NCBI RefSeq assembly: GCF_000813745.1
Contig: NZ_JWLC01000008.1
Coordinates: 273,604-337,603 of the forward strand
Length of the DNA: 64,000 bases
Source of the DNA: Leisingera sp. ANG-M1
GTDB taxonomy: Bacteria > Pseudomonadota > Alphaproteobacteria > Rhodobacterales > Rhodobacteraceae
Direction of reading: 5' to 3'
In this document: positions 1-64,000 of the stretch, in pieces
Numbering within the stretch: the stretch's first letter is position 1
How the letters are laid out: every line of letters starts with the position of its first letter
Position numbers and translations under genes: made by a program
Notes under the pieces: generated by a model
The model's database searches: none
What the model was told of the DNA's origin: nothing
The model's input: the letters and a program-made list of their open reading frames with translations, nothing else

Positions 1-2
1 AA

Positions 3-362
3 TTCCTGCCCTGGTGCGCCGCCGCCCGGATCCGCAGCCGGGCGCCAATGGGCGAGGCTGAGGTGATGGAGGCGGATCTGGTGATCTCCTTCAAGGTCTT
101 CCGCGAGCGCTTTGGCAGCCGGGTGACCCTGTATCCTGGCGAACAGAAGATTGACACCGAGTACCTGGACGGCCCGTTCCGCTACATGAAGTCGAACTGG
201 TCATTTGCTCCGCGCGAGGATGGCACCTGCGACATTTCCTTCTTTGTCGATTTCGAGTTCAAGAACGCGGTGCTGCAGGGGATCATTGGGGTGGTTTTCA
301 ACGAGGCGATGCAGCGGATCGTGCGCGCCTTTGAGCGCCGGGCGGCGGAGCTTTACGGCTGA
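3..362 (+). CDS. Coenzyme Q-binding protein COQ10 / RatA family, 5' end missing
   Basis: This is the 3' part of a START/SRPBCC-fold protein. 119 residues are visible, and the frame is open to the window edge, so the true start lies upstream. Motifs typical of the COQ10/RatA family are seen: FLPWC at the very start, then DLVISFKVF, a central YLDGPFRYM, and a C-terminal NAVLQGIIGVVFNEAMQRIV helix. The fold binds a hydrophobic ligand, and the family is linked to ubiquinone handling in alphaproteobacteria; the E. coli relative is annotated as ribosome-associated toxin RatA. About 30 N-terminal residues should be missing compared with the usual length of about 150. A toxin role is not supported by anything here. 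Confidence 0.85.
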   Translation, partial: FLPWCAAARIRSRAPMGEAEVMEADLVISFKVFRERFGSRVTLYPGEQKIDTEYLDGPFRYMKSNWSFAPREDGTCDISFFVDFEFKNAVLQGIIGVVFNEAMQRIVRAFERRAAELYG

Positions 363-455
363 GATGCCGGAAGCAGGAAACCGCTTGACCTAAAGCGGGC
401 TACAAGTCGTATGGCTGGCGGGGCATGAGATTTTCCAAAGGAAGGATTGACCCGC

Positions 456-1097
456 ATGGAGCAGGAATTCTGGCAGGCGCGCTGGCGCGAGAACCGTATC
501 GGCTTTCATGAGGCCGCGCCGAACACGCTGCTGACGAAGCACATTTCCCGGCTGGGCCTGAAAGCAGGCCAATCCGTCTTTGTCCCGCTTTGCGGCAAGG
601 CGCTGGATCTGGATTGGCTGTTGGCGCAGGGGCTGCAGGTCACTGGGGCTGAATTCAACAAAGGCGCCGTTGAAGAGGTCTTTGCGCGCCAGGGGCTTGA
701 GCCGGAGGTCGTCCAGCAGGGGAAGCTCCTGCGGTATCGGGCGGGCGCGCTGACGTTGTTTGCCGGTGATTTCTTTGCCCTTAGCGCCGAACAGGTTGGC
801 TCCGTCGATGCTGTTTATGACCGGGCGGCGCTGGTGGCGGTGAAGCCCGAAGACAGAACGGTTTATGCGGGGCATCTCAACCGGATCACAAGCACTGCGC
901 CGCAGCTTTTGATCGGTTTCGATTATGACCAGTCGCTGATGCAGGGGCCGCCGTTTTCGGTGCCTGGCGGTCTCGTCCAGACGCTCTATCAGGGCACACA
1001 TGCGATCACCCTGGCCGAGGAGCGCCTTGCAGATGGCCGGATCGGTGAACGCTGCAACGCGCTGGAGCAAGCCTGGTTGCTGTCTCCATTGTCCTGA
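456..1097 (+). CDS. tpm: Thiopurine S-methyltransferase (TPMT) family SAM-dependent methyltransferase
   Basis: The 213-residue protein has the bacterial TPMT signature: FWQARW near the N-terminus, GFHE, then the SAM-binding stretch VFVPLCGKALDLDWL, and YDRAALVA further on. Bacterial members methylate thiopurines and are known to methylate selenium and tellurium species, so a role in metalloid volatilisation is possible; the sequence does not show the physiological substrate. The ATG at 456 is preferred over the in-frame TTG at 447 because the purine-rich AGGAAGG at 439-445 lies about 10 bases upstream, whereas it abuts the TTG. The gene converges on amtB and the two share the hairpin at 1106-1127. 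Confidence 0.88.
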   Translation: MEQEFWQARWRENRIGFHEAAPNTLLTKHISRLGLKAGQSVFVPLCGKALDLDWLLAQGLQVTGAEFNKGAVEEVFARQGLEPEVVQQGKLLRYRAGALTLFAGDFFALSAEQVGSVDAVYDRAALVAVKPEDRTVYAGHLNRITSTAPQLLIGFDYDQSLMQGPPFSVPGGLVQTLYQGTHAITLAEERLADGRIGERCNALEQAWLLSPLS

Positions 1098-1105
1098 AAC
1101 GAAAA

Positions 1106-1127
1106 GCGGGTCCCCGAGGGGACCCGC
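1106..1127 (-). terminator. Perfect 10-bp stem hairpin between tpm and amtB
   Basis: A perfect inverted repeat (GCGGGTCCCC, two-base centre GA, GGGGACCCGC). Read on the minus strand it is followed by TTTTC, so it is best placed as the terminator of amtB, whose stop is at 1183. On the plus strand it lacks a T tract but could still slow transcription leaving tpm. Confidence 0.75.
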
Positions 1128-1182
1128 CCGGTGCGAAATATGCACCTTCTGCCGTGAGTGGCGGCATTCGTCATAGCCGGGG

Positions 1183-2364
1183 TCAGCTGTTCATGTCGTA
1201 TGCCCGCTCACCATGAACAGAGAGATCGAGTCCGTTGGTCTCGCTTTCAAGATCCACGCGCAGGGATGTGATCGCTGCGGAGATCTTCACTAGGGCGATG
1301 GTCACAACCACGGTGAAGATGCCGACGATGGCCAGTGCGCCCAGCTGTGCCGCCCAGGCGCCGGCGCCGAAGACGGCGATCATGATGGTGCCGAAGATGC
1401 CGCCGACGCCATGCACGGCAAAGACATCCAGGGTGTCGTCGATCTGCATCTTGTTGCGCACCAGGTTGACCATTTCCTGGCACAGCACTCCGGCCACAGC
1501 ACCGATGATCAGCGCCTCCATCGGGCCGACAAAGCCGGAGGCCGGGGTGATCGAGGCGAGGCCTGCAATGGTGCCGGTGACCAGGCCCACCAGAGACGCC
1601 TTGCCGTATTTGATCTTCTCCCACAGCGCCCAGGTGAGCGACGCGGTGGCGGCGGAGATATGGGTCACTGTGAGCGCCATTGCCGCGCCGCCGTCTGCGG
1701 CCAGCTGCGAGCCGCCGTTGAAGCCGAACCAGCCGACCCAAAGCATCGCGGCGCCGATCATCACATAGCCGGGGTTGTGCGGCGGGATGGCGCGGTTTTT
1801 GCGCGGGCCCAGGAAGAAGGCGATGATGAGGGCTGCGAGGCCTGCGGTCTCATGCACCACGATACCGCCGGCAAAGTCCTTGACGCCCACGTCGCCGAAG
1901 ATGCCGCCATCCGCCAGAAAGCCGCCGCCCCAGATCCAATGCACCACCGGTGCGTAGCACAGCAGCATCCAGAGGCCAGAGAACACAAGGACGAAGCCAA
2001 AGCCCACGCGCTCCACATAGGCGCCGACGATCAGTGCAGGTGTAATGATGGCGAATGTCATCTGGAAGGCAAAGAACAGAACCTCGGGCAGGGTGCCTGA
2101 CAGGCTGTCGGCGGTGACGCCGTTCAGGAACATCTTGTCCAGCCCGCCCCAGATGCCGGAGGTGCCGCTGCCGAAGGCAATGGTGTAGCCGAACGCCAGC
2201 CACAGAACGCTCATCAAACAGGCAATGGCGTAGCAATGCATGAAAACGCTGAGCACATTTCGGGCACGCACCAGCCCGCCGTAGAACAGGGCGAGCCCTG
2301 GCAGTGTCATAAAGAGGACCAGGGCCGTGGCCACAATGATCCATGCGGTATCCGCTCCGTTCAT
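1183..2364 (-). CDS. amtB: Ammonium transporter (Amt family)
   Basis: This is a 393-residue inner-membrane ammonium channel with eleven predicted membrane helices. The two pore histidines are visible in GGIVVHETAG and DVFAVHGVGG, and WIWGGG carries the conserved pore tryptophan. Unlike E. coli AmtB there is no cleavable signal peptide: translation starts at MNGADTAW directly before the first helix. That ATG (2364) has a strong GGAAGGAA site upstream; an earlier TTG at 2385 is less likely. No glnK PII gene is adjacent, although most amtB genes travel with one, so the PII partner must be elsewhere. It lies about 2.4 kb from the ntr genes and ends at a minus-strand hairpin. Confidence 0.95.
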   Translation of the reverse strand: MNGADTAWIIVATALVLFMTLPGLALFYGGLVRARNVLSVFMHCYAIACLMSVLWLAFGYTIAFGSGTSGIWGGLDKMFLNGVTADSLSGTLPEVLFFAFQMTFAIITPALIVGAYVERVGFGFVLVFSGLWMLLCYAPVVHWIWGGGFLADGGIFGDVGVKDFAGGIVVHETAGLAALIIAFFLGPRKNRAIPPHNPGYVMIGAAMLWVGWFGFNGGSQLAADGGAAMALTVTHISAATASLTWALWEKIKYGKASLVGLVTGTIAGLASITPASGFVGPMEALIIGAVAGVLCQEMVNLVRNKMQIDDTLDVFAVHGVGGIFGTIMIAVFGAGAWAAQLGALAIVGIFTVVVTIALVKISAAITSLRVDLESETNGLDLSVHGERAYDMNS

Positions 2365-2526
2365 CCGTTTGTTCCTTCCCCTCAAAAAACGGTGGCTATG
2401 GGGAAAGCGGAAAGGCAGCGCAGAAAAAAGAGGCAGCCGTGCGGAATGCGCCCAAAATCGGGGCTTTTTCTGGAGTGCTGATTTTTTGGGCGGGCTTTAG
2501 CGGGATTTGCCCGGAATGCGACAGGT

Positions 2527-3000
2527 TTACGAAAGTGCCTGCATCAGCAGTGATAGCGCGTGATCACGGGCGGCTTCGCGCACGTTAGCGCGGCCCAGGG
2601 CGCCGAACTCGACGGTTTCGGTGGCAGTCTTGCGATCCGCACAGGCGAGGCCAAAACAGACGCGGCCTTCGGGTTTGAACTCTGAGCCGCCTGGTCCCGC
2701 AATGCCGGTGACCGAAACTGCCAGGGTAGTGCCGGCATTGCGAAGCGCGCCTTCGGCCATCTCGGACGCAACCTCTTCGCTGACGGCACCAACGGTTTCC
2801 AGCGTATCGGCCCGCACGCCCAGCATCTGCATTTTGGCTTCGTTGGAATAGGTGACAAAGCCCCGGTCGACCACGGCTGAGGAGCCTGGAATATCGGTCA
2901 GCGCCGCTGCGATCATGCCGCCGGTGCAGCTTTCAGCCGTGGCGATGGTAACGCCTGCCGCCTTGGCGCGTTCGATCAGCTTGGCCGCGTCGATGCTCAT
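2527..3000 (-). CDS. pncC: CinA-family nicotinamide-nucleotide amidohydrolase PncC
   Basis: The 157-residue protein is a stand-alone CinA C-terminal domain. It carries AESCTGG at residues 22-28 and SVTGIAGPGG further on, the signatures of the family that hydrolyses NMN to nicotinate mononucleotide in pyridine-nucleotide salvage. The N-terminal MoCF-like domain of full-length CinA is absent, as is usual for PncC. The start codon overlaps the stop of pgpA, so it is translationally coupled as the last gene of the ispDF-pgpA-pncC unit. Confidence 0.9.
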   Translation of the reverse strand: MSIDAAKLIERAKAAGVTIATAESCTGGMIAAALTDIPGSSAVVDRGFVTYSNEAKMQMLGVRADTLETVGAVSEEVASEMAEGALRNAGTTLAVSVTGIAGPGGSEFKPEGRVCFGLACADRKTATETVEFGALGRANVREAARDHALSLLMQALS

Positions 3001-3494
3001 AACCCAAGAACCCCGTGCGAGAAACCGGCCAGCAGGACCACACCGATGGCGGCCATGATGCCGGCGATAACATCATCCATCATAACCCCGAACGGACCCT
3101 TTTTGCGATCCGCCCAGCCAACGGGGCCGGGTTTCCAGATGTCGAACAGGCGGAACAGCACAAAAGCGGCAATCCAGCCGGGCCAAAGCGCGGTGATGTC
3201 GATACCCTTGCTCCAGGCGGGAAAGGAAATGGCCCAAAGCGCGATCCACTGGCCCGCGACCTCGTCCACCACGATTTCCGAAGGGTCGTGGTCGGCGCTG
3301 CCTGCGGTCATGACTTTGGTCGCCCAAAGACCGGCGGGGATGCTGGCCAGCGTTGCCAGGGCCAAGAGCGGGAAGCCGCCAAGCTGATGCAGCACATAGG
3401 CCAGCGGCAGCGCCGCAAGCGAACCCCAGGTGCCAGGGGCAGGGCGCAGATATCCGACGCCGCCAACCGTGCCGATCAGCTGCGCCGCAGTCAT
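2997..3494 (-). CDS. pgpA: Phosphatidylglycerophosphatase A
   Basis: The 165-residue membrane protein dephosphorylates phosphatidylglycerophosphate to phosphatidylglycerol. Family hallmarks are [12 protein letters not shown] near the N-terminus, the acidic [10 protein letters not shown] motif, and [11 protein letters not shown] followed by DDVIAG; three or four hydrophobic helices are visible. The start at 3494 is chosen because the protein begins there with the family N-terminus and its ATG overlaps the ispDF TGA (ATGA). Reading further upstream only adds sequence that overlaps ispDF in another frame. Confidence 0.93.
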
Positions 3495-4627
3495 GCTTTC
3501 ACCAATGCGGCCGTGGCCAGCGCCGCGATGCCTTCGCTGCGGCCAGTGAAGCCAAGGCGTTCGGAGGTGGTTGCTTTGATCGATACCCGGTCTGCATCGA
3601 TCCCGAGGATGCCTGCCATGACTTCGCGCATCTTTGCGGCATTGGGCCCGACCTTGGGGTATTCGCAAACCAGCGTGCAGTCGACATTGGAGATCGTGAA
3701 CCCCATCTCGCGCGCCAGATCAGCGGCGTGGCGCAGGAAGATCTCGCTGGCGGCGCCTTTCCACTGCGGATCGGAGGGTGGGAAGTGCTGGCCGATGTCG
3801 CCACGCGCCAGCGCGCCATAGATCGCATCGGTGACGGCATGCATTCCGACATCCGCGTCTGAATGGCCTTGCAGGGTTTTCTCGTGCGGGATTTCGACCC
3901 CGCACAGGATCACGCTGTCGCCGGGCCCGAACCGGTGCACGTCGTAGCCATTGCCAAGCCTGATATCCATGTTTGCTCCCAGAATGCGTTCCGCCCGGGC
4001 AAAATCCTCAGGCCGTGTAATTTTGATGTTGTCCGGCTCGCCCGGAACAATGGCGACGTCAAGCCCCGCAGTGCGCGCCACCTCGACATCATCCGCAGCC
4101 CCGCCAGGGTGTGCCAGGTGCGCGGACAGGATCTCCGAAAAACGGAAGCCTTGCGGGGTTTGCGCGGCAAAGAGACCGTTGCGGTCCTGCGTGCCGGTTA
4201 CAGTATTTCCGGTGCCGGTCCACAGCGCATCCGTCACGGCAAGCGCTGGGGCCGCCGCAGGTTCTTGGTCCAAGGTCTTGATAACACGTTGGATCAGATC
4301 CGAGCTGACGCAGGGGCGGGCGGCGTCGTGAATCAGTACTTTGGCCACATCATGCGCTTCCAGCGCTTTCAGCCCGTTCAGAACCGAGGCCGCGCGTTCT
4401 GCTCCGCCTTCAGCCAGAATCAGGCCGGGTTTTCCGGTAAACTCTGTCCAAGCCGCGGTGTCATCGGCGGAAAGCACAAGCACTGTGAGCTCCACCCCCG
4501 CCGCGGCAAAGGCGTCCATTGTCCAGTCGATTACCCTGCGCCCTTTAAGCGGGCGCCATTGCTTGGGCGTGCCGCTGCCTGCACGGGTGCCGCGGCCGGC
4601 AGCGACGATCAGGGCAGCTGTGGTCAT
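3491..4627 (-). CDS. ispDF: Bifunctional IspD-IspF (MEP isoprenoid pathway)
   Basis: A 378-residue fusion. Residues 1-219 are the IspD cytidylyltransferase ([14 protein letters not shown] nucleotide loop, [17 protein letters not shown]), which makes CDP-methylerythritol. From Met220 onwards is IspF, the zinc-dependent cyclodiphosphate synthase ([31 protein letters not shown]). Fused IspDF is normal in alphaproteobacteria. The ATG at 4627 follows a GAGG site and matches the IspD N-terminus. The frame stays open on this strand to 5134, but that part is antisense to dusB and is not coding. It is the first gene of a tightly overlapping three-gene operon. Confidence 0.97.
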
Positions 4628-4808
4628 GTGGGCCTCATTTCCGGTTTGGCCTTTGTTTATGAGGTGGCGCGGGAAGAGGCAATCACCCCGCGAAATCTGC
4701 TTAAAAAATAGGCAAACGATGATTTGCGATGCCTTGCAATGGGCAGTTTCGTTGCTGCATAGCAGGGGCTTCGGGTAAAAACGCCCCAGTTGCACAAGGA
4801 TTAGGCAA

Positions 4809-5795
4809 TTGTCCTTTACGCTTGGAACCACCTCTATGTCCCCGCCGATTGCTCTGGCGCCGATGGCTGGAATCACTGACCGCCCGTTCCGGGATCTGGT
4901 CCGCTCATTTGGTGCCGGGCTGATGGTGAGCGAGATGGTGGCAAGCCAGGAGATGGTGCAGGCCAAGCCCGGAGTGCGGGAGCGCGCCGAACTGAGCGCG
5001 GATGTAGAGAACACGGCCGTGCAGCTGGCAGGCCGCGACGAATACTGGATTTCCGAAGCCGCCAAACACGTTGCCGGGCAGGGCGCCCGGATTATCGATA
5101 TCAACATGGGCTGCCCGGCCAAGAAGGTGACCAACGGCTACTCCGGCTCGGCATTGCTGAAGACGCCGGACCATGCGCTGAAGCTGATCGAAGCCGTCGT
5201 GACCGCTGTGGATGTGCCAGTCACGCTGAAGACGCGGCTGGGCTGGGATGATAACTACCTGAATGCGCCGGATGTGGCGCGCCGCGCCTGCGAGGCCGGG
5301 GTGCAGATGGTGACAATCCATGGCCGCACCCGCTGCCAGTTCTACAAGGGCTCGGCCGATTGGGCGGCTATCCGGGCCGTCAAAGAGGCGGTGACGGTGC
5401 CGCTCCTGGCCAATGGCGATATTGTGGATACCGCAACCGCCCGGCAAGCGCTGGAGCAGTCCGGTGCGGATGGCGTAATGATCGGGCGCGGCGCTGAGGG
5501 TAAGCCTTGGTTGCTGGCAGAAGTTGCGCATCATCTGTGGGGCACCCCGGCGCCAGTGATCCCAGAAGGAGAAGCATTTATCGAAATGGTGTCAGAGCAT
5601 TACCGGGCAATGCTCGACTTTTACGGGCAGGATCTGGGAGTCCGCGTCGCCCGCAAGCACCTGGGCTGGTACATGGATGAGGCCGGCACCGGTCCCGCGA
5701 TGCGCCGGGCAGTTCTGACCGAAAAGGACCCGGCGAAAGTGCTGGCGCTGCTTCCGGAAGCACTGAGCACCGGGCAACCGGAGGCCGCCGCATGA
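4809..5795 (+). CDS. dusB: tRNA-dihydrouridine synthase (DusB/NifR3)
   Basis: The 328-residue flavoenzyme reduces uridine in the tRNA D-loop. Visible motifs are [12 protein letters not shown], the catalytic-loop NMGCPAKKV, and the FMN-phosphate region [13 protein letters not shown]. The start is taken as the TTG at 4809 with AAGGA nine bases upstream; the ATG at 4836 is an alternative. As in Rhodobacter capsulatus nifR3-ntrB-ntrC, it heads the ntr operon, and its TGA overlaps the ntrB ATG. A translational or regulatory link between tRNA modification and nitrogen control is suggested only by this context. Confidence 0.95.
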
Positions 5796-6871
5796 TAGAC
5801 AGCGCCGCCCTCTGGGCTTCCCTGCCGGTGCCTGCATTCCTGATCGACGCGCAGGACAGGATTGCCGATGTTAATGCAGCTGGCGAGGGGTTCCTCAATG
5901 CCTCCCGCAAGGCGCTGGTGGGGCAGTCAGTCTGGGATACCCTTGCGATTGACGCCCCAATCGAGGAGGCCTTTACCCGCGCCCGCGTGCAGGGCACGCC
6001 CTTGTTTGTGAACGACATCGACGTCGGCTCTGGCAGCCGGGCACCGCTGCAATGCGGGGTGCAGGTGTCGCCTCTGCAGGGGCAGGACGGCGTGATGCTG
6101 CTTATGGTCTCCCCGCGCGAACTGGCCGGGCGGATGACGCAGAACCACTCCGCCAAATCCGCCGCCGCCTCGGCCATCGGCATGGCCGAGATGCTGGCGC
6201 ACGAAATTAAGAACCCGCTGGCGGGTATAACCGGCGCGGCGCAGCTTCTGAGTATGAACCTGGCGCCCGAGGATCTGGAACTGACCGATCTGATCGTCAG
6301 CGAAAGCCGCCGGATCGTGAAACTGCTGGAGCAGGTCGAGCAATTCGGCAACCTGTCGGAGCCGGGTTTCAAGCCGGTCAATCTGCATGACGTGCTGGAC
6401 CGGGCTCGGCGCTCGGCGCTGCTGGGTTTTGGCGCCCACATGACGATCACCGAGGAATACGACCCCTCGCTGCCGATGGCCTGGGGCGATGCGGATCAGT
6501 TGCTTCAGGTGGTGCTGAACCTGTTGAAGAATGCCTCGGAAGCGGCTGATTCCAAAGGCGGGCACATCCACATCCGCACCTTCTATGAACATTCCTTCAG
6601 GCTGCGCCGCAGTGACGGAACCGGCAAGCTGCTGCCCTTGCAGATCGAGATCGTCGACGACGGGCCGGGGCTGCCGGACAAGATCAAGGATGACATTTTC
6701 GACCCGTTTGTTTCGGGGCGGGAAAACGGCACCGGGCTCGGCCTTGCTTTGGTGAGCAAGATCGTCTCGGAGCATAATGGCTGGATATCGGTAAGCTCGG
6801 TTCCCGGGCGCACGGTGTTCCGGCTGTCGCTGTCGCGCGTGCCGCGCGATGCAAAACCGCAGGAGAGCTGA
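5792..6871 (+). CDS. ntrB: Nitrogen-regulation sensor histidine kinase NtrB
   Basis: The 359-residue protein is cytoplasmic, with no membrane segment. An N-terminal PAS domain (about residues 8-110) is followed by the dimerisation/phosphoacceptor helix with His137 in MLAHEIKNPLAGITG, then a GHKL ATPase domain (NLLKNASEAA N box, DDGPGL, NGTGLGLALV). NtrB phosphorylates or dephosphorylates NtrC according to PII state, reporting nitrogen sufficiency. It overlaps dusB by four bases and precedes ntrC by three. Confidence 0.95.
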   Translation: MIDSAALWASLPVPAFLIDAQDRIADVNAAGEGFLNASRKALVGQSVWDTLAIDAPIEEAFTRARVQGTPLFVNDIDVGSGSRAPLQCGVQVSPLQGQDGVMLLMVSPRELAGRMTQNHSAKSAAASAIGMAEMLAHEIKNPLAGITGAAQLLSMNLAPEDLELTDLIVSESRRIVKLLEQVEQFGNLSEPGFKPVNLHDVLDRARRSALLGFGAHMTITEEYDPSLPMAWGDADQLLQVVLNLLKNASEAADSKGGHIHIRTFYEHSFRLRRSDGTGKLLPLQIEIVDDGPGLPDKIKDDIFDPFVSGRENGTGLGLALVSKIVSEHNGWISVSSVPGRTVFRLSLSRVPRDAKPQES

Positions 6872-6874
6872 TCC

Positions 6875-8242
6875 ATGGACGGCACCGTTCTGGTCGCTGA
6901 TGACGACCGCACCATCCGCACTGTTCTGACCCAGGCGCTGACCCGCGCGGGCTGCAAGGTGCATGCGACCTCTTCGCTGACGACGCTGATGCGCTGGGTG
7001 GGCGAGGGCAAGGGCGATGTGGTGATCTCGGACGTGATGATGCCGGACGGGAACGGGCTGGAGATGCTGCCTAAGATCCAGGCCGACCGGCCCGGGCTGC
7101 CGGTGATCGTGATCTCGGCGCAGAACACCATCATGACGGCAATCAAGGCAGAGGAGGCTGAGGCCTATGACTATCTGCCGAAACCCTTTGACCTGCCGGA
7201 GCTGATGAAGCGCACCGCCAAGGCGCTGGCGGCCAAGCGGATTGCACCCTCGGCACCGAAACCCGGAACGCAGGAACGCCCGGAGGAACTGCCTCTGATC
7301 GGGCGCAGCGAGGTGATGCAGACGCTGTACCGGCTGATCGCGCGGGTGATGAACACCGATTTGCCGCTGCTGATCACTGGTGAAAGCGGCACCGGCAAGT
7401 CGCTGATTGCGCAGGCTATTCATGACTTCTCGGATCGGCGCACCTTGCCGTTGGTCCATGCCGATGCCGCCAGCCTGATTGAGCTGGAGGGGCCGGCGCG
7501 GCTGCTGGCGCAAGTCAAGGGCGGGACGCTGGTCGTGGATGAGCTGGCCGACCTTCCGGAAGAGGTGCAGGCACGGCTTGTTCGGATGATGGACGCCCCG
7601 GGCGAACACGCGCCGCGGTTCATTGCCTCGAGCCAGAAGGACCTGGAAGCTGCGATTCAGGCGGGTGAGCTGCGGCAGGACTTGTACTACCGGATCTGCG
7701 GCACAGCACTGCATGTACCGGCTTTGCGGGAGCGGGTGGAGGATATTCCGCTGCTGGCGGAGCATTTCCTGATCAAGGCCGAGAATGAGGGCGCGCCGCA
7801 TCGGGTGCTGAGCGAGGGCGCGCGGGAGGTGCTGCGCCACTTTGGTTGGCCCGGCAATGTGCGGCAGCTGGAAAACACCGTGCGGCGGCTGGCGCTGACG
7901 GCCCGCAGCGAGGAGATCAGCCAGGCGGATGCAGCAGCTGTGCTGGGACCGCAAAACGGGCCGGAACCGGCGGTGCCGGGGCTTGCCAATGAAAAGCTGT
8001 CGGATTCGGTGGCCCGCCACCTGCAGCGCTATTTTGACCTGCACGGCGATTTGCTGCCGCCACCGGGACTTTATATGCGTCTGCTGCGCGAGGTGGAGAC
8101 TCCGCTGATCGAAATCGCGCTGGCGGCAACGGGCGGCAATCAGGCGAAATGCGCAGAACTTCTGGGGATCAACCGGAATACCCTGCGTAAGAAGATTACT
8201 GATCTGGATATTGAGGTGACACGCCGCCGCAAACTGATGTAA
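6875..8242 (+). CDS. ntrC: Nitrogen-regulation response regulator NtrC lacking the sigma54-contact loop
   Basis: The 455-residue protein has a receiver domain with Asp53 (ISDVMMPD), an AAA+ domain (Walker A GESGTGKS at about 169-176, Walker [13 protein letters not shown] at about 216-227) and a Fis-type C-terminal helix-turn-helix ([19 protein letters not shown]). Between Walker A and Walker B the usual segment with the GAFTGA loop is missing: only about 20 residues separate HADAAS from GGTLVV, where sigma54 activators have about 45. This is the R. capsulatus type of NtrC, which is known to activate sigma70 polymerase. The protein is therefore expected to act without RpoN. Confidence 0.95.
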
Positions 8243-8246
8243 TATC

Positions 8247-8319
8247 GCCACAGAAATGTGGCCTTGCTGTGAATTTCCTAGGCAGAGCCACGAGATATGG
8301 CGGTGACTCGTAAAGAGTC
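8247..8319 (+). other. Structured spacer between ntrC and ntrY
   Basis: The 100-base gap holds two small perfect hairpins: GCCACA-GAAA-TGTGGC (8247-8262), a six-pair stem with a GNRA-type tetraloop just after the ntrC stop, and GACTC-GTAAA-GAGTC (8305-8319). Neither has a T tract. They could stabilise the dusB-ntrBC message end or mark a separate ntrYX transcript. No convincing promoter is seen. Confidence 0.4.
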
Positions 8320-8342
8320 GCACATCAGGATGAGGGCAGTCA

Positions 8343-10622
8343 GTGGCGCATAAGTCACATCTGAGGGCGGCATACGGGCCATTTTCGGCTTTTGACCGGT
8401 GGCGGAGAACCCGCAAGGCGCGCAATATCGGCACCATTGGGCTGGTTCTGCTGGGACCGGCGCTGGCGCTGGTGACATTCCTGATCATCGGGCCATTCGG
8501 ACAAGGCGCCTCGTCCCGTCCATTGCGGCTGATTCTGCTGGCGGATCTCGTCTACATTCTGACCATTGCCGCTTTGGTGATGACCCAGATCGTGCGGCTG
8601 TTTGCGGCACGGCGGTCCAAATCGGCGGGATCCCGCCTGCACCTCAGGCTGATCGGAGCTTTTGGGTTTCTGGCACTGATCCCGACCGTGATTGTGGCGG
8701 TTTTTGCGGTGCTGACTGTCAACGTCGGGCTTGAGGGCTGGTTCTCGCAGCGGGTGCGCCAGGTGATTGGCAGCTCACTGGCGGCAGCTGAGGCTTATCA
8801 ATCGCAGCAAAAAGACGACCTGACTGAGGATGCCCGGGCCCTGGCGCGTTATCTCGACAACAGCCGGTCGCGCAGTTTCTTCATCAACGATGCGGAGCTG
8901 CGGCAGGTGCTGACCCAGGGTCAGTTGCAGATCCAACGGGGGCTGCGCGAGGCTTATATCGTCGACAGTGCGGGGCTGATCCGGGCGCGGGGCGAGCGGT
9001 CTTACGAATTTGATTTCGAAAAGCCCAATGGCCGGCAGATCGGTGTGGCACGCGAAGACGGGTTTCTGCTGATCGAGGATTGGGACAACAGCGAATTCCG
9101 CGCCTTGGTGCAGTTGGAGGCTTTTGTCGACCGGTTCCTCTATATCAGCCGCGACGTGGATGGCGAGCTGCTGAACCTCTTAGATGACACTCAGGAAACC
9201 GCGCATCTCTATCAGCAGCTGGAGAGCGAACGCGGCCGGGTGCTGTTTGAGTTTGCGCTTCTGTACATCGGCTTTGCTGTGATCCTGATCCTGGCGGCGA
9301 TGTGGCTGGGGATGTGGTTTGCCGAGCGGCTGTCGCGCCCGGTTGGACGGCTGACAGTGGCCGCTCAGCGGGTTGGCTCGGGTAATCTGGACGTGCAGGT
9401 TCCGGTCGAGCGCGACGGCGACGAGATCGCTCAATTGGGTGAGTATTTCAACCAGATGACGCGCGAACTTAAAGCGCAGCATGGGCGGCTGATTGACAAT
9501 ACCCGTCAGATCGAGCGCCGCCGCCGCCTGTTTGACTCGGTGCTGTCCTCGGTCACGTCCGGGGTTGTGGGTCTGGACGCGGAAGGTCGTGTAACCTTTG
9601 TGAACCGCTCAGCCGAGCGGCTGCTGGACTGGCAGGAGGATCAGCAGTCGCTGGCTCTGGCGGTCGCTGTGCCGGAGTTCGGGCCGCTGTTTGCCGAACT
9701 GATCGAGACCGGCGGCGAAGTGGTGCAGGAGGAGATCAAGGTGACCCGTCAGGGCCAGCTTGAAAACCTGCTGGTGCGGATGTCGCCGCGCCGCTCGGAA
9801 GAGGGCGGGCTGGAAGGCTACGTGGTGGCCTTTGACGATGTGACCGACTTGGTCAGCGCCCAGCGGATGGCGGCCTGGGGCGATGTGGCCCGGCGGATCG
9901 CGCATGAGATCAAGAACCCGCTGACCCCGATCCAGCTGAGCGCCGAGCGGATCAAGCGCAAATTCGCGCCCAAGCTTGGCGAAGAGAACAGCGACCAGCT
10001 GCAATCGATGACCGATGTGATCGTGCGTCAGACCAATGACTTGCGCAGGATCGTTGATGAGTTTTCGAAATTCGCCCGCATGCCGGAACCGGAGCGGCGC
10101 GAGGAGGATCTGGCCAAACTTGTGCGGGATGCGGTGATCCTGCAGCAGCAGGGCCAGCCAGGGGTCCGGATCAAAGCCGAGCTGCCGCAGGCAGAGATGC
10201 CCTCGGATCTGGATGCCACGATGATTGGACAGGCAATGACCAATCTGATCAAGAATGCAGGTGAAGCCATTGAAAGCCTGCAGAAAAAGGAGCCCGCCGT
10301 GGAGCTGGCGCCGGAGATCCGGGTGTCGGCCGAGAAGACGGGCAATTTTTATGAGATCCGGATTGCCGACAACGGCATCGGGCTGCCCGAGGACCGGGCG
10401 CGGCTGTTTGAACCCTATGTGACCACGCGTGATGCGGGCACCGGGCTGGGACTGCCTATAGTCAAGAAAATCATCGAAGAGCACGGGGGCACGCTGACGC
10501 TGGAAGATGCCCCCCTGTTCGAGGGACACGCGCATTTCGGCGCAATGGCGGTAATCCGCCTGCCCGCCGCGGCCAAAGCGGCGGCGCTAAACAAGAGCAC
10601 AGTGAAAGCAGGTCTGACATGA
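8343..10622 (+). CDS. ntrY: Transmembrane sensor histidine kinase NtrY
   Basis: The 759-residue protein is an inner-membrane kinase of the NtrY type. Hydrophobic helices near residues 30-125 and 310-330 flank a periplasmic region. A HAMP domain follows (FAERLSRPVGRLT onward), then a PAS domain (about 395-500), a phosphoacceptor helix RRIAHEIKNPLTPIQLSAER and a GHKL ATPase (NLIKNAGEAI, DNGIGLPED, GTGLGLPIVKK). NtrYX is linked in alphaproteobacteria to nitrogen, redox and cell-envelope control. Translation begins at a GTG at 8343. The stop overlaps the ntrX ATG. Confidence 0.95.
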   Translation: MAHKSHLRAAYGPFSAFDRWRRTRKARNIGTIGLVLLGPALALVTFLIIGPFGQGASSRPLRLILLADLVYILTIAALVMTQIVRLFAARRSKSAGSRLHLRLIGAFGFLALIPTVIVAVFAVLTVNVGLEGWFSQRVRQVIGSSLAAAEAYQSQQKDDLTEDARALARYLDNSRSRSFFINDAELRQVLTQGQLQIQRGLREAYIVDSAGLIRARGERSYEFDFEKPNGRQIGVAREDGFLLIEDWDNSEFRALVQLEAFVDRFLYISRDVDGELLNLLDDTQETAHLYQQLESERGRVLFEFALLYIGFAVILILAAMWLGMWFAERLSRPVGRLTVAAQRVGSGNLDVQVPVERDGDEIAQLGEYFNQMTRELKAQHGRLIDNTRQIERRRRLFDSVLSSVTSGVVGLDAEGRVTFVNRSAERLLDWQEDQQSLALAVAVPEFGPLFAELIETGGEVVQEEIKVTRQGQLENLLVRMSPRRSEEGGLEGYVVAFDDVTDLVSAQRMAAWGDVARRIAHEIKNPLTPIQLSAERIKRKFAPKLGEENSDQLQSMTDVIVRQTNDLRRIVDEFSKFARMPEPERREEDLAKLVRDAVILQQQGQPGVRIKAELPQAEMPSDLDATMIGQAMTNLIKNAGEAIESLQKKEPAVELAPEIRVSAEKTGNFYEIRIADNGIGLPEDRARLFEPYVTTRDAGTGLGLPIVKKIIEEHGGTLTLEDAPLFEGHAHFGAMAVIRLPAAAKAAALNKSTVKAGLT

Positions 10623-12028
10623 GTGACATTCTGATTGTTGATGACGAGCGCGACATTCGCGAGCTGATCTCGGACATTCTGGAGGACGAGGGCTATGCCA
10701 CCCGCAAGGCGGGCAGTTCCGACGAATGCATGGCACGGCTGGAAGAAGCCGAACCGGCGCTAATGATCCTGGATATCTGGCTGAAGGACAGCCAGATGGA
10801 CGGCATCGACATCCTGAAGGCGGTCAAGCGGGATACGCCGGACATTCCGGTGGTGATCATCTCGGGCCACGGCAATGTCGAGATCGCTGTCGCGGCCATC
10901 AAGCAGGGGGCTTACGACTTCATCGAGAAGCCCTTCAACATCGACCAGCTGATGGTGGTGATCCGCCGCGCGATGGAGACCTCGCGCCTGCGCCGCGAGA
11001 ACACAGACCTCAAGCGGAAGGAGACCGGACCGGCTGAGATGATCGGCACTTCGGCCGCTTACCGGACCTTGGTCAGCCAGCTCGACAAGGTGACCAAGTC
11101 GAACGGCCGGGTGATGCTGACCGGTCCGGCAGGCAGCGGCAAGGAGATTGCGGCGCGCTATATCCATGCCAATTCGAACCGGGCTTCGGCGCCGTTCATC
11201 ACTGTCAATTGCGCCAGCATCGAACCGGACCGGATGGAGGAGGTGCTGTTCGGCCGCGAGTCCGCGGAACGCGGAGTGGAGCCGGGCCTTTTGGAGCAGG
11301 CGCATGGCGGCGTAGTGTTCTTTGACGAGGTCGCCGACATGCCGCTGGGCACCCAGTCAAAAATCCTGAGGGTGCTGGTGGACCAGCAGTTCCAGCGGGT
11401 TGGCGGCTCTGACAAGATCCGTGTCGATCTCCGCGTGGTGTCGGCGACAAACAAAGACCTGGATGCCGAGATTGAAGCAGGCACGTTCCGCCAGGAACTG
11501 TATCACCGGCTCAATGTGGTTCCGGTGGCGGTGCCCTCTCTGGCTGACCGGCGCGAGGATATCCCGCTGCTGGCGGGTTACTTCATCGAACAGTTCAACG
11601 AGGCCCAGGGCCTGCCGCTGCGCGAACTGAGCGAAGAGGCAGTGGCGCTGATGCAGACCATGCTGTGGCCGGGCAACGTGCGCCAGCTCAAGAACCTGGT
11701 GGAGCGGGTGCTGATCCTGGGTGACGGCAGCGGCCCGATTGAGGCCAAGGACCTGCCGCGCGAGGAGGAAAAGCCGCAGGAGGAAGGCCGCGTGGTGCTG
11801 TCCGGCGCGCTGGCAACGCTGCCGCTGCGCGAGGCGCGGGAAGCGTTTGAGCGGGAGTATCTGCTGACCCAGATCAACCGGTTTGGCGGCAACATCAGCC
11901 GCACCGCTTCCTTTGTCGGCATGGAGCGCTCGGCGCTGCACCGCAAGCTGAAGTCGCTGGGCGTGGTGACCTCCAACAAGGCTGGCGCCCGGGTGGCGCA
12001 TGTGGAAGCTGAGGAAGAACAGGCCTGA
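10619..12028 (+). CDS. ntrX: Response regulator NtrX lacking a GAFTGA loop
   Basis: The 469-residue partner of NtrY has receiver Asp52 (MILDIWLKD), an AAA+ domain with Walker A GPAGSGKE and Walker B VVFFDEVADM, and a Fis-type helix-turn-helix (GGNISRTASFVGMERSALHRK). Where sigma54 activators have LFGHEKGAFTGA, this protein reads LFGRESAERGVEPG, so the sigma54-contact loop is lost. Walker A is intact, so ATP binding may persist. Together with NtrC this makes both regulators in the cluster unlikely to work through RpoN. The gene overlaps ntrY by four bases and converges on the caspase-like gene. Confidence 0.95.
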   Translation: MSDILIVDDERDIRELISDILEDEGYATRKAGSSDECMARLEEAEPALMILDIWLKDSQMDGIDILKAVKRDTPDIPVVIISGHGNVEIAVAAIKQGAYDFIEKPFNIDQLMVVIRRAMETSRLRRENTDLKRKETGPAEMIGTSAAYRTLVSQLDKVTKSNGRVMLTGPAGSGKEIAARYIHANSNRASAPFITVNCASIEPDRMEEVLFGRESAERGVEPGLLEQAHGGVVFFDEVADMPLGTQSKILRVLVDQQFQRVGGSDKIRVDLRVVSATNKDLDAEIEAGTFRQELYHRLNVVPVAVPSLADRREDIPLLAGYFIEQFNEAQGLPLRELSEEAVALMQTMLWPGNVRQLKNLVERVLILGDGSGPIEAKDLPREEEKPQEEGRVVLSGALATLPLREAREAFEREYLLTQINRFGGNISRTASFVGMERSALHRKLKSLGVVTSNKAGARVAHVEAEEEQA

Positions 12029-12039
12029 GCAGCCCGCTT

Positions 12040-12062
12040 TGCGCCCGGCTGGACCGGGCGCA
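12040..12062. terminator. Hairpin between convergent ntrX and caspase-like gene
   Basis: A perfect 9-bp stem (TGCGCCCGG / CCGGGCGCA) with loop CTGGA lies in the 38-base gap between the two stops. There is no T tract on either strand, so its termination strength is uncertain. Confidence 0.5.
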
Positions 12063-12066
12063 GAAG

Positions 12067-14400
12067 TCAGAACAGGTCCTGGCGGATCGGGTTCAGGGCA
12101 AAATGGATCTGTGCGGCCAATTGCAATTGGCTGATGGCATCGCCGGGAACCGTCGCAGGCAGCCCGGCTTCCCGGGCCCAGTTTGCCAGCTGCTTGCGGG
12201 AGGCAGGGCCAAACTGGCCGTCAATGGAAATACCTGATCCAAGCTGACGCAGGATGTATTGCGTGCCAGCGGCGATGTCAGTCTCGGGCATGCCGGTCAG
12301 AAGGTCCCGCGCCGCGGCCGCGGCCTCGGTATTATTCAAGGCCATTGCCTTGCCTGCGCGGGCGGCTGCGGAATGAGCGGGGATGCGGTCAGAAAGCTGG
12401 TTCAGGGCAACCCAGGCGCCGTTGGCACCGCCCCAGGCATCTCCGCGCGACAGGCCCATGTCGTACCATTCCAGCGCTTCGGCTGCGTCGCTGCCAGGCA
12501 GGTCGCCGTTCATGATCATGCGTCCGATTTCACCCGGTGCATGCGGATGACCCAGCTGCGCTGCTTCGGCAAACAGCGACTTGGCGCGCTCCTTGTCCAC
12601 CGGCTGGCCTGCACCGCCGTCGCGGTAGACATAGCCCAGGTTGGCGGTGCCGTAGATGTCGCCGCGCCCGGCAGAGGCCTGCAGATAGGACAGCCCGCGC
12701 TGTGGCTGGGCCAGCTCATCGCCGCTCCACAGGAAGAATACCCCCAGCTCGTTCATTGAGTAGGTATGGCCCAGCTCCACGGCGCGGCTGAGCAGGTCAA
12801 ACCCGCGCTGCTTCTCCTCGGACGTGCTGCTGCGGCGCAGCAGCCGTTTGCCGCGGGCATGCATCGAGAAAGGATCGCCAGCCTCAATCCCCTGATCCCA
12901 CAGGCCAAATGCCTTGTCCGGGTCATAGGGGATCGGGACCGTCTCACGGTCGACATTGGGGGTGATGTGCAGATAGGCCACGGCGTTATAGGCGCGTACA
13001 TGTCCCAGATCGGCGGCTTGCGTGAAGGCGTCATAGGCCTCGATCAGCCGCCCCTGACCCTGCAAGGCGCGGCCCAGCTGATAGTGCAGGCGGCCGATTT
13101 CCGGTGCCGCTTCCACCGCGTCGCGGCAGGCGGCTTCCGCTGCCTTGAGATTTATTTCATTGGGAAAGCGGTAAATTCCAACCCCTTGAAGATCCAGAAG
13201 ATCCCCGGCTTCAAGATCGCATTGCCGGGCAATCATCTCAAGGTTCACGGTCACATCGCGCACCGTTTCACCCTGGGCCAGTCGCAGCACCATCCGGTCC
13301 TTGCGGACCTGGCCGCCATCCTTGCGGGCCGGCAGTTCGGTGAGCTGCGGCGCATAGTTGAGGCTCAGCGCTGTGCCTTCGCCTGCCTGCAGGGAAGACA
13401 CCCCGGCCGAAGGCGTTTCGACAATCGACACCGTCGTGCCCGAATTGACATAAGGGCGGATCTCGGGCGCAAGTTCCAGGGACCGGCCCAGCGGGATCTT
13501 CACCGACAGTTCCGCAGGCATCTGATCAAGGCTGGCCAGAGTTTCTGCAGGTTCGGATTGGGCGATGTTCAGGGAACGGTCCGGCGGGCCCAGGTAGATC
13601 TTTTGCACCAGAGTCGAGCTTTCCCAGGGCACCTGGGTATTGCCGGTCGATGCATAGACATCGCCGCGGATCTCAGCCAGGACGGTCATGGCGTCTTCCT
13701 GCGGCCGTGCCGGGAAATGCTGTACCACCGAAGCGGTGTAGGGGCTGTTGCCGCCAGGCTCGCCATCCAGCGCCGTGGCGCCGGGAGAGGTGGAAAAGGC
13801 AACCAGCGTGTTGAGCGGCGGCCGGAAGACATCAAAGCCTTCCCGTGCTTCATAGAGCTGGGCTCCGACTTCGGCGTTGAGCTTGGCGTCAGGGACAGGG
13901 TTGTCGCGGCAGCTGTCAAGCATCAGGATCTGGCTGCCCGCCTTGCCGCCAAGGATGGCGGAGATCCGGTCAAGTGTCACCGACTGGAACGGCAGGTCGT
14001 GGATGCCGGTGAGTTCTGCATCCTTGGTCAGCAGATAATTGCGCCGCCCCAGCTGGATGCCGTGGCCGGCATAGTAGAAGAACACCTGGCTGCCGTCCCG
14101 GATGTTGAGCGCGGCCTGGCGCAGCAGCGCCTCAAACCCGCGTTTGTCCAGATCATAGCCTTCATAGACGGTGTAGCCGAAAGAGCGGAGCATCTCCGCC
14201 ATGGCCTCTGCATCTTTGCGGGTGTTGGTCAGGTCTGTGACGTGATCATAGTCCTGAATGCCGATTACGATGGCGGTTTCCGGTGCAGCACCGCTGCTGG
14301 TGGTTTCATAGGCCGCCTGCACGGCGGCGGCCGGCAGCAGCGCTGTGCAAGTCAACAGAGCCGCCGCAAGAGTTCGCATATTTCGGGGGAGGGCTGTCAT
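12067..14400 (-). CDS. Exported caspase-like (peptidase C14) protein with Sel1-like repeats and a peptidoglycan-binding-like C-terminus
   Basis: The 777-residue protein starts with a signal peptide (cleavage expected near VQA-A, residue 29). The caspase-like domain spans about 38-270: His113 in YYAGHGIQ and Cys164 in LMLDSCRDNP form the expected dyad. Residues about 300-400 form an unassigned, probably beta-rich linker. Sel1/TPR-like helical repeats follow (about 410-700), with repeated A..LGH and ELGVFF/NLGYVY units. The C-terminus has SIDGQFGPASRKQL (about 725-738), resembling a peptidoglycan-binding module. A periplasmic cysteine protease or scaffold is inferred; the substrate is unknown. 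The two lipoprotein genes upstream are on the same strand, 14 bp and about 130 bp away. Confidence 0.82.
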   Translation of the reverse strand: MTALPRNMRTLAAALLTCTALLPAAAVQAAYETTSSGAAPETAIVIGIQDYDHVTDLTNTRKDAEAMAEMLRSFGYTVYEGYDLDKRGFEALLRQAALNIRDGSQVFFYYAGHGIQLGRRNYLLTKDAELTGIHDLPFQSVTLDRISAILGGKAGSQILMLDSCRDNPVPDAKLNAEVGAQLYEAREGFDVFRPPLNTLVAFSTSPGATALDGEPGGNSPYTASVVQHFPARPQEDAMTVLAEIRGDVYASTGNTQVPWESSTLVQKIYLGPPDRSLNIAQSEPAETLASLDQMPAELSVKIPLGRSLELAPEIRPYVNSGTTVSIVETPSAGVSSLQAGEGTALSLNYAPQLTELPARKDGGQVRKDRMVLRLAQGETVRDVTVNLEMIARQCDLEAGDLLDLQGVGIYRFPNEINLKAAEAACRDAVEAAPEIGRLHYQLGRALQGQGRLIEAYDAFTQAADLGHVRAYNAVAYLHITPNVDRETVPIPYDPDKAFGLWDQGIEAGDPFSMHARGKRLLRRSSTSEEKQRGFDLLSRAVELGHTYSMNELGVFFLWSGDELAQPQRGLSYLQASAGRGDIYGTANLGYVYRDGGAGQPVDKERAKSLFAEAAQLGHPHAPGEIGRMIMNGDLPGSDAAEALEWYDMGLSRGDAWGGANGAWVALNQLSDRIPAHSAAARAGKAMALNNTEAAAAARDLLTGMPETDIAAGTQYILRQLGSGISIDGQFGPASRKQLANWAREAGLPATVPGDAISQLQLAAQIHFALNPIRQDLF

Positions 14401-14414
14401 TGCGGTGTCCGGGG

Positions 14415-14702
14415 TTAACCCCAGCCTCCTCCGCCGCCCGAGCCACCGCCACCGCCACCGGCGCCACCACCGCCGCCACCACCTCCTCCTTGGTAGGCGG
14501 GTTCCGGAGTTTGCTGAACAGGCGCAGAGGGTACGGATGGGGCAGCCGCAGGTGCCGGGCGGGTGGCTGGTGCCGGTGCCCTATAGGTCGCTGGTGCCGG
14601 CGCCGGGGCCGCAGCGGGCGGCGGCGCAACCGGTGCCACCGGCTCACAGGCTGTGGTGACAGCAGCAAGGGGCAGCGCGGCGATCAGGAAATATATCCGC
14701 AT
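14415..14702 (-). CDS. Small lipoprotein with Pro/Ala-rich stalk and poly-glycine tail
   Basis: The 95-residue protein has a lipoprotein signal (MRIYFLIAALPLAAVTTAC, lipobox VTTAC), so the mature N-terminus would be a lipidated cysteine. Then comes a Pro/Ala-rich stalk with repeated PAPA units, and a C-terminal tail made almost wholly of glycine (runs of 9, 6 and 5) ending in WG. The start at 14702 is chosen because it gives the correct signal length; 12 more codons upstream are open. The gene ends 14 bases before the caspase-like gene on the same strand. No known function; a flexible envelope tether is a guess. Confidence 0.6.
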   Translation of the reverse strand: MRIYFLIAALPLAAVTTACEPVAPVAPPPAAAPAPAPATYRAPAPATRPAPAAAPSVPSAPVQQTPEPAYQGGGGGGGGGAGGGGGGSGGGGGWG

Positions 14703-14819
14703 CGGGTACCTTTCTCTAAGGAAATGACTGGTGAACAAAAAAGATCTGGATCAACTCTACTTGATCCAGAGGCGCAAATCAAAGTTAGCCCGCCGCAAAA
14801 CTTCGGCAAGGGAGCAGGG

Positions 14820-15287
14820 TCAGCCGCCGGACCGGATGCTGATGCTGCCGTCGCGGTTGCGCTGCGCACAGGAGGCTTCGGTCAAAGGCGCCAGCCGTGC
14901 GCCGGAAGCCGCAGCAGGGGGGCGTCTTTCGCAGCGCTTCAGCGCGATTTGCTGGTAGCCTTTGCCGGCCATACAGGATTTTTCCAGCCGCTGCCGAAGC
15001 GGCCGGTTTACATCCACCGTATAGAAACTGCCGGGCATCCAGTACCCGGGCCGGTAATAGCAGCTGCCGCCGGAGCATACTTTGCGGCCGGGGTGGTAAA
15101 TCGGCGGGTGCTGGCGGATTTCATTGGCAACCGGGGCGTCCTTAAGCGCCACGGTTGCGCAGCCGAGTTCATCGCTTTGCAGCCGGGACACTTCTGCCCC
15201 CGGCTTGTAATAGACCGGAAGCGGGCCGCAGGCTGCTGCGCCAAGCAGCAGGGCCAAGCCTGCCATGATCGTGAAATCCTTGCGCAT
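14820..15287 (-). CDS. Cysteine-containing lipoprotein, function unknown
   Basis: The 155-residue protein opens with a lipoprotein signal (MRKDFTIMAGLALLLGAAAC). The mature part has a YYKPG motif, conserved-looking cysteines (ELGCATVAL, KVCSGGSCYYRPGYWM, KSCMAGKGY, KRCERR, ASCAQR) and ends in SIRSGG. The spacing of cysteines suggests disulphides in the periplasm. It resembles small outer-membrane lipoproteins common in Rhodobacteraceae but I cannot name it. Divergent from trkA, with 113 bases between the starts; upstream of the glycine-rich lipoprotein gene. Confidence 0.65.
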   Translation of the reverse strand: MRKDFTIMAGLALLLGAAACGPLPVYYKPGAEVSRLQSDELGCATVALKDAPVANEIRQHPPIYHPGRKVCSGGSCYYRPGYWMPGSFYTVDVNRPLRQRLEKSCMAGKGYQQIALKRCERRPPAAASGARLAPLTEASCAQRNRDGSISIRSGG

Positions 15288-15400
15288 GCGGCAAGAATGG
15301 CCGCAAACAGAGCAAGTTACAATTAAATTGACCGTGAATGCGGGTTCTGTCATTCACGTTGGGCGAAACGCCGCCAGGGGAGCCTCCAGGGGATACGCAT

Positions 15401-16777
15401 ATGAAGGTCATTATCTGCGGTGCGGGCCAGGTGGGCTGGCAGATCGCCCGCCACCTTTCCGGCGAGCACAACGACGTCACCGTTGTCGACAGCAACCCCG
15501 AACTGGTGCGCCGTGCCACCGATACGCTGGACGTTCAGGGGATTCACGGGTTTGCCTCCTATCCGGATGTGCTGGACCGTGCCGGTGCGCGCGATGCCGA
15601 CATGATCATTGCTGCAACCCACTCTGACGAGGTCAACATGGTGACCTGCCAAGTGGCGCATTCGGTGTTCAAGATCCAGCGCAAAATCGCCCGGCTGCGG
15701 GCCAAAAGCTATCTGACGGCGATCTACTCGGACCTTTATCAGCGCGAGCATTTGCCGATTGACGTGGTGATCAGCCCCGAGCGCGAAGTGGCTGCAGCGG
15801 CGATGCAGCGCCTGTCGGCGCCGGCCGCTTTTGACACCGAGACCTTCATGGAAGGCAAGGCGCAGCTCCTGGGCATCCAGATCGATGCGGACTGCCCGGT
15901 GGTCAACACGCCGCTGCGGCAGCTGACCGATCTGTTTTCTACCCTGCGGGCCATTGTGGTCGGGGTGCGGCGCGAAGGGACGCTGTTTGCTCCCGAGGCC
16001 GGTGACCAGCTGTTTGTGGGCGACAGCTGCTATGTGTTCAGCCATGCGGACGATGTGGCGCGCACCATTGAAGTGTTCGGCAAGCACGAGAAACGCCAGG
16101 ACCGGGTGGTGCTGGTCGGCGGCGGCAATGTCGGCCTTGAAGTGGCCAAGGCGCTGGAGAGCAGCACCACGCGGATCCGCTCCAAGGTGATCGAGCGCGA
16201 CCGCGCCTGCGCCGAGCGTGCGGCCGAGACGCTGGAACGCACCATTGTGCTGAACGGCGACGGGCTGGACCGGTCGCTGATGATCGAAGCGGGCATCGAC
16301 AAGGCCGATGCGATGCTGGCGGTCACCGATGACGACAAGACCAACATGCTGGCGGCGGTGCGGGCCAAGGCCGAAGGCTGTCCGCTGGCGATTGCGCTGA
16401 TCAACGACCCGACCCTGGTGCCTTTGCTGCCGCACCTCGGCATCGACGCTTATATCAACCCGCGCTCCACCACCGTGAGTTCGATCCTGCGCCATATCCG
16501 CTATGGACGAGTGCGGCAGGTCTACTCGCTGGGCGATGCCGAAGCCGAAATGATCGAGGCTGAGGTGCTGTCCACCTCGCCGATTGCAGGGCAGATGATC
16601 CGCGAGACGGATTTCCCCGAAGGCGTGCTGGTCGGCGGGGTGCTGAAAAACGGCGAGATGCTGCGGCCGATGGGCGAAACCCGGATCGAGGAGGGCGATG
16701 TGATCGCGCTGTTTGCAATGGCCGATGACGTGCCCGAGGTCGAGCGCCTGCTGCAGGTGTCGATCGACTATTTCTAG
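15401..16777 (+). CDS. trkA: Trk potassium uptake regulatory subunit TrkA
   Basis: The 458-residue cytoplasmic NAD(H)-binding subunit gates TrkH. Two Rossmann RCK modules are visible: VIICGAGQVGWQIARHL at the N-terminus and VVLVGGGNVGLEVAKAL at about residue 235, each followed by a TrkA-C domain. The ATG at 15401 has AGGGGA upstream and fits the family N-terminus; reading from 15338 adds an unrelated leader. The TAG stop directly abuts the trkH ATG. Confidence 0.95.
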   Translation: MKVIICGAGQVGWQIARHLSGEHNDVTVVDSNPELVRRATDTLDVQGIHGFASYPDVLDRAGARDADMIIAATHSDEVNMVTCQVAHSVFKIQRKIARLRAKSYLTAIYSDLYQREHLPIDVVISPEREVAAAAMQRLSAPAAFDTETFMEGKAQLLGIQIDADCPVVNTPLRQLTDLFSTLRAIVVGVRREGTLFAPEAGDQLFVGDSCYVFSHADDVARTIEVFGKHEKRQDRVVLVGGGNVGLEVAKALESSTTRIRSKVIERDRACAERAAETLERTIVLNGDGLDRSLMIEAGIDKADAMLAVTDDDKTNMLAAVRAKAEGCPLAIALINDPTLVPLLPHLGIDAYINPRSTTVSSILRHIRYGRVRQVYSLGDAEAEMIEAEVLSTSPIAGQMIRETDFPEGVLVGGVLKNGEMLRPMGETRIEEGDVIALFAMADDVPEVERLLQVSIDYF

Positions 16778-18313
16778 ATGCGCCGCCCGGTCAAAGCTTC
16801 CCTAGGCGTGCTGCGCCTGCCGCTGTTCCTGCTGATCTGGGGCATCTTTGCCCTGGCGATGTGGCTGCCGGCCGTGCATGCACTGGTGCTCGACGACCAT
16901 CATACCTCGCGCAGTTTCTTCTATGCCGGCGTGGCGGGGCTGATGCTGGTGGTTCTGATCGGCCTGTCGATCGGCAACAAGGTGCCGCGCTACGGGATGC
17001 CGGGGCAGCTGCTGTCCTTGCTGGCGACCTTTACGGTGCTGCCGGTTTTTCTGGCGGTGCCGGTGCAGGATGCGCTGGTCAGCACACGTTTCCTGAACGC
17101 CTATTTCGATATGGTCAGCGCCATCACCACCACCGGCGCTGATATCTGGGGCGACCCGGACAGGGTGCCGCCCAGTGTGCATCTGTGGCGGGCGATTGTC
17201 GGCTGGCTGGGCGGGCTCTTGATGTGGATTGCCGCCTCGGCGGTTCTGGCGCCGATGTCTCTGGGCGGCTTTGAGGTCACCGCCAAGGGGGAGCCCGGCG
17301 GCGGATCGGTAGCGCCTGCCCAGATGGAAAGAGCCGACCCGCGCCGCCAGCTGGTGCTGGTCACCCGCACGCTGGCACCGGTTTATGCAGGGCTGACTAT
17401 GGTGCTGTGGCTGCTCCTGATGATCACCGGCGAGGAGGCCCTGGCGGGCCTCAGCCATGCGATGTCGGTGATGGCGACCTCGGGGATTTCCGCAACCGGC
17501 GGGGTGGAGAATGCCGCCAGCGGCCTCGGTGGCGAGATGGTGATGTTCCTGTTTATGTTCTTTGCCTTGTCGCGGCTGACCTTTTCCAGCGACACGGTGA
17601 CCTCGGGGCAGGGGCGGCTGGATAAGGATCCCGAGTTTCGCACCGGATTGCTGATCGTCTTTGGTGTGCCGCTCTTGCTGTTTCTGCGCCATTGGGTGGC
17701 CGCCTATGAGGTGGACGCTGCCGAGGATATTCTGCAGGCGCTGCGGGCCTTGTGGGGCACGCTGTTCACGGTGATGTCCTTCCTGTCGACGACTGGTTTT
17801 GAAAGCATGCACTGGGAGGCCGCCCGCGCTTGGTCCGGGCTGGAGACGCCGGGCATGATCCTGCTGGGGCTGGCTGTCTTCGGCGGCGGTGTGGCCACCA
17901 CCGCCGGCGGGGTTAAACTGCTGCGGGTCTATGCGCTCTACCTCAACGGGCTGCGCGAGATGGAGCGGCTGGTGCACCCGAGCTCGGTCAGCGGCGAAGG
18001 CGACCGCACCAAGCGGCTGCAGAAAAATGGTGCCTTCGTGGCCTGGGTGTTCTTCATGCTGTTTGCCCTTTCGCTGGCCCTCGTCAGCACCGCGCTGGCA
18101 GCTGTGGGTACCGATTTCGAGCAATCTCTGGTTCTGGCGGTGGCCTCTCTGGCGACCACCGGACCGCTGACCGAGATCGCCGGCAGCGAGCCGATCGTGC
18201 TTAACCTGCTGGCCACCCCTGCGAAGCTGATCCTTTGCGTCGCCATGGTTCTGGGGCGGCTGGAAACACTGGCCTTTATTGCGCTTTTGTCGCCGAACCT
18301 TTGGCGCAGCTGA
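16778..18313 (+). CDS. trkH: Trk potassium uptake membrane subunit TrkH
   Basis: The 511-residue membrane protein has the four-fold pore repeat of the TrkH family. Selectivity-filter-like segments are seen at TTTGADIW, MATSGISATGG, FLSTTGFES and SLATTGPLTEI. It begins immediately after the trkA stop with no spacer, so the two subunits are translated from one message. Family: potassium (with proton or sodium) symport, with TrkA as nucleotide-sensing gate. Confidence 0.94.
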   Translation: MRRPVKASLGVLRLPLFLLIWGIFALAMWLPAVHALVLDDHHTSRSFFYAGVAGLMLVVLIGLSIGNKVPRYGMPGQLLSLLATFTVLPVFLAVPVQDALVSTRFLNAYFDMVSAITTTGADIWGDPDRVPPSVHLWRAIVGWLGGLLMWIAASAVLAPMSLGGFEVTAKGEPGGGSVAPAQMERADPRRQLVLVTRTLAPVYAGLTMVLWLLLMITGEEALAGLSHAMSVMATSGISATGGVENAASGLGGEMVMFLFMFFALSRLTFSSDTVTSGQGRLDKDPEFRTGLLIVFGVPLLLFLRHWVAAYEVDAAEDILQALRALWGTLFTVMSFLSTTGFESMHWEAARAWSGLETPGMILLGLAVFGGGVATTAGGVKLLRVYALYLNGLREMERLVHPSSVSGEGDRTKRLQKNGAFVAWVFFMLFALSLALVSTALAAVGTDFEQSLVLAVASLATTGPLTEIAGSEPIVLNLLATPAKLILCVAMVLGRLETLAFIALLSPNLWRS

Positions 18314-18315
18314 TA

Positions 18316-18327
18316 CCCCTTAAGGGG
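18316..18327. other. 12-bp perfect palindrome after trkH
   Basis: CCCCTTAAGGGG lies just after the trkH stop and before the hfq promoter region. It is followed by a run of A on the plus strand. It could be a short terminator stem or a binding site; nothing distinguishes these. Confidence 0.35.
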
Positions 18328-18352
18328 AAAAAGTGTTTTTCGGGTGGAAACT

Positions 18353-18358
18353 TATAAT
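18353..18358 (+). promoter_or_regulatory. Consensus -10 element upstream of hfq
   Basis: A perfect TATAAT stands 77 bases before the hfq ATG in the 121-base gap after trkH. No good -35 hexamer is seen at 16-18 bases, so activity may need an activator. The message would have a leader of about 70 bases. Confidence 0.45.
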
Positions 18359-18434
18359 TTCTGCGTCCATAGTGATCTTTAACGTGCGTGCTGGTCCGCA
18401 GCGCGTGGCAAGAACAAAGGCGAGATAATAAAAA

Positions 18435-18674
18435 ATGGCTTCGGACAGACAGAATCTTCAGGATGCCTTCCTGAATCACGTTCGCAAAACCAAGGTTCCA
18501 GTTACAATTTTTCTGATCAACGGGGTCAAACTGCAGGGTGTGATCACCTGGTTCGACAATTTCTGCGTGCTTCTGCGCCGCGACGGACAGTCGCAGCTGG
18601 TCTACAAGCATGCAATCTCGACCATCATGCCGGCCCAGCCGATCAGCCTCTATGAGGGTGAAGACGCCTCTTGA
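18435..18674 (+). CDS. hfq: RNA chaperone Hfq
   Basis: The 79-residue Sm-fold protein carries the Sm1 region ([23 protein letters not shown] in outline) and the Sm2 motif with YKHAIST. It forms the hexamer that pairs small RNAs with messages. The short alphaproteobacterial form lacks the long acidic C-terminal tail of E. coli Hfq. Its stop overlaps the hflX start region, and hfq-hflX order is widely conserved. Confidence 0.98.
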
Positions 18675-19945
18675 TGGAGCACGACAGGAAGCGCACCCGG
18701 GCCTGGGTGCTGCATCCGGAAATCAAGTCAGACATGGGGCGCCGGGACGCAGGTCCCGCGCTGGAAGAAGCTGTGGCGCTTGCTGCGGCCTTGCCCGATC
18801 TGGATGTGATCGGCTCTAATGTCGTGCGCCTGCCCAAGGCGCACCCGGGGATGCTGTTCGGCTCCGGCAAGATCGAAGAGCTGGCGAACGTCCTGAAGGC
18901 GGAAGAGATTGAACTGGTCCTGATCGACGGGCCGGTGTCGCCGGTTCAGCAGCGAAACCTCGAGAAAGCCTGGAAGGTCAAGATTCTGGACCGGACCGGG
19001 CTTATCCTCGAGATCTTTTCGGACCGTGCGGCCACCCGCGAAGGTGTGCTGCAGGTGGAGATGGCGGCGCTCAGCTATCAGCGGACCCGTCTGGTGCGTG
19101 CCTGGACCCACTTGGAACGCCAGCGCGGCGGCCTGGGATTTGTCGGCGGACCCGGCGAAACCCAGATCGAGGCCGACCGCCGTGCCATCGACGACCATCT
19201 GGTGCGCCTGCGCCGGCAGCTCGACAAGGTGGTGAAGACCCGGACCTTGCACCGGGAATCCCGCGCCAAGGTGCCTTATCCGATTGTGGCGCTGGTGGGT
19301 TATACCAACGCAGGCAAGTCGACCCTGTTCAACCGGCTGACCGGGGCTGAGGTCATGGCCAAAGACATGCTCTTTGCCACGCTCGACCCGACCATGCGCC
19401 GGGTGCAGCTGCCAGATGGTCCTGAGGTGATCCTGTCCGACACCGTAGGTTTCATCTCGGACCTGCCGACCGAGCTGGTCGCGGCCTTCCGTGCCACATT
19501 GGAAGAGGTGCTGGCCGCGGATGTAATCCTGCATGTGCGCGACATCAGCCATGAGGAAAGCGAGCATCAGGCCGAGGACGTTGAAGCGATCCTCGCGTCG
19601 CTTGGCGTGGATGAGAACCGCGCCCGGATCGAGGTCTGGAACAAGCTGGATCAGCTGCCCGAGGAAGAGGCCGAGGCACGCCGCCAGCGTGCTGCACGCG
19701 AGGACGGTATCCACGCGATCTCGGCGCTGACCGGTGAGGGGCTGGACGCGCTTCTTGCGGATATTGCCGAGCAGTTGCAGGGCGTGCGGCATGAGGAGGT
19801 TCTGAGCCTCTCCTTTGCCGAAGGCAAGCAGCGGGCCTGGCTGTTTCAGCAGGATCTTATCCAGTCGGAAGAGCAGACAGAGACCGGCTTTGATATCACC
19901 GTGCTGTGGACGGACCGGCAAAAAGCCAAGTTTCAGAAGCTGTAA
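18674..19945 (+). CDS. hflX: Ribosome-associated GTPase HflX
   Basis: The 423-residue protein has the HflX N-terminal nucleotide-binding domain (HPGMLFGSGKIEEL) followed by the GTPase domain: G1 GYTNAGKS, G3 DTVGF, G4 NKLD. The FVGGPGETQIEADRR motif between the domains is family-specific. HflX splits stalled ribosomes and is stress-related. The ATG at 18674 overlaps the hfq TGA (TGATG); a TTG at 18671 is in frame but less likely. A strong terminator follows. Confidence 0.95.
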   Translation: MEHDRKRTRAWVLHPEIKSDMGRRDAGPALEEAVALAAALPDLDVIGSNVVRLPKAHPGMLFGSGKIEELANVLKAEEIELVLIDGPVSPVQQRNLEKAWKVKILDRTGLILEIFSDRAATREGVLQVEMAALSYQRTRLVRAWTHLERQRGGLGFVGGPGETQIEADRRAIDDHLVRLRRQLDKVVKTRTLHRESRAKVPYPIVALVGYTNAGKSTLFNRLTGAEVMAKDMLFATLDPTMRRVQLPDGPEVILSDTVGFISDLPTELVAAFRATLEEVLAADVILHVRDISHEESEHQAEDVEAILASLGVDENRARIEVWNKLDQLPEEEAEARRQRAAREDGIHAISALTGEGLDALLADIAEQLQGVRHEEVLSLSFAEGKQRAWLFQQDLIQSEEQTETGFDITVLWTDRQKAKFQKL

Positions 19946-19964
19946 AGCAGCTGCAACCAAAAAG

Positions 19965-19993
19965 AAAAACGGGCGCTGATGCGCCCGTTTTTT
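19965..19993. terminator. Strong bidirectional terminator after hflX
   Basis: An A run, the stem CGGGCGC-TGAT-GCGCCCG and then six T form a textbook rho-independent terminator for hflX. The A run on the 5' side makes it work on the minus strand too, for the penicillin-acylase gene that converges here; that gene's TAA stop uses the last Ts. Confidence 0.92.
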
Positions 19994-22469
19994 ATTGCCT
20001 GGGGGTGATCCTAGTGACGCCGACGGCCGCGGCCCGCGCCAGTTCTTCGTCCAGCGACATCGGGATGTATTCGCCGCGCCGCCAGAGCTGGGCCATGTCG
20101 TCGTAGTACCGCGACAGCGGGTGGCCGGACTGGCCGGTGGCGGTGATGAAGACCGAGCTGTCCGGGTCGGCAAAGTCATACACCCCGCGGTAGCCTGCCG
20201 CATGCACATTCTGGAACGGATCGGGATCCTTGCCGGAGCTTTTGCCGCGCTGCAGGGTGTTGCTGCTGCCGCTGGTGGATTGGCGGATGTTCACGAAGTA
20301 CCGCAGCACCGGCACCTTGCCCAGTACCGGGTGATCCTGGACAGCCTGATGCGCATCGCCCCAGCGCAGCGACTCCAGTGCGTCGCCATATCGCTCCTCA
20401 ATCCAGACCAGCGCGTCGTCCAGTGCCAGCCGGGCCATGTCGGTGCAGCTTTCCTCCGGCGCGCTTTGCCTCACGTCGCACCAGGCGGCGGCGCCATCGA
20501 CGTTGCGGTAGACCCGCTCGATGAACAGCGGCTCAACATGGCGGATGCTTTTGGCGACCGGGCCAAGCTCGTCAGTGATCAGCCGCGTTTGCAGGGCACG
20601 CAGCCAGGCTGCGTAGATCAGCGGCTCCGGCAGGTGCTCGTTCATCTCGCCGTTCCATTCCGACAGAAGCGTGAGCGCAATCTGGCGCTGGCGCTCGCGG
20701 CTGCCGGCAGGCGCCGCCTCGCCAGTGAACCACAGGTTGGCGCCGATCAGCGGCAGCAGGGTGCGGGCGGTATAGGAAACGGTGTCCAGCTGCGCCTCGA
20801 TAAAGCTGTCTCGGGTGTGCACCTCGCGGTTCTGCATCAGCTTTTCCCAGCGGTGGATGCGCTGGGTGTCGCCCCAGTCGAAGGAAACATGGTTGGGGAA
20901 AGGCCGGTCGAGGATCTTGTTGTTGGTGTTGCCTAGGATGCCGCCGGCGGGGGCAAGGAACTCCGGGTTCTGCGCATAGGGCAGGCGGCCCTGCCAGCGG
21001 TTTTCCTGGCGCCAGCCCTGGCTGGGCAGGCGGCCCTTGCTTTGATGGGCCGAGTCGCGCGCAGGGAAGGCGCCGACGGTCTTAAGCGCAATGGAGTCCT
21101 GATCTGCCAGCGTCAGGTTTTGCGACGGGGCGATAAAGCCTTCACCCGCCTTGATGGCTTCTGAAACGCTGGTGCTGCGCATCAGGTTGATAGCCGCAGT
21201 CATGGACGTGTCCTGGGGGCTGAGCACAGTCCAGCCGATTGACACCACATGGCCGGGCGGAGTGATGTCGGCGAGGTTGAACATCGAACCGGGCAGAACC
21301 GGGCCGTTATCTGTCCAGCGCAGGGTCAAAGTGACCGGGGCTTCACCCGCGATTTCGAGGATTGAGGGGGTGGAGATGAATTTCTTGTAGCCGTTAGTGC
21401 TCAGGTATTCTTCGGGGTTATCCGGATTCAGCTGTTCGATGAACAGGTCCTGGTCATCCAGATAGGATGAGGTCACGCCCCAGCCGAGTTTGTCGGAACG
21501 GCCGGTGATCACTGCCGGGATGCCGGGAATGGTGCCGCCGATCACCCCCCCGGAGCCAAGCTCCAGCCGGGCCAGGTACCAGACGCCGGGGGCCGACAGG
21601 CCCAGGTGCGGGTCATTGGCCAAGAGCGTGCCGCCAGCGGCGGAACGGCTGGGGGCGGCAGCCCAGGCGTTGGAAGCGCCGGCCAGCCCGCGCGGGGCTA
21701 CCGGGAAAAGCAGGCTGTCTTCTTCAGTAGTATCTTCCGAGGCGAATTGCCGGACGCCGGGCACCAGTACGGCGTACTCAGGCAGGGCGGTCAGCCCTTT
21801 GCCCGGCGCATCCGGCATGATGTCCTGCAGGCGGGTTGGGTCATCCAGGGCCAAAGAGGTGCGGGCGCGCAGGATTTCCTCTTTCATATGGCCGGACAGC
21901 TGCAGCGCCATCAGCTTCATGATCGCGATGCTGTCGGCGGGCTGCCAAGGGGAAACAGGCATGTTGAACAGAAACATTTCCGGTGCGCCGCGGCCAAGGG
22001 CATTTTCGTTCACCTCAAGGATCCGGGCATTGACGCCCGCGGCATAGGCTTCAAGAGCCGCACTCGCTTCGGGGGATTGCACGGCTACTGATTGCTGCGC
22101 CAGCCCGTAGATATTGAGGCGGCGGAGATAAGTATCGGTCTCGACCGTGCGGCTGCCGAAGATCTCGGACAGGCGGCCCTTTGCGGTCCGCCGCATCACG
22201 GCCATTTGCCACAGCCGGTCCTGGGCATGGGCATAGCCGAGGCCGAAATAAACATCCTCGTCGCTGGCGCCGTAACTGCCGAAGATATGCGGCACGTTGG
22301 AATTGTCGCGGACAATTTCCACCGGAGAAGAAGGACCGGGCAGGGCGATCTCCTTGTCATACCCGGGCAGCGATTGCGAGGCGAGGTAATAGACCAGCAG
22401 CGCGGCCAGAACGCTCAGCAGAATCAGTCCTGCAGCGATACGCAGGAGCCAGCGGAAGAGGTGTCCCAT
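19992..22469 (-). CDS. Penicillin acylase family (Ntn hydrolase) protein
   Basis: The 825-residue precursor has an N-terminal membrane anchor/signal (about residues 8-30). It shows the family pattern: GYAHAQDRLWQM in the alpha part and GASNAW at about residue 267, whose serine would become the N-terminal nucleophile of the beta chain after self-cleavage. LLANDPHLGL and the late NNKILDRPFPNHVSFDWG stretch are also typical. Family members cleave amides such as beta-lactam side chains or acyl-homoserine lactones; the natural substrate here cannot be read from the sequence. Quorum-signal degradation is possible in a roseobacter but untested. Confidence 0.9.
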   Translation of the reverse strand: MGHLFRWLLRIAAGLILLSVLAALLVYYLASQSLPGYDKEIALPGPSSPVEIVRDNSNVPHIFGSYGASDEDVYFGLGYAHAQDRLWQMAVMRRTAKGRLSEIFGSRTVETDTYLRRLNIYGLAQQSVAVQSPEASAALEAYAAGVNARILEVNENALGRGAPEMFLFNMPVSPWQPADSIAIMKLMALQLSGHMKEEILRARTSLALDDPTRLQDIMPDAPGKGLTALPEYAVLVPGVRQFASEDTTEEDSLLFPVAPRGLAGASNAWAAAPSRSAAGGTLLANDPHLGLSAPGVWYLARLELGSGGVIGGTIPGIPAVITGRSDKLGWGVTSSYLDDQDLFIEQLNPDNPEEYLSTNGYKKFISTPSILEIAGEAPVTLTLRWTDNGPVLPGSMFNLADITPPGHVVSIGWTVLSPQDTSMTAAINLMRSTSVSEAIKAGEGFIAPSQNLTLADQDSIALKTVGAFPARDSAHQSKGRLPSQGWRQENRWQGRLPYAQNPEFLAPAGGILGNTNNKILDRPFPNHVSFDWGDTQRIHRWEKLMQNREVHTRDSFIEAQLDTVSYTARTLLPLIGANLWFTGEAAPAGSRERQRQIALTLLSEWNGEMNEHLPEPLIYAAWLRALQTRLITDELGPVAKSIRHVEPLFIERVYRNVDGAAAWCDVRQSAPEESCTDMARLALDDALVWIEERYGDALESLRWGDAHQAVQDHPVLGKVPVLRYFVNIRQSTSGSSNTLQRGKSSGKDPDPFQNVHAAGYRGVYDFADPDSSVFITATGQSGHPLSRYYDDMAQLWRRGEYIPMSLDEELARAAAVGVTRITPRQ

Positions 22470-22585
22470 TAGCGGCAGTTTCCCCTTTGGTTTTTGTCAT
22501 TTCCGCGTCTGGGCAGATTGCGTCCGGCGGCGGCGGTGGTAGGGTCGGCGCCAACATATGCGAAGAGAGATCAAGGGAAAAGCAA

Positions 22586-23476
22586 ATGGCAAAAATCGCG
22601 TTTTTGGGGCTGGGTGTCATGGGCTATCCGATGGCCGGCCACCTGCAGGCGGCTGGACATGAGGTCACCGTCTACAACCGCACCGAGGCCAAGGCCAAGA
22701 CTTGGACCGGAGAACACGGAGGCCGCTACGCCGCTACGCCGCGGGCTGCAGCTGCGGGCGCGGAATTTGTGATGGCCTGTGTCGGCAATGATGACGATCT
22801 GCGCTCAGTCTGCCTGGGGGCGGACGGCGCGTTTGCCGGGATGGCTGAGGGGGCGGTGTTTGTCGATCACACCACAGTTTCGGAAATCGTGACCCGCGAG
22901 CTGCATGGGGTTGCGGCCGAAAAGGGTGTGTTTTTTGTCGACGCGCCGATCTCCGGTGGCCAGGCCGGGGCCGAGAACGGTGTGCTGTCGGTGATGTGCG
23001 GCGGCGATGAGGGCGCCTATGCAAGGGCTGAGCCGGTGATTGATGTGTATTCCAAGATCTGCCGCCGCATTGGCGAAAGCGGCGCTGGCCAGCTGACCAA
23101 GATGTGCAACCAGATTGCCATTGGCGGTCTGGTGCAGGCCTTGAGCGAGGCGCTGCATTTCGCTGAGAAGGCAGGTCTGGATGGGCGCGCCGTGGTTGAG
23201 GTGATCAGCCAGGGGGCTGCGGGAAGCTGGCAGATGGTGAACCGCCATGAGACCATGCTGGAGGACCATTTCGATCACGGTTTTGCGGTGGATTGGATGC
23301 GCAAGGATCTGGGCATCTGCATGGATGAGGCCAACCGCAACGGGGCGACCTTGCCGGTGACGGCGCTGATAGATCAGTATTACAAGGACGTGCAGAAAAT
23401 GGGCGGCGGGCGCTGGGATACATCGTCGCTGTTCAAGCGCCTGCGCGCAATGGATGCGCTGTCTTCGGATAGCTGA
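22586..23476 (+). CDS. NAD(P)-dependent beta-hydroxyacid dehydrogenase (3-hydroxyisobutyrate dehydrogenase family)
   Basis: The 296-residue enzyme has the N-terminal Rossmann motif FLGLGVMGYPMAGHL, the substrate-binding signature FVDAPISGGQAGAENG, and the catalytic lysine region GQLTKMCNQ. The family includes 3-hydroxyisobutyrate, tartronate-semialdehyde and glyoxylate/succinic-semialdehyde reductases; the exact substrate is not evident. The ATG at 22586 has AAGGGAAAAG upstream. The much longer open frame reaching back to 22181 is antisense to the acylase gene and is not part of it. Confidence 0.9.
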   Translation: MAKIAFLGLGVMGYPMAGHLQAAGHEVTVYNRTEAKAKTWTGEHGGRYAATPRAAAAGAEFVMACVGNDDDLRSVCLGADGAFAGMAEGAVFVDHTTVSEIVTRELHGVAAEKGVFFVDAPISGGQAGAENGVLSVMCGGDEGAYARAEPVIDVYSKICRRIGESGAGQLTKMCNQIAIGGLVQALSEALHFAEKAGLDGRAVVEVISQGAAGSWQMVNRHETMLEDHFDHGFAVDWMRKDLGICMDEANRNGATLPVTALIDQYYKDVQKMGGGRWDTSSLFKRLRAMDALSSDS

Positions 23477-23483
23477 AATGGAA

Positions 23484-23509
23484 ATGGCCTTTCCATTTGG
23501 AAAGGCCAT
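23484..23509. terminator. 11-bp perfect hairpin after the dehydrogenase gene
   Basis: ATGGCCTTTCC-ATTT-GGAAAGGCCAT forms a perfect 11-pair stem eight bases after the stop. It has no T tract; it may act as a transcript-end stabiliser or as part of the repeat cluster that follows. Confidence 0.55.
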
Positions 23510-23510
23510 G

Positions 23511-23595
23511 CCTCCGACAGAGGTATTTTGAACCAGAAAGAAGCAGCATATCTGCTGCTCCTGCTCCTGCTCCTGCCCCTGACCGGGGTCAGGGG
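23511..23595. repeat. Rhodobacterales-type intergenic motif with CTGCTC microrepeat and hairpin
   Basis: The gap holds a CCTCCGACAGAGGTATTTTG-type motif followed by an AGAAAGAAG tail (23511-23552), then three tandem CTGCTC units and one CTGCCC (23555-23578), then CCCCTGACC-GG-GGTCAGGGG (23576-23595), which overlaps the stop of the converging lipoprotein gene. The first part resembles an intergenic motif I associate with Rhodobacteraceae genomes; a related copy is at 40,949-40,980. Confidence 0.5.
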
Positions 23596-24164
23596 ATGAT
23601 GCGGGTGTATTTGGAGCCTTCCAAGGTGGCGCCGACCCGCAGGCCGGCCTGGCCGAAGACAACGGCCAGGATCGGCGAGGTCAGCGTATTGGTGTCGGCG
23701 CTCAGTGCGTTGCCTTCGTCTTTGATGACATATTCCACGTCGGCGCCTGCTGCCCAGCCTGTTGAGCGGCGGAAACCTGCCAGCGCGTCTTCGGTCATGA
23801 AGAACAGCACATGGGCATATTGCTGGGCGCCGATCTGCAGGCCTGCGTTGCCTTTGACTGTGGAGTAGTAGTCAACGGTGACGTCATTGATGCGCAGTGC
23901 GCCGCGGCCATAAGCGCCGCCGAAGACGAAACCGGCCTCGGTGACCAGCGGCATAACCAGCATGCCTGTGGCCTTGTCCGCCAAAGTGCGGGTGTTGGGG
24001 TAGCGGCTGTACATCTGGTTCAGCGTGGCGTCGACGCGGGCGTCGATCTTCGCGGCGTTGCTGTTGCCGACGCCATTGCCGCAGGCGGCGGTGACGCCCG
24101 CCCCGGCCAGTGCCGCCAGAGCGAACCCGCGGCGGGTCATTTTTGAAGAGGAAAAACTGCTCAT
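23589..24164 (-). CDS. YSC84-related lipoprotein
   Basis: The 191-residue protein has a twin-arginine-like lipoprotein signal (TRRGFALAALAGAG, then AAC as lipobox). The rest matches the Ysc84/SYLF lipid-binding family: GMLVMPLVTEAGFVFGGAYGRG, GNAGLQIGAQ, and ALSADTNTL with VFGQAGLRVGATLEG at the end. Bacterial members are periplasmic with unknown cargo. Single gene, converging with the dehydrogenase gene. Confidence 0.85.
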   Translation of the reverse strand: MSSFSSSKMTRRGFALAALAGAGVTAACGNGVGNSNAAKIDARVDATLNQMYSRYPNTRTLADKATGMLVMPLVTEAGFVFGGAYGRGALRINDVTVDYYSTVKGNAGLQIGAQQYAHVLFFMTEDALAGFRRSTGWAAGADVEYVIKDEGNALSADTNTLTSPILAVVFGQAGLRVGATLEGSKYTRIIP

Positions 24165-24238
24165 TTCTCAGGTGCCTGTGATGAATTTCTCTTGGGCCGG
24201 TTGCTCCGGCTCTGCGCCCTTGTATACGCGGAAACCCG

Positions 24239-24263
24239 CTGCCTGTCATCCGCAGACAGGCAG
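24239..24263. terminator. 9-bp hairpin downstream of hemB
   Basis: CTGCCTGTC and GACAGGCAG form a perfect inverted repeat around a seven-base loop, in the 151-base gap between hemB and the YSC84-like gene (both minus strand). It is the likely end of the hemB transcript but lacks a clear T run. Confidence 0.45.
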
Positions 24264-24315
24264 ATAGCGGCGGCTTCCCGCTGACGTGAATTCTCGTGCG
24301 CCGGGAGCTGCCGGA

Positions 24316-25314
24316 TCAGCCGTTCAGCAGCTTGGCTGCGGCGGGGGCGAAATAGGTCAGGACGCCGTTGCAGCCTGCGCGCTTAAACGCCATCAGGCTT
24401 TCCATCATCACTTTTTCGCCGTCGATCCAGCCGTTCTGCGCCGCTGCTTGGATCATCGCGTATTCACCGGAGACCTGGTAGGCGTAGGTCGGCACGCCAA
24501 AGGCGGATTTTACCCGCTGGCAGATGTCCAGATAGGCGATGCCGGGCTTGACCATTACCATGTCGGCGCCTTCCTGCAGGTCGCGCTCGATCAGCCGCAG
24601 CGCCTCGTCGCTGTTGCCCGGGTCCATCTGGTAGGTCTGCTTGTCGCCTTTCAGTGCGCCCGAGGCTCCGACCGCATCGCGGAACGGGCCGTAATAGGCC
24701 GAGGCATATTTGGCAGAGTAGGACAGGATCGCCACATTGTGGTGGCCCGCTTTTTCCAGCGCGCTGCGCATGGCGCCGACGCGGCCGTCCATCATGTCGG
24801 AGGGGCCGATAATGTCGGCGCCCGCCTCAGCCTGGGCCAGGGTCATCTTGACCAGCGCCTCGACGGTAGCGTCGTTGACGATCTCGCCATCCACGACATA
24901 GCCGTCATGGCCGTTGATGTTGTAAGGATCCAGCGCCACGTCGGTCATCACCGCAATATCCGGTGCCGCGTTCTTGATGGCGCGGATGGCGCGGTTGGTC
25001 AGGTTCTCCGGGTTCCAGGCTTCGGCGCAGTCTTCGGTTTTGAGAGACGCATCGGTATAGGGAAACAGGCAGATCGCCGGGATGCCAAGCGCCTGGGCTT
25101 CGACTGCGGCCTCGGCGATCTTGTCGACAGTTCGGCGCACCACGCCGGGCATCGAGGAAACAGGCTCTTCCATGCCTTCACCGTCGCGGACAAAGACCGG
25201 CCAGATGAAATCTTGCGGGGTCAGCGTGTTTTCCCGCACCAGGCCGCGGATGGCTTGGCTGGAACGGGTGCGGCGGAGGCGGGCGGCAGGAAAGGGCGCA
25301 ACGGTGGGCTTCAT
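24316..25314 (-). CDS. hemB: Porphobilinogen synthase (delta-aminolevulinic acid dehydratase), Mg-type
   Basis: The 332-residue enzyme condenses two 5-aminolevulinates to porphobilinogen. The two active-site lysine regions are YSAKYASAYYGPFRDA and MVKPGIAYLD. The metal loop reads TDVALDPYNINGHDGY, with Asp/Ala in place of the three zinc-binding cysteines of the E. coli and animal enzymes, so magnesium dependence is expected, as for Rhodobacter. The ATG at 25314 fits the family N-terminus; the 57 further codons open upstream are not conserved-looking. Confidence 0.96.
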   Translation of the reverse strand: MKPTVAPFPAARLRRTRSSQAIRGLVRENTLTPQDFIWPVFVRDGEGMEEPVSSMPGVVRRTVDKIAEAAVEAQALGIPAICLFPYTDASLKTEDCAEAWNPENLTNRAIRAIKNAAPDIAVMTDVALDPYNINGHDGYVVDGEIVNDATVEALVKMTLAQAEAGADIIGPSDMMDGRVGAMRSALEKAGHHNVAILSYSAKYASAYYGPFRDAVGASGALKGDKQTYQMDPGNSDEALRLIERDLQEGADMVMVKPGIAYLDICQRVKSAFGVPTYAYQVSGEYAMIQAAAQNGWIDGEKVMMESLMAFKRAGCNGVLTYFAPAAAKLLNG

Positions 25315-25497
25315 GGCGGTCTCTCGTTCAGGTTTGCCCATGGGTGGCATGGAAGCGGGCCTGGGAACAAGGGGCACATTCGCCGCGCCGGAAAACTTAT
25401 GCGCAGTGCAGGCTTGCCTGCGCGCGTCTGCCGGTGGATATAGGGCCGGTTGAGAAATTTCCGGCCCGCCGACCCGCGGGCTCAAGAGGGGGCTGGC

Positions 25498-26019
25498 GTG
25501 GATCTGCTTCAGATTATCTATGAGATGATTGAGCTGCGGTCATTCTCCAATCTTTGGTACTGGATTTCGCTGGCAGTGCTTTGGTCGACGGCCAGCCATT
25601 GGATTCTGGGCGTGCCTTACGACATGGTGCACCGGGCACAGCGCAAAGGCGGCCAGGCAGAGCGCGATCTGGAGGATGTTGCCCGGGTCAATGTGAACCG
25701 GCTGCTCTATATCTCCGAGGTGTCGGGCCCGTGGCTGGTGGCGCTGAGCTGTTTTGCGCTATCGGCGCTGGCGACCCTTGGGTTTGTGTTTCTTCTGGAA
25801 ATCGCCCAGGCGGTGTTTCTGCTGGCGTTCCCGATGGCCGTTGTCGGAGTGATCAGTTTCCTGACCGCCCGCCGGATCCATGCTGAACAGGCAACAGGGA
25901 AAGCGTTGCGGAAGCGGCTGGCATTCTGCCGCCTCTATGTCCAGTTTGTCGGGGTGATTTCGATTGTGGTCACCGCCTTCTGGGGCATGTATCAAAACCT
26001 GACGATCGGGGCGTTTTGA
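25498..26019 (+). CDS. Four-helix membrane protein of unknown function
   Basis: The 173-residue protein has about four hydrophobic segments: WYWISLAVLWSTASHWIL, a long double segment covering about residues 78-125, and YVQFVGVISIVVTAFWGM. Between helices one and two is a charged loop (HRAQRKGGQAERDLEDVARVN). The GTG at 25498 has AGAGGGGG five bases upstream and is preferred to the TTG at 25450. It stands between divergent hemB and downstream mfd; I do not recognise the family. Confidence 0.75.
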   Translation: MDLLQIIYEMIELRSFSNLWYWISLAVLWSTASHWILGVPYDMVHRAQRKGGQAERDLEDVARVNVNRLLYISEVSGPWLVALSCFALSALATLGFVFLLEIAQAVFLLAFPMAVVGVISFLTARRIHAEQATGKALRKRLAFCRLYVQFVGVISIVVTAFWGMYQNLTIGAF

Positions 26020-26063
26020 CGGGCGGTCAGCGCATCAGGGAAGTTCCTGGAAAAGGATAACGC

Positions 26064-29000
26064 ATGGCACAGCGTGCAATCACCATGGGCGGCGCGCCCG
26101 AAGGGTTCGACGCCCGGCTGATCCTGAAGGAAGTGCAAAAATCCGGCGCGCCGGTGCTGCATGTGGCGCGCGACGACAAGCGGATGGAGGCGATGCGGGC
26201 GGCCCTTGCCTTCTTTGCGCCTGAGATGCCGGTGTTTGTTTTCCCTGGCTGGGACTGCCTTCCTTATGACCGGGTGTCGCCGAACGCGGATATCTCGGCT
26301 GCGCGGATGGCTGCGCTGGCGGCTCTGGTGCATCAGATGCCAAAGCAGTTTGTGTTGCTGACAACATTGAATGCAGCCGCTCAGCGGGTGCCCGCGCGCG
26401 AGGTGCTGCGCGAGGCGGCCTTTACCGCCCGTGTCGATCAGCGCGTGGATGAAGATGCCCTGCGTAAGTTCCTGGTGCGCATGGGCTTTACCCAAAGCCC
26501 CACGGTGATGGAGCCGGGGGATTACGCGGTCCGCGGCGGTATCATCGATATCTTCCCGCCGGGCGAAAGCGGGCCTGTTCGGCTGGATCTGTTCGGCGAT
26601 GTGCTGGACGGCGCGCGACGCTTTGACCCGGTCTCGCAGCGCACCACCGAAAAGCTGGAGGTGGTGGAGCTGGCGCCGGTCTCGGAAGTAATCCTGGATG
26701 AGGCCGCGATTACCCGCTTCCGGCAGAATTACCGGATCGAATTTGGCGCGGCTGGCACCGATGATCCTCTGTATGAGGCGGTGAGCGCGGGGCGCAAGCA
26801 TCAGGGGATCGAGCACTGGCTGCCGTTCTTCCACGAGAAGCTGGAAACCCTGTTCGACTATCTGCCGCAGGCCACGGTGACGCTGGATGATCAGGTGACT
26901 CCCGCGCGGCTGGCGCGATGGGACACCATCGAAGATCAATACGAGACCCGAAAGCACGCGATGGAGCAGAAGGGGCGGATCGACACGGTCTACAAGCCGA
27001 CACCGCCGGGGCTGCTCTATCTTGATGATGCGGCTTGGGAGGCGTCCACCGCTGAGCACCGCGTGGTTCAACTGCATCCGCTGCCGCAGGCCTCGGGGCC
27101 GGGCACAGTGGATGCCGGCGGGCGGATCGGGCGCAACTTCGCGCCGGAGCGTCAGCAGGAAAACATCAGCCTTTTCGGCTCCTTGGCGGCGCATATAAAG
27201 ACGCGGATGCAGGAGGGACCGGTTCTGATCGCCTCCTATTCCGAAGGCGCGCGCGAGCGTCTGTCGGGGCTGATTGAGGACGAAGGACTGGCCGAGGCGA
27301 TCCCCGTGATGGATGGCACACGCATCGGCAAATCCGGCTTGCATCTGGCGGTCTGGGCTCTGGAGCATGGCTTCGAAGCGCCGGACATGACGGTGATTTC
27401 CGAGCAGGACGTGCTGGGCGACCGGCTGATCAGGGCGCCGAAGAAACGCCGCAAGGCCGAGAACTTCCTGACCGAGACCCAGTCGCTCAGCCCGGGTGAC
27501 CTGGTGGTGCATGTGGACCACGGCATCGGCCGCTTCAAAGGCTTGGAAGTGGTGACCGCCGCGGGCGCCGCCCATGAATGCATCCTGCTGGAATACGCTG
27601 AAGCTGCCAAGCTGTACCTGCCGGTCGAAAACATCGAACTGCTGTCCAAATACGGCCATGACGAGGGGCTTCTGGACCGCCTCGGCGGCGGCGCCTGGCA
27701 GGCCAAGAAGGCCAAGCTCAAGGAACGCATTCGCGAGATGGCGGACAAGCTGATCCGCATCGCCGCCGAGCGCGCCCTGCGCAAGGCGCCGGTGATGGAT
27801 CCGCCGCCGCATGCCTGGGAGGAGTTTTCCGCCCGCTTCCCCTATCAGGAGACCGACGACCAGCTGCGCGCTATTGAAGACGTGATGGAGGACTTGCACT
27901 CCGGCTTGCCGATGGACCGGCTGGTTTGCGGCGATGTGGGCTTTGGCAAAACCGAGGTTGCGATGCGCGCGGCCTTTGTCGCCGCCATGTCCGGGCTGCA
28001 GGTGGCGGTGGTGGCGCCGACCACGCTGCTGGCGCGCCAGCATGCGGCGTCCTTTGCCGATCGGTTCCGCGGGTTTCCCTTGGTCGTCAGGCAGTTGTCG
28101 CGGTTTGTTACGTCGAAAGAAGCCAGCCAAACCCGTGATGGGCTGGCCAAGGGCACCGTCGATATTGTCGTCGGCACCCATGCGGTGCTGGCCAAGAACA
28201 TCAAGTTCCAGAACCTGGGCCTTCTGATCATCGACGAGGAGCAGCATTTCGGTGTTGCGCATAAGGAGCGCCTGAAACAGCTGCGTAGCGATATTCATGT
28301 GCTGACACTGACAGCAACGCCGATCCCGCGCACGCTGCAGCTGTCGCTGACCGGCGTCCGGGACCTGTCGATCATCGGCACCCCGCCAGTCGATCGTCTG
28401 GCAATCCGCACCTATGTGAGCGAATTTGATACCGTCACCATCCGCGAAGCGCTTTTGCGCGAGCATTACCGCGGCGGTCAGAGCTTTTACGTGGTGCCGC
28501 GGATCACTGATCTGCCGGATGTCGAGGAGTTCCTGAAGGCGCAGCTGCCCGAGCTTACCTATGTGGTGGCGCATGGGCAGATGGCGGCTGGCGAACTCGA
28601 CGACCGGATGAATGCTTTCTATGACGGTAAGTATGATGTGCTGCTGGCGACGACGATTGTCGAAAGCGGTCTGGACATTCCGACTGCCAACACCATGGTG
28701 GTGCACCGGGCCGATATGTTCGGCCTGTCGCAGCTTTATCAGATCCGCGGCCGGGTGGGACGTTCCAAGACCCGGGCTTATGCCTACCTCACCACCAAGC
28801 CGCGTCAGCGGCTGACGCCCGCGGCAGAGAAGCGGCTGCGGGTGCTGGGGTCGCTTGATACGCTGGGGGCCGGCTTTACTTTGGCCTCGCAAGACCTTGA
28901 TATCCGGGGCGCGGGCAACCTGTTGGGTGAGGAACAATCCGGCCAGATGCGCGATGTCGGCTATGAGCTTTACCAGTCGATGCTGGAAGAGGCGATTGCC

Positions 29001-29516
29001 AAGATCAAGGCTGGCGAGATGGAGGGGCTCTCGGAGTCCGATGACCAATGGGCGCCGCAGATCAATCTCGGCGTGCCGGTGCTGATCCCCGAGGATTACG
29101 TTCCGGACCTGGATGTGCGCCTTGGGCTGTACCGCCGCCTGTCGTCGCTATCGACCAAGGTTGAGCTGGAAGGTTTCGCTGCCGAGCTGATCGACCGCTT
29201 CGGCAAGCTTCCGAAAGAGGTCAACACACTAATGCTGGTGGTTCGGATCAAGGCGATGTGCAAGCGCGCAGGCATTGCCAAGATGGATGGCGGGCCGAAG
29301 GGCGCGACGATCCAGTTCCACAACGATAAATTCGCCTCACCGCAGGGGCTGGTGGAGTTCATCCAGGGCCAGAATGGGTTGGCCAAGGTGAAAGACAACA
29401 AAATCGTTGTGCGCCGGGACTGGAAGAAGGACAGCGACAAGATCAAGGGCGCCTTTGCCATCGCTCGCGACCTGGCGGAGAAGGTCGTCGCCGAAAAGAA
29501 GAAAGCCAAGGCCTGA
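26064..29516 (+). CDS. mfd: Transcription-repair coupling factor
   Basis: The 1150-residue ATPase removes stalled RNA polymerase and recruits UvrA. Its UvrB-like N-terminal module contains FPGWDCLPYDRVSPNADI; the polymerase-interacting region follows with GDLVVHVDHGIGRF; the helicase domains show Walker A GDVGFGKTEVAMRAA, the DEEQ box (LLIIDEEQHFGV), TATPIPRTL and a TRG-type motif with IVESGLDIPTANT and QIRGRVGRS. The length is normal for the family. It ends before a 10-bp hairpin shared with the converging TPR gene. Confidence 0.97.
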   Translation: MAQRAITMGGAPEGFDARLILKEVQKSGAPVLHVARDDKRMEAMRAALAFFAPEMPVFVFPGWDCLPYDRVSPNADISAARMAALAALVHQMPKQFVLLTTLNAAAQRVPAREVLREAAFTARVDQRVDEDALRKFLVRMGFTQSPTVMEPGDYAVRGGIIDIFPPGESGPVRLDLFGDVLDGARRFDPVSQRTTEKLEVVELAPVSEVILDEAAITRFRQNYRIEFGAAGTDDPLYEAVSAGRKHQGIEHWLPFFHEKLETLFDYLPQATVTLDDQVTPARLARWDTIEDQYETRKHAMEQKGRIDTVYKPTPPGLLYLDDAAWEASTAEHRVVQLHPLPQASGPGTVDAGGRIGRNFAPERQQENISLFGSLAAHIKTRMQEGPVLIASYSEGARERLSGLIEDEGLAEAIPVMDGTRIGKSGLHLAVWALEHGFEAPDMTVISEQDVLGDRLIRAPKKRRKAENFLTETQSLSPGDLVVHVDHGIGRFKGLEVVTAAGAAHECILLEYAEAAKLYLPVENIELLSKYGHDEGLLDRLGGGAWQAKKAKLKERIREMADKLIRIAAERALRKAPVMDPPPHAWEEFSARFPYQETDDQLRAIEDVMEDLHSGLPMDRLVCGDVGFGKTEVAMRAAFVAAMSGLQVAVVAPTTLLARQHAASFADRFRGFPLVVRQLSRFVTSKEASQTRDGLAKGTVDIVVGTHAVLAKNIKFQNLGLLIIDEEQHFGVAHKERLKQLRSDIHVLTLTATPIPRTLQLSLTGVRDLSIIGTPPVDRLAIRTYVSEFDTVTIREALLREHYRGGQSFYVVPRITDLPDVEEFLKAQLPELTYVVAHGQMAAGELDDRMNAFYDGKYDVLLATTIVESGLDIPTANTMVVHRADMFGLSQLYQIRGRVGRSKTRAYAYLTTKPRQRLTPAAEKRLRVLGSLDTLGAGFTLASQDLDIRGAGNLLGEEQSGQMRDVGYELYQSMLEEAIAKIKAGEMEGLSESDDQWAPQINLGVPVLIPEDYVPDLDVRLGLYRRLSSLSTKVELEGFAAELIDRFGKLPKEVNTLMLVVRIKAMCKRAGIAKMDGGPKGATIQFHNDKFASPQGLVEFIQGQNGLAKVKDNKIVVRRDWKKDSDKIKGAFAIARDLAEKVVAEKKKAKA

Positions 29517-29549
29517 TCCTGGACGCCACGGAGATTCGAATTTCCTTGG

Positions 29550-29573
29550 CAAATTTCTTTCTGAAGAAATTTG
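29550..29573. terminator. AT-rich 10-bp hairpin between mfd and the TPR gene
   Basis: CAAATTTCTT-TCTG-AAGAAATTTG is a perfect inverted repeat sitting between the convergent stops. The arms are far more AT-rich than the surrounding DNA. It probably ends both transcripts, although there is no long terminal T run. Confidence 0.55.
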
Positions 29574-29574
29574 A

Positions 29575-31248
29575 TTAAGAACAGCTGCTGTTCGGGTTCA
29601 TAGCGGCCTGGGCACAGAAGCAGGAGGCGCCTACGGCACGGTCAGCGCGGGCGAGCGCAAGATCCAGTTTCTGTTCGATGTGTTTGATTTCAACGGTTTC
29701 GCCGCGGGCCTTAAGACAGTCATGCAGGCCTTTCAGGCTCCAGATGTTGTCTGGGTGCACGGAAGCACGCGGCAGAGAGCCGTCCAGGCCCAGATCGGCG
29801 CGGTATGCGGCCTCGGCTTCCGTGATGCGGCCTTGCTCAAACAGCAGGGCACCCAGTGCGTGGCGGGTGGGTTGCATCCAGCCCCAGGGTTCATCATAGG
29901 GCAGATTGTCATCCAGCTCCGCCGACCGGCACAGATGGGCAAAGGCGGCGTCATAGTTGGCTTTTCGGTACGCGATCTCGCCGCGCAGCATTTCCGTTGC
30001 GATCTCCAGCAGGTCCACCACACGGTTGTTGTGCATCAGGCGGCTGTCCGGAACCCGGGCTTTGGCTGCCAGGAACAGCTGTTCCTCAGTTTCCGCCTCC
30101 GCCACTTGGCCGGTTGCGGCAAAGGCGATGGCGCGCGCGTAATGGGTGTTGGCGGTGAGCGTTCGGAACAGATCCGGATCCGCGGGCAGCTCAAGCGCCA
30201 TGGCTTCCTCCCAGCGGCCGAAGCGCACCAGGATATGCGGATGCATTGCCATGTAGCTTTCAAAATAGTCGGCCATCGGCGGGCTTTCGATGCGCAGCAT
30301 ATCCTCCGGGGTGGTATCCAGAATGCCCTGATTGGCGCGCAAGGCCGGTTCGATCTGGCCCAGGAACATCGCGCCAAAGATGACGAAGTGGTAATTGTGC
30401 TGGCGGTAGCCGGTGTAGATGTTGAAGGCACCCTCGCGCCGGTAATACTTCAGGTCAGCCTCGATTGCCTTCTGGTTCCAATGCACCACGCTGTGGTAAT
30501 CGCCGCAGAGCACGTCGATATGGGTGGGCATATGCACCAGATGACCCGCGTCCGACACCAATGTGCGCAGGACATCCGCTGCCTTCAGGGCTTTTTCCGG
30601 CGTGGGCGACATCTCCATCAAATGCACGTAGAGGTGCAGCAGGCCGGGGTGCTGCATGGCACCGCGCGCGTTCTCCATCGCCCACTCTAAGGTTTCCTGC
30701 GCCTCCAGTGTCGCAGCGCCGTCGGCCGGCCGGCCGGACTTCAGATCCCACATCTGCCAGGGCGTGAGGTTCAACAGGCTCTCTGCATAGACGGTGCGCA
30801 GGTCCAAATGGTCCGGGCAGGCGGCAAATGCGGCGCGCATGGCATCGGCAAAGGCATAGTCCCAGGCATGCATGTCCTCCACCGCTTCGCGCTGGGGGTA
30901 GCGGGCCTGAAGCGCCTGGATCAGCTGTTGTTCAGGGTCCGTGCAGCTGCCCGAGCAGGCCAGTGCCGTTTGGGCGGCGTCATAGGCTTCGGCCAGCGCC
31001 TTGGCGCGGCTGCGGTCATCGCGCAAGGCCCAGGGCAGATTGTAATTGGGGCCGGCTGCGTAGGCCACGCCCCAGTGGGCCATGGCGCAGTCCGGGTCGT
31101 GCTCCAGCGCTTTCTGGAAGCACTTGATGGCTTCTTCGTGGTTATAGCCGTAGGTCCAGATCAAACCGCGGTCGAACCAGAGCTGGGCCTCAGGCGAGGC
31201 GGTTGTCACCGGGCAGGAATAACTGCCGAGATCGTAATCGTATGCCAT
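29575..31248 (-). CDS. Tetratricopeptide-repeat protein, cytoplasmic
   Basis: The 557-residue protein has no signal peptide. An N-terminal TPR is clear (GLIWTYGYNHEEAIKCFQKALEHDPDCAMAHWG in outline), and more helical repeats appear near the C-terminus (YDEPWGWMQPTRHALGALLFEQGRITEAEAAYRADL in outline). The middle contains histidine-rich LYVHLMEMSPTPEKAL and HLVHMPTHIDVLCGDYH. It resembles a widespread family of uncharacterised TPR proteins of about 550 residues. Single gene; no partner is suggested by context. Confidence 0.8.
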   Translation of the reverse strand: MAYDYDLGSYSCPVTTASPEAQLWFDRGLIWTYGYNHEEAIKCFQKALEHDPDCAMAHWGVAYAAGPNYNLPWALRDDRSRAKALAEAYDAAQTALACSGSCTDPEQQLIQALQARYPQREAVEDMHAWDYAFADAMRAAFAACPDHLDLRTVYAESLLNLTPWQMWDLKSGRPADGAATLEAQETLEWAMENARGAMQHPGLLHLYVHLMEMSPTPEKALKAADVLRTLVSDAGHLVHMPTHIDVLCGDYHSVVHWNQKAIEADLKYYRREGAFNIYTGYRQHNYHFVIFGAMFLGQIEPALRANQGILDTTPEDMLRIESPPMADYFESYMAMHPHILVRFGRWEEAMALELPADPDLFRTLTANTHYARAIAFAATGQVAEAETEEQLFLAAKARVPDSRLMHNNRVVDLLEIATEMLRGEIAYRKANYDAAFAHLCRSAELDDNLPYDEPWGWMQPTRHALGALLFEQGRITEAEAAYRADLGLDGSLPRASVHPDNIWSLKGLHDCLKARGETVEIKHIEQKLDLALARADRAVGASCFCAQAAMNPNSSCS

Positions 31249-31308
31249 GAAAAAACCTCCCCAATGTCTTGGAGAGGTTATGAGTGCAGCCAGTGCCGGG
31301 CAAGGCGG

Positions 31309-32544
31309 TTATTCGGCAGGCAGCCGCGCCTCAGCCTTGGCCATCTGCAGCATCAGCAGGAAGGCGATGCAGGCCATGATCAGCAGACCCGCGGCCAGCG
31401 GTACCAGCGAGCCGTCGAACAGCAGCCCCACAGGCGCGGCAATGGCGGCGGCCAGCACGGTAGAGATCGCGCCGATCACTGAGGCCGCCATGCCGGCGAT
31501 ATGGCCCATCGGCTCCATTGCCATGGCGTTCAGGTTGCCGACTGTGGTGCCAACCATGAAAAAAACGCTGGCTTGCCAGCCAACAAAGAGGCCGAACATC
31601 CACGGATCCGGCAGGCTGCCGCCGCTGACCAGCAGCATGCCGCCAGTGATCACGATCTGCGCAGCAAGTGACACAGTGACGATGCGGCGCATGCCGATGC
31701 GGACCACGATGGCGGCGTTCAGCAAACTGGCGGTGCCGGAGATCAGAGCGACAAGCCCGAACCAGAAGGGGAAGCTTTCTGCGCGGCCGAAGATGATGTC
31801 ATAGACCGGCTGCACCATGGTCAGCATGGTGAACAGCATGCCAAGGCAAAGCGTCTGCACGAAGATCGACAAGCGGACGGTGGGATGCGCCATCATCTCT
31901 TTGACCGCAGCCATCATCAGAGGCGTGCGGAGGGGGCGGCGGTCTTCCACGGCCAGCGTTTCCGGCAGGCGGAAGCTGGTCCACAGGACAATGACCGTGG
32001 CAAACAAGGCAAACGACAGGAAAATGACGCGCCAGCTGGAGATTGCAATGATGCCGGCCCCCATCAACGGGGCAATGGCCGGGACGATCATGAAAATCAT
32101 CATGGCAATCGACATCAGCCGCGCCATTTCGCGGCCCGAGTAAAGATCGCGGACTACAGCAACCCCGACTATCCGCGGGCCGGCGGCACCAATCCCCATT
32201 AGCACTCGGGAGATCAGCAGCACTTCCAGCGAGGGCGACAGCCAGGCGGTTACGGCGGACAGGACGTAAAGAACACAGCCTGCGGCGACAACGGGCTTGC
32301 GGCCGAAGGCATCCGACAGCGGGCCGGTGAAGAAAGTGCCAAGCCCCATGCCGAGAACAAAGGAGGTCAGCACAAGCTGCGCGCGGTTGATGTTGTCCGG
32401 GCTCAGCGATTGACCGATTTCCGGCAGGGCGGGCAGCATGGCGTCGATAGACAGGGCAATGGTGGCAAACATCATTGCGATCAGCGCAATGAATTCAGCC
32501 TTGGCCATGCCATGGGCCGAAGTTTGGGCCTGGGGTTGTGACAT
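31309..32544 (-). CDS. Bcr/CflA family multidrug efflux MFS transporter
   Basis: The 411-residue protein has twelve predicted membrane helices and the drug:proton antiporter pattern of the Bcr/CflA subfamily: LPEIGQSL in the first periplasmic loop, GPLSDAFGRKPVV (motif A) after helix 2, and RVLMGIGAAGPRIVGVAVVRD around helix 4-5. Substrates in the family include bicyclomycin, sulphonamides and chloramphenicol; the substrate here is unknown. Monocistronic by spacing (151 bases to the next gene). Confidence 0.9.
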   Translation of the reverse strand: MSQPQAQTSAHGMAKAEFIALIAMMFATIALSIDAMLPALPEIGQSLSPDNINRAQLVLTSFVLGMGLGTFFTGPLSDAFGRKPVVAAGCVLYVLSAVTAWLSPSLEVLLISRVLMGIGAAGPRIVGVAVVRDLYSGREMARLMSIAMMIFMIVPAIAPLMGAGIIAISSWRVIFLSFALFATVIVLWTSFRLPETLAVEDRRPLRTPLMMAAVKEMMAHPTVRLSIFVQTLCLGMLFTMLTMVQPVYDIIFGRAESFPFWFGLVALISGTASLLNAAIVVRIGMRRIVTVSLAAQIVITGGMLLVSGGSLPDPWMFGLFVGWQASVFFMVGTTVGNLNAMAMEPMGHIAGMAASVIGAISTVLAAAIAAPVGLLFDGSLVPLAAGLLIMACIAFLLMLQMAKAEARLPAE

Positions 32545-32628
32545 TTGGAACCTCTAGCGGCACTGCAGGCGGTCCCCCGGAAGCGGGGCCGGTCTGGGCG
32601 CCGTTTGCTTCCGCTATCACGATTTCGT

Positions 32629-32650
32629 CAGCCGGGCCAGCGCCCGGCTG
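32629..32650 (-). terminator. 9-bp hairpin after the DsbA-family gene
   Basis: CAGCCGGGC-CAGC-GCCCGGCTG, a perfect stem 47 bases past the stop of the minus-strand DsbA-family gene. No T run follows. Confidence 0.5.
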
Positions 32651-32696
32651 CACAGAGATGTGTGCATTGTTGCGATGCTAAGTAATTTGCCTGCGC

Positions 32697-33362
32697 CTAT
32701 TCTGCCTCGGCGGCCTTCAGCTGCTGCAGGATGTCTTCGATCACCTGTTTCCACAGCTCCGGCGGCTGGGCGCCTGGCACCGCGTGCTGGTTCGCAACGA
32801 TGAAAGTCGGCACCGAGCTCACGCCCATCTTGCGGGAGTGGGCGTCGCGGTCGCGGATGGTCTCCACATCGCTGTCGCCCTCCAGCAAACGGGCTGTAGC
32901 GTCAGCGTCAAGACCTGCATCCTTGGCAATCTCTGTCAGAACCGCATGGTCCCCGATGTCTTTGGCATCGACAAAATAGGCCTGGAACAGAGCATCCACC
33001 ACTTCGGTCTGCTTGCCTTCGATGCCAGCCCAATGGATCAGCCGGTGCGCATCCAGGGTGTTGGGAGTGCGCTTCATGGCCTCGAAGTTGATTGTGAGGC
33101 CTGCTTTTTCAGCGTGTTCGACCACTGGGGCATAGGCCTTCACCGCGCCTTCCTTGCCGCCGAACTTACGCTCCAGATACTCGCGCCGGTCCATGCCTTC
33201 GCGCGGCATGTCCGGGTTCAGCTGGAACGGATGCCACTCGATAACAAAGGGATGATCCGGAACTTCGGCCAGCGCCTTGTCCAGATGGGTCTTGCCGATG
33301 TAGCACCAAGGGCAGATCGGGTCCGACAGGATGTCGAGCTTGACGGTGGTCATTGGTGTCAT
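32697..33362 (-). CDS. DsbA family oxidoreductase (FrnE-like, cytoplasmic)
   Basis: The 221-residue thioredoxin-fold protein has the CPWC active site (DPICPWCYIGK) near the N-terminus, the helical insertion of the DsbA family, and VSSVPTFIV with the cis-proline. There is no signal peptide, so it acts in the cytoplasm, like FrnE or 2-hydroxychromene-2-carboxylate isomerase relatives. The first ATG at 33362 overlaps the stop of the acyl-CoA synthetase gene (ATGA); a second in-frame ATG at 33353 has better spacing to AAGGA. It is co-transcribed with the synthetase. Confidence 0.9.
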   Translation of the reverse strand: MTPMTTVKLDILSDPICPWCYIGKTHLDKALAEVPDHPFVIEWHPFQLNPDMPREGMDRREYLERKFGGKEGAVKAYAPVVEHAEKAGLTINFEAMKRTPNTLDAHRLIHWAGIEGKQTEVVDALFQAYFVDAKDIGDHAVLTEIAKDAGLDADATARLLEGDSDVETIRDRDAHSRKMGVSSVPTFIVANQHAVPGAQPPELWKQVIEDILQQLKAAEAE

Positions 33363-34864
33363 CCTTTGAACAGGGCGGGCAGGGCACGGCGCAAGAGTTT
33401 GCCATTGCCGCCCATGGGCAGGGCGTCGAGATGGACATAGGCGCGCGGCTGCTTGTAGCGGGCCAGGCGTTCGGATGCAAAGGCCTCAAGTTCTGCCGCG
33501 TTCAACTCTTCGGGACCGGTGTAGAAGGCAGCGATGATATAGGTGTCTGCCTTCACTTCAACGGCTGCTGCGCCGGCTTGGGTGATGCCGGGATGGGCGG
33601 AAAGCGCGGTTTCGACCTCGATCGGCGATACCCGGTAGCCGCCAGCGTTCATCATGTCATCGCTGCGGCCCAGATAGCGGATCTGCCCGTCTTGCGTCAT
33701 TGCCCCCTGATCGCCGGTCAGGAACCAGTCTCCCTGGTAGCGGGCAGCGGTTTCTTCTGGTGCGTTCAGGTAGCCCAGCATCAGCCCGGGATCGGCCTGG
33801 TGAACGGCAATAGTGCCCTCATGGCCCATTGGAACAGGTCCGTTTGGGCCCAGGATGGCAACCTTGCGGCCTGTCTGGGGCTGTCCCAATGCACCGTCCT
33901 GCGCCGGGTTCGCCGGGGCAGAGGAGATGAAAGTTGAGCATTCCGACATGCCGAAGGCCTCGTATAATCCGCAGGACGTGGCGGCCTCCCAGGCCCGATG
34001 CAAATGGGAAGAGAGCTTTTCACCTGCGCAAAGCCCGTGCCGCAGATCCGGCAGATCCAGCGGGGTGCTGCGCAGGAACTTGCGGTAGACGCCGGGGGCT
34101 GCCGCAAAGATTGTTGCGCGATGCCGGCGCAGCAGGTCCGGCAGGTCTTCCGGCGGCGTGCCAGGCACAGGGATCAGCGCCGTGGCGCCCGCCGCCCAAG
34201 GATCCATCAGCCCGGTCCCGAGCGTGTAGGTCCAATTGAAAGCACCCGCGTGCAGCAGCCGGTCATCCGCAGTCAGACCGTACCAGCCATCGACCATCAT
34301 CTGCCGCGCCCAGACCGCCCGGTGCGCATGCGCCACCGCGCGCGGATTTCCGCTTGTCCCGGATGTATAGACCACATAGGCCAGCCGTTCCGGATCTCCC
34401 ATGGCGTACTCACATGGGGGTAGCCCGTGCATCTCCATTAGATCGTCAGTGGTGATCTGCAGCGGGTGACTCGCACAAGACACTTCAGGATCGCGCAGCA
34501 CCGCAGCCGGGTTCAGATCAGCAATCATCCGGGCGGTTTCCAGCTCTGTCAGCTGCGCGGACGTCGGCACCGGCACCAGCCCGGCGGCAATGGCGCCGAG
34601 GTAGGCAATGGGAAACTCCACCGTGTTTCCGAGCCGCATCAGCACAATGTCCCCGGGTTTCAGCCCCGCCTGCAGCAGCCCTGTTCCGGTGCCGCGGACG
34701 GCAGCTTCGAGACGGGCATAGCTCCAATCCTCGCAGCTTTCCTTCTCTAGTACCGAAAGCGCGGTTTTGCTGCCAAGGCGCGCGGCATGGCGCAGCACAT
34801 GGGCGGCAAGATTGAAGGGTGCGGGGCAGGGCGCAAAGGCCCCCTGATCAAAAATCGACTTCAT
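33359..34864 (-). CDS. AMP-forming acyl-CoA synthetase (benzoate-CoA ligase-like)
   Basis: The 501-residue adenylate-forming enzyme has the P-loop-like YTSGTSGNPRAVAH, the YEAFGMSE motif, GDWFLTGDQG, and the catalytic lysine of the C-terminal domain in LPMGGNGKLLRR. It activates a carboxylic acid via the acyl-adenylate to its CoA thioester. The overall pattern recalls benzoate/aromatic or short-chain acid ligases; I cannot assign the acid. It is divergent from an XRE-cupin regulator only 64 bases away and coupled to the DsbA-family gene downstream. Confidence 0.88.
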   Translation of the reverse strand: MKSIFDQGAFAPCPAPFNLAAHVLRHAARLGSKTALSVLEKESCEDWSYARLEAAVRGTGTGLLQAGLKPGDIVLMRLGNTVEFPIAYLGAIAAGLVPVPTSAQLTELETARMIADLNPAAVLRDPEVSCASHPLQITTDDLMEMHGLPPCEYAMGDPERLAYVVYTSGTSGNPRAVAHAHRAVWARQMMVDGWYGLTADDRLLHAGAFNWTYTLGTGLMDPWAAGATALIPVPGTPPEDLPDLLRRHRATIFAAAPGVYRKFLRSTPLDLPDLRHGLCAGEKLSSHLHRAWEAATSCGLYEAFGMSECSTFISSAPANPAQDGALGQPQTGRKVAILGPNGPVPMGHEGTIAVHQADPGLMLGYLNAPEETAARYQGDWFLTGDQGAMTQDGQIRYLGRSDDMMNAGGYRVSPIEVETALSAHPGITQAGAAAVEVKADTYIIAAFYTGPEELNAAELEAFASERLARYKQPRAYVHLDALPMGGNGKLLRRALPALFKG

Positions 34865-34928
34865 GGCAAATGGCTAGCCCGCACCGTCCTGCGTTGCAAG
34901 CGGCGCGGGCGCGGCTTATAGAGGCACT

Positions 34929-35552
34929 ATGACTGGCCGTGACCCGAAATCCCTGATCACCATCGCCCGCGCAAACGGCGGCGAAGACGACGCAGAACCT
35001 TTGGACCTGGGCGCCCGCGTGCGTGAGCTGCGCAAAGCCCGCGACTGGACGCTGGAACATGCCGCCAACCAGGCGGGACTGGCACGCTCGACCCTGTCGA
35101 AAATCGAAAACGGCCAGATGTCACCGACTTACGAGGCGTTGAAGAAGCTGGCCGAGGGCTTGCAGATCTCTGTGCCGCAGCTGTTTACCCCGCCGCAGCG
35201 GGACCAGGTGAACGGCCGGATGACAGTGACCAAGTCCGGCGACGGTTCTGCCCATGCCACCGCGACCTATGAGCACGAGCTGCTGGCCGATGGTCTGTCG
35301 CGCAAGCAGATGCTGCCTTACCGGGCAAGGGTGCGGGCGCGGTCAATGGAAGAGTTTGACGGCTGGGTGCGCCACGACGGCGAAGAATTCCTCTATGTGC
35401 TGACTGGTGTGGTCAAGCTTTACACCGAATTCTACGAACCGATTGAAATGCGCCGCGGCGACAGCGCCTATTATGACGCTGCCATGGGGCACAACGTCAT
35501 CTCGGTCAGCCCCGAGGATGCGATGATCCTCTGGGTGACGTCCCTGGCCTGA
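34929..35552 (+). CDS. XRE-family transcriptional regulator with cupin sensor domain
   Basis: The 207-residue protein has an N-terminal helix-turn-helix of the HTH_3 type (about residues 28-85; RVRELRKARDWTLEHAANQAG, then RSTLSKIENGQMSPTYEALKKLA in outline) and a C-terminal cupin_2 barrel (about 130-205, with DGEEFLYVLTGVVKLY). Such proteins sense a small ligand or metal. Its divergent placement next to the acyl-CoA synthetase gene suggests it controls that operon and itself through the 64-base shared spacer. Confidence 0.92.
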   Translation: MTGRDPKSLITIARANGGEDDAEPLDLGARVRELRKARDWTLEHAANQAGLARSTLSKIENGQMSPTYEALKKLAEGLQISVPQLFTPPQRDQVNGRMTVTKSGDGSAHATATYEHELLADGLSRKQMLPYRARVRARSMEEFDGWVRHDGEEFLYVLTGVVKLYTEFYEPIEMRRGDSAYYDAAMGHNVISVSPEDAMILWVTSLA

Positions 35553-35560
35553 CCTCCCGC

Positions 35561-35791
35561 TCAGTGCGGGCGGCCGTCCAGCTCTCTCAAAAGGCTTTCG
35601 ATGTAGAGGAAATCATCCACCTCCTCCTTGGCTTCATTCAAGGTGAGGTGGTGGGTCCGCGCCAGATAGGCGACGAATTTGTCCCGATCGTCCAATAGCG
35701 ACGGTGCGTTGCTGGCTTTCAGATGCGGAAAGCGCTGTTTGATGCGGGGCATCCTGTCAATCCAGCTGGCAGCTGCTGCTTGTACAGGCAT
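35561..35791 (-). CDS. Small protein of unknown function
   Basis: The 76-residue, mostly helical, charged protein starts at MPVQAAAASWIDRMPRIKQR and ends EVDDFLYIESLLRELDGRPH. No family is recognised. The ATG at 35791 has GGGAG upstream; the frame is open further back but without a better start. It converges with the XRE-cupin gene (9 bases between stops) and lies 94 bases after aqpS. Confidence 0.6.
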   Translation of the reverse strand: MPVQAAAASWIDRMPRIKQRFPHLKASNAPSLLDDRDKFVAYLARTHHLTLNEAKEEVDDFLYIESLLRELDGRPH

Positions 35792-35885
35792 TGGGGGGCA
35801 CTCCCTGACAAACGGTTTTTGGTTTTTGGCCCCCCATGGTAACACTTTTTCGGCCCATTTGCAGCATTGGCTGCGGGCGGCGGCT

Positions 35886-36578
35886 TCAGGCCTGCCGCGC
35901 CGGGCCGGTTTCCGCCGGGCTGGATGGTACCGCAAACAGGCGGGTGAGCACGACATGGCCGATGCCGACCGCAACCAGCTGCATCACGATGAACATCGGG
36001 ATATGGCCAGGGTAGATGCCGGCGAAGGTGTCGGAGAAGCCGCGTGCAATGGTGACTGCCGGATTGGCGAAGCTGGTGGAGGAGGTGTACCAGTAGGCAC
36101 CGGTGATATAGAGGCCGACCAGCGCGGGCACTGCCTCGGGACGCGAGCGCAGGCCGCCGAAGATCACAAAAAGCAGGCCGAATGTGGCCAGGATTTCCGA
36201 AAACCACTGTGCGGTGCCGGTGCGGTGCATCGTGGCCGAGCTTTGCAGAATTGCAAGATCGAACATCATATGGCTGGCCCAGACTCCCAGGATGCCGCCG
36301 CCGATTTGCACCAGGATGTAGGGCGCAACCGCACTCCAGGGATGGTCGCCGCGCAGGGCAAAGGCAATCGTGACTGCAGGGTTGAAATGGGCGCCTGAAA
36401 TGGGTCCCAGCGTGGTGATGATGGCGTAGAGCATGCAACCGGTTGCGATGGCATTGGCCAGAAGCGCCAGTGCGACGTTCCCGTCTGCCAGGTTTTCGGC
36501 CATGATGCCGGAGCCGACGACACCCACCAGCAGCATGGCGGTGCCCAGGCCTTCGGCCAGGAGTTTCCGGGTGTTCAT
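35886..36578 (-). CDS. aqpS: Aquaglyceroporin of the ars operon (AqpS-like)
   Basis: The 230-residue channel has six predicted helices and two NPA boxes, HFNPAVT and FANPAVT, of the MIP family. In Sinorhizobium meliloti the homologous AqpS replaces ArsB and lets arsenite leave the cell down its gradient; its place here behind two arsenate reductase genes implies the same job. Its ATG overlaps the arsC stop (ATGA). No arsB/acr3 pump is in the operon. Confidence 0.92.
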   Translation of the reverse strand: MNTRKLLAEGLGTAMLLVGVVGSGIMAENLADGNVALALLANAIATGCMLYAIITTLGPISGAHFNPAVTIAFALRGDHPWSAVAPYILVQIGGGILGVWASHMMFDLAILQSSATMHRTGTAQWFSEILATFGLLFVIFGGLRSRPEAVPALVGLYITGAYWYTSSTSFANPAVTIARGFSDTFAGIYPGHIPMFIVMQLVAVGIGHVVLTRLFAVPSSPAETGPARQA

Positions 36579-37051
36579 ACGATTTCTCCAATCCGCTTGA
36601 GCTGCTGGGTCAGCTCGGCCGGATCCATGGTTTCAAACGGCAGATTCAGCAGCGCCTTGGCGCGCTTCTCGAGCGTGATGTAGGCGGTGCGGAAGGCCTG
36701 GTCCCAATCCGGCTGATCTGCTGCGGCCGGGTCATCCACGCCCCAATGGGTTCGGACCGGCGCGCCAGGCCAGACCGGGCAGGTCTCACCGGCGGCGGAG
36801 GCGCAGACAGTGATTACGATATCCATTTCCGGAGCATCCGCCGCGGCAAACTCATCCCAGCTTTTGGAGCGCGCGCCATTGGTGTCATGACCCAGCTCGC
36901 CCAGCAGCACCAGAGACTGCGGATGCACCTTGCCGGTGGGGTTGGAGCCGGCGGAATAGGCGCGGGTGCGGGTGGCGCCAAGGGTGTTGAAGATCGACTC
37001 CAGCAGGATGGAGCGCGCGGAGTTGCCCGTGCAAAGGACGAGAATATTCAT
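36575..37051 (-). CDS. arsC: Arsenate reductase ArsC, low-molecular-weight phosphatase type
   Basis: The 158-residue protein opens with the P-loop VLCTGNSARS, whose cysteine attacks arsenate, followed by AYSAGSNPTGKVHP, DIVITVCASAAGETCPVWPG with further redox cysteines, and HWGVDDPAA. This is the thioredoxin/mycothiol-type LMW fold, not the glutaredoxin-type E. coli ArsC. It stands 21 bases after the ArsR-ArsC fusion and overlaps aqpS. Two ArsC copies in one operon suggests either dosage or different thiol partners. Confidence 0.93.
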   Translation of the reverse strand: MNILVLCTGNSARSILLESIFNTLGATRTRAYSAGSNPTGKVHPQSLVLLGELGHDTNGARSKSWDEFAAADAPEMDIVITVCASAAGETCPVWPGAPVRTHWGVDDPAAADQPDWDQAFRTAYITLEKRAKALLNLPFETMDPAELTQQLKRIGEIV

Positions 37052-37072
37052 AAGTTTTGACCGTTCTTAGGG

Positions 37073-37906
37073 TTAGTCAGGAGAGTTCACACGGCCGATA
37101 TCGTCCATCTGATGCTGGAGCGACATGCGGTCGAGGGTTTCGAAGGGGAGCGCGGCAAAGGCTTTGATCCGGTTGTGCAGCACGCCATAGGCCTGCTGGA
37201 AGGCCAGGCGGCGCTCGGCGTCGGTGCCTTCGGCCTTGACCGGGTCGGCGAGGCCCCAGTGGGCGCTCATCGGCTGACCGGGCCAGGCCGGGCATTCCTC
37301 GTTGGCGGCATGGTCGCAGACAGTGAAGATGAAATCCATTTGCGGCGCATCTTCTGCAGTGAACTGGTCCAGGTTCTTGGAGTGCAGTTCGCCAGTGTCA
37401 TAGCCCTTGGCCTGCAGCAAGGCAGTTACCTCGGGGCGCGGGCCTGGGGATGGCTGAGTGCCTGCGGAATAGGCGCGGAATTTGCCATCTCCTTCGATGT
37501 TCAGGATCGCTTCGGCCAGCAATGATCTGGCGGAGTTGCCGGTGCAGATGAACAGGACTTTCAGCGGCCGTTCGGCTGATGGCATGATCTTCTCTTCATT
37601 CATGACCGGGAGGCAGATATCGGGGCGGTTCTGGCAGCAACCGGACAGGAGAATGTCGAACATGCCGCGCAGGCCCGGCAGATCCGCGGTGTACATCAGC
37701 GAAGTGCCGGTCCGTTTCTGGGTGATCAGACCGGCCTGTTTCAGTACCGACAGATAGGCGGAGGCCGTATTGGCTTTGTACGCCAGTGCCGAGGCGATCT
37801 CTCCGGCGGGAACGCCGTCCGGATAGCGCCGCATCAGCAGACGGAACAGCGCGAGCCGGTTCGGATGCGCGAGGGCGCCAAGCTTATCTGTGATTTCTAT
37901 TTCCAT
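37073..37906 (-). CDS. ArsR repressor-ArsC arsenate reductase fusion
   Basis: The 277-residue protein joins an ArsR/SmtB winged helix (about residues 1-100; ALAHPNRLALFRLLMRR, ANTASAYLSVLKQAGLI, RTGTSLMYTA) to an LMW-type ArsC (about 113-277; VLFICTGNSARSLLAEAILN, CDHAANEECPAWPG, HWGLADP). Cysteines in LLSGCCQNRPDICLPV between the domains are candidates for arsenite binding. Sensor and enzyme in one chain might couple repression to arsenate flux. No Shine-Dalgarno sequence precedes the ATG, and a promoter and dyad overlap it (separate entries). First gene of arsRC-arsC-aqpS. Confidence 0.93.
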   Translation of the reverse strand: MEIEITDKLGALAHPNRLALFRLLMRRYPDGVPAGEIASALAYKANTASAYLSVLKQAGLITQKRTGTSLMYTADLPGLRGMFDILLSGCCQNRPDICLPVMNEEKIMPSAERPLKVLFICTGNSARSLLAEAILNIEGDGKFRAYSAGTQPSPGPRPEVTALLQAKGYDTGELHSKNLDQFTAEDAPQMDFIFTVCDHAANEECPAWPGQPMSAHWGLADPVKAEGTDAERRLAFQQAYGVLHNRIKAFAALPFETLDRMSLQHQMDDIGRVNSPD

Positions 37907-37930
37907 GATTCATGAAATATGGAAATAGAA
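37895..37930. promoter_or_regulatory. 36-bp near-perfect dyad over the arsRC start codon (ArsR operator candidate)
   Basis: TTCTATTTCCAT (37895-37906) and ATGGAAATAGAA (37919-37930) are perfect inverted 12-mers. Between them, centred on the same axis, is TTCATGAA (37909-37916). 16 of 18 base pairs of the dyad match. The left arm contains the ATG of arsRC and the right arm overlaps the -10 box, a position that would block initiation. An ArsR autoregulatory site is inferred. Confidence 0.75.
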
Positions 37931-37942
37931 GATGTGAGTCAA
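37914..37942 (-). promoter_or_regulatory. Predicted leaderless promoter of the ars operon
   Basis: On the minus strand, TTGACT (37942-37937) and TATTTC (37919-37914) are separated by 17 bases. Initiation seven or so bases further falls at about 37907-37906, the first base of the arsRC ATG. This explains the missing Shine-Dalgarno sequence. Confidence 0.6.
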
Positions 37943-37977
37943 CCGGGCTTTTAGGGTTGATCCCCGGATTCACCTCT

Positions 37978-39801
37978 TCAATCGGCTTGGTACCACCAGA
38001 CATCCGGCATAAAGCCGGTGCGGTCTCCGTAGATCGGCAATGTCTCCGGGAACCGCATTTCCTTGATGTGGGCAATCCGGCCAGCATCGAACGACCAGAA
38101 TGGGATGACATAGCGCCCGGCTGTCAGGATACGGTCCAGTGCCCGTACTGCGGCGGTGAAATCCTCTGGCGCCTGGGCGGTCAGCATCGCATCGATCATC
38201 GCCTCAGCCGCCGGGCTGTCCATGCCCATCAGATTGCGGCTGCCGGGCTGGGTGACGCCGTCGCTGCCCCAGTAGTAGCGCTGTTCGTTGCCTGGGCTCA
38301 GCGACAGCTCCCGGCGATACCGGGTAAGATCGAAGCTGTAGGCGTTCTGCCGTTCGACGTATTGGGCGTTATCAACTGTTTCCGCGGACAGGGTGATCCC
38401 CAGCCGCTCCACCGCCCGGGCATAGATTTCCGAAATGGTCTTCATTTCGCTGTCGCCCTGACGGATCAGAAGGCTAAGCTCCAGCGCCTCGCCTTTTTCA
38501 TTGCGCAGAACACCGTCGGAAACATCCCACCCAGCTTCCGCCAGAAGTTTCATTGCCTTGCGCAGGTTGCTGCGGTTGCGTTTGCTGCCGTCGCCCTGGG
38601 GTAGGGTGTAACCTTCCAGCGTACCGGGCAGCAGGGTGTCTTTGAATGGCTCCAGCAGCGCCAGGACCTTGCCCTCGGCAGGCCCGGGCAGCATCCCAAG
38701 CGCTGAGCCGGAGAAATACGAGGTAATGCGCGGCTGCACGCCGCCGGTCACCGTTCCGTTGATGAATTCAAAGTTGAACGCCAAAAGCAGCGCCTCGCGC
38801 ACCCGCCAATCATCCAGCGGTGCGCGGCGGGTGTTCATTACCAGCCCTGTCATGCCCGAGGGGCGCTGGTGCGGGATCTCGCTTTTGACTACATCGCCGC
38901 GGGTGATGGCGGGGAAGTCATAGGTGCTGTCCCATTTGTCGGCGTTGAACTCTCGCACGGCGCTCAGCTCGCCTGCCTTGAAGGCTTCGAACAAAACAGT
39001 TTGGTCGCCGAAGAAATCTATACGCAGCTCATCAAAATTCTGGGTGCCGCGGCGGAACGGCAGGTCCTTGCCCCAATAGTCCGGATTCCTGGACAGGGCG
39101 ACAAAGCGGCCGGGTTCAAAATCCGCCACCGCATATGCGCCGGTGCCGATGGGGGTGCCCTCGATGGGATCGCTGCCGAAGTCCTTGCCGTCCCACTGCG
39201 CTTTCTTGAGGATCGGGCGCAGGCCGGCAATCAGCGCCAGCTCCCGGTCTGCGGTATTGAAGGTGAGGCGCAGGCTGCGCGGGCCGGTCTGTTTGATCTC
39301 CTCCACCTTGCCCCAGAAGCCCCGGTAGCGGGGGTGGCCTTTGGTGCCCAGAGTCTCGTAAGACCAGATCACATCTTCGACGGTGACTGGGCTGCCGTCA
39401 GAGAATCGGGCCTCTGCGCGCAGGGTGAATTCGACCCAGGAGCGGTCCTCGGGGACCTCAATCGATTCGGCTAAGAGACCGTAAAGCGTGAACGGCTCAT
39501 CCCAGGACCGGCCCATCAGGCTCTCATAGCCCCAGAACCTCAGCTGCCAGGGAACGGTGCCTTTCAGCGTAAACGGGTTCAGTGAATCAAAGCCGCCGGT
39601 ATTGCCGAAAACCACCTTGCCGCCCTTGGGCGCATTCGGGTTGGCATAGGGTAAAGACACAAAATCAGGTGGCAGGGCAGGGTCGCCGTACATAGCTATG
39701 CCATGAGCTGATTCTGCTTGCGCGAAATTTACGCTGCAGGCCAGGGTGATTCCGGCCAAGGCCGCGCGGTGATTCAGGAAATTTTCTATTCGCAGTTTCA
39801 C
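37978..39801 (-). CDS. Peptide ABC transporter substrate-binding protein (SBP family 5, YejA-like)
   Basis: The 607-residue protein has a signal peptide (cleavage near AQA, about residue 28). The SBP_bac_5 fold is shown by the start HGIAMYGDPALPPDF, PNAPKGGKVVFGNTGGFDSLNPF in outline, FTLRAEARFSDGSPVTVEDV and a late QRYYWGSDG. The closest functional type is YejA (microcin C/oligopeptide binding). No permease or ATPase genes are adjacent, so it is an orphan binding protein unless it borrows another transporter. Confidence 0.9.
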   Translation of the reverse strand: MKLRIENFLNHRAALAGITLACSVNFAQAESAHGIAMYGDPALPPDFVSLPYANPNAPKGGKVVFGNTGGFDSLNPFTLKGTVPWQLRFWGYESLMGRSWDEPFTLYGLLAESIEVPEDRSWVEFTLRAEARFSDGSPVTVEDVIWSYETLGTKGHPRYRGFWGKVEEIKQTGPRSLRLTFNTADRELALIAGLRPILKKAQWDGKDFGSDPIEGTPIGTGAYAVADFEPGRFVALSRNPDYWGKDLPFRRGTQNFDELRIDFFGDQTVLFEAFKAGELSAVREFNADKWDSTYDFPAITRGDVVKSEIPHQRPSGMTGLVMNTRRAPLDDWRVREALLLAFNFEFINGTVTGGVQPRITSYFSGSALGMLPGPAEGKVLALLEPFKDTLLPGTLEGYTLPQGDGSKRNRSNLRKAMKLLAEAGWDVSDGVLRNEKGEALELSLLIRQGDSEMKTISEIYARAVERLGITLSAETVDNAQYVERQNAYSFDLTRYRRELSLSPGNEQRYYWGSDGVTQPGSRNLMGMDSPAAEAMIDAMLTAQAPEDFTAAVRALDRILTAGRYVIPFWSFDAGRIAHIKEMRFPETLPIYGDRTGFMPDVWWYQAD

Positions 39802-39875
39802 AACAATCCCGCTCTGCCCTTATTTTCTTGCTTCTGCACGCTACGTGCGCTCTTTCGTCTTTTCAAACTTTTAGC

Positions 39876-39904
39876 TTGGACGAAAGCCGGAAATTGCTTA
39901 TAAA
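39876..39904 (+). promoter_or_regulatory. Near-consensus sigma70-type promoter of the intergenic sRNA
   Basis: TTGGAC (39876-39881), a 17-base spacer, and TATAAA (39899-39904). The predicted start is about 39,911. No coding region begins within 200 bases; the first downstream ATG with a ribosome-binding site is at 40,120. Confidence 0.65.
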
Positions 39905-39910
39905 GGGATC

Positions 39911-39984
39911 ACTGCTCGATAGGTTTCTTGCCTGTATGAAACCTGCCTCAATAACTAACGCCCGCCTCGTGCGGGCGTTTTTTT
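39911..39984 (+). ncRNA. Predicted small RNA with its own promoter and terminator
   Basis: The 318-base gap between the peptide-binding gene (minus) and the dehydrogenase gene (plus) contains a complete transcription unit: the promoter at 39,876-39,904, a first hairpin AGGTTTC / GAAACCT (39,921-39,944), a single-stranded stretch of about 14 bases, and a rho-independent terminator CGCCCGC-CTCGT-GCGGGCG with seven T (39,959-39,984). The RNA would be about 74 nt. The Hfq-type layout (unpaired segment, then terminator stem with U tail) suggests a trans-acting sRNA. Alternatively it is an attenuated leader of the 40,120 gene. No Rfam family is recognised by eye. Confidence 0.62.
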
Positions 39985-40119
39985 CTGGGCCGCAGATCTC
40001 CACTCCTGAATGAACCTGCCTGCGCAGCAACAGGCGGTTTGTCCGTAGTCTTACGCGTTTCTTTTGCATCTGCAGCATGGCACAGTGCGGCCAAATGCAG
40101 CCAGCTGAGGGGTAGAAAA

Positions 40120-40893
40120 ATGTCCTTTGAAGGAAAGACCGCGGTGATCACCGGATCGAATTCCGGCATTGGCCTGGGCGTTGCGCGCGAGCTTGCGCGT
40201 GCGGGCGCCAATGTGGTGCTGAACTCGTTCACTGACCGCGACGAAGATCACGCTCTGGCGGCTGAGCTCGCCCGTGAGTTCAGCGTCAAGGCCCAGTATG
40301 TCCAGGCGGATATGTCCAAGGGCGCAGACTGCCGGGCCTTGATCGAAAATGCAGGAGCCTGCGATATCCTGATCAACAATGCGGGCATCCAGCATGTGGC
40401 GCCGATTGATGAGTTCCCGCAGGACAAGTGGGAGGCGATCATTGCGATCAACATGAACTCCAACTTCCACACTATGGCAGCGGCCTTGCCCCGGATGCGT
40501 GCCGCCGGCTGGGGGCGGATCGTCAACATTGCATCGGCGCACGGGCTGACGGCCTCGCCATACAAGGCGGCGTATGTGGCAGCCAAGCACGGGGTTGTGG
40601 GGATGACCAAGACGGTGGCGCTGGAAACCGCCGAGGAGCCGATCACCTGCAATGCGGTCTGCCCGGGCTATGTGCTGACCCCGCTGGTGGAGGCGCAGAT
40701 TCCGGACACCATGGAGAAATACGGCATGGGCCGGGAAGAGGTGATCAAGAAGGTCATGCTGGAGCGCCAGCCGAGCCGGGAATTTGCCACGGTCGAGCAA
40801 CTGGGCGGCACCGCGGTTTTCCTGTGCTCGGATGCAGCGGCGCAGATCACCGGCACCACGCTGAGCGTCGATGGCGGCTGGACTGCGCTGTAG
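40120..40893 (+). CDS. bdhA: 3-hydroxybutyrate dehydrogenase (SDR family)
   Basis: The 257-residue short-chain dehydrogenase has the cofactor motif TGSNSGIGLG, the NNAGIQHVAPIDEFP segment typical of D-3-hydroxybutyrate dehydrogenase, and the triad Ser139, Tyr152, Lys156. It would oxidise 3-hydroxybutyrate, from PHB breakdown, to acetoacetate. The ATG at 40120 follows GAGGGG; the frame open to 40039 adds no family sequence. Followed by a patatin gene after a repeat-rich gap. Confidence 0.92.
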   Translation: MSFEGKTAVITGSNSGIGLGVARELARAGANVVLNSFTDRDEDHALAAELAREFSVKAQYVQADMSKGADCRALIENAGACDILINNAGIQHVAPIDEFPQDKWEAIIAINMNSNFHTMAAALPRMRAAGWGRIVNIASAHGLTASPYKAAYVAAKHGVVGMTKTVALETAEEPITCNAVCPGYVLTPLVEAQIPDTMEKYGMGREEVIKKVMLERQPSREFATVEQLGGTAVFLCSDAAAQITGTTLSVDGGWTAL

Positions 40894-40912
40894 CCCCATT
40901 TGCTGACGGCAG

Positions 40913-40980
40913 GAGGGGGCCAGCCCCCTCTTGCCCCTGCGGGGCAATTCACCCCCGGAATATTTCGGGCAAGAGGAAGA
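40913..40980. repeat. Compound hairpin repeat (REP-like) between bdhA and the patatin gene
   Basis: Three inverted repeats in a row: GAGGGGGC-CA-GCCCCCTC (40,913-40,930), TTGCCCC-TGC-GGGGCAA (40,931-40,947), and the near-palindrome CCCGGAATATTTCGGG (40,954-40,969), followed by a purine tail CAAGAGGAAGAGG. The last part matches the intergenic motif family at 23,511. It probably ends or insulates the bdhA message. Confidence 0.6.
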
Positions 40981-40993
40981 GGCGGACCAGGAA

Positions 40994-42022
40994 ATGACTG
41001 TGAAGATCAATCTTGCCTTGCAGGGCGGCGGCGCACATGGGGCGTTTACCTGGGGTGTGCTCGACAGGCTTTTGCAGGACGAAGGCATCGAGGTGGCTGC
41101 GATCACCGGCACCTCGGCCGGGGCGCTGAACGGGGCGGCGCTCAAGTCCGGTATGGTGCAGGGCGGCCGCAGGGGCGCCAGGGAGGCCTTGGACAGCCTG
41201 TGGCAGCGGATGGGGGCGGCGGGCGACATGCGTTTTGCCCATTGGCTGACTCAGCTGGACGCCGTTGCCTGGGCGGGCGCGCTGGAAGCGATGATGCCGT
41301 TTTCTCCGCTGGAAACCATGGGTCAGGCCATCTCGCCCTATCATTACGGGCCGTTTTACAAGAACCCGCTGCGCGATGTGGTGGAGCAGTTCTGTTTCGA
41401 CGATGTCTGTGCCGGTGCGGGACCGGAGCTGTTCATCTGTGCGACCTGCGTGCGCACCGGCAAGATCCGGGTGTTCGAGGGCGCGGAGATCAGCACCGAT
41501 GCGGTGCTGGCCTCTGCCTGCCTGCCGGATCTGTTCCAGGCTGTGGAAATAGAGGATCCTAAGACCGGGCGCATGGAAGCCTATTGGGATGGCGGCTTCA
41601 CCGGCAACCCGGCGCTGTTTCCGCTGTTCCGCGAGGCGTTGCCGGGGGATGTGGTGATCGTGAACATCAATCCGCTGGAGCGGGACGAACTCCCAAAGAC
41701 ACCGCAGCAGATCCGTAACCGGGTGAATGAGATCAGCTTCAACTCCTCGCTGCTGCGCGAGCTGAGGGCGATTTCCTTTGTTCAGCGGCTGCTGGAGGAC
41801 GGCACGCTGGCGCCCGGGCGGATGAAGCAGGTGCGGGTGCATATGATTGCCGATGATGCGCTGATGACGCAGCTGTCTGTTGCCACCAAGCTGATCCCGG
41901 TGCCGCAGATCCTGGCGCGGCTCAAGGCGGCGGGCCGGGAGGCGGCGGAGCGCTTTCTGGCGGGGGACAGGGAGAACCTTGGCGTGCAGTCCTCGGTGGA
42001 CCTGCCGGCCATGTTCGGCTGA
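40994..42022 (+). CDS. Patatin-like phospholipase family protein
   Basis: The 342-residue acyl hydrolase has the oxyanion motif GGGAHG, nucleophile Ser41 in GTSAG, and the dyad aspartate Asp199 in YWDGG. There is no signal peptide, so it is cytoplasmic. Lipid or PHB-related ester hydrolysis is possible; being next to bdhA makes a PHB/lipid-storage link plausible but not shown. The ATG at 40994 has AGGAA just upstream. Confidence 0.9.
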   Translation: MTVKINLALQGGGAHGAFTWGVLDRLLQDEGIEVAAITGTSAGALNGAALKSGMVQGGRRGAREALDSLWQRMGAAGDMRFAHWLTQLDAVAWAGALEAMMPFSPLETMGQAISPYHYGPFYKNPLRDVVEQFCFDDVCAGAGPELFICATCVRTGKIRVFEGAEISTDAVLASACLPDLFQAVEIEDPKTGRMEAYWDGGFTGNPALFPLFREALPGDVVIVNINPLERDELPKTPQQIRNRVNEISFNSSLLRELRAISFVQRLLEDGTLAPGRMKQVRVHMIADDALMTQLSVATKLIPVPQILARLKAAGREAAERFLAGDRENLGVQSSVDLPAMFG

Positions 42023-42026
42023 GGGG

Positions 42027-42713
42027 TTACTTGCCCATCACCGGCGGCTGGGTCGGATCCTTGGGGTTCGGATAGACCAGGCCTGCCGAAATCACCAGCT
42101 TGGCGGAATCTTCCACCGACATCTCCAGCTCGATCACGTCTTCCTCAGGCACGAACAGCAGGAAGCCCGAGGTCGGGTTCGGCGTGGTCGGGAGAAAGAC
42201 GCTCACCAGACCGCCGCTGGTTTCGGCGCGTTCGGCAATCTCGCCCTTGGCGGTGGTGGAGATAAAGCCGATCGCCCAGATGCCCTTGCGAGGGTATTGC
42301 ACCAGGCAGGCTTTCTCGAAACTGCGCTCGGACTGGGCAAAGACGGTTTCCGAGATCTGCTTGATGCCGGAATAGACCGTGCGCACCACAGGCATCCGGT
42401 CCACCAGGCTTTCGGCGAAGCTGATCAGCGAACGGCCGAGGATGCCTTTGGCGATCCAGCCGACCACGATCGTGAACAAGAGGAAGATGATCAGCCCGAC
42501 GCCGCGCAGGTTGATGCCGATATATTGTTCGGGCCGGAAAGTGGTGGGCACCAGCGGCAGCACCACGCTGTCGATCCAGCCCATCACCGACCACAACAGC
42601 CAGATGGTCAGCCCCACCGGCGCGATGACCACGATGCCGGTAAAGAAAGAGGCGCGCAGGCTGGCAAACAACCCTGGGCGTCGGTGCGGTTCTTCGTCGA
42701 AAGGCGTGGTCAT
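42027..42713 (-). CDS. DUF502 family membrane protein
   Basis: The 228-residue protein has two membrane segments: about residues 22-45 (FFTGIVVIAPVGLTIWLLW) and about 72-92 (GVGLIIFLLFTIVVGW). DUF502 traits are PVVRTVYSGIKQ, the ERSFEKACLVQYPRKGIWAIGF-like stretch, and VFLPTTPNPTSGF. The family is widespread in proteobacteria and its function is unknown. It converges with the patatin gene with only four bases between stops. Confidence 0.9.
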   Translation of the reverse strand: MTTPFDEEPHRRPGLFASLRASFFTGIVVIAPVGLTIWLLWSVMGWIDSVVLPLVPTTFRPEQYIGINLRGVGLIIFLLFTIVVGWIAKGILGRSLISFAESLVDRMPVVRTVYSGIKQISETVFAQSERSFEKACLVQYPRKGIWAIGFISTTAKGEIAERAETSGGLVSVFLPTTPNPTSGFLLFVPEEDVIELEMSVEDSAKLVISAGLVYPNPKDPTQPPVMGK

Positions 42714-42795
42714 TGGTCTGCTTTTTGCGGAAATTCCGGATGGAACCTAGGCACTGATGCCGGGCCTAGCAATGGCATAGGCCCGGAAAATCAAG

Positions 42796-43710
42796 TCATT
42801 GTGTCAGTTTGTTCAGTTCCTGTGCGATCTTTGCCGCGAGCCGGGCGTTGTTGCGCACCAAAGCGATGTTGGCGGTCAGCGAACGGCCTTCGGTCAGTTC
42901 GAAGATACGGCGCAGCAGGAACGGGGTGACATCTTTGCCAATGACGCCTTGTGCGTCCGCCTCGGACTGGGCCTGGGCGATCACCGGGGCGAGGTCCTGA
43001 GCGGCGATCTGCGCGTCTGCCGGGATCGGGTTGGCGATCAGCTGGCCGCCGGGCAGCCCCATCGCCTGGCGGGTGGCGTGGGCGCGGGCGATTTGAGCGG
43101 GGGTGTCCATCCGCAGGGGGGCTTTCAGCCCGGATTGCGCCGACCAGAAGGCTGGGAAACTGTCCTGGCCATAGGCAATCACCGGCACGCCCTGGGTTTC
43201 CAGAACTTCCAGCGTCTTGGGCAGGTCGAGGATCGCCTTGGCGCCGGCCGCAACGACGGTGACCGGGGTCTGCGCCAGCTCCATCAGGTCTGCGGAAATG
43301 TCGAAGGTGGTCTCGGCCCCCTTATGCACGCCGCCAATGCCGCCGGTTGCAAAAACGCCGATACCGGCCAGACGGGCCGCAATCATGGTTGCGGCAACCG
43401 TGGTGGCGCCAGTGCCGCCTGTCGCGATGCAGGCAGGCATGTCGGCGCGGGAGATCTTGGCAACACCCTTGGCCTGGCCCAGCGACTGCAGCTGATCGGG
43501 CTCCAGTCCAACGTGCAGCACGCCATTCATGACTGCCATGGTGGCGGGTGCGGCACCAGCCTCGCGGATGTCCTGCTCGACTTGGGCTGCGACCTCAACA
43601 TTCTGGGGATAGGGCATCCCGTGGGTGATGATGGTGCTTTCCAGCGCTACAACGGCGCGGCCTTCGGCCTTGGCGGCCTGGACCTCGGTGGAATACTGGA
43701 TCTCGATCAC
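42796..43710 (-). CDS. psuG: Pseudouridine-5'-phosphate glycosidase
   Basis: The 304-residue enzyme splits pseudouridine 5'-phosphate into uracil and ribose 5-phosphate. Family motifs are ALESTIITHGMPYPQN, ATGGTGATTVAATM, GVFATGGIGGVHKGAE and LANPIPAD-like GGQLIANPIP. It begins with GTG at 43710, which overlaps the psuK TGA (GTGA), so the pair is coupled. No dedicated pseudouridine transporter is adjacent. Confidence 0.95.
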   Translation of the reverse strand: MIEIQYSTEVQAAKAEGRAVVALESTIITHGMPYPQNVEVAAQVEQDIREAGAAPATMAVMNGVLHVGLEPDQLQSLGQAKGVAKISRADMPACIATGGTGATTVAATMIAARLAGIGVFATGGIGGVHKGAETTFDISADLMELAQTPVTVVAAGAKAILDLPKTLEVLETQGVPVIAYGQDSFPAFWSAQSGLKAPLRMDTPAQIARAHATRQAMGLPGGQLIANPIPADAQIAAQDLAPVIAQAQSEADAQGVIGKDVTPFLLRRIFELTEGRSLTANIALVRNNARLAAKIAQELNKLTQ

Positions 43711-44615
43711 AGTGGGGGTTCTCCTGAAACGTAAGTTGCCGCGGCTTTGAGAGCTGAGCCCAAAGCTGTCTGGCGATCTTCACCGCGCGCTTCGGCGGCG
43801 ATGTGGGCGGCCATGAAGGTATCTCCGGCGCCAGTCACACGGGCGACCGTGACGCGGGGCGGAACAAGGGTGATGGCGCCCTCTGCCGTGGCCTCGGTGG
43901 CAGAGCTGCCACCGTCGGTGACCAGCACTCGCGCAGCGCCGCGGTCCAGCATCGCCTTGGCGGCAGACTCGCTGTCGTTGAATTCGGCCTGGCAGAGAAT
44001 GCCGGCTTCCTCAAGGTTCACGTAAAGCGTGCCGCGTGTGCAGCTGAGGAAGGGGCGCAAGCGCTCTGCCTTGCCGGGCGAGGCCGGGGCCACCCGCAGA
44101 TCCGCCTTGGCAAAGGCCGGGCTTGCGGCGATGTCGTCCAGCAGTGAGAGGGTCAGGTTGCCGTCCAAAGCCACCTGGCCCGCATAAGGAGCGGCTGCAG
44201 TGCCTAGCGTGCCGTCGGACAGAGGGCGCAGGATCTTGTCGCCTGCGGCCTCCAGCGAATGGGCATCGGCAATAGCGGCTATCAGACCATTGGCGCCTTC
44301 AACCGCCATGTAGCGGTCGGTCGGAAGGTCTTCGGAACGGTAGACGTAATCGGTGATCAGCCCGAAATGGCCGCAGGCATTGATCAGTTCCTCGCCTTCA
44401 GGATCGCGTCCGACCGCGGTCAGCAAGGCAGGCTTCATGCCGAAACGGGACAGCGTCATGGCGATGTTCATGGCGACACCGCCGGGCAGGCGGGTAATCC
44501 GCCCGGGCATGTCCGAGCCGCGCTGCATTTCCATGGTGCAGCGGCCGATGATGTCCCAAAGGACAGACCCGATGCAGAGAACACCGGGGCGCTGAGGGTC
44601 AGTTGCTTGTGTCAT
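43707..44615 (-). CDS. psuK: PfkB-family pseudouridine kinase
   Basis: The 302-residue ribokinase-fold enzyme has the N-terminal GSVLWDIIG and GGVAMNIAMTLSRFG motifs and the C-terminal PfkB signature with catalytic Asp in VTGAGDTFMAAH. Its coupling to psuG identifies pseudouridine as substrate: it would make pseudouridine 5'-phosphate, so the two genes recycle the modified base from RNA turnover. Confidence 0.92.
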   Translation of the reverse strand: MTQATDPQRPGVLCIGSVLWDIIGRCTMEMQRGSDMPGRITRLPGGVAMNIAMTLSRFGMKPALLTAVGRDPEGEELINACGHFGLITDYVYRSEDLPTDRYMAVEGANGLIAAIADAHSLEAAGDKILRPLSDGTLGTAAAPYAGQVALDGNLTLSLLDDIAASPAFAKADLRVAPASPGKAERLRPFLSCTRGTLYVNLEEAGILCQAEFNDSESAAKAMLDRGAARVLVTDGGSSATEATAEGAITLVPPRVTVARVTGAGDTFMAAHIAAEARGEDRQTALGSALKAAATYVSGEPPL

Positions 44616-44656
44616 AATGACCTATTGCCGCCTTTGGGCTGCTACTGCAAGCCGCT

Positions 44657-45466
44657 TCACCGGGCCGGGACGGCAAAGGTGAGCGCCGCCCAAAGGCTTT
44701 CCCATACGTAGTCTTTTCCTTCAGGGGCGGCGCGCAGCACCACTGCGTCCAGCAGGTAGGTATGTCCCGGGGTTGCGGGGATTGAGGCTTCGCCCTGGTG
44801 ATCTGTCAACTGGGTGCTGATGGCGACTGTTCCGTCCGGCGCCTTGCTAAAGATCTCAACCTGGACCCGCGGCCGCGGGGTGCCCTGGTAGAGAACCCGT
44901 ACAGGCAGCCCATAGGTCAGATCATCGGTGTAGGGGTTGGCAAGGGCAAGGATCTCCGTCTCAAGACCAGCCTCCGTGTCTTGACCCCTGCCGCTGCCGA
45001 CTGAAACCAGCGCCTTTGCATAGCGGGTGTATTGCTCAATGAACCCGGCCTCTGGAAGGCCGAGCGCTTCGTGATGGATGCGGACGCCTTCAAACCCCTT
45101 GTGGTCGATGAAGGCCTGAAACTCCTCCCAGCTGTCATAGGTCAGCGTCTGCGGTTGTGTCTGGTGGATGAGAATAGAAAGCCCATCTTGTGCTATATTC
45201 CCGGTAAAGGCTGGCATATCACCCATCCGGCCTTGGTAAGGAACCGCGGTCCTGCCCTGCATCACTTCGAACCGGGCAATGCGGTGATCCAGGTAGGGTT
45301 GCTCGGCGCCATTGAATTCCTGGCCGTTGCGCAGTGTTGCCACTACCGGTTCACCGGAATCGACTTGATATTTTTCCGGCTCAATCCAAAACTCATGGGA
45401 TAACAGCGGGGCGGATCCCAGGGTTAGCCCAGCACAGAGCATTGAGCAGAACAGGCGGATTTGCAT
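44657..45466 (-). CDS. DUF4198-domain periplasmic protein
   Basis: The 269-residue protein has a signal peptide (MQIRLFCSMLCAGLTLGSAP in outline), then SHEFWIEPEKYQV, the opening typical of DUF4198 (PF10670, also called a nickel-uptake substrate-specific region). The C-terminal half is an Ig-like/carboxypeptidase-regulatory type fold (GLPVRVLYQGTPRPRVQVEIF, ISTQLTDHQGEASIP). A role in metal handling is inferred from the family and from the divergent HupE-like gene. The ATG at 45466 has AAGGA seven bases upstream and shares bases with the start of that gene. Confidence 0.82.
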   Translation of the reverse strand: MQIRLFCSMLCAGLTLGSAPLLSHEFWIEPEKYQVDSGEPVVATLRNGQEFNGAEQPYLDHRIARFEVMQGRTAVPYQGRMGDMPAFTGNIAQDGLSILIHQTQPQTLTYDSWEEFQAFIDHKGFEGVRIHHEALGLPEAGFIEQYTRYAKALVSVGSGRGQDTEAGLETEILALANPYTDDLTYGLPVRVLYQGTPRPRVQVEIFSKAPDGTVAISTQLTDHQGEASIPATPGHTYLLDAVVLRAAPEGKDYVWESLWAALTFAVPAR

Positions 45467-46616
45467 GAGGGTGTCCTTGGTTGCCGGGCGGTGTCTTACT
45501 TGGCTGCGGGTTCTATTTGCGCTGCTGTTCTGCTGGGTTGCAATAGCTGCCGCCAGCGCCCGTGCGCATGAAGTAACGCCTGCCATTGCCGATTTCTCGG
45601 TCAAGGACGGGCAGATCACTCTGGAACTGCGGCTGAACGTGGAGGCCTTTGTCGCCGGGATCAATCTGGATGGGCTGTCGGACACCAATCAGACCGAGCA
45701 GTCCGCCGACTATGACGAACTGCGAGCGCTGGGCGCGCGCGAACTGGAGCCGATGGTTCAGCTCTTTGCCGAGGAGTGGCTGCCCGGCTTTTCGCTGCAG
45801 GCGGGCGGCCCGGTGGTGCTGAGCGTTTCCAAGGTCACCATTCCGGATGTTGGGGACGCTAGCCTGCCGCGTTCGTCCTTTCTGGAACTGACCGGCGAAA
45901 TTCCGTCAGAGGCCCGCAGCCTGCGCATCGCCTGGCCCGTGGGCTCCGGTGGTGTGGTCCTGCGGCAGAACGGAGTGGAGGCGCCCTATACCGGCTACTT
46001 GCAGGGCGGAGAGACCTCGCCGCCGATAGCCCTGGGCGGTGGTTCGGCGCAAACACCGGTGGACGCCTTCATGGAATACATCCCCGTGGGCTTTACCCAT
46101 ATTCTGCCCAAGGGGCTGGACCATATCCTGTTTGTGCTGGGGCTGTTCTTCCTCAGCCCGCGTGTGCGGCCGCTGCTGCTGCAGGTGAGCGTGTTCACCG
46201 TTGCTCACACCATCACTCTGGCGCTCGGCGCGCTGGGCATGGTTGATGTGAACCCAAGCATAGTGGAGCCGCTGATTGCGCTGTCGATTGTGTTTGTTGC
46301 GGTCGAGAACATCTTTGCCCGCAAGTTGCACAGTTGGCGGACCTTTGTGATCTTCGGCTTTGGCCTTTTGCACGGGCTAGGGTTTGCCTCGGTGCTGGGA
46401 GAGTTCGGTCTTCCGCCCAGCCAGTTCCTGCCCGCCCTGATCGGGTTCAACGTGGGGGTGGAATTGGGGCAGCTGGCCGTGATCGCCGTGGCCTATCTGG
46501 GAGTGCGCCTGTGGTTCGGAAGGCATCCAAAGTACCGCGGCCGGGTGGCTATCCCGGCCTCGGTTACCATCGCGATGATTGGCGGATATTGGTTTGTGGA
46601 GAGGGTGTTTCTCTAA
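45465..46616 (+). CDS. HupE/UreJ-family membrane protein
   Basis: The 383-residue protein has a signal peptide (cleavage near ARA, about residue 34), a periplasmic N-terminal domain (about 35-195) and a C-terminal HupE/UreJ_2 membrane domain with about six helices. Histidine motifs FTHILPKGLDHILFVLG, TVAHTITLALG and GLLHGLGFASVLGE match the family thought to import nickel or other divalent metal. The ATG at 45465 has GGCGGA five bases upstream. Start codons of this gene and DUF4198 overlap on CATG. Confidence 0.88.
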   Translation: MRVSLVAGRCLTWLRVLFALLFCWVAIAAASARAHEVTPAIADFSVKDGQITLELRLNVEAFVAGINLDGLSDTNQTEQSADYDELRALGARELEPMVQLFAEEWLPGFSLQAGGPVVLSVSKVTIPDVGDASLPRSSFLELTGEIPSEARSLRIAWPVGSGGVVLRQNGVEAPYTGYLQGGETSPPIALGGGSAQTPVDAFMEYIPVGFTHILPKGLDHILFVLGLFFLSPRVRPLLLQVSVFTVAHTITLALGALGMVDVNPSIVEPLIALSIVFVAVENIFARKLHSWRTFVIFGFGLLHGLGFASVLGEFGLPPSQFLPALIGFNVGVELGQLAVIAVAYLGVRLWFGRHPKYRGRVAIPASVTIAMIGGYWFVERVFL

Positions 46617-46631
46617 ACACCCGCCATGGTC

Positions 46632-47288
46632 TCAGCCGATGGCCCGCATCAGCACCTTGAGCGCGGCCAGCGGGTCTTCTGCGTGCCAGATCTCGTCACC
46701 AATGCCAAAGAAGTCGGTAAACGGGGAAACCTCGCGCACGAGTTCCTCGGTCAGACCGCCCTCGGCAACCACGGGCACTTCGATCATCTGCGACCACCAC
46801 TGGAACAGGTCGGCTTCTGCCTGTGCGCCGTCGCCCAGGCCGGAGGTGCCCACCGGACCAAAGCTTACATAGTCCACGCCTGCCTCGCCTGCGACCATGC
46901 CGTCATGCTGCGACGCGCCGCAGAAGGAGCCTACAATGGCATCCGGACCAAGCGCCTTGCGTGCGGCGCGCACGGATTTGGAGGCGTCGGTCAGGTGGAC
47001 GCCGTCCAAGCCCAGCCGCTCAGCCAGGATCTGGTGGTCAGAGATCACCAGCGCTACGTCACGCTCCATGGTTACTTCGCGCAGCGCATCGCCCGCACGG
47101 CTCAGGGTGTCCTCGTCGCGGCTCGCCAGATCCAGGCGCACGCAGGCCACGTCGATCTCATCCAGCACCCGCGCCAGGATCCCGGGAAATTTGCCCAGCT
47201 CGAAACTCGGCGGGGAGATCAGATAGATCTGCGGCTGCTCCGGTGCGTCAGCAGGGCTTCCCATGGCGGTGCTCCATTGTTCAGGCAT
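46632..47288 (-). CDS. ThiE-like (thiamine-phosphate synthase superfamily) protein
   Basis: The 218-residue TIM-barrel protein has LAERLGLDGVHLTD, DYVSFGPVGTSG and VVAEGGL, placing it in the ThiE/TenI superfamily. However, the pyrimidine-diphosphate motif QLREK is replaced by VRLDLAS, and the GPIFPTxTK loop reads FGPVGTSGLGDGA, so thiamine-phosphate synthase activity is doubtful. A later ATG at 47264 (MGSPADAP) is an alternative start. It is divergent from trmJ, and no TPP riboswitch is seen upstream. Confidence 0.78.
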   Translation of the reverse strand: MPEQWSTAMGSPADAPEQPQIYLISPPSFELGKFPGILARVLDEIDVACVRLDLASRDEDTLSRAGDALREVTMERDVALVISDHQILAERLGLDGVHLTDASKSVRAARKALGPDAIVGSFCGASQHDGMVAGEAGVDYVSFGPVGTSGLGDGAQAEADLFQWWSQMIEVPVVAEGGLTEELVREVSPFTDFFGIGDEIWHAEDPLAALKVLMRAIG

Positions 47289-47444
47289 TTGCCGGTGTTT
47301 AGCGCATCTGCTGCAGGACGCAAGGATTTGCAGGCCGCCGCGGCGCAGGAAATGCCGCTGTTGCTGGCGCCGGACCTTGCCCCGAGCGCCTGCGGGGATT
47401 ACAGCAGGGCGGATTTTACGCGCAACAGACGGATGCCAGTCGCA

Positions 47445-48197
47445 ATGCCCACCGATACGCCTCAGCCCGCCTTTGTCCTGGTCCGCCCGCAGATGGGCGA
47501 GAATATCGGTGCCGCCGCGCGGGCGATGTGGAATTTTGGCCTCGACCGGATGCGCATCGTGGCGCCGCGCGATGGCTGGCCGAACCCCAAGGCGGTGGCG
47601 ATGTCCTCGGGCGCGGGGCGTCTGCTGGATGAGGCGCAGCTTTGCGCCGATGTGCCGGAGGCGCTGGGCGACTGCACCTATGTCTTTGCCACCACCGCCC
47701 GCCAGCGCGGGCTGACCAAACCGGTCTACAGCCCCGAACGCGCGATGCAGATCGCCGCGGAAAAGATAGCCGAAGGCGAAAAGGTCGCCGTGATGTTCGG
47801 CCCCGAGCGCGCTGGTCTGGAAAACGACGACATCGCCAAGGCCAATGCTATCATCTCGGTGCCGGTGAACCCGCTATATGCCTCGCTGAACCTGGGCCAA
47901 TGCGTGCTGTTGACCGGGTATGAGTGGATGCGCCAGTCCGGTGAGGTGGTGCATGAAACCACCGATCTGGGCCGCAAGGGCGACTGGGCGACAGGTGTTG
48001 AAGTCGAAAAGCTGGTTGAACACTACGAAGACCGGCTGGAGGAGGCGGGCTTTTTCTACCCGCCGGAAAAGGCCGAAGGCATGAAGACCAACCTGCGCAA
48101 CCTGTGGAGCCGGATGCGGATGACCCGCTCTGATGTGCAGATGCTGCACGGGATCATGCGTCAGATGGTCCGCTGGAAAGAGCGTGGCGGCGAATAA
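47445..48197 (+). CDS. trmJ: tRNA/rRNA 2'-O-methyltransferase of the TrmJ (SPOUT) family
   Basis: The 250-residue enzyme shows the SpoU/TrmJ pattern: FVLVRPQMGENIGAAARAMWNFG, the central TARQRG, and the knot motifs MFGPERAGLENDD and VPVNPLYASLNLGQCVLL. TrmJ methylates ribose at position 32 of tRNA. The ATG at 47445 matches the usual N-terminus; an in-frame ATG at 47433 is possible. The frame is open back to 46626, but that is antisense to the ThiE-like gene. Confidence 0.92.
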   Translation: MPTDTPQPAFVLVRPQMGENIGAAARAMWNFGLDRMRIVAPRDGWPNPKAVAMSSGAGRLLDEAQLCADVPEALGDCTYVFATTARQRGLTKPVYSPERAMQIAAEKIAEGEKVAVMFGPERAGLENDDIAKANAIISVPVNPLYASLNLGQCVLLTGYEWMRQSGEVVHETTDLGRKGDWATGVEVEKLVEHYEDRLEEAGFFYPPEKAEGMKTNLRNLWSRMRMTRSDVQMLHGIMRQMVRWKERGGE

Positions 48198-48257
48198 GCC
48201 GCACTGGACCTACACTATTTCCGCCCCTAGCTTGGCAGCAAAGATGACGAGGCAAGC

Positions 48258-49403
48258 ATGAGCAAGCGCAGCATTTTCGAAGAGGTCGGGGGCGAGAAGC
48301 AAGACGCGCCCGCAGCGCAGCCGGGGCTGATCGACCGCGGCCGCGGCGGCGCCCGCAAGGCGATCCGCGCCTGGCTGATGGTGCTGTTTGCCCTGGTGGT
48401 GGCGATGATCGTGGTGGGCGGGCTGACGCGTCTGACCGATAGCGGGCTGTCGATCACCGAATGGAGGCCTGTAACCGGAGCGATCCCGCCGATGTCCGAG
48501 GCCGAATGGCAAGCGGAGTTCGACAAGTACAAGCAGATTGACCAGTGGCAAATCCAGAACCAATGGATGGAACTCTCTGATTTCAAAGAGATCTACTGGT
48601 GGGAATGGGGGCACCGCCAACTGGGCCGTTTTGTTGGTCTGGTCTGGGCTGTTGGCTTCCTCGGCTTCCTGGTGGCGCGCAAGATTCCCGCGGGCTGGAC
48701 TGGCCGACTGGCGCTGCCTGGCATTCTGGGCGGAGTGCAGGGGGCCATCGGCTGGTGGATGGTGGCCTCTGGCGTGACCCAGGGCGAAGGCATGATTGCC
48801 GTCGCCTCCTACCGCTTGGCAGTGCACTTGGGCCTGGCCTTTGTGATCCTGGGCTTCATCGCCTGGTACGTGCTGATGCTGGGCCGCGAGGAGCGCGAGC
48901 TGATGCAGGCGCGCCGCGCCAAGGAGGCCAAGCTGTTCAGCCTCTCAACTGGCCTCATGCATTTCTCCTTCCTGCAGATCCTGCTGGGCGCGCTGGTGGC
49001 GGGCATTGATGCGGGCCGCTCCTATACCGACTGGCCGCTGATGGGCGGTCAGGTGATCCCGCCGAACCCCTTCATGATCGAGCCCCTGTGGAAGAACTTC
49101 TTTGAAAATCCCGGGCTGGTGCAATTCATCCACCGGGTGGCCGGCTATCTGCTGTTTGCCTTTGGCGTGGTGGCCTGGCTGCGCGGCCGCGGCTCTGCCC
49201 ATTCTCGCACCCGCTTTGCCTTTAACGCGGTTTTTGCGGCGCTTTCGGTGCAGGTTCTGCTGGGGATCATTACCGTGATCTATGCCGCGCCGCTGCATGC
49301 CGCGATCACCCATCAGATCGTGGCGATTGTCGTCTGGGTGCTGATCCTGCGGGCCCGTTTCCTGTCGGCCTATCCCATCGCAACTTCGATTAAGGACCAT
49401 TGA
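48258..49403 (+). CDS. ctaA: Heme A synthase (COX15/CtaA)
   Basis: The 381-residue membrane enzyme oxidises heme O to heme A for aa3-type cytochrome oxidase. About eight helices are visible, with the haem-ligand histidines in EWGHRQLGR, RLAVHLGLAF, FIHRVAGYLLF and HAAITHQIVA. This longer type without the paired cysteines of Gram-positive CtaA is usual in alphaproteobacteria and mitochondria. Short spacers on both sides suggest one transcript with trmJ and the M32 gene. Confidence 0.96.
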   Translation: MSKRSIFEEVGGEKQDAPAAQPGLIDRGRGGARKAIRAWLMVLFALVVAMIVVGGLTRLTDSGLSITEWRPVTGAIPPMSEAEWQAEFDKYKQIDQWQIQNQWMELSDFKEIYWWEWGHRQLGRFVGLVWAVGFLGFLVARKIPAGWTGRLALPGILGGVQGAIGWWMVASGVTQGEGMIAVASYRLAVHLGLAFVILGFIAWYVLMLGREERELMQARRAKEAKLFSLSTGLMHFSFLQILLGALVAGIDAGRSYTDWPLMGGQVIPPNPFMIEPLWKNFFENPGLVQFIHRVAGYLLFAFGVVAWLRGRGSAHSRTRFAFNAVFAALSVQVLLGIITVIYAAPLHAAITHQIVAIVVWVLILRARFLSAYPIATSIKDH

Positions 49404-49407
49404 GAGC

Positions 49408-50877
49408 ATGAGCGCATTTGACGAACTGATGGCCTTCCAGCGCGACACCCAGGCGCTGGGGCAGATTGCAGGCCGGCTGGGCTGGGACCAGGAAACCATG
49501 ATGCCGCGCGGAGCCGCGCCGCAGCGGGGCGAGGAGATGGCTGCGATTGAGGCAGTGCTGCACGCCCGCCGCTCAGACCCGCGGGTTGCAGACTGGCTGG
49601 AACAGGCCGAAGCTCCGGATGAGGCTGGCGCGGCGCAGCTGCGCGAAGTCCGCCGCAGCTATGAGCGCACGCTCAAAGTGCCCGCTGATCTTGCCAAGAA
49701 GATCGCCCAAGTGACCTCTGAGGCGCAGGGCAAATGGGCTGCGGCACGCGCGGATGAAGATGTAGCCGCGTTCCTCCCAGTGCTGGAGGAAGTCGTTGCG
49801 CTGAAGCGTGAAGAAGGCCAGGCGCTGGCGGCGGGCGGTGATGTCTATGACGCCATGGTCGACGACTACGAGCAGGGCATGACCGGGGCAGGGATCGCAG
49901 AGATCTTTGATGCCATGCGCCCGGGGCTGGTCGAATTGCGTGCCAAGGTGCTGGAGAAACCTGCGCCGAAGGGGCTTGAAGGCAGCTTTGATGAAGGCGC
50001 GCAGATGAAGCTCACCCGCAAGATTGCCAAGGTCTTCGGCTACGACATGGCGCATGGCCGCGTCGACAAGGCGGTGCATCCGTTCAGCTCAGGCTCGGGC
50101 CTGGATGTGCGGATCACCACGCGGACCAGCGAAAATGATCCGTTCAACTGCTTCTACTCGACAATTCACGAGGTCGGCCACGGCGCTTATGAGCAGAATA
50201 TCAGCCGTGATTATTTGCTGACCCCGCTGGGCCGCGGCGTGTCCATGGGCGTGCACGAAAGCCAGAGCCGGATTTATGAAAACCAGATCGGCCGCAGCCG
50301 GGCGTTCACCGGATGGCTGTTTGAAGAGATGAAAGCGGCCTTTGGCGAATTCGGCATCGCGGACGCGGATGCTTTCTATGCTGCCGTGAACACGGTGCAC
50401 AAAGGCTATATCCGCACCGAGGCGGACGAGCTGCAGTATAACCTCCACATCATGCTGCGGTTTGGCCTGGAGCGGGCTCTGATGAGCGGCGATCTGCAGG
50501 TGAGGGACCTGGAGGCGGCCTGGAATGACCGGTTCTTGGCGGACTTCGGTTATGCGGTCGACAAGCCGTCCAATGGCTGCCTGCAGGATGTTCACTGGTC
50601 GGTGGGGCTGTTCGGCTACTTCCCGACTTACAGCCTTGGCAATGTCTATGCAGGCTGCCTGTACCAGGCGCTGCGCCGGGATGTTCCGGGACTGGACGCG
50701 CAACTGGCCACAGGTGATACCACTGGTGCGACCACCTGGCTGAAGGAAAACCTGCAGCAGCATGGCGGTTTGCGCAACCCGCGCAAGACCATCATTCATG
50801 CCGCCGGCATGGAGCCGGGACACGCGCCGTTGCTGGCCTATCTGGAAGAAAAGTTCAGCCTGATTTACGGCCTCTGA
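49408..50877 (+). CDS. Carboxypeptidase M32 (Taq carboxypeptidase family)
   Basis: The 489-residue zinc metallopeptidase has the HEVGH zinc motif (STIHEVGHGAYEQN), the downstream ESQSRIYENQIGRS helix with the third ligand, and YIRTEADELQYNLHIMLRF, all diagnostic of M32. It is a cytosolic carboxypeptidase releasing C-terminal residues. The start is four bases after the ctaA stop. Confidence 0.95.
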   Translation: MSAFDELMAFQRDTQALGQIAGRLGWDQETMMPRGAAPQRGEEMAAIEAVLHARRSDPRVADWLEQAEAPDEAGAAQLREVRRSYERTLKVPADLAKKIAQVTSEAQGKWAAARADEDVAAFLPVLEEVVALKREEGQALAAGGDVYDAMVDDYEQGMTGAGIAEIFDAMRPGLVELRAKVLEKPAPKGLEGSFDEGAQMKLTRKIAKVFGYDMAHGRVDKAVHPFSSGSGLDVRITTRTSENDPFNCFYSTIHEVGHGAYEQNISRDYLLTPLGRGVSMGVHESQSRIYENQIGRSRAFTGWLFEEMKAAFGEFGIADADAFYAAVNTVHKGYIRTEADELQYNLHIMLRFGLERALMSGDLQVRDLEAAWNDRFLADFGYAVDKPSNGCLQDVHWSVGLFGYFPTYSLGNVYAGCLYQALRRDVPGLDAQLATGDTTGATTWLKENLQQHGGLRNPRKTIIHAAGMEPGHAPLLAYLEEKFSLIYGL

Positions 50878-50954
50878 TCCGAGCGCCGGTCCGGCTCCGG
50901 GGCGGTGAAAAATCCGCTGCCCCGGAAATGCCGCATTTTAAGTATACTCTCGGT

Positions 50955-50972
50955 CTCACATGGGGATGTGAG
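50955..50972 (+). other. Hairpin upstream of the 20-residue reading frame
   Basis: CTCACAT-GGGG-ATGTGAG is a perfect 7-bp stem downstream of a TATACT sequence (50,943-50,948) that could be a -10 box, though no -35 is seen. It lies 16 bases ahead of the small reading frame at 50,988. Confidence 0.3.
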
Positions 50973-50987
50973 TAAGAGAGTAACGTG

Positions 50988-51050
50988 ATGCATACAGCCG
51001 TAGCATATCTGATTTTTGCCAGCTTCGTGCTGGCGCCAACCCTGATCTGA
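50988..51050 (+). CDS. Possible 20-residue membrane peptide
   Basis: A short frame encodes MHTAVAYLIFASFVLAPTLI, a single hydrophobic helix that could span the membrane. Its stop lies in one arm of an 11-bp inverted repeat whose other arm holds the stop of the convergent DUF6614 gene. A weak AGAGAG precedes the ATG. Whether it is translated cannot be told from sequence alone; alternatively the region is the 3' part of a non-coding transcript. Confidence 0.35.
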   Translation: MHTAVAYLIFASFVLAPTLI

Positions 51051-51070
51051 GGGCACCTTCCTCAGATCAG
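51042..51070. terminator. 11-bp inverted repeat holding two convergent stop codons
   Basis: CTGATCTGAGG and CCTCAGATCAG are perfect inverted arms around GCACCTT. Each arm encodes Leu-Ile-stop on its own strand: the end of the 20-residue frame and the end of DUF6614. A bidirectional transcript end is likely, though there is no T run. Confidence 0.6.
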
Positions 51071-51412
51071 TGCCATTCGTTCCGCCCGCTCAGGATCGGG
51101 GAAGGGGCGGTAGAGGCCGATTTCGGCCTTTGCGATCAAGGCGGAGACGTTTGAGTAGAGCCTCTCTACCTCTTCGTCATGCTCGCCCAGCACCCGGAAC
51201 GCCTGATCCAGCTGGGTCATGTCCTCAAACTCGACTTCCAGCAGAAAGTCGCGGCAGCTGTCGCTGGCGAGGTTCAGCTTGCGCCGCATAAGGCGCCAGT
51301 CCAGAACGACGTTGCGCTCCTGCAGATAGCCCATCCATTGGCCAACCGCGCTGGCAAAGCTCAGCGCCTTAGCCTCGTGATGCAAATCGATGGAGCAATG
51401 GTAGAGGTTCAT
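51062..51412 (-). CDS. DUF6614 family protein
   Basis: The 116-residue protein starts MNLYHCSIDLHHEAKALSFA, with RRKLNLASDSCRDFLLEVEF in the middle and EIGLYRPFPDPERAERMALI at the end. It looks like a small dimeric alpha-beta barrel (ferredoxin-like) fold. The family is common in Rhodobacteraceae and has no known function. Confidence 0.75.
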   Translation of the reverse strand: MNLYHCSIDLHHEAKALSFASAVGQWMGYLQERNVVLDWRLMRRKLNLASDSCRDFLLEVEFEDMTQLDQAFRVLGEHDEEVERLYSNVSALIAKAEIGLYRPFPDPERAERMALI

Positions 51413-51485
51413 TACAGGTCCCCTTGAAAAATCAACTCAAAGGGTAGTCTGGCAAAGAAAGATTAGGCATCCGTTAAACAAGAAA

Positions 51486-51507
51486 CGCCGCCCCCATGGG
51501 GACGGCG
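51486..51507 (-). terminator. Terminator of gyrA
   Basis: CGCCG-CCCC and GGGG-CGGCG arms (one mismatch) around CATG lie 28 bases after the gyrA stop. On the minus strand the stem is followed by TTTCTTGTTT; on the plus strand by CTTTTC. Confidence 0.75.
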
Positions 51508-51534
51508 CTTTTCAATTACGCGGGGACGAAAGGT

Positions 51535-54267
51535 TTAGCTTTCTTCTTCCTCATCGCCGTTCTCGGCGATCCAGGCAACCGAAACAACTTCCTCGCTCTT
51601 GCCGGTGTTGAACACCCGGACACCGCCGGCTGAGCGGGAGCGGAAGGAAATGCCGTCAACCGGCACCCGGATCGACTGCCCCTTGGAGGTTGCCAGCATG
51701 ATCTGGTCATCCATTTCCACCGGGAAGGAGGCCACGATTTCGCCGCCGCGCATCGCCTTGTCCATCGCGGTGACGCCCATGCCGCCACGGCCGCGAACAG
51801 GGTAGTCATGCGACGACGACAGTTTGCCCGAGCCGCCTGCGGTGATGGTCAGGATCAGGTTTTCAGCTGCCGACATCTCTGAATAGAGCTCGGTGGAGAA
51901 GTTCGGATCCTCAACCGCATCCTCGTCCGAAGCCTCGGCATCGTCGGTCAGACCGGCCATGGCACGGCGCATCTTGAGGTAGGCGGTGCGCTGCTCCGGC
52001 GTGTATTTGGAGTGGCGGATGACCGACATCGAGACAACGCTGTCCTCGCCGGTCAGCTTGATGCCGCGGACGCCGGTCGACTCGCGCGAGTTGAAGACGC
52101 GTACGTCGGTGGAGCGGAAACGGATCGCGCGGCCGGAGTTGGTAAACAGCATCACGTCGTCGTCTTCCGAACAGATGCGCACATTCACCAGTTGCACCGA
52201 GCCGTCCTCGGGCAGTTTCATTGCGATCTTGCCGTTGCGGCGGACATTGGTGAAGTCCGACAGCCGGTTGCGGCGCACGTCGCCGCCAGAGGTCGCAAAG
52301 ACCACCTGCAGGTTTTCCCATTCCTCATCCGGCACATCGACCGGCATGATGGCGGCGATGGATACGCCTGTGGGGATCGGCAGGATGTTGACGATCGCCT
52401 TGCCCTTGGAGGTGCGGCCGCCCTGCGGCAGGCGCCAGGTCTTGAGCTTGTAGACCATGCCGTCGGTGGTAAAGAACAACAGCTGCGTATGGGTATTGGC
52501 CACAAAGAGGGTGGTGATCACATCCTCTTCCTTGGTCTGCATCCCCGACACGCCCTTGCCGCCGCGCTTCTGGGCGCGGAAATCGGCCAGCGGGGTGCGC
52601 TTGATGTAGCCGCCGGAGGTCACGGTCACCACCATGTCCTCGCGCTCGATCAGGTCCTCGTCCTCCATGTCGCCGGACCAGTCGACGATCTGGGTGCGGC
52701 GCGGCACGGCGAAGTTGTCGCGCACTTCGCGCAGCTCGTCGCCGATGATGCCCATGATGCGCTCGCGCGAGGACAGGATTTCCAGGTATTCCTTGATCTT
52801 GGCCGCCAGTTCTTCCAGTTCGTCGGTGACTTCTTTGACGCCGATCTGGGTCAGGCGCTGCAGGCGCAGTTCCAAGATCGCGCGGGCCTGGGTCTCGGAC
52901 AGGTTATAGGTCCCGTCGTCGTTCATGGTGTGGGTCGGATCGTCGATCAGGCGGATGTAATCCGCAATATCGGCAGCCGGCCAGCGGCGGGTCATCAGCT
53001 TTTCGCGCGCCTCAGCCGCGTCCGCAGAGGAGCGGATGGTAGCGACGATTTCATCGACGTTGGAGACCGCAACAGCCAGACCGCACAGGATGTGGCTGCG
53101 CTCGCGCGCCTTGCGCAGCAGATGCGCGGTACGGCGGGCGACAACATCCTCGCGGAAGTCGATGAAGGAGGTCAGGAACCGGCGCAGAGTCAGCTGCTCC
53201 GGCCGGCCGCCGTTCAGCGCCAGCATGTTGCAGCCGAAAGAGGTCTGCATCGGAGTGAAACGGTAGAGCTGGTTCAGAACCACCTCAGGCGTTGCGTCCC
53301 GCTTCAGCTCGACAACAACCCGAACACCGTTGCGGTCAGATTCATCCTGCACATGGGCGACGCCTTCGATCTTCTTCTCGCGGACTTGCTCTGCGATCTT
53401 CTCGATCATTGCGGCCTTGTTCACCTGATAGGGAATCTCATCCACAACAATGGCATAGCGGTCTTTTCTGATCTCCTCGACTCGGGTCTTGGAGCGGATG
53501 ATCACACTGCCGCGGCCTTCAAGATAGGCCTTGCGGGCACCCGAGCGACCCAGCATCACACCACCGGTCGGGAAGTCCGGGCCGGGGATATAATCGATTA
53601 GCTGCTCGCTGGTCAGGTCCGGGTCTTCGATCAGCGCGAGCGTGGCGTCTACCACTTCGCCCAGATTATGCGGCGGGATGTTTGTGGCCATGCCCACGGC
53701 GATGCCGCCGGCGCCATTGACCAGCATGTTCGGGAAACGAGCCGGGAGAACAGTCGGCTCCTGGTCCTTGCCGTCGTAGTTGTCCTGAAAATCGACGGTC
53801 TCTTTTTCGATATCCGCGAGCAGCGCTGCTGCCGGCTTGTCCATGCGCACTTCGGTGTAACGCATTGCCGCCGGGTTATCGCCGTCCATCGAGCCGAAGT
53901 TGCCCTGGCCGTCCAGCAGCGGCAGCGACATCGAGAAGTCCTGTGCCATCCGCACCAGCGCGTCATAGATCGCGGAGTCGCCGTGCGGGTGATATTTACC
54001 CATCACGTCGCCAACCGGGCGGGCCGACTTGCGGTAGGCCTTGTCATGGGTGTTGCCGGATTCGTGCATGGCATAGAGAATGCGGCGGTGCACCGGTTTC
54101 AGCCCGTCGCGCAGATCGGGGATCGCGCGGCTGACGATGACCGACATCGCATAGTCGAGATACGAATTGCGCATCTCTGTCTCGATGGACACAGTGGGGC
54201 CATCGTACGCCGGGCGTTCCGGCAGGTTTTCTTCCATGTTTTCAGGAGTTTCCGGCGTATCGCTCAC
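51535..54267 (-). CDS. gyrA: DNA gyrase subunit A
   Basis: The 910-residue topoisomerase subunit has the catalytic tyrosine in [10 protein letters not shown], the quinolone-resistance region [17 protein letters not shown] with the sensitive-type Ser and Asp, the GyrA box QKRGGKG, and an acidic tail ENGDEEEES. It partners GyrB (not in the window) to introduce negative supercoils. A region with several extra acidic residues (about 775-800) sits in the C-terminal beta-pinwheel, a common alphaproteobacterial insertion. Confidence 0.98.
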
Positions 54268-54460
54268 GTTGGATATCTGCTCTTCTTCTGAGGTCTATAT
54301 CTTGTGTTTGCACCCTACCAGATACCGTATATGGGGCGCAAGCAAACAGCCCCCAAGCAAGGCAACAAGGCGTTCACGCAAGGGTAACGCACTGTTTTTG
54401 CGGAAATTAACGAATTGAAGCCTAGCATTAGGGAGAGGGGGCAAGAATTGGAGGCTGAAA

Positions 54461-54730
54461 ATGGAGAGCAGCGAAACCGAGCTGATGCTGAAAGGATACG
54501 GGCTGACCACGGCGGAATTCACTTACCGGATGCCCGATTACATCCACGTCCTGAACACCTTTGTTTGGCAGGAATACGATCTGGCGCCGGATCATCCCAG
54601 GCTGTTTGAATTCATTGAGTTCTGGCAGCGCGAGATTGAAGGCCCGCTTCATTCGGTGCGGTTCACCCACCGAAAGATGATCGGACCGGGAGAGTGGCGC
54701 AACGTGGTCGGGGAATTCCAGATCCACTGA
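54461..54730 (+). CDS. usg: Usg family protein
   Basis: The 89-residue protein matches the Usg family of alphaproteobacteria (GYGLTTAEFTYRMPDY, VWQEYDLAPDHPRL, FWQREIEGPLHSVR). The name comes from its place upstream of trp genes in some species, but no trp gene is near here and its function is unknown. GGAGG stands seven bases before the ATG. It is divergent from gyrA, with 193 bases between the two starts. Confidence 0.88.
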   Translation: MESSETELMLKGYGLTTAEFTYRMPDYIHVLNTFVWQEYDLAPDHPRLFEFIEFWQREIEGPLHSVRFTHRKMIGPGEWRNVVGEFQIH

Positions 54731-54757
54731 CAACGGGCCCGCTGACTGGCGGGCAGT

Positions 54758-56305
54758 TTACCGCCACGCATAAACGGCACAGCCCGTAGATCCGCTGGAG
54801 GTGAAGCTCTGGCCGTCTGCAGCCAGGCGGCCGCGCCAGGTAACTGTGATCCCGGGAAAGTAATCCGTGCCGCTGATCTGGTGACCGTTCAGGTAAACTT
54901 CGGTGTTGGCGTTCTGGCCCAGTGAATCGCTGAGGCGGCCGTGGTATTTATTGCCGCCTGCGTGAGTGTAATGCACGGTTCCGGTGACCTTTACGACAAG
55001 CGCGCAGGTTGCCTTGAACCTCCAAGCCCCGGCCAAAAGTGCTGTTGAAGGCGGCTGCGTGGATGCGGCAACTTGGTTTGGTTTCACCTTGCACACAGTT
55101 CCTGAGTGCCCCTGCAGCTCCTCAAGCGCATGTGCGGTTCCCAAGTCATCTGCCCCCAGTTCTGACTGTGATGCAGCAAGATACGCCGCAAATGCCCGCC
55201 GGGTTCTGGGGCCTGCAATGCCGTCGGCGCGCCCGGCCTGACAGCCGATACGGTTCAGGGCTTCCTGTGTTTTAGCCATGATTTCCCTGGTGTCCGGTAT
55301 AACCGGCAATGAGACCGGGGCAGACAGATCGGCCGCGACCTCCGGCTGCTCCGGCACTTCCGGATCAAGCCCCTGCCTGAGTTGCAACGCAACGGCATAG
55401 CTGTATTCGTCTTTCCGCGCGGCGTAGCGCTCGAGGAAACTGTCGAGCGCCTTAGGAGTTCCGATGGACCTGGCGATTTCAAAATCTGCGTGCATGGAGT
55501 CGGCCTGGGCCTGTACAGGGGGCGCCGCCGCGGCCGCTTGCGTGAAGTAGAATTCTCCCAGCAGTTCATCGTAATAGGCCGGGAACTGATTGTGCTGAAC
55601 GGTGAGCGCCAGGTCGCGGACTTCAAGGCGCAGCCCGGAGACCAGCGGCCGCAGTTCCAGGCCGGGTTCCGACAGACGCGGCAGCAGGGCCCGGGTAAAG
55701 ACCGAGTTTTCCGCGGTGTCGTCTTCGTTCAGCCGGTCCAGCGCCAGCTGCCCTGCACCGGCGGAGAAAATGACGAACGTTCCTTGCGGTGCGTTGATCC
55801 GGCCCAATCCCCTTGCAGTACCGATGCTGCGGCCCTCGCTCAGTTTGAACGGGTTGTTGCGGCAGGCGTCGATGATCGCGATTGCTGACCGGGCCCCGGT
55901 CTTGCGAATCCTGTCGAGAAGCGCCGATAGAGCGATTGACTCGGATTTCACAAAGTCGCTGCCACCCGCGCCGGGAGCCGCAATATCTGCTGGAAGAAGG
56001 TAGTTTTCGCCTTCGATTTCAATGCCATGCCCGGCGAAGAACACAAAGGCTGTGTCTCCTGGTTCCAGCCGGGACGTGAATTCTGATATCTTCCGGTTCA
56101 ACCCGCGCCGGTCCTGATCCAGCGCCTCCACCAGGGTAAATCCCAGCTCATTCAGCTTGGCGCCGATGGCCTTGGCGTCTGCCCGCGCTTTGGTCAGGGC
56201 GGGCACATCCGTATAGCTGTCGATACCGATAACCAAAGCCAGCCGGTTTTGCGCGGCGGCGGAAAGCGGGAGAAGGCAGAAAAACAAGATACTGAGAAAA
56301 CGCAT
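54758..56305 (-). CDS. Exported caspase-like (peptidase C14) protein with peptidoglycan-binding-like segment
   Basis: The 515-residue protein has a signal peptide (MRFLSILFFCLLPLSAAAQ). The caspase-like domain spans about 20-250, with His93 in FFAGHGIE and Cys148 in AIIDACRNNP. A helical linker follows; then about 343-378 has ALNRIGCQAGRADGIAGPRT, resembling a peptidoglycan-binding motif; the last 95 residues form a beta-rich domain with GTVHYTHAGGNKYHG and NTEVYLNGHQISG that I do not recognise. It is shorter than, and lacks the Sel1 repeats of, the protein at 12,067. The start at 56305 gives a proper signal peptide; the upstream TTG does not. Confidence 0.85.
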   Translation of the reverse strand: MRFLSILFFCLLPLSAAAQNRLALVIGIDSYTDVPALTKARADAKAIGAKLNELGFTLVEALDQDRRGLNRKISEFTSRLEPGDTAFVFFAGHGIEIEGENYLLPADIAAPGAGGSDFVKSESIALSALLDRIRKTGARSAIAIIDACRNNPFKLSEGRSIGTARGLGRINAPQGTFVIFSAGAGQLALDRLNEDDTAENSVFTRALLPRLSEPGLELRPLVSGLRLEVRDLALTVQHNQFPAYYDELLGEFYFTQAAAAAPPVQAQADSMHADFEIARSIGTPKALDSFLERYAARKDEYSYAVALQLRQGLDPEVPEQPEVAADLSAPVSLPVIPDTREIMAKTQEALNRIGCQAGRADGIAGPRTRRAFAAYLAASQSELGADDLGTAHALEELQGHSGTVCKVKPNQVAASTQPPSTALLAGAWRFKATCALVVKVTGTVHYTHAGGNKYHGRLSDSLGQNANTEVYLNGHQISGTDYFPGITVTWRGRLAADGQSFTSSGSTGCAVYAWR

Positions 56306-56400
56306 CACGCACACCTGGCAGAACAAACGGCTTACACGGCCGTTCTACCATGAATAGTCCAATGATGGCCGGGAACCAGCGGTTTTCCTGGAATTTCTCC

Positions 56401-57354
56401 TCAGGCCGAGCAGCTGGCGCCTCCCAGAACGCAGAACTTGGCGCAATGCGGATGGTTCAGCTGCACCGGGCGCTCGGCCTCGGCCAGAGTTTCCCCCATC
56501 TCGAATTCCGGCGCATAGGGCAGCAGCGTGCAGGCCAGGACTGCAGGGCTTTCCGCACCTTTGCGTTTCACCACCATCCGGGAAGACGCGCACATGACGC
56601 TGTCCGGGCTCTTGTTCAGGATGCCCCAGCAAGCAGTTGTAATCTCAGGCACTTCCACGCTTTCGTCCATTTCCGGGAACAGCACGGTCTGGCCTGGATT
56701 TTCCGCGTCTATGGCAAAGCCATTGGCGGAAAACAGCGCGGCATACCCGTTGCGGGCTTCTGCTTCGCTTTCTCCCCAAACGGTGCGGCCTGCCACAGCC
56801 ATCTGAAAACCGTAGTCCCGCAGCCATTCCATGCCTTCGATGGTCTTGGCAAAACTGCCGGCGCCGCGTTCTTTGTCGTGCAAGGCTTCACTGTGGTGGT
56901 CGACGGATATCCGTAACGTCAGCTTATCTGCAAAGTCATCGCGAAGGCTCAGCAGGCCTGCCTTGACCGTTTTGCGCATCATCGGGCGCATGGCGTTGGT
57001 CAGGATCAGCACCTCAAAACCGCGCTCCAGCGCTGCGCGAGCCATCCCGATCATCTCGGGGTTCATGAAGGGTTCGCCGCCAGTAAAGCCGATCTCTCGG
57101 ACCGGCCAGTTCCGTTCGGCAAGCTGATCAAGGTAGCGGCGGACTTCGGCTTCGGTCAGGTAGACAAGCGCATCATTGGTCGGCGAGCTGAGGATGTAGC
57201 AATTGCTGCATTCGATATTGCACAAAGTGCCGGTGTTGAACCAAAGAGTTTCCGGATTGCTGAGCGGCACCGAGGCGCGTTCCTGACCATTGGCCGTCAC
57301 AAAGGCGTCTTGAAACTTGCCTAGGTTCGCGACGGGTTTTTGCAGGTCTTTCAT
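56401..57354 (-). CDS. Radical SAM protein with Cys-rich C-terminus
   Basis: The 317-residue enzyme has the CxxxCxxC cluster motif (Cys45, 49, 52 in LCNIECSNCY) for the SAM-cleaving 4Fe-4S cluster and GFTGGEPFMNP after it. The last third has more cysteines (ACWGIL, VMCASS, VLACTLLPY, then CAKFCVLGGASC at the end), resembling auxiliary-cluster (SPASM-like) domains of peptide- or protein-modifying enzymes. No precursor peptide is seen beside it. The caspase-like gene follows 95 bases downstream on the same strand; zwf is divergent. Confidence 0.88.
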   Translation of the reverse strand: MKDLQKPVANLGKFQDAFVTANGQERASVPLSNPETLWFNTGTLCNIECSNCYILSSPTNDALVYLTEAEVRRYLDQLAERNWPVREIGFTGGEPFMNPEMIGMARAALERGFEVLILTNAMRPMMRKTVKAGLLSLRDDFADKLTLRISVDHHSEALHDKERGAGSFAKTIEGMEWLRDYGFQMAVAGRTVWGESEAEARNGYAALFSANGFAIDAENPGQTVLFPEMDESVEVPEITTACWGILNKSPDSVMCASSRMVVKRKGAESPAVLACTLLPYAPEFEMGETLAEAERPVQLNHPHCAKFCVLGGASCSA

Positions 57355-57496
57355 GCGGATGTCCTTTGGGGCAGTTCCTTTCGCCGGAAGCTACCTTATA
57401 CTGGGCAGGAAATGAAAGCAGCCGGGCAGGCACATGACAGGGATGTGAGCGGCAGTGTGCCGCCTCTGCACCGGACAAACGCGGGAAGAAAGAGAA

Positions 57497-58972
57497 ATGG
57501 TTTCGCGAGTCATACCGGTCGAACCGTTTGACCTGGTGGTCTTTGGCGGCACAGGCGATCTTGCGCAGCGCAAGATTCTGCCGGCGCTGTTCCGCCGCCA
57601 TTGTGCGGGCCAGCTGCCGGGCGGCGAGCGGATTATCGGTGCTGCGCGCACCGCGCTCAGCGATGCCGAGTACCGGACAATCGTCGCTGAAGCCATTCGC
57701 ATGCACGCCGGCCCAAAGGCCTGCGGCGGCGGGGCGCTGGAGGCGTTTCTTGAACGGGTCAGCTATGTGGCGCTGGATGCCAAGGGCGATGACGGCTGGG
57801 GGGCGCTTTGCTCGCAGCTGCAGTCGCCTGGCCAGGCGTCTGTCCGAATCTTTTATTTCTCGGTCGGGCCTGGCTTGTTCGGACCGCTGGCCGAACGGCT
57901 TCAACGGCACGGGCTTGTCAGTTCAGACACCCGGATTGTGGTGGAAAAACCGTTCGGCCGCGATCTGGAGACCGCACGCGAGCTGAACAGGACCCTGGCC
58001 AGCCACTTTGACGAGGGGCAGATCTACCGGATCGACCATTACCTCGGCAAAGAAACAGTACAGAACCTGATGGCGGTCCGCTTTGGCAACATGCTGTTTG
58101 AGCCTTTGTGGAACAGCCAGTATGTCGACCACATTCAGATCACTGTGGCGGAAACTGTCGGTGTTGAGGGCCGCGAGGAGTATTATGAACGCGCGGGAGC
58201 CATGCGCGACATGATGCAGAACCACTTGATGCAGCTGCTGTGCCTGATTGCTATGGAGCCGCCTGCCAAGTTCGATCCGGACGCGGTGCGCGATGAAAAG
58301 CTGAAGGTGATCCGCGCCCTGGATCCGGTCGAACCGCACCATATCGTGCGCGGCCAGTATCAGGCGCGTCTGGACCCAGAGGACCCGCATCCCTCTTACC
58401 GCGGCCTGGTCAGCAATCCGCGCAGCACCTCCGAGAGCTACGTGGCGCTGAAGGCGCATATCAGCAACTGGCGGTGGGCAGGGACGCCGTTTTACCTGCG
58501 TACGGGCAAGCGTCTGGTTAACCGGTCTTCGGTGATCAATGTGATGTTCAAGGACGCGCCGCACTCGATCTTTGGCGCCGAGGCCGGGCGCCACGCCAAT
58601 CATTTGAAGATCCGGCTGCAGCCGAACGAAGGTATCACGCTGAGTGTAACTATCAAGGAACCGGGGCAAGGCGGCATGCGGCTCGTGGATGTGCCCTTGG
58701 ACATGAGTTTCGCCGAAGCGCTTGGGCCGGAAGGCGGGGATCCGCCGGATGCCTATGAGCGTCTCATCATGGATGTTGTGCGTGGCAACCAGACGTTGTT
58801 TATGCGCGGAGACGAGGTCGAGGCGGCCTGGGCCTGGACAGATCCGGTGATTGCGGGCTGGAAGTCCCGAGGAGATGTGCCTAAACCCTATGAAAGCGGC
58901 AGCACCGGACCCGGGGATGCCGATTTGCTGATGCGCCGGGATGGGCGTGAATGGAGAGGGATAAACCCATGA
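57497..58972 (+). CDS. zwf: Glucose-6-phosphate 1-dehydrogenase
   Basis: The 491-residue enzyme oxidises glucose 6-phosphate to 6-phosphogluconolactone with NADP. The dinucleotide motif FGGTGDLAQRKILPAL is at the N-terminus, the catalytic signature RIDHYLGKE near residue 180, and FYLRTGKRL later. The ATG at 57497 is chosen over 57455 because the family begins just before FDLVVFGGTGDL. First gene of zwf-pgl-pgi; its stop overlaps the pgl start. Confidence 0.96.
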   Translation: MVSRVIPVEPFDLVVFGGTGDLAQRKILPALFRRHCAGQLPGGERIIGAARTALSDAEYRTIVAEAIRMHAGPKACGGGALEAFLERVSYVALDAKGDDGWGALCSQLQSPGQASVRIFYFSVGPGLFGPLAERLQRHGLVSSDTRIVVEKPFGRDLETARELNRTLASHFDEGQIYRIDHYLGKETVQNLMAVRFGNMLFEPLWNSQYVDHIQITVAETVGVEGREEYYERAGAMRDMMQNHLMQLLCLIAMEPPAKFDPDAVRDEKLKVIRALDPVEPHHIVRGQYQARLDPEDPHPSYRGLVSNPRSTSESYVALKAHISNWRWAGTPFYLRTGKRLVNRSSVINVMFKDAPHSIFGAEAGRHANHLKIRLQPNEGITLSVTIKEPGQGGMRLVDVPLDMSFAEALGPEGGDPPDAYERLIMDVVRGNQTLFMRGDEVEAAWAWTDPVIAGWKSRGDVPKPYESGSTGPGDADLLMRRDGREWRGINP

Positions 58973-59640
58973 AATTCAACGAATACCCTGATCAGGACAT
59001 GCTGGCCATCGAAGTCGCGAATGAAATTGCCGGCGATCTGAAGACTCATCTCTTCCATCACGACACAGCCTCGTTTGCGGTCGCGGGCGGAACCACTCCG
59101 GGAATGATATTTGATGATTTATGCGCTGCGGACCTCGAATGGGACCGTGTGCATGTGTTGGCAACTGATGAGCGCTGGGTGCCAGCGGACAGCGAGCGTT
59201 CGAACGCGCGGATGATCCGCGATAGGCTGTTGCAGAACCGGGCCTCCGCGGCCGGCTTCTTGCCCTTCCATATCCCTCAACGTGAGCCCGAAGACGTGCT
59301 GGCAGAACTGGAAAGCCAGGTTGCACCGCAGTTGCCGCTGTCTGTTCTGCTGCTGGGAATGGGTGAGGACATGCACACCGCATCGTTGTTCCCGGGCGCA
59401 GAAGGGATCGAAGCCGCATTGGCGGCTGATGCGCCGGTTCTTGCAGTGATGCGGCCCGACAGCCAGCCAGAAGCAAGGGTCAGCCTCACAGCCCGGGTGC
59501 TGGACGCCGCAATTGCCAAGCATTTGGTGATTTTCGGCGCCGCCAAACGCAAGACGCTGGAGCAGGCCTTGGCCATGCCGCCGGAAAACGCACCGATTCA
59601 GGCAGTTCTGTCCGAGGTTTCCGTCCATTGGGCGCCTTGA
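58969..59640 (+). CDS. pgl: 6-phosphogluconolactonase
   Basis: The 223-residue hydrolase opens the lactone made by Zwf. Motifs are [37 protein letters not shown] in outline, and [16 protein letters not shown]. The ATG at 58969 overlaps the zwf TGA (ATGA). The order zwf-pgl-pgi is typical of roseobacters, which rely on the Entner-Doudoroff route; edd and eda are not in this window. Confidence 0.95.
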
Positions 59641-59657
59641 ATTCAGGAAAGACACAT

Positions 59658-61268
59658 ATGTTCACGGCATTGAAAACGCTGCATGCAGAGCAGTGCAGCG
59701 GCAGTATTTCCGAGTTGTTCGAGAACGACCCGCAGCGTGCGGAAGCGTTCAGCGTGCGGTCGGGCTCTCTGTTGTTCGACTATTCGAAAACCCGGATCAC
59801 CCGGGAGGTGCGGGCGGCTTTGACTGGCTTGTGCCAGGAGCGTGATGTGGCGGGCAGGCGGGAGGCCATGTTCACTGGTGGCCTGATCAATGAAACCGAG
59901 CAGCGCGCCGTATTGCACACGGCTTTGCGCGATCCGGACGGACCAGAGATGATGGTTGAAGGCCAGGATGTCCGGGCGCCGCTGCGCCGTACCCTGGAGC
60001 GGATGGAAGCTTTGGCGGACCGGGTGCGCTCCGGCACCCTGGCTGGTCCCGGCGGGGCTTTTACCGATGTTGTCAATATCGGTATCGGCGGTTCGGACCT
60101 GGGGCCGGTCATGGCGGCCTTGGCTTTGGCGCCGTATCACGACGGTCCGCGCTGCCATTTTGTCTCGAACGTGGACGGCGCCCACATTCACGACATCCTG
60201 CAACGGATTGATCCTAAAACCACTTTGGTCATCGTGGCCTCCAAGACCTTTACCACAGTTGAAACCATGACCAACGCTGCCACAGCCCGGCGCTGGATTG
60301 AGGCTGCGGGCGGCGATCCGGCACGGCAATTTCTGGCCTTGTCCACTGACGAGGAAGAAACCGGCGCCTTTGGAATCCCGCGCGAGCATGTTTTCGGTTT
60401 CGAGGACTGGGTGGGCGGCCGCTACTCAGTTTGGGGTCCGATCGGGCTGAGCGTGATGTTGGCGGTAGGTCCGGAAAACTTCCGGGCCTTCCTGGCGGGC
60501 GGCAAGGCAATGGACGAACATTTCCGGACCGCCCCTTGGGAGCAGAACATGCCGGTGATGCTGGCGCTGACCGGGATCTGGCACAATCAGGTCTGCGGGT
60601 ATCCGACACGGGCAGTCCTGCCGTATGATCAGCGGCTGCGGCGTCTTCCGGCCTACTTGCAGCAGCTGGAAATGGAATCGAACGGCAAGTCAGTGGCGAT
60701 GGACGGTGCTCCGCTGCCCTATGGCTCCGGGCCGGTGGTTTGGGGCGAGCCGGGCACAAACGGCCAGCATGCATTCTATCAGCTTCTGCATCAGGGAACT
60801 TCGGTGGTACCGGCCGAGTTCCTGGTGGCAGCCAAAGGGCACGAATCGGAATTGGCGCAGCACCACCGGCTGCTAGTGGTAAATTGCCTGGCGCAGTCAG
60901 AGGCGCTGATGCGCGGCCGCAGCCTGGCCGAGGCCCGGAAGCTGATGCAGGATGCCGACTATGAGGGCAGTGAGCTGGAGCGGCAGGCCCGGCACCGGGT
61001 ATTCCCGGGCAACCGGCCCTCCACAACGCTGATCTACCCGCAGCTTACGCCTTTCATCCTGGGCCAGATCATTGCGCTTTATGAGCACCGGGTTTTCACC
61101 GAAGGTGTTGTGCTTGGGATCAACTCTTTTGACCAATGGGGGGTCGAACTGGGCAAGGAACTGGCGGATTCCCTGATCCCTTTGCTGGCTGGAGACGCGC
61201 CCGCAGACGATAAGGACGGTTCAACCCGTGCATTGCTGAGGTTCGCGCGGCAGGAAGAGCGGGATTAA
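59658..61268 (+). CDS. pgi: Glucose-6-phosphate isomerase
   Basis: The 536-residue isomerase interconverts glucose and fructose 6-phosphates. Signatures are [29 protein letters not shown], the PGI signature [13 protein letters not shown] region, and GNRPSTTLI. The ATG at 59658 has AGGAAAG upstream. It closes the operon; no clear terminator is seen directly after it. Confidence 0.96.
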
Positions 61269-61704
61269 GGGCGGCAAACCGTTGCCGGCTCCAAGGCGGC
61301 TTCTGTTGGTTCCTGCATACTGAGCCTGAAGGCTGCTGCACCTGCGTGCCCGCAATCACGGGTCTTTTGATCACTATCGCGGTCCCGCGGTTACAGACGC
61401 TTCGTGCTTCTTGGCGGTGATGACTTCGTGATTAAAGGCGAAGGGTTTGCCTGCTGAGGCGGCATTTTCTGAGCTCAAAATTCCGAAAGCCGGGTGAGTG
61501 TTTTCTGCAGGAGTGTGGCTGCGGCCGGGGTACTGCTCGCGAATTAGGCGGCAAGTTTGAAACGCTTACCGAGAAACCGGCATCTCACAGTCATCAAATG
61601 TTCAAAAATGGCGCCGGCAGACGGGAAAATGCCGCGCATTGCCTTTCGCCTGCCGCAAAAGCCCATATGCTCCGCCTAAATTGCGGAATGAGAAGGCCAC
61701 AGGC
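61269..61704. other. 436-base gap without a recognisable gene
   Basis: Only short broken frames are present on both strands. Small palindromes such as CGCGG-TC-CCGCG are present, and a CCCG/CGGG stem followed by TCTTTT near 61,350-61,370 could be a weak pgi terminator. The base composition is slightly lower in GC than the flanking genes. No tRNA, transposase fragment or repeat was recognised. Confidence 0.6.
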
Positions 61705-63753
61705 ATGACTGACGAACCCCTCGTTGTGTTTACCCCCTCCGGCAAGCGCGGGCATTTCCCCGTGGGCACGCCGATCCTTACTGCCGCCCGCCAGCTTGGG
61801 GTCGACCTCGACTCGGTTTGCGGCGGCCGCGGCATCTGCTCGAAATGCCAGATCACACCGTCTTACGGCGAATTCCCCAAGCACGGGGTGACTGTCCAGG
61901 AAGGCGCGCTGAGCGAGTGGAACAAGGTTGAGCAGCGCTACAAGGATAAGCGCGGCCTGATTGATGGCCGCCGTCTGGGCTGCCAGGCGACGATCCAGGG
62001 CGACATCGTTGTGGATGTGCCGCCGGAAAGTCAGGTGCACCGCCAGGTGGTGCGCAAGCGCGCCGAAGCCCGCGACATCACCATGAACCCCTCCACCCGG
62101 CTGTTCTACGTCGAGGTGGAAGAGCCCGACATGCACAAGCCCTCGGGCGACATGGAACGGCTGATCGAGGCGCTGGAAACTCAGTGGGACCTCAAGGGCG
62201 TCAAGACTGACCTGCATATCCTGCAGTGCCTGCAGCCTGCACTGCGCAAAGGCGGCTGGAAGGTCACCGTTGCCGTGCATCTGGGCGATGAAAGCCACCC
62301 GCCCAAGATCATGCACATCTGGCCGGGCTACTACGAAGGCACCGTTTACGGCCTGGCGGTTGACCTGGGCTCCACCACCATTGCGGCTCATCTGTGCGAT
62401 CTGAAAACGGGCGAGGTCGTGGCCTCCTCGGGTATCATGAACCCGCAGATCCGCTTTGGCGAAGACCTGATGAGCCGGGTCAGCTACTCGATGATGAACA
62501 AGGGCGGCGATGTCGAGATGACCAACGCCGTGCGCGAAGGCATGAACGCGCTGTTCACCCAGATCGCCTCGGAAGCGGAGATCGACAAGGCGCTGATCGT
62601 CGACGCAGTGTTTGTCTGCAACCCGGTGATGCACCATCTGTTCCTAGGCATCGACCCGTTCGAGCTGGGCCAGGCGCCTTTTGCACTCGGCACCTCCAAC
62701 GCGCTGGCGCTGCGGGCTGTTGAACTTGATCTGAACATCCACCCGGCCGCCCGGGTTTACCTGCTGCCCTGTATCGCCGGTCACGTGGGCGCTGATGCCG
62801 CTGCGGTGGCCTTGTCCGAGGCTCCTGACAAATCCGAAGACCTGGTTCTGGTGGTTGACGTTGGCACCAACGCCGAAATCCTGCTGGGCAACAAGGAAAA
62901 GGTGCTGGCCTGTTCCTCGCCCACCGGCCCGGCGTTCGAAGGTGCCCAGATCTCCAGCGGCCAGCGTGCGGCCCCAGGCGCCATCGAGCGCGTCGAGATC
63001 AATCCCGAGACCAAAGAGCCCCGCTTCCGCGTGATCGGCTCGGAAATCTGGTCGGACGAGGACGGCTTTGCCGCCTCCATCGCCACAACCGGCATCACCG
63101 GCATTTGCGGCTCGGGCATCATCGAGGCGATTGCCGAGATGCGCCTGGCCGGAGTGCTGGATGCTTCCGGCCTGATCGGCTCAGCTGAGCAGACCGGCTC
63201 TGCCCGCTGCATCCAGGACGGGCGGACCAACGCCTACCTGCTGTGGGATGGCTCCGCCGAGGGCGGCCCGACCATCACCGTGACCAACCCCGATATCCGG
63301 GCAATCCAAATGGCCAAGGCCGCGCTGTATTCCGGTGCGCGGCTGCTGATGGACAAGTTCGGAGTCGAGAAAGTGGACCGTGTGGTGCTGGCCGGCGCCT
63401 TTGGTGCCCATATCTCGGCCAAACACGCAATGGTTCTGGGCATGATTCCCGATTGCGTTCTGGACAAGGTCACCTCGGCCGGTAACGCCGCGGGAACCGG
63501 TGCCCGCATCGCGCTGCTGAACACCGAAGCGCGCGGCGAGATCGAGGAAACCGTCCGCAATATCGAGAAGATCGAAACCGCCGTGGAACCGCGCTTCCAG
63601 GAGCATTTTGTAAATGCGTCCGCGATCCCGAACTCGGCCGATCCGTTCCCGATTCTGGAAACGGTGGTCAGCCTGCCGCAGGTGAACTTCAACACTGGCG
63701 GCGGTGACAGCGAAGGCGCTGGCGGAGGCCGCCGCCGCCGCCGCCGCGGCTGA
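61705..63753 (+). CDS. RACo-like corrinoid-activation ferredoxin/ASKHA protein
   Basis: The 682-residue protein has an N-terminal 2Fe-2S ferredoxin domain with cysteines 39, 45, 48 and 93 (SVCGGRGICSKC, LGCQA), a middle domain, and an ASKHA-type ATPase domain beginning VDLGSTTIAAHLCDL. Relatives (DUF4445/RACo) reduce Co(II) corrinoid to Co(I) so methyltransferases can work. In roseobacters they serve corrinoid demethylation of compounds such as glycine betaine; the partner genes lie beyond the window. The C-terminus ends in a glycine stretch and six arginines (GGGRRRRRRG), which is unusual. Confidence 0.9.
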   Translation: MTDEPLVVFTPSGKRGHFPVGTPILTAARQLGVDLDSVCGGRGICSKCQITPSYGEFPKHGVTVQEGALSEWNKVEQRYKDKRGLIDGRRLGCQATIQGDIVVDVPPESQVHRQVVRKRAEARDITMNPSTRLFYVEVEEPDMHKPSGDMERLIEALETQWDLKGVKTDLHILQCLQPALRKGGWKVTVAVHLGDESHPPKIMHIWPGYYEGTVYGLAVDLGSTTIAAHLCDLKTGEVVASSGIMNPQIRFGEDLMSRVSYSMMNKGGDVEMTNAVREGMNALFTQIASEAEIDKALIVDAVFVCNPVMHHLFLGIDPFELGQAPFALGTSNALALRAVELDLNIHPAARVYLLPCIAGHVGADAAAVALSEAPDKSEDLVLVVDVGTNAEILLGNKEKVLACSSPTGPAFEGAQISSGQRAAPGAIERVEINPETKEPRFRVIGSEIWSDEDGFAASIATTGITGICGSGIIEAIAEMRLAGVLDASGLIGSAEQTGSARCIQDGRTNAYLLWDGSAEGGPTITVTNPDIRAIQMAKAALYSGARLLMDKFGVEKVDRVVLAGAFGAHISAKHAMVLGMIPDCVLDKVTSAGNAAGTGARIALLNTEARGEIEETVRNIEKIETAVEPRFQEHFVNASAIPNSADPFPILETVVSLPQVNFNTGGGDSEGAGGGRRRRRRG

Positions 63754-63826
63754 TCCCGGCGTTTCAAAATTCCGCTGCAGCGCCCTTGACCTCATCGGCG
63801 CTGCAGCATACTCCTGCTCTCCGCAG

Positions 63827-63900
63827 GCGGGTATGATGTAATGGTAGCCTGTCAGCTTCCCAAGCTGAACGCGCGGGTTCGATTCCCGCTACCCGCTCCA
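63827..63900 (+). tRNA. tRNA-Gly (anticodon CCC)
   Basis: A full cloverleaf: acceptor GCGGGTA / TACCCGC, anticodon stem TCAGC / GCTGA around TTCCCAA with anticodon CCC at 63,859-63,861, T arm GCGGG-TTCGATT-CCCGC, discriminator T and encoded CCA. Reads GGG glycine codons. It stands 73 bases after the RACo-like gene; the last 100 bases of the window show nothing more. Confidence 0.97.
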
Positions 63901-64000
63901 CTTCCTAACATTCTGATTTTACAGTGACTGCACCGGTTGCACCGTAGGCGGGCTAGGCTTCCTTTGCCTGCGCTTGTTCTCCGGCCGCCTGCCGGTTCTC

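Follow-up and report, generated by a model that had tools for sequence, protein, structure and literature searches.

The question raised by this locus is whether the gap between a solute-binding protein gene and bdhA in Leisingera sp. ANG-M1 encodes an RNA of its own and, if so, with what that RNA pairs. A sequence-only reading of the window (the whole stretch of DNA that was analysed, 64,000 nucleotides) had placed a probable new Hfq-type small RNA (sRNA) there. Our analysis points to a free-standing sRNA that acts in trans by base pairing, occurs almost throughout the Rhodobacteraceae and has the mraZ/dcw leader, from which UpsM derives, as its conserved partner; we put the probability of this reading at roughly three in four. 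Computation established the gene with its promoter and covarying terminator, as well as its conservation and a complementarity to the leader that is conserved family-wide; the sRNA probably helps to control cell division in Rhodobacteraceae. The features on which the argument rests are collected in Table 1.

Table 1. Positions of the sRNA gene, its parts and the genes discussed, numbered from the first letter of the window
Feature	Position	Strand	Remarks
hfq	18435-18674	+	PF17209, E 5e-34; NCBIfam Hfq models
Family-5 solute-binding protein gene	37978-39801	-	PF00496; divergent from the sRNA, constant neighbour
Upstream box CAAACTTTTAG	39864-39874	+	Abuts the -35 element; CAAACTTTTA exact in 42/75 loci
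-35 element TTGGAC	39876-39881	+	TTG columns conserved 85-99 % (75 loci)
-10 element TATAAA	39899-39904	+	TAT columns conserved 92-97 % (75 loci)
sRNA gene, 74 nt	39911-39984	+	Predicted +1 is A39911; 3' end in the U tail
5' single-stranded CUGCUCG	39912-39918	+	Tentative second contact; complement of CGAGCAG in the dcw leader
5' hairpin	39921-39944	+	AGGUUUC (39921-39927) with GAAACCU (39938-39944), from the fold; nearly invariant
Pairing region GCCUGUAUGAAACCUGC	39930-39946	+	Antisense to GCAGGUUUCAUACAGGC in the mraZ/dcw leader (UpsM)
Terminator hairpin, 9 pairs	39957-39979	+	Followed by a U run to 39984
bdhA, 3-hydroxybutyrate dehydrogenase	40120-40893	+	TIGR01963, 361 bits, over the cut-off; downstream of the terminator

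The layout of the gene is that of a promoter, a hairpin, a linker and an intrinsic terminator. The promoter and terminator unit that the sequence-only reading had described as self-contained is present, and its coordinates coincide with those of the conserved unit, a free-standing gene whose hairpin, linker and terminator end in a U tail; the flanking genes, too, were confirmed as family-5 solute-binding protein and bdhA. The -35 and -10 elements are separated by 17 bases, and canonical spacing was kept in the 75 loci compared, L046, L048 and L063 (repeat genomes) and L173 (diverged at its 5' end) having been dropped before this count. Across these loci the columns T(-35), T(-12), A(-11) and T(-10) were each 92-99 % conserved and the +1 A was conserved in 100 %. 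The columns of the upstream box were 65-88 % conserved, and this box might act as an UP-type element, bind a regulator or form part of the promoter of the divergent gene. To call the promoter near-consensus, as had been done, was an overstatement, since TTGGAC matches the consensus TTGACA at only three of six letters (the TTG) and was for this reason absent from the list of the promoter scan. Terminator-like matches were not above chance in the same scan (5 versus 4.1 ± 1.8). The scan alone is insufficient proof of a gene, and it is conservation that settles the reality of this one. The RNA folds at -25 kcal/mol with a z-score of -4.06, a value equalled by none of 200 shuffles (75 nt folded, 39911-39985).

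With its conserved promoter, covarying terminator, lack of a coding signature and family-wide conservation, the sRNA interpretation is supported by the available sequence tests, and transcription would start at A39911. The Hfq-type label is plausible, and the RNA may bind Hfq; hfq itself lies within the window, as had been noted.

The sRNA was present in 384 of 394 sampled Rhodobacteraceae genomes (393 genera) and in 345 of the 347 that were ≥90 % complete and ≤5 % contaminated; the 10 Rhodobacteraceae genomes without a match were 70-92 % complete. The Leisingera genome itself carries a single copy. Many genera contributed to the 58 distinct copies, of which 50 agreed throughout their first 40 nt; an identical body of this length across many genera is unusual for a bacterial sRNA. 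Covarying stems had been named as a mark of a genuine sRNA, and for the terminator this was borne out: all 8 aligned pairs of the stem showed at least one double-sided compensatory change, and the T columns were invariant (identical copies collapsed, L173 left out). The 5' hairpin is nearly invariant, and therefore no covariation test is possible for it. The promoter elements, the stem and the terminator were all kept in relatives, in agreement with the sequence-only reading. A covariance search of 385 genomes across the class, run with stricter filters, gave matches in 60, of which five from Rhodobacteraceae scored 98.7-106.4 bits; the other 55 matching genomes scored ≤31.6 bits, and no convincing copy was found among them outside the family. 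A search of 24 genomes of other families likewise gave no match. It is thus near-universal in Rhodobacteraceae and apparently confined to that family.

The partner was indicated by complementarity to the mraZ/dcw leader, a target that the sequence-only reading had not named. The mraZ leader of the Leisingera genome (contig C20) contains a perfect 17-nt antisense site, GCAGGTTTCATACAGGC, located 233 nt upstream of the MraZ motif. When GCAGGTTTCATACAGG was searched at ≤1 mismatch in 27 genomes, 20 had a site in the dcw leader, 18 of them with a MraZ motif downstream and two (L144 and L145) assigned by sequence likeness only, and the reversed control matched in none of the 27. Beyond the sRNA gene and the leader these genomes held only four sites, two in the Leisingera genome and one each in G021 and G008. 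On the scale of the family, CAGGTTTCATACAGGC at ≤1 mismatch had at least two matches in 271 of 394 genomes, counted irrespective of position, where two or more normally means the sRNA gene and one site more; the control gave any match at all in 2 of 394.

Leaders were also located independently of the site, by MraZ protein homology, in 29 genomes selected because their sRNA was among the most divergent or because the site was missing, and 28 of these gave a MraZ match. This made 48 leaders in total, 28 found through MraZ alone and 20 through the site itself. A sequence within edit distance 2 of the site was present in 36 of the 48, versus 0 of 528 shuffled or reversed controls. In 43 of the 48 leaders, including 23 of the 28 found by MraZ alone, at most one of 100 dinucleotide shuffles did as well as the predicted duplex, with the genome's own sRNA used for 27 leaders and the consensus sRNA for 21; five leaders did not pass (G024, G034, G103, G073 and the truncated G061). 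A looser test paired the entire 47-nt sRNA end with leader stretches of up to 700 nt; here a number of leaders, G024, G361, G208 and G061 among them, did no better than shuffles. For the 27 leaders with an own sRNA, this paired better than the consensus in 15, equally in 9 and slightly worse in 3 (G201, G103 and G061), with a sign test at p ~0.008, most differences being small and the own piece one letter longer. Folding the two strands together yielded a gain of -21.5 kcal/mol in the Leisingera genome and -13.7 kcal/mol in an R. sphaeroides-like genome, with this first site paired.

A second contact is possible at the 5' end of the sRNA, as CGAGCAG follows the first site at a distance of 52-61 nt in 28 of the 48 leaders and a duplex is predicted there. 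This contact is tentative, because CGAGCAG belongs to a generally conserved segment of the leader. Many dcw leaders also share, outside the sRNA site, a strongly conserved block, GATCCGGCGCGC..GCGAGCAGACATCCCCCCAGG, whose function may be structural.

The leader in question is a known source of RNA. In R. sphaeroides it yields the sRNA UpsM (formerly RSs0682), and a long leader is reported for Rhodobacteraceae; UpsM is reported to be the most abundant of the Hfq-bound sRNAs, to make up ~60 % of them and to be conditionally cleaved (PMC5089854). RNase E, Hfq and the RpoHI/RpoHII regulon are all required for this cleavage, which StsR promotes by binding (PMC5089854, PMC8307010, PMC11354728). In the R. 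sphaeroides-like genome the mraZ leader is found at 694.4-694.9 kb, in line with 694,720, the coordinate published for UpsM cleavage. The predicted +1 of the sRNA is 1,444,072 (minus strand), and the gene is flanked by the binding-protein gene and a bdhA-like ORF (identified by eye). The site in UpsM, at 694,689-694,705, is paired at 16 of 17 positions, with one A-C mismatch; if the coordinate systems agree to the base, it stops 14 nt short of the RNase E end published as 694,720.

StsR (formerly RSs0827) is a close parallel. It is a 72-nt orphan sRNA of R. sphaeroides that pairs with UpsM and the dcw leader, after which RNase E cleavage and control of division follow (accessible text of PMC8307010 and PMC11354728). 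The present sRNA resembles it in being an orphan, in having almost the same length and in pairing, by prediction only, with the same leader. It differs in sequence, the complement of the StsR probe given in the accessible part of PMC11354728 being absent from it, and it occupies a separate locus in 3 of 3 Cereibacter-group genomes. On UpsM, the StsR-complementary GGGACAGTGAA is at +4 to +14, as opposed to +45 to +61 for the site of the present sRNA; the exact StsR probe was found in at least three records, the present sRNA in nearly the whole family. The sequence of the probe and the difference in locus led us to reject identity with StsR. In the R. sphaeroides-like genome (L107/L110) GGGACAGTGAA lies at 694,648-694,658, near the 5' end of UpsM, and GGACAGTGAA, a form of the StsR-complementary motif, recurs upstream of mraZ at 694,880; within the 45 nt preceding the site, GGGACAGTGAA was seen only in L093, L096, L097 and L110 among the leaders listed.

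Other published RNAs were compared in the same manner. UpsM is the proposed partner, a target RNA encoded at another locus (694.6 kb versus 1,444 kb in the R. sphaeroides-like genome), and identity with UpsM or with RSs1624 was rejected by coordinates. SorY, from that genome as well, is likewise an orphan sRNA transcribed from a promoter of its own; its 5' end is at 1,632,642 on chromosome 1 of R. sphaeroides (PMC6238624), which differs from the +1 of the present sRNA in a numbering checked through UpsM at 694.4-694.9 kb, and it too was rejected. The P. denitrificans transcripts 'Intergenic 60' (at 1,384,880) and 'Intergenic 134' are expressed sRNAs of 80 and 84 nt that are reported as conserved in many Rhodobacteraceae, the former also in Sphingomonadales and the latter in Rhizobiales and Actinobacteria (PMC5107571); the comparison with the present sRNA was by description only, from the accessible part of that paper. 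Rfam 15 gave no family at the gathering threshold for the sRNA, its only match in the window being a tRNA elsewhere. RyhB (RF00057) and Hrs13 (RF02631) scored 25.5 and 22.2 bits against gathering scores of 55 and 52, and share with it a small layout of hairpin, linker and terminator. No published description was found in the literature searched, supplementary tables and most subscription papers being beyond its reach, and a 14-letter piece of the RNA had no match in a text search of the literature. The claim that the sRNA is new therefore stands against Rfam and the literature searched, although a numbered entry for it may already exist in earlier RNA-seq lists from R. sphaeroides, R. pomeroyi or P. 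denitrificans. These comparisons suggest a new sRNA family whose partner is unusually well conserved and which is predicted to act on the same leader in a StsR-like manner while being distinct from StsR.

A mechanism can be proposed on this basis. Pairing would start at the loop GCCUGUAU and open the 3' arm of the 5' hairpin. The resulting duplex would lie a short way upstream of the RNase E site known in UpsM and would alter the cleavage or structure of UpsM, and the dcw mRNA produced by read-through would be altered likewise, such that the division genes are tuned. A point against this proposal is that the accessible portions of PMC5089854, PMC8307010 and PMC11354728 ascribe the cleavage of UpsM in R. 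sphaeroides to StsR and RpoHI/RpoHII and leave a second sRNA unmentioned. The 40-nt body is near-invariant even where the leader site is weak, which implies further targets, and the 5' arm is invariant where the tentative second site is absent, so that the dcw leader is not the sole reason for the conservation. Conserved complementarity between sRNA and leader makes the role of the long mraZ leader and of its abundant by-product UpsM directly testable; if the proposal is true, RNA control of cell division would extend across a large and ecologically important bacterial family.

Several other readings of the locus were weighed. Were the transcript a cis-acting leader or a tiny coding RNA, with a 7-codon MKPASIT-like frame, and not a regulator, the ATG found in 54 of 58 distinct copies (closed after 7 codons in 20 of these 54) would speak in its favour. 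The frame is not kept, however, with no in-frame stop before the end of the RNA in 28 of the 54 and the ATG replaced by ACG, GTG, AGG or TTG in the other 4 of 58; an SD-like motif occurs in the 15 nt before the ATG in none of the 58, the 25 nt upstream of the ATG are equally conserved, and the terminator stands between the sRNA and bdhA. We consider a coding or leader role extremely unlikely. The sequence-only reading had hinted that the divergent solute-binding protein gene might be the target, and that gene does adjoin the sRNA divergently in 73 of 73 loci, representing 70 distinct genomes (the neighbour count covered this gene only). Their strands do not overlap, however, and pairing of the consensus sRNA with the 5' region of the gene reached p≤3/60 against mononucleotide shuffles in 0 of 28 loci; the hint found no support, and regulation of this neighbour seems quite improbable. 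It is also conceivable that the sRNA is real and that GCAGGTTTCATACAGGC is a protein-binding DNA or RNA element common to both genes. The motif is nearly constant in both genes in most genera examined, and sequence identity alone therefore cannot separate pairing from such an element. Yet the motif lies on opposite strands relative to transcription, rendering the two transcripts complementary, and several genera lack the distal half of the site, the pairing there having slid toward the sRNA segment CCUGCCUCA. The leader of G410, GTCGGATTGAGGCAGGTTTCA, matches the linker of that genome's own sRNA, CAATCCGAC, and the duplex reaches -50.5 kcal/mol with the own sRNA versus -38.7 with the consensus, linker and leader having changed together; the shifted register gives a 19-nt run in G098 and a 17-nt run in G238, and G431 likewise retains complementarity in a shifted register with a changed motif. 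As complementarity is kept while the motif changes, RNA-RNA pairing is favoured, and a shared protein-binding element is improbable.

The main rival to regulation of the leader by the sRNA reverses the direction of control and predicts the same pairing. Abundant UpsM would be a sponge, a decoy holding the sRNA in growing cells, and the leader would be the regulator; cleavage of UpsM in stationary phase or under stress would then free the sRNA for other mRNAs. The abundance of UpsM among Hfq-bound sRNAs and its conditional cleavage (accessible parts of PMC5089854) are in keeping with such a role, and this direction would account for the stronger conservation of the sRNA body relative to the site in UpsM, as expected if several mRNAs are served. 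Against it, no conserved second target emerged from the antisense sites searched. The only other perfect 17-nt antisense site in the Leisingera genome (G000:C17:62127-62143, locus L003) lies ~15 nt ahead of the start codon (ATG) of a gene for a TPP-dependent, acetolactate-synthase-like enzyme, and no such extra site was present at ≤1 mismatch in the same-genus genomes G001, G003 and G005, while G008 has one elsewhere. We therefore regard the sponge as a serious but rather unlikely alternative. A more far-reaching version of the preferred reading, in which the sRNA regulates the leader, would make it the ancestral, family-wide partner of the dcw leader, clamping UpsM to either side of the point where RNase E cuts, through contacts of CUGCUCG with CGAGCAG and of GCCUGUAUGAAACCUGC with GCAGGUUUCAUACAGGC, and thereby coupling the expression of division genes to a signal. 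That signal would be read by the conserved CAAACTTTTAG-CTTGG promoter, and StsR would be a later, lineage-specific second input. As a joint claim this is put forward tentatively, at somewhat less than even odds.

Finally, a second, short match to the sRNA query was observed in G071, G061, G127, G194 and other genomes. The matches that were examined cover mostly the terminator part, and are therefore probably unrelated terminators.
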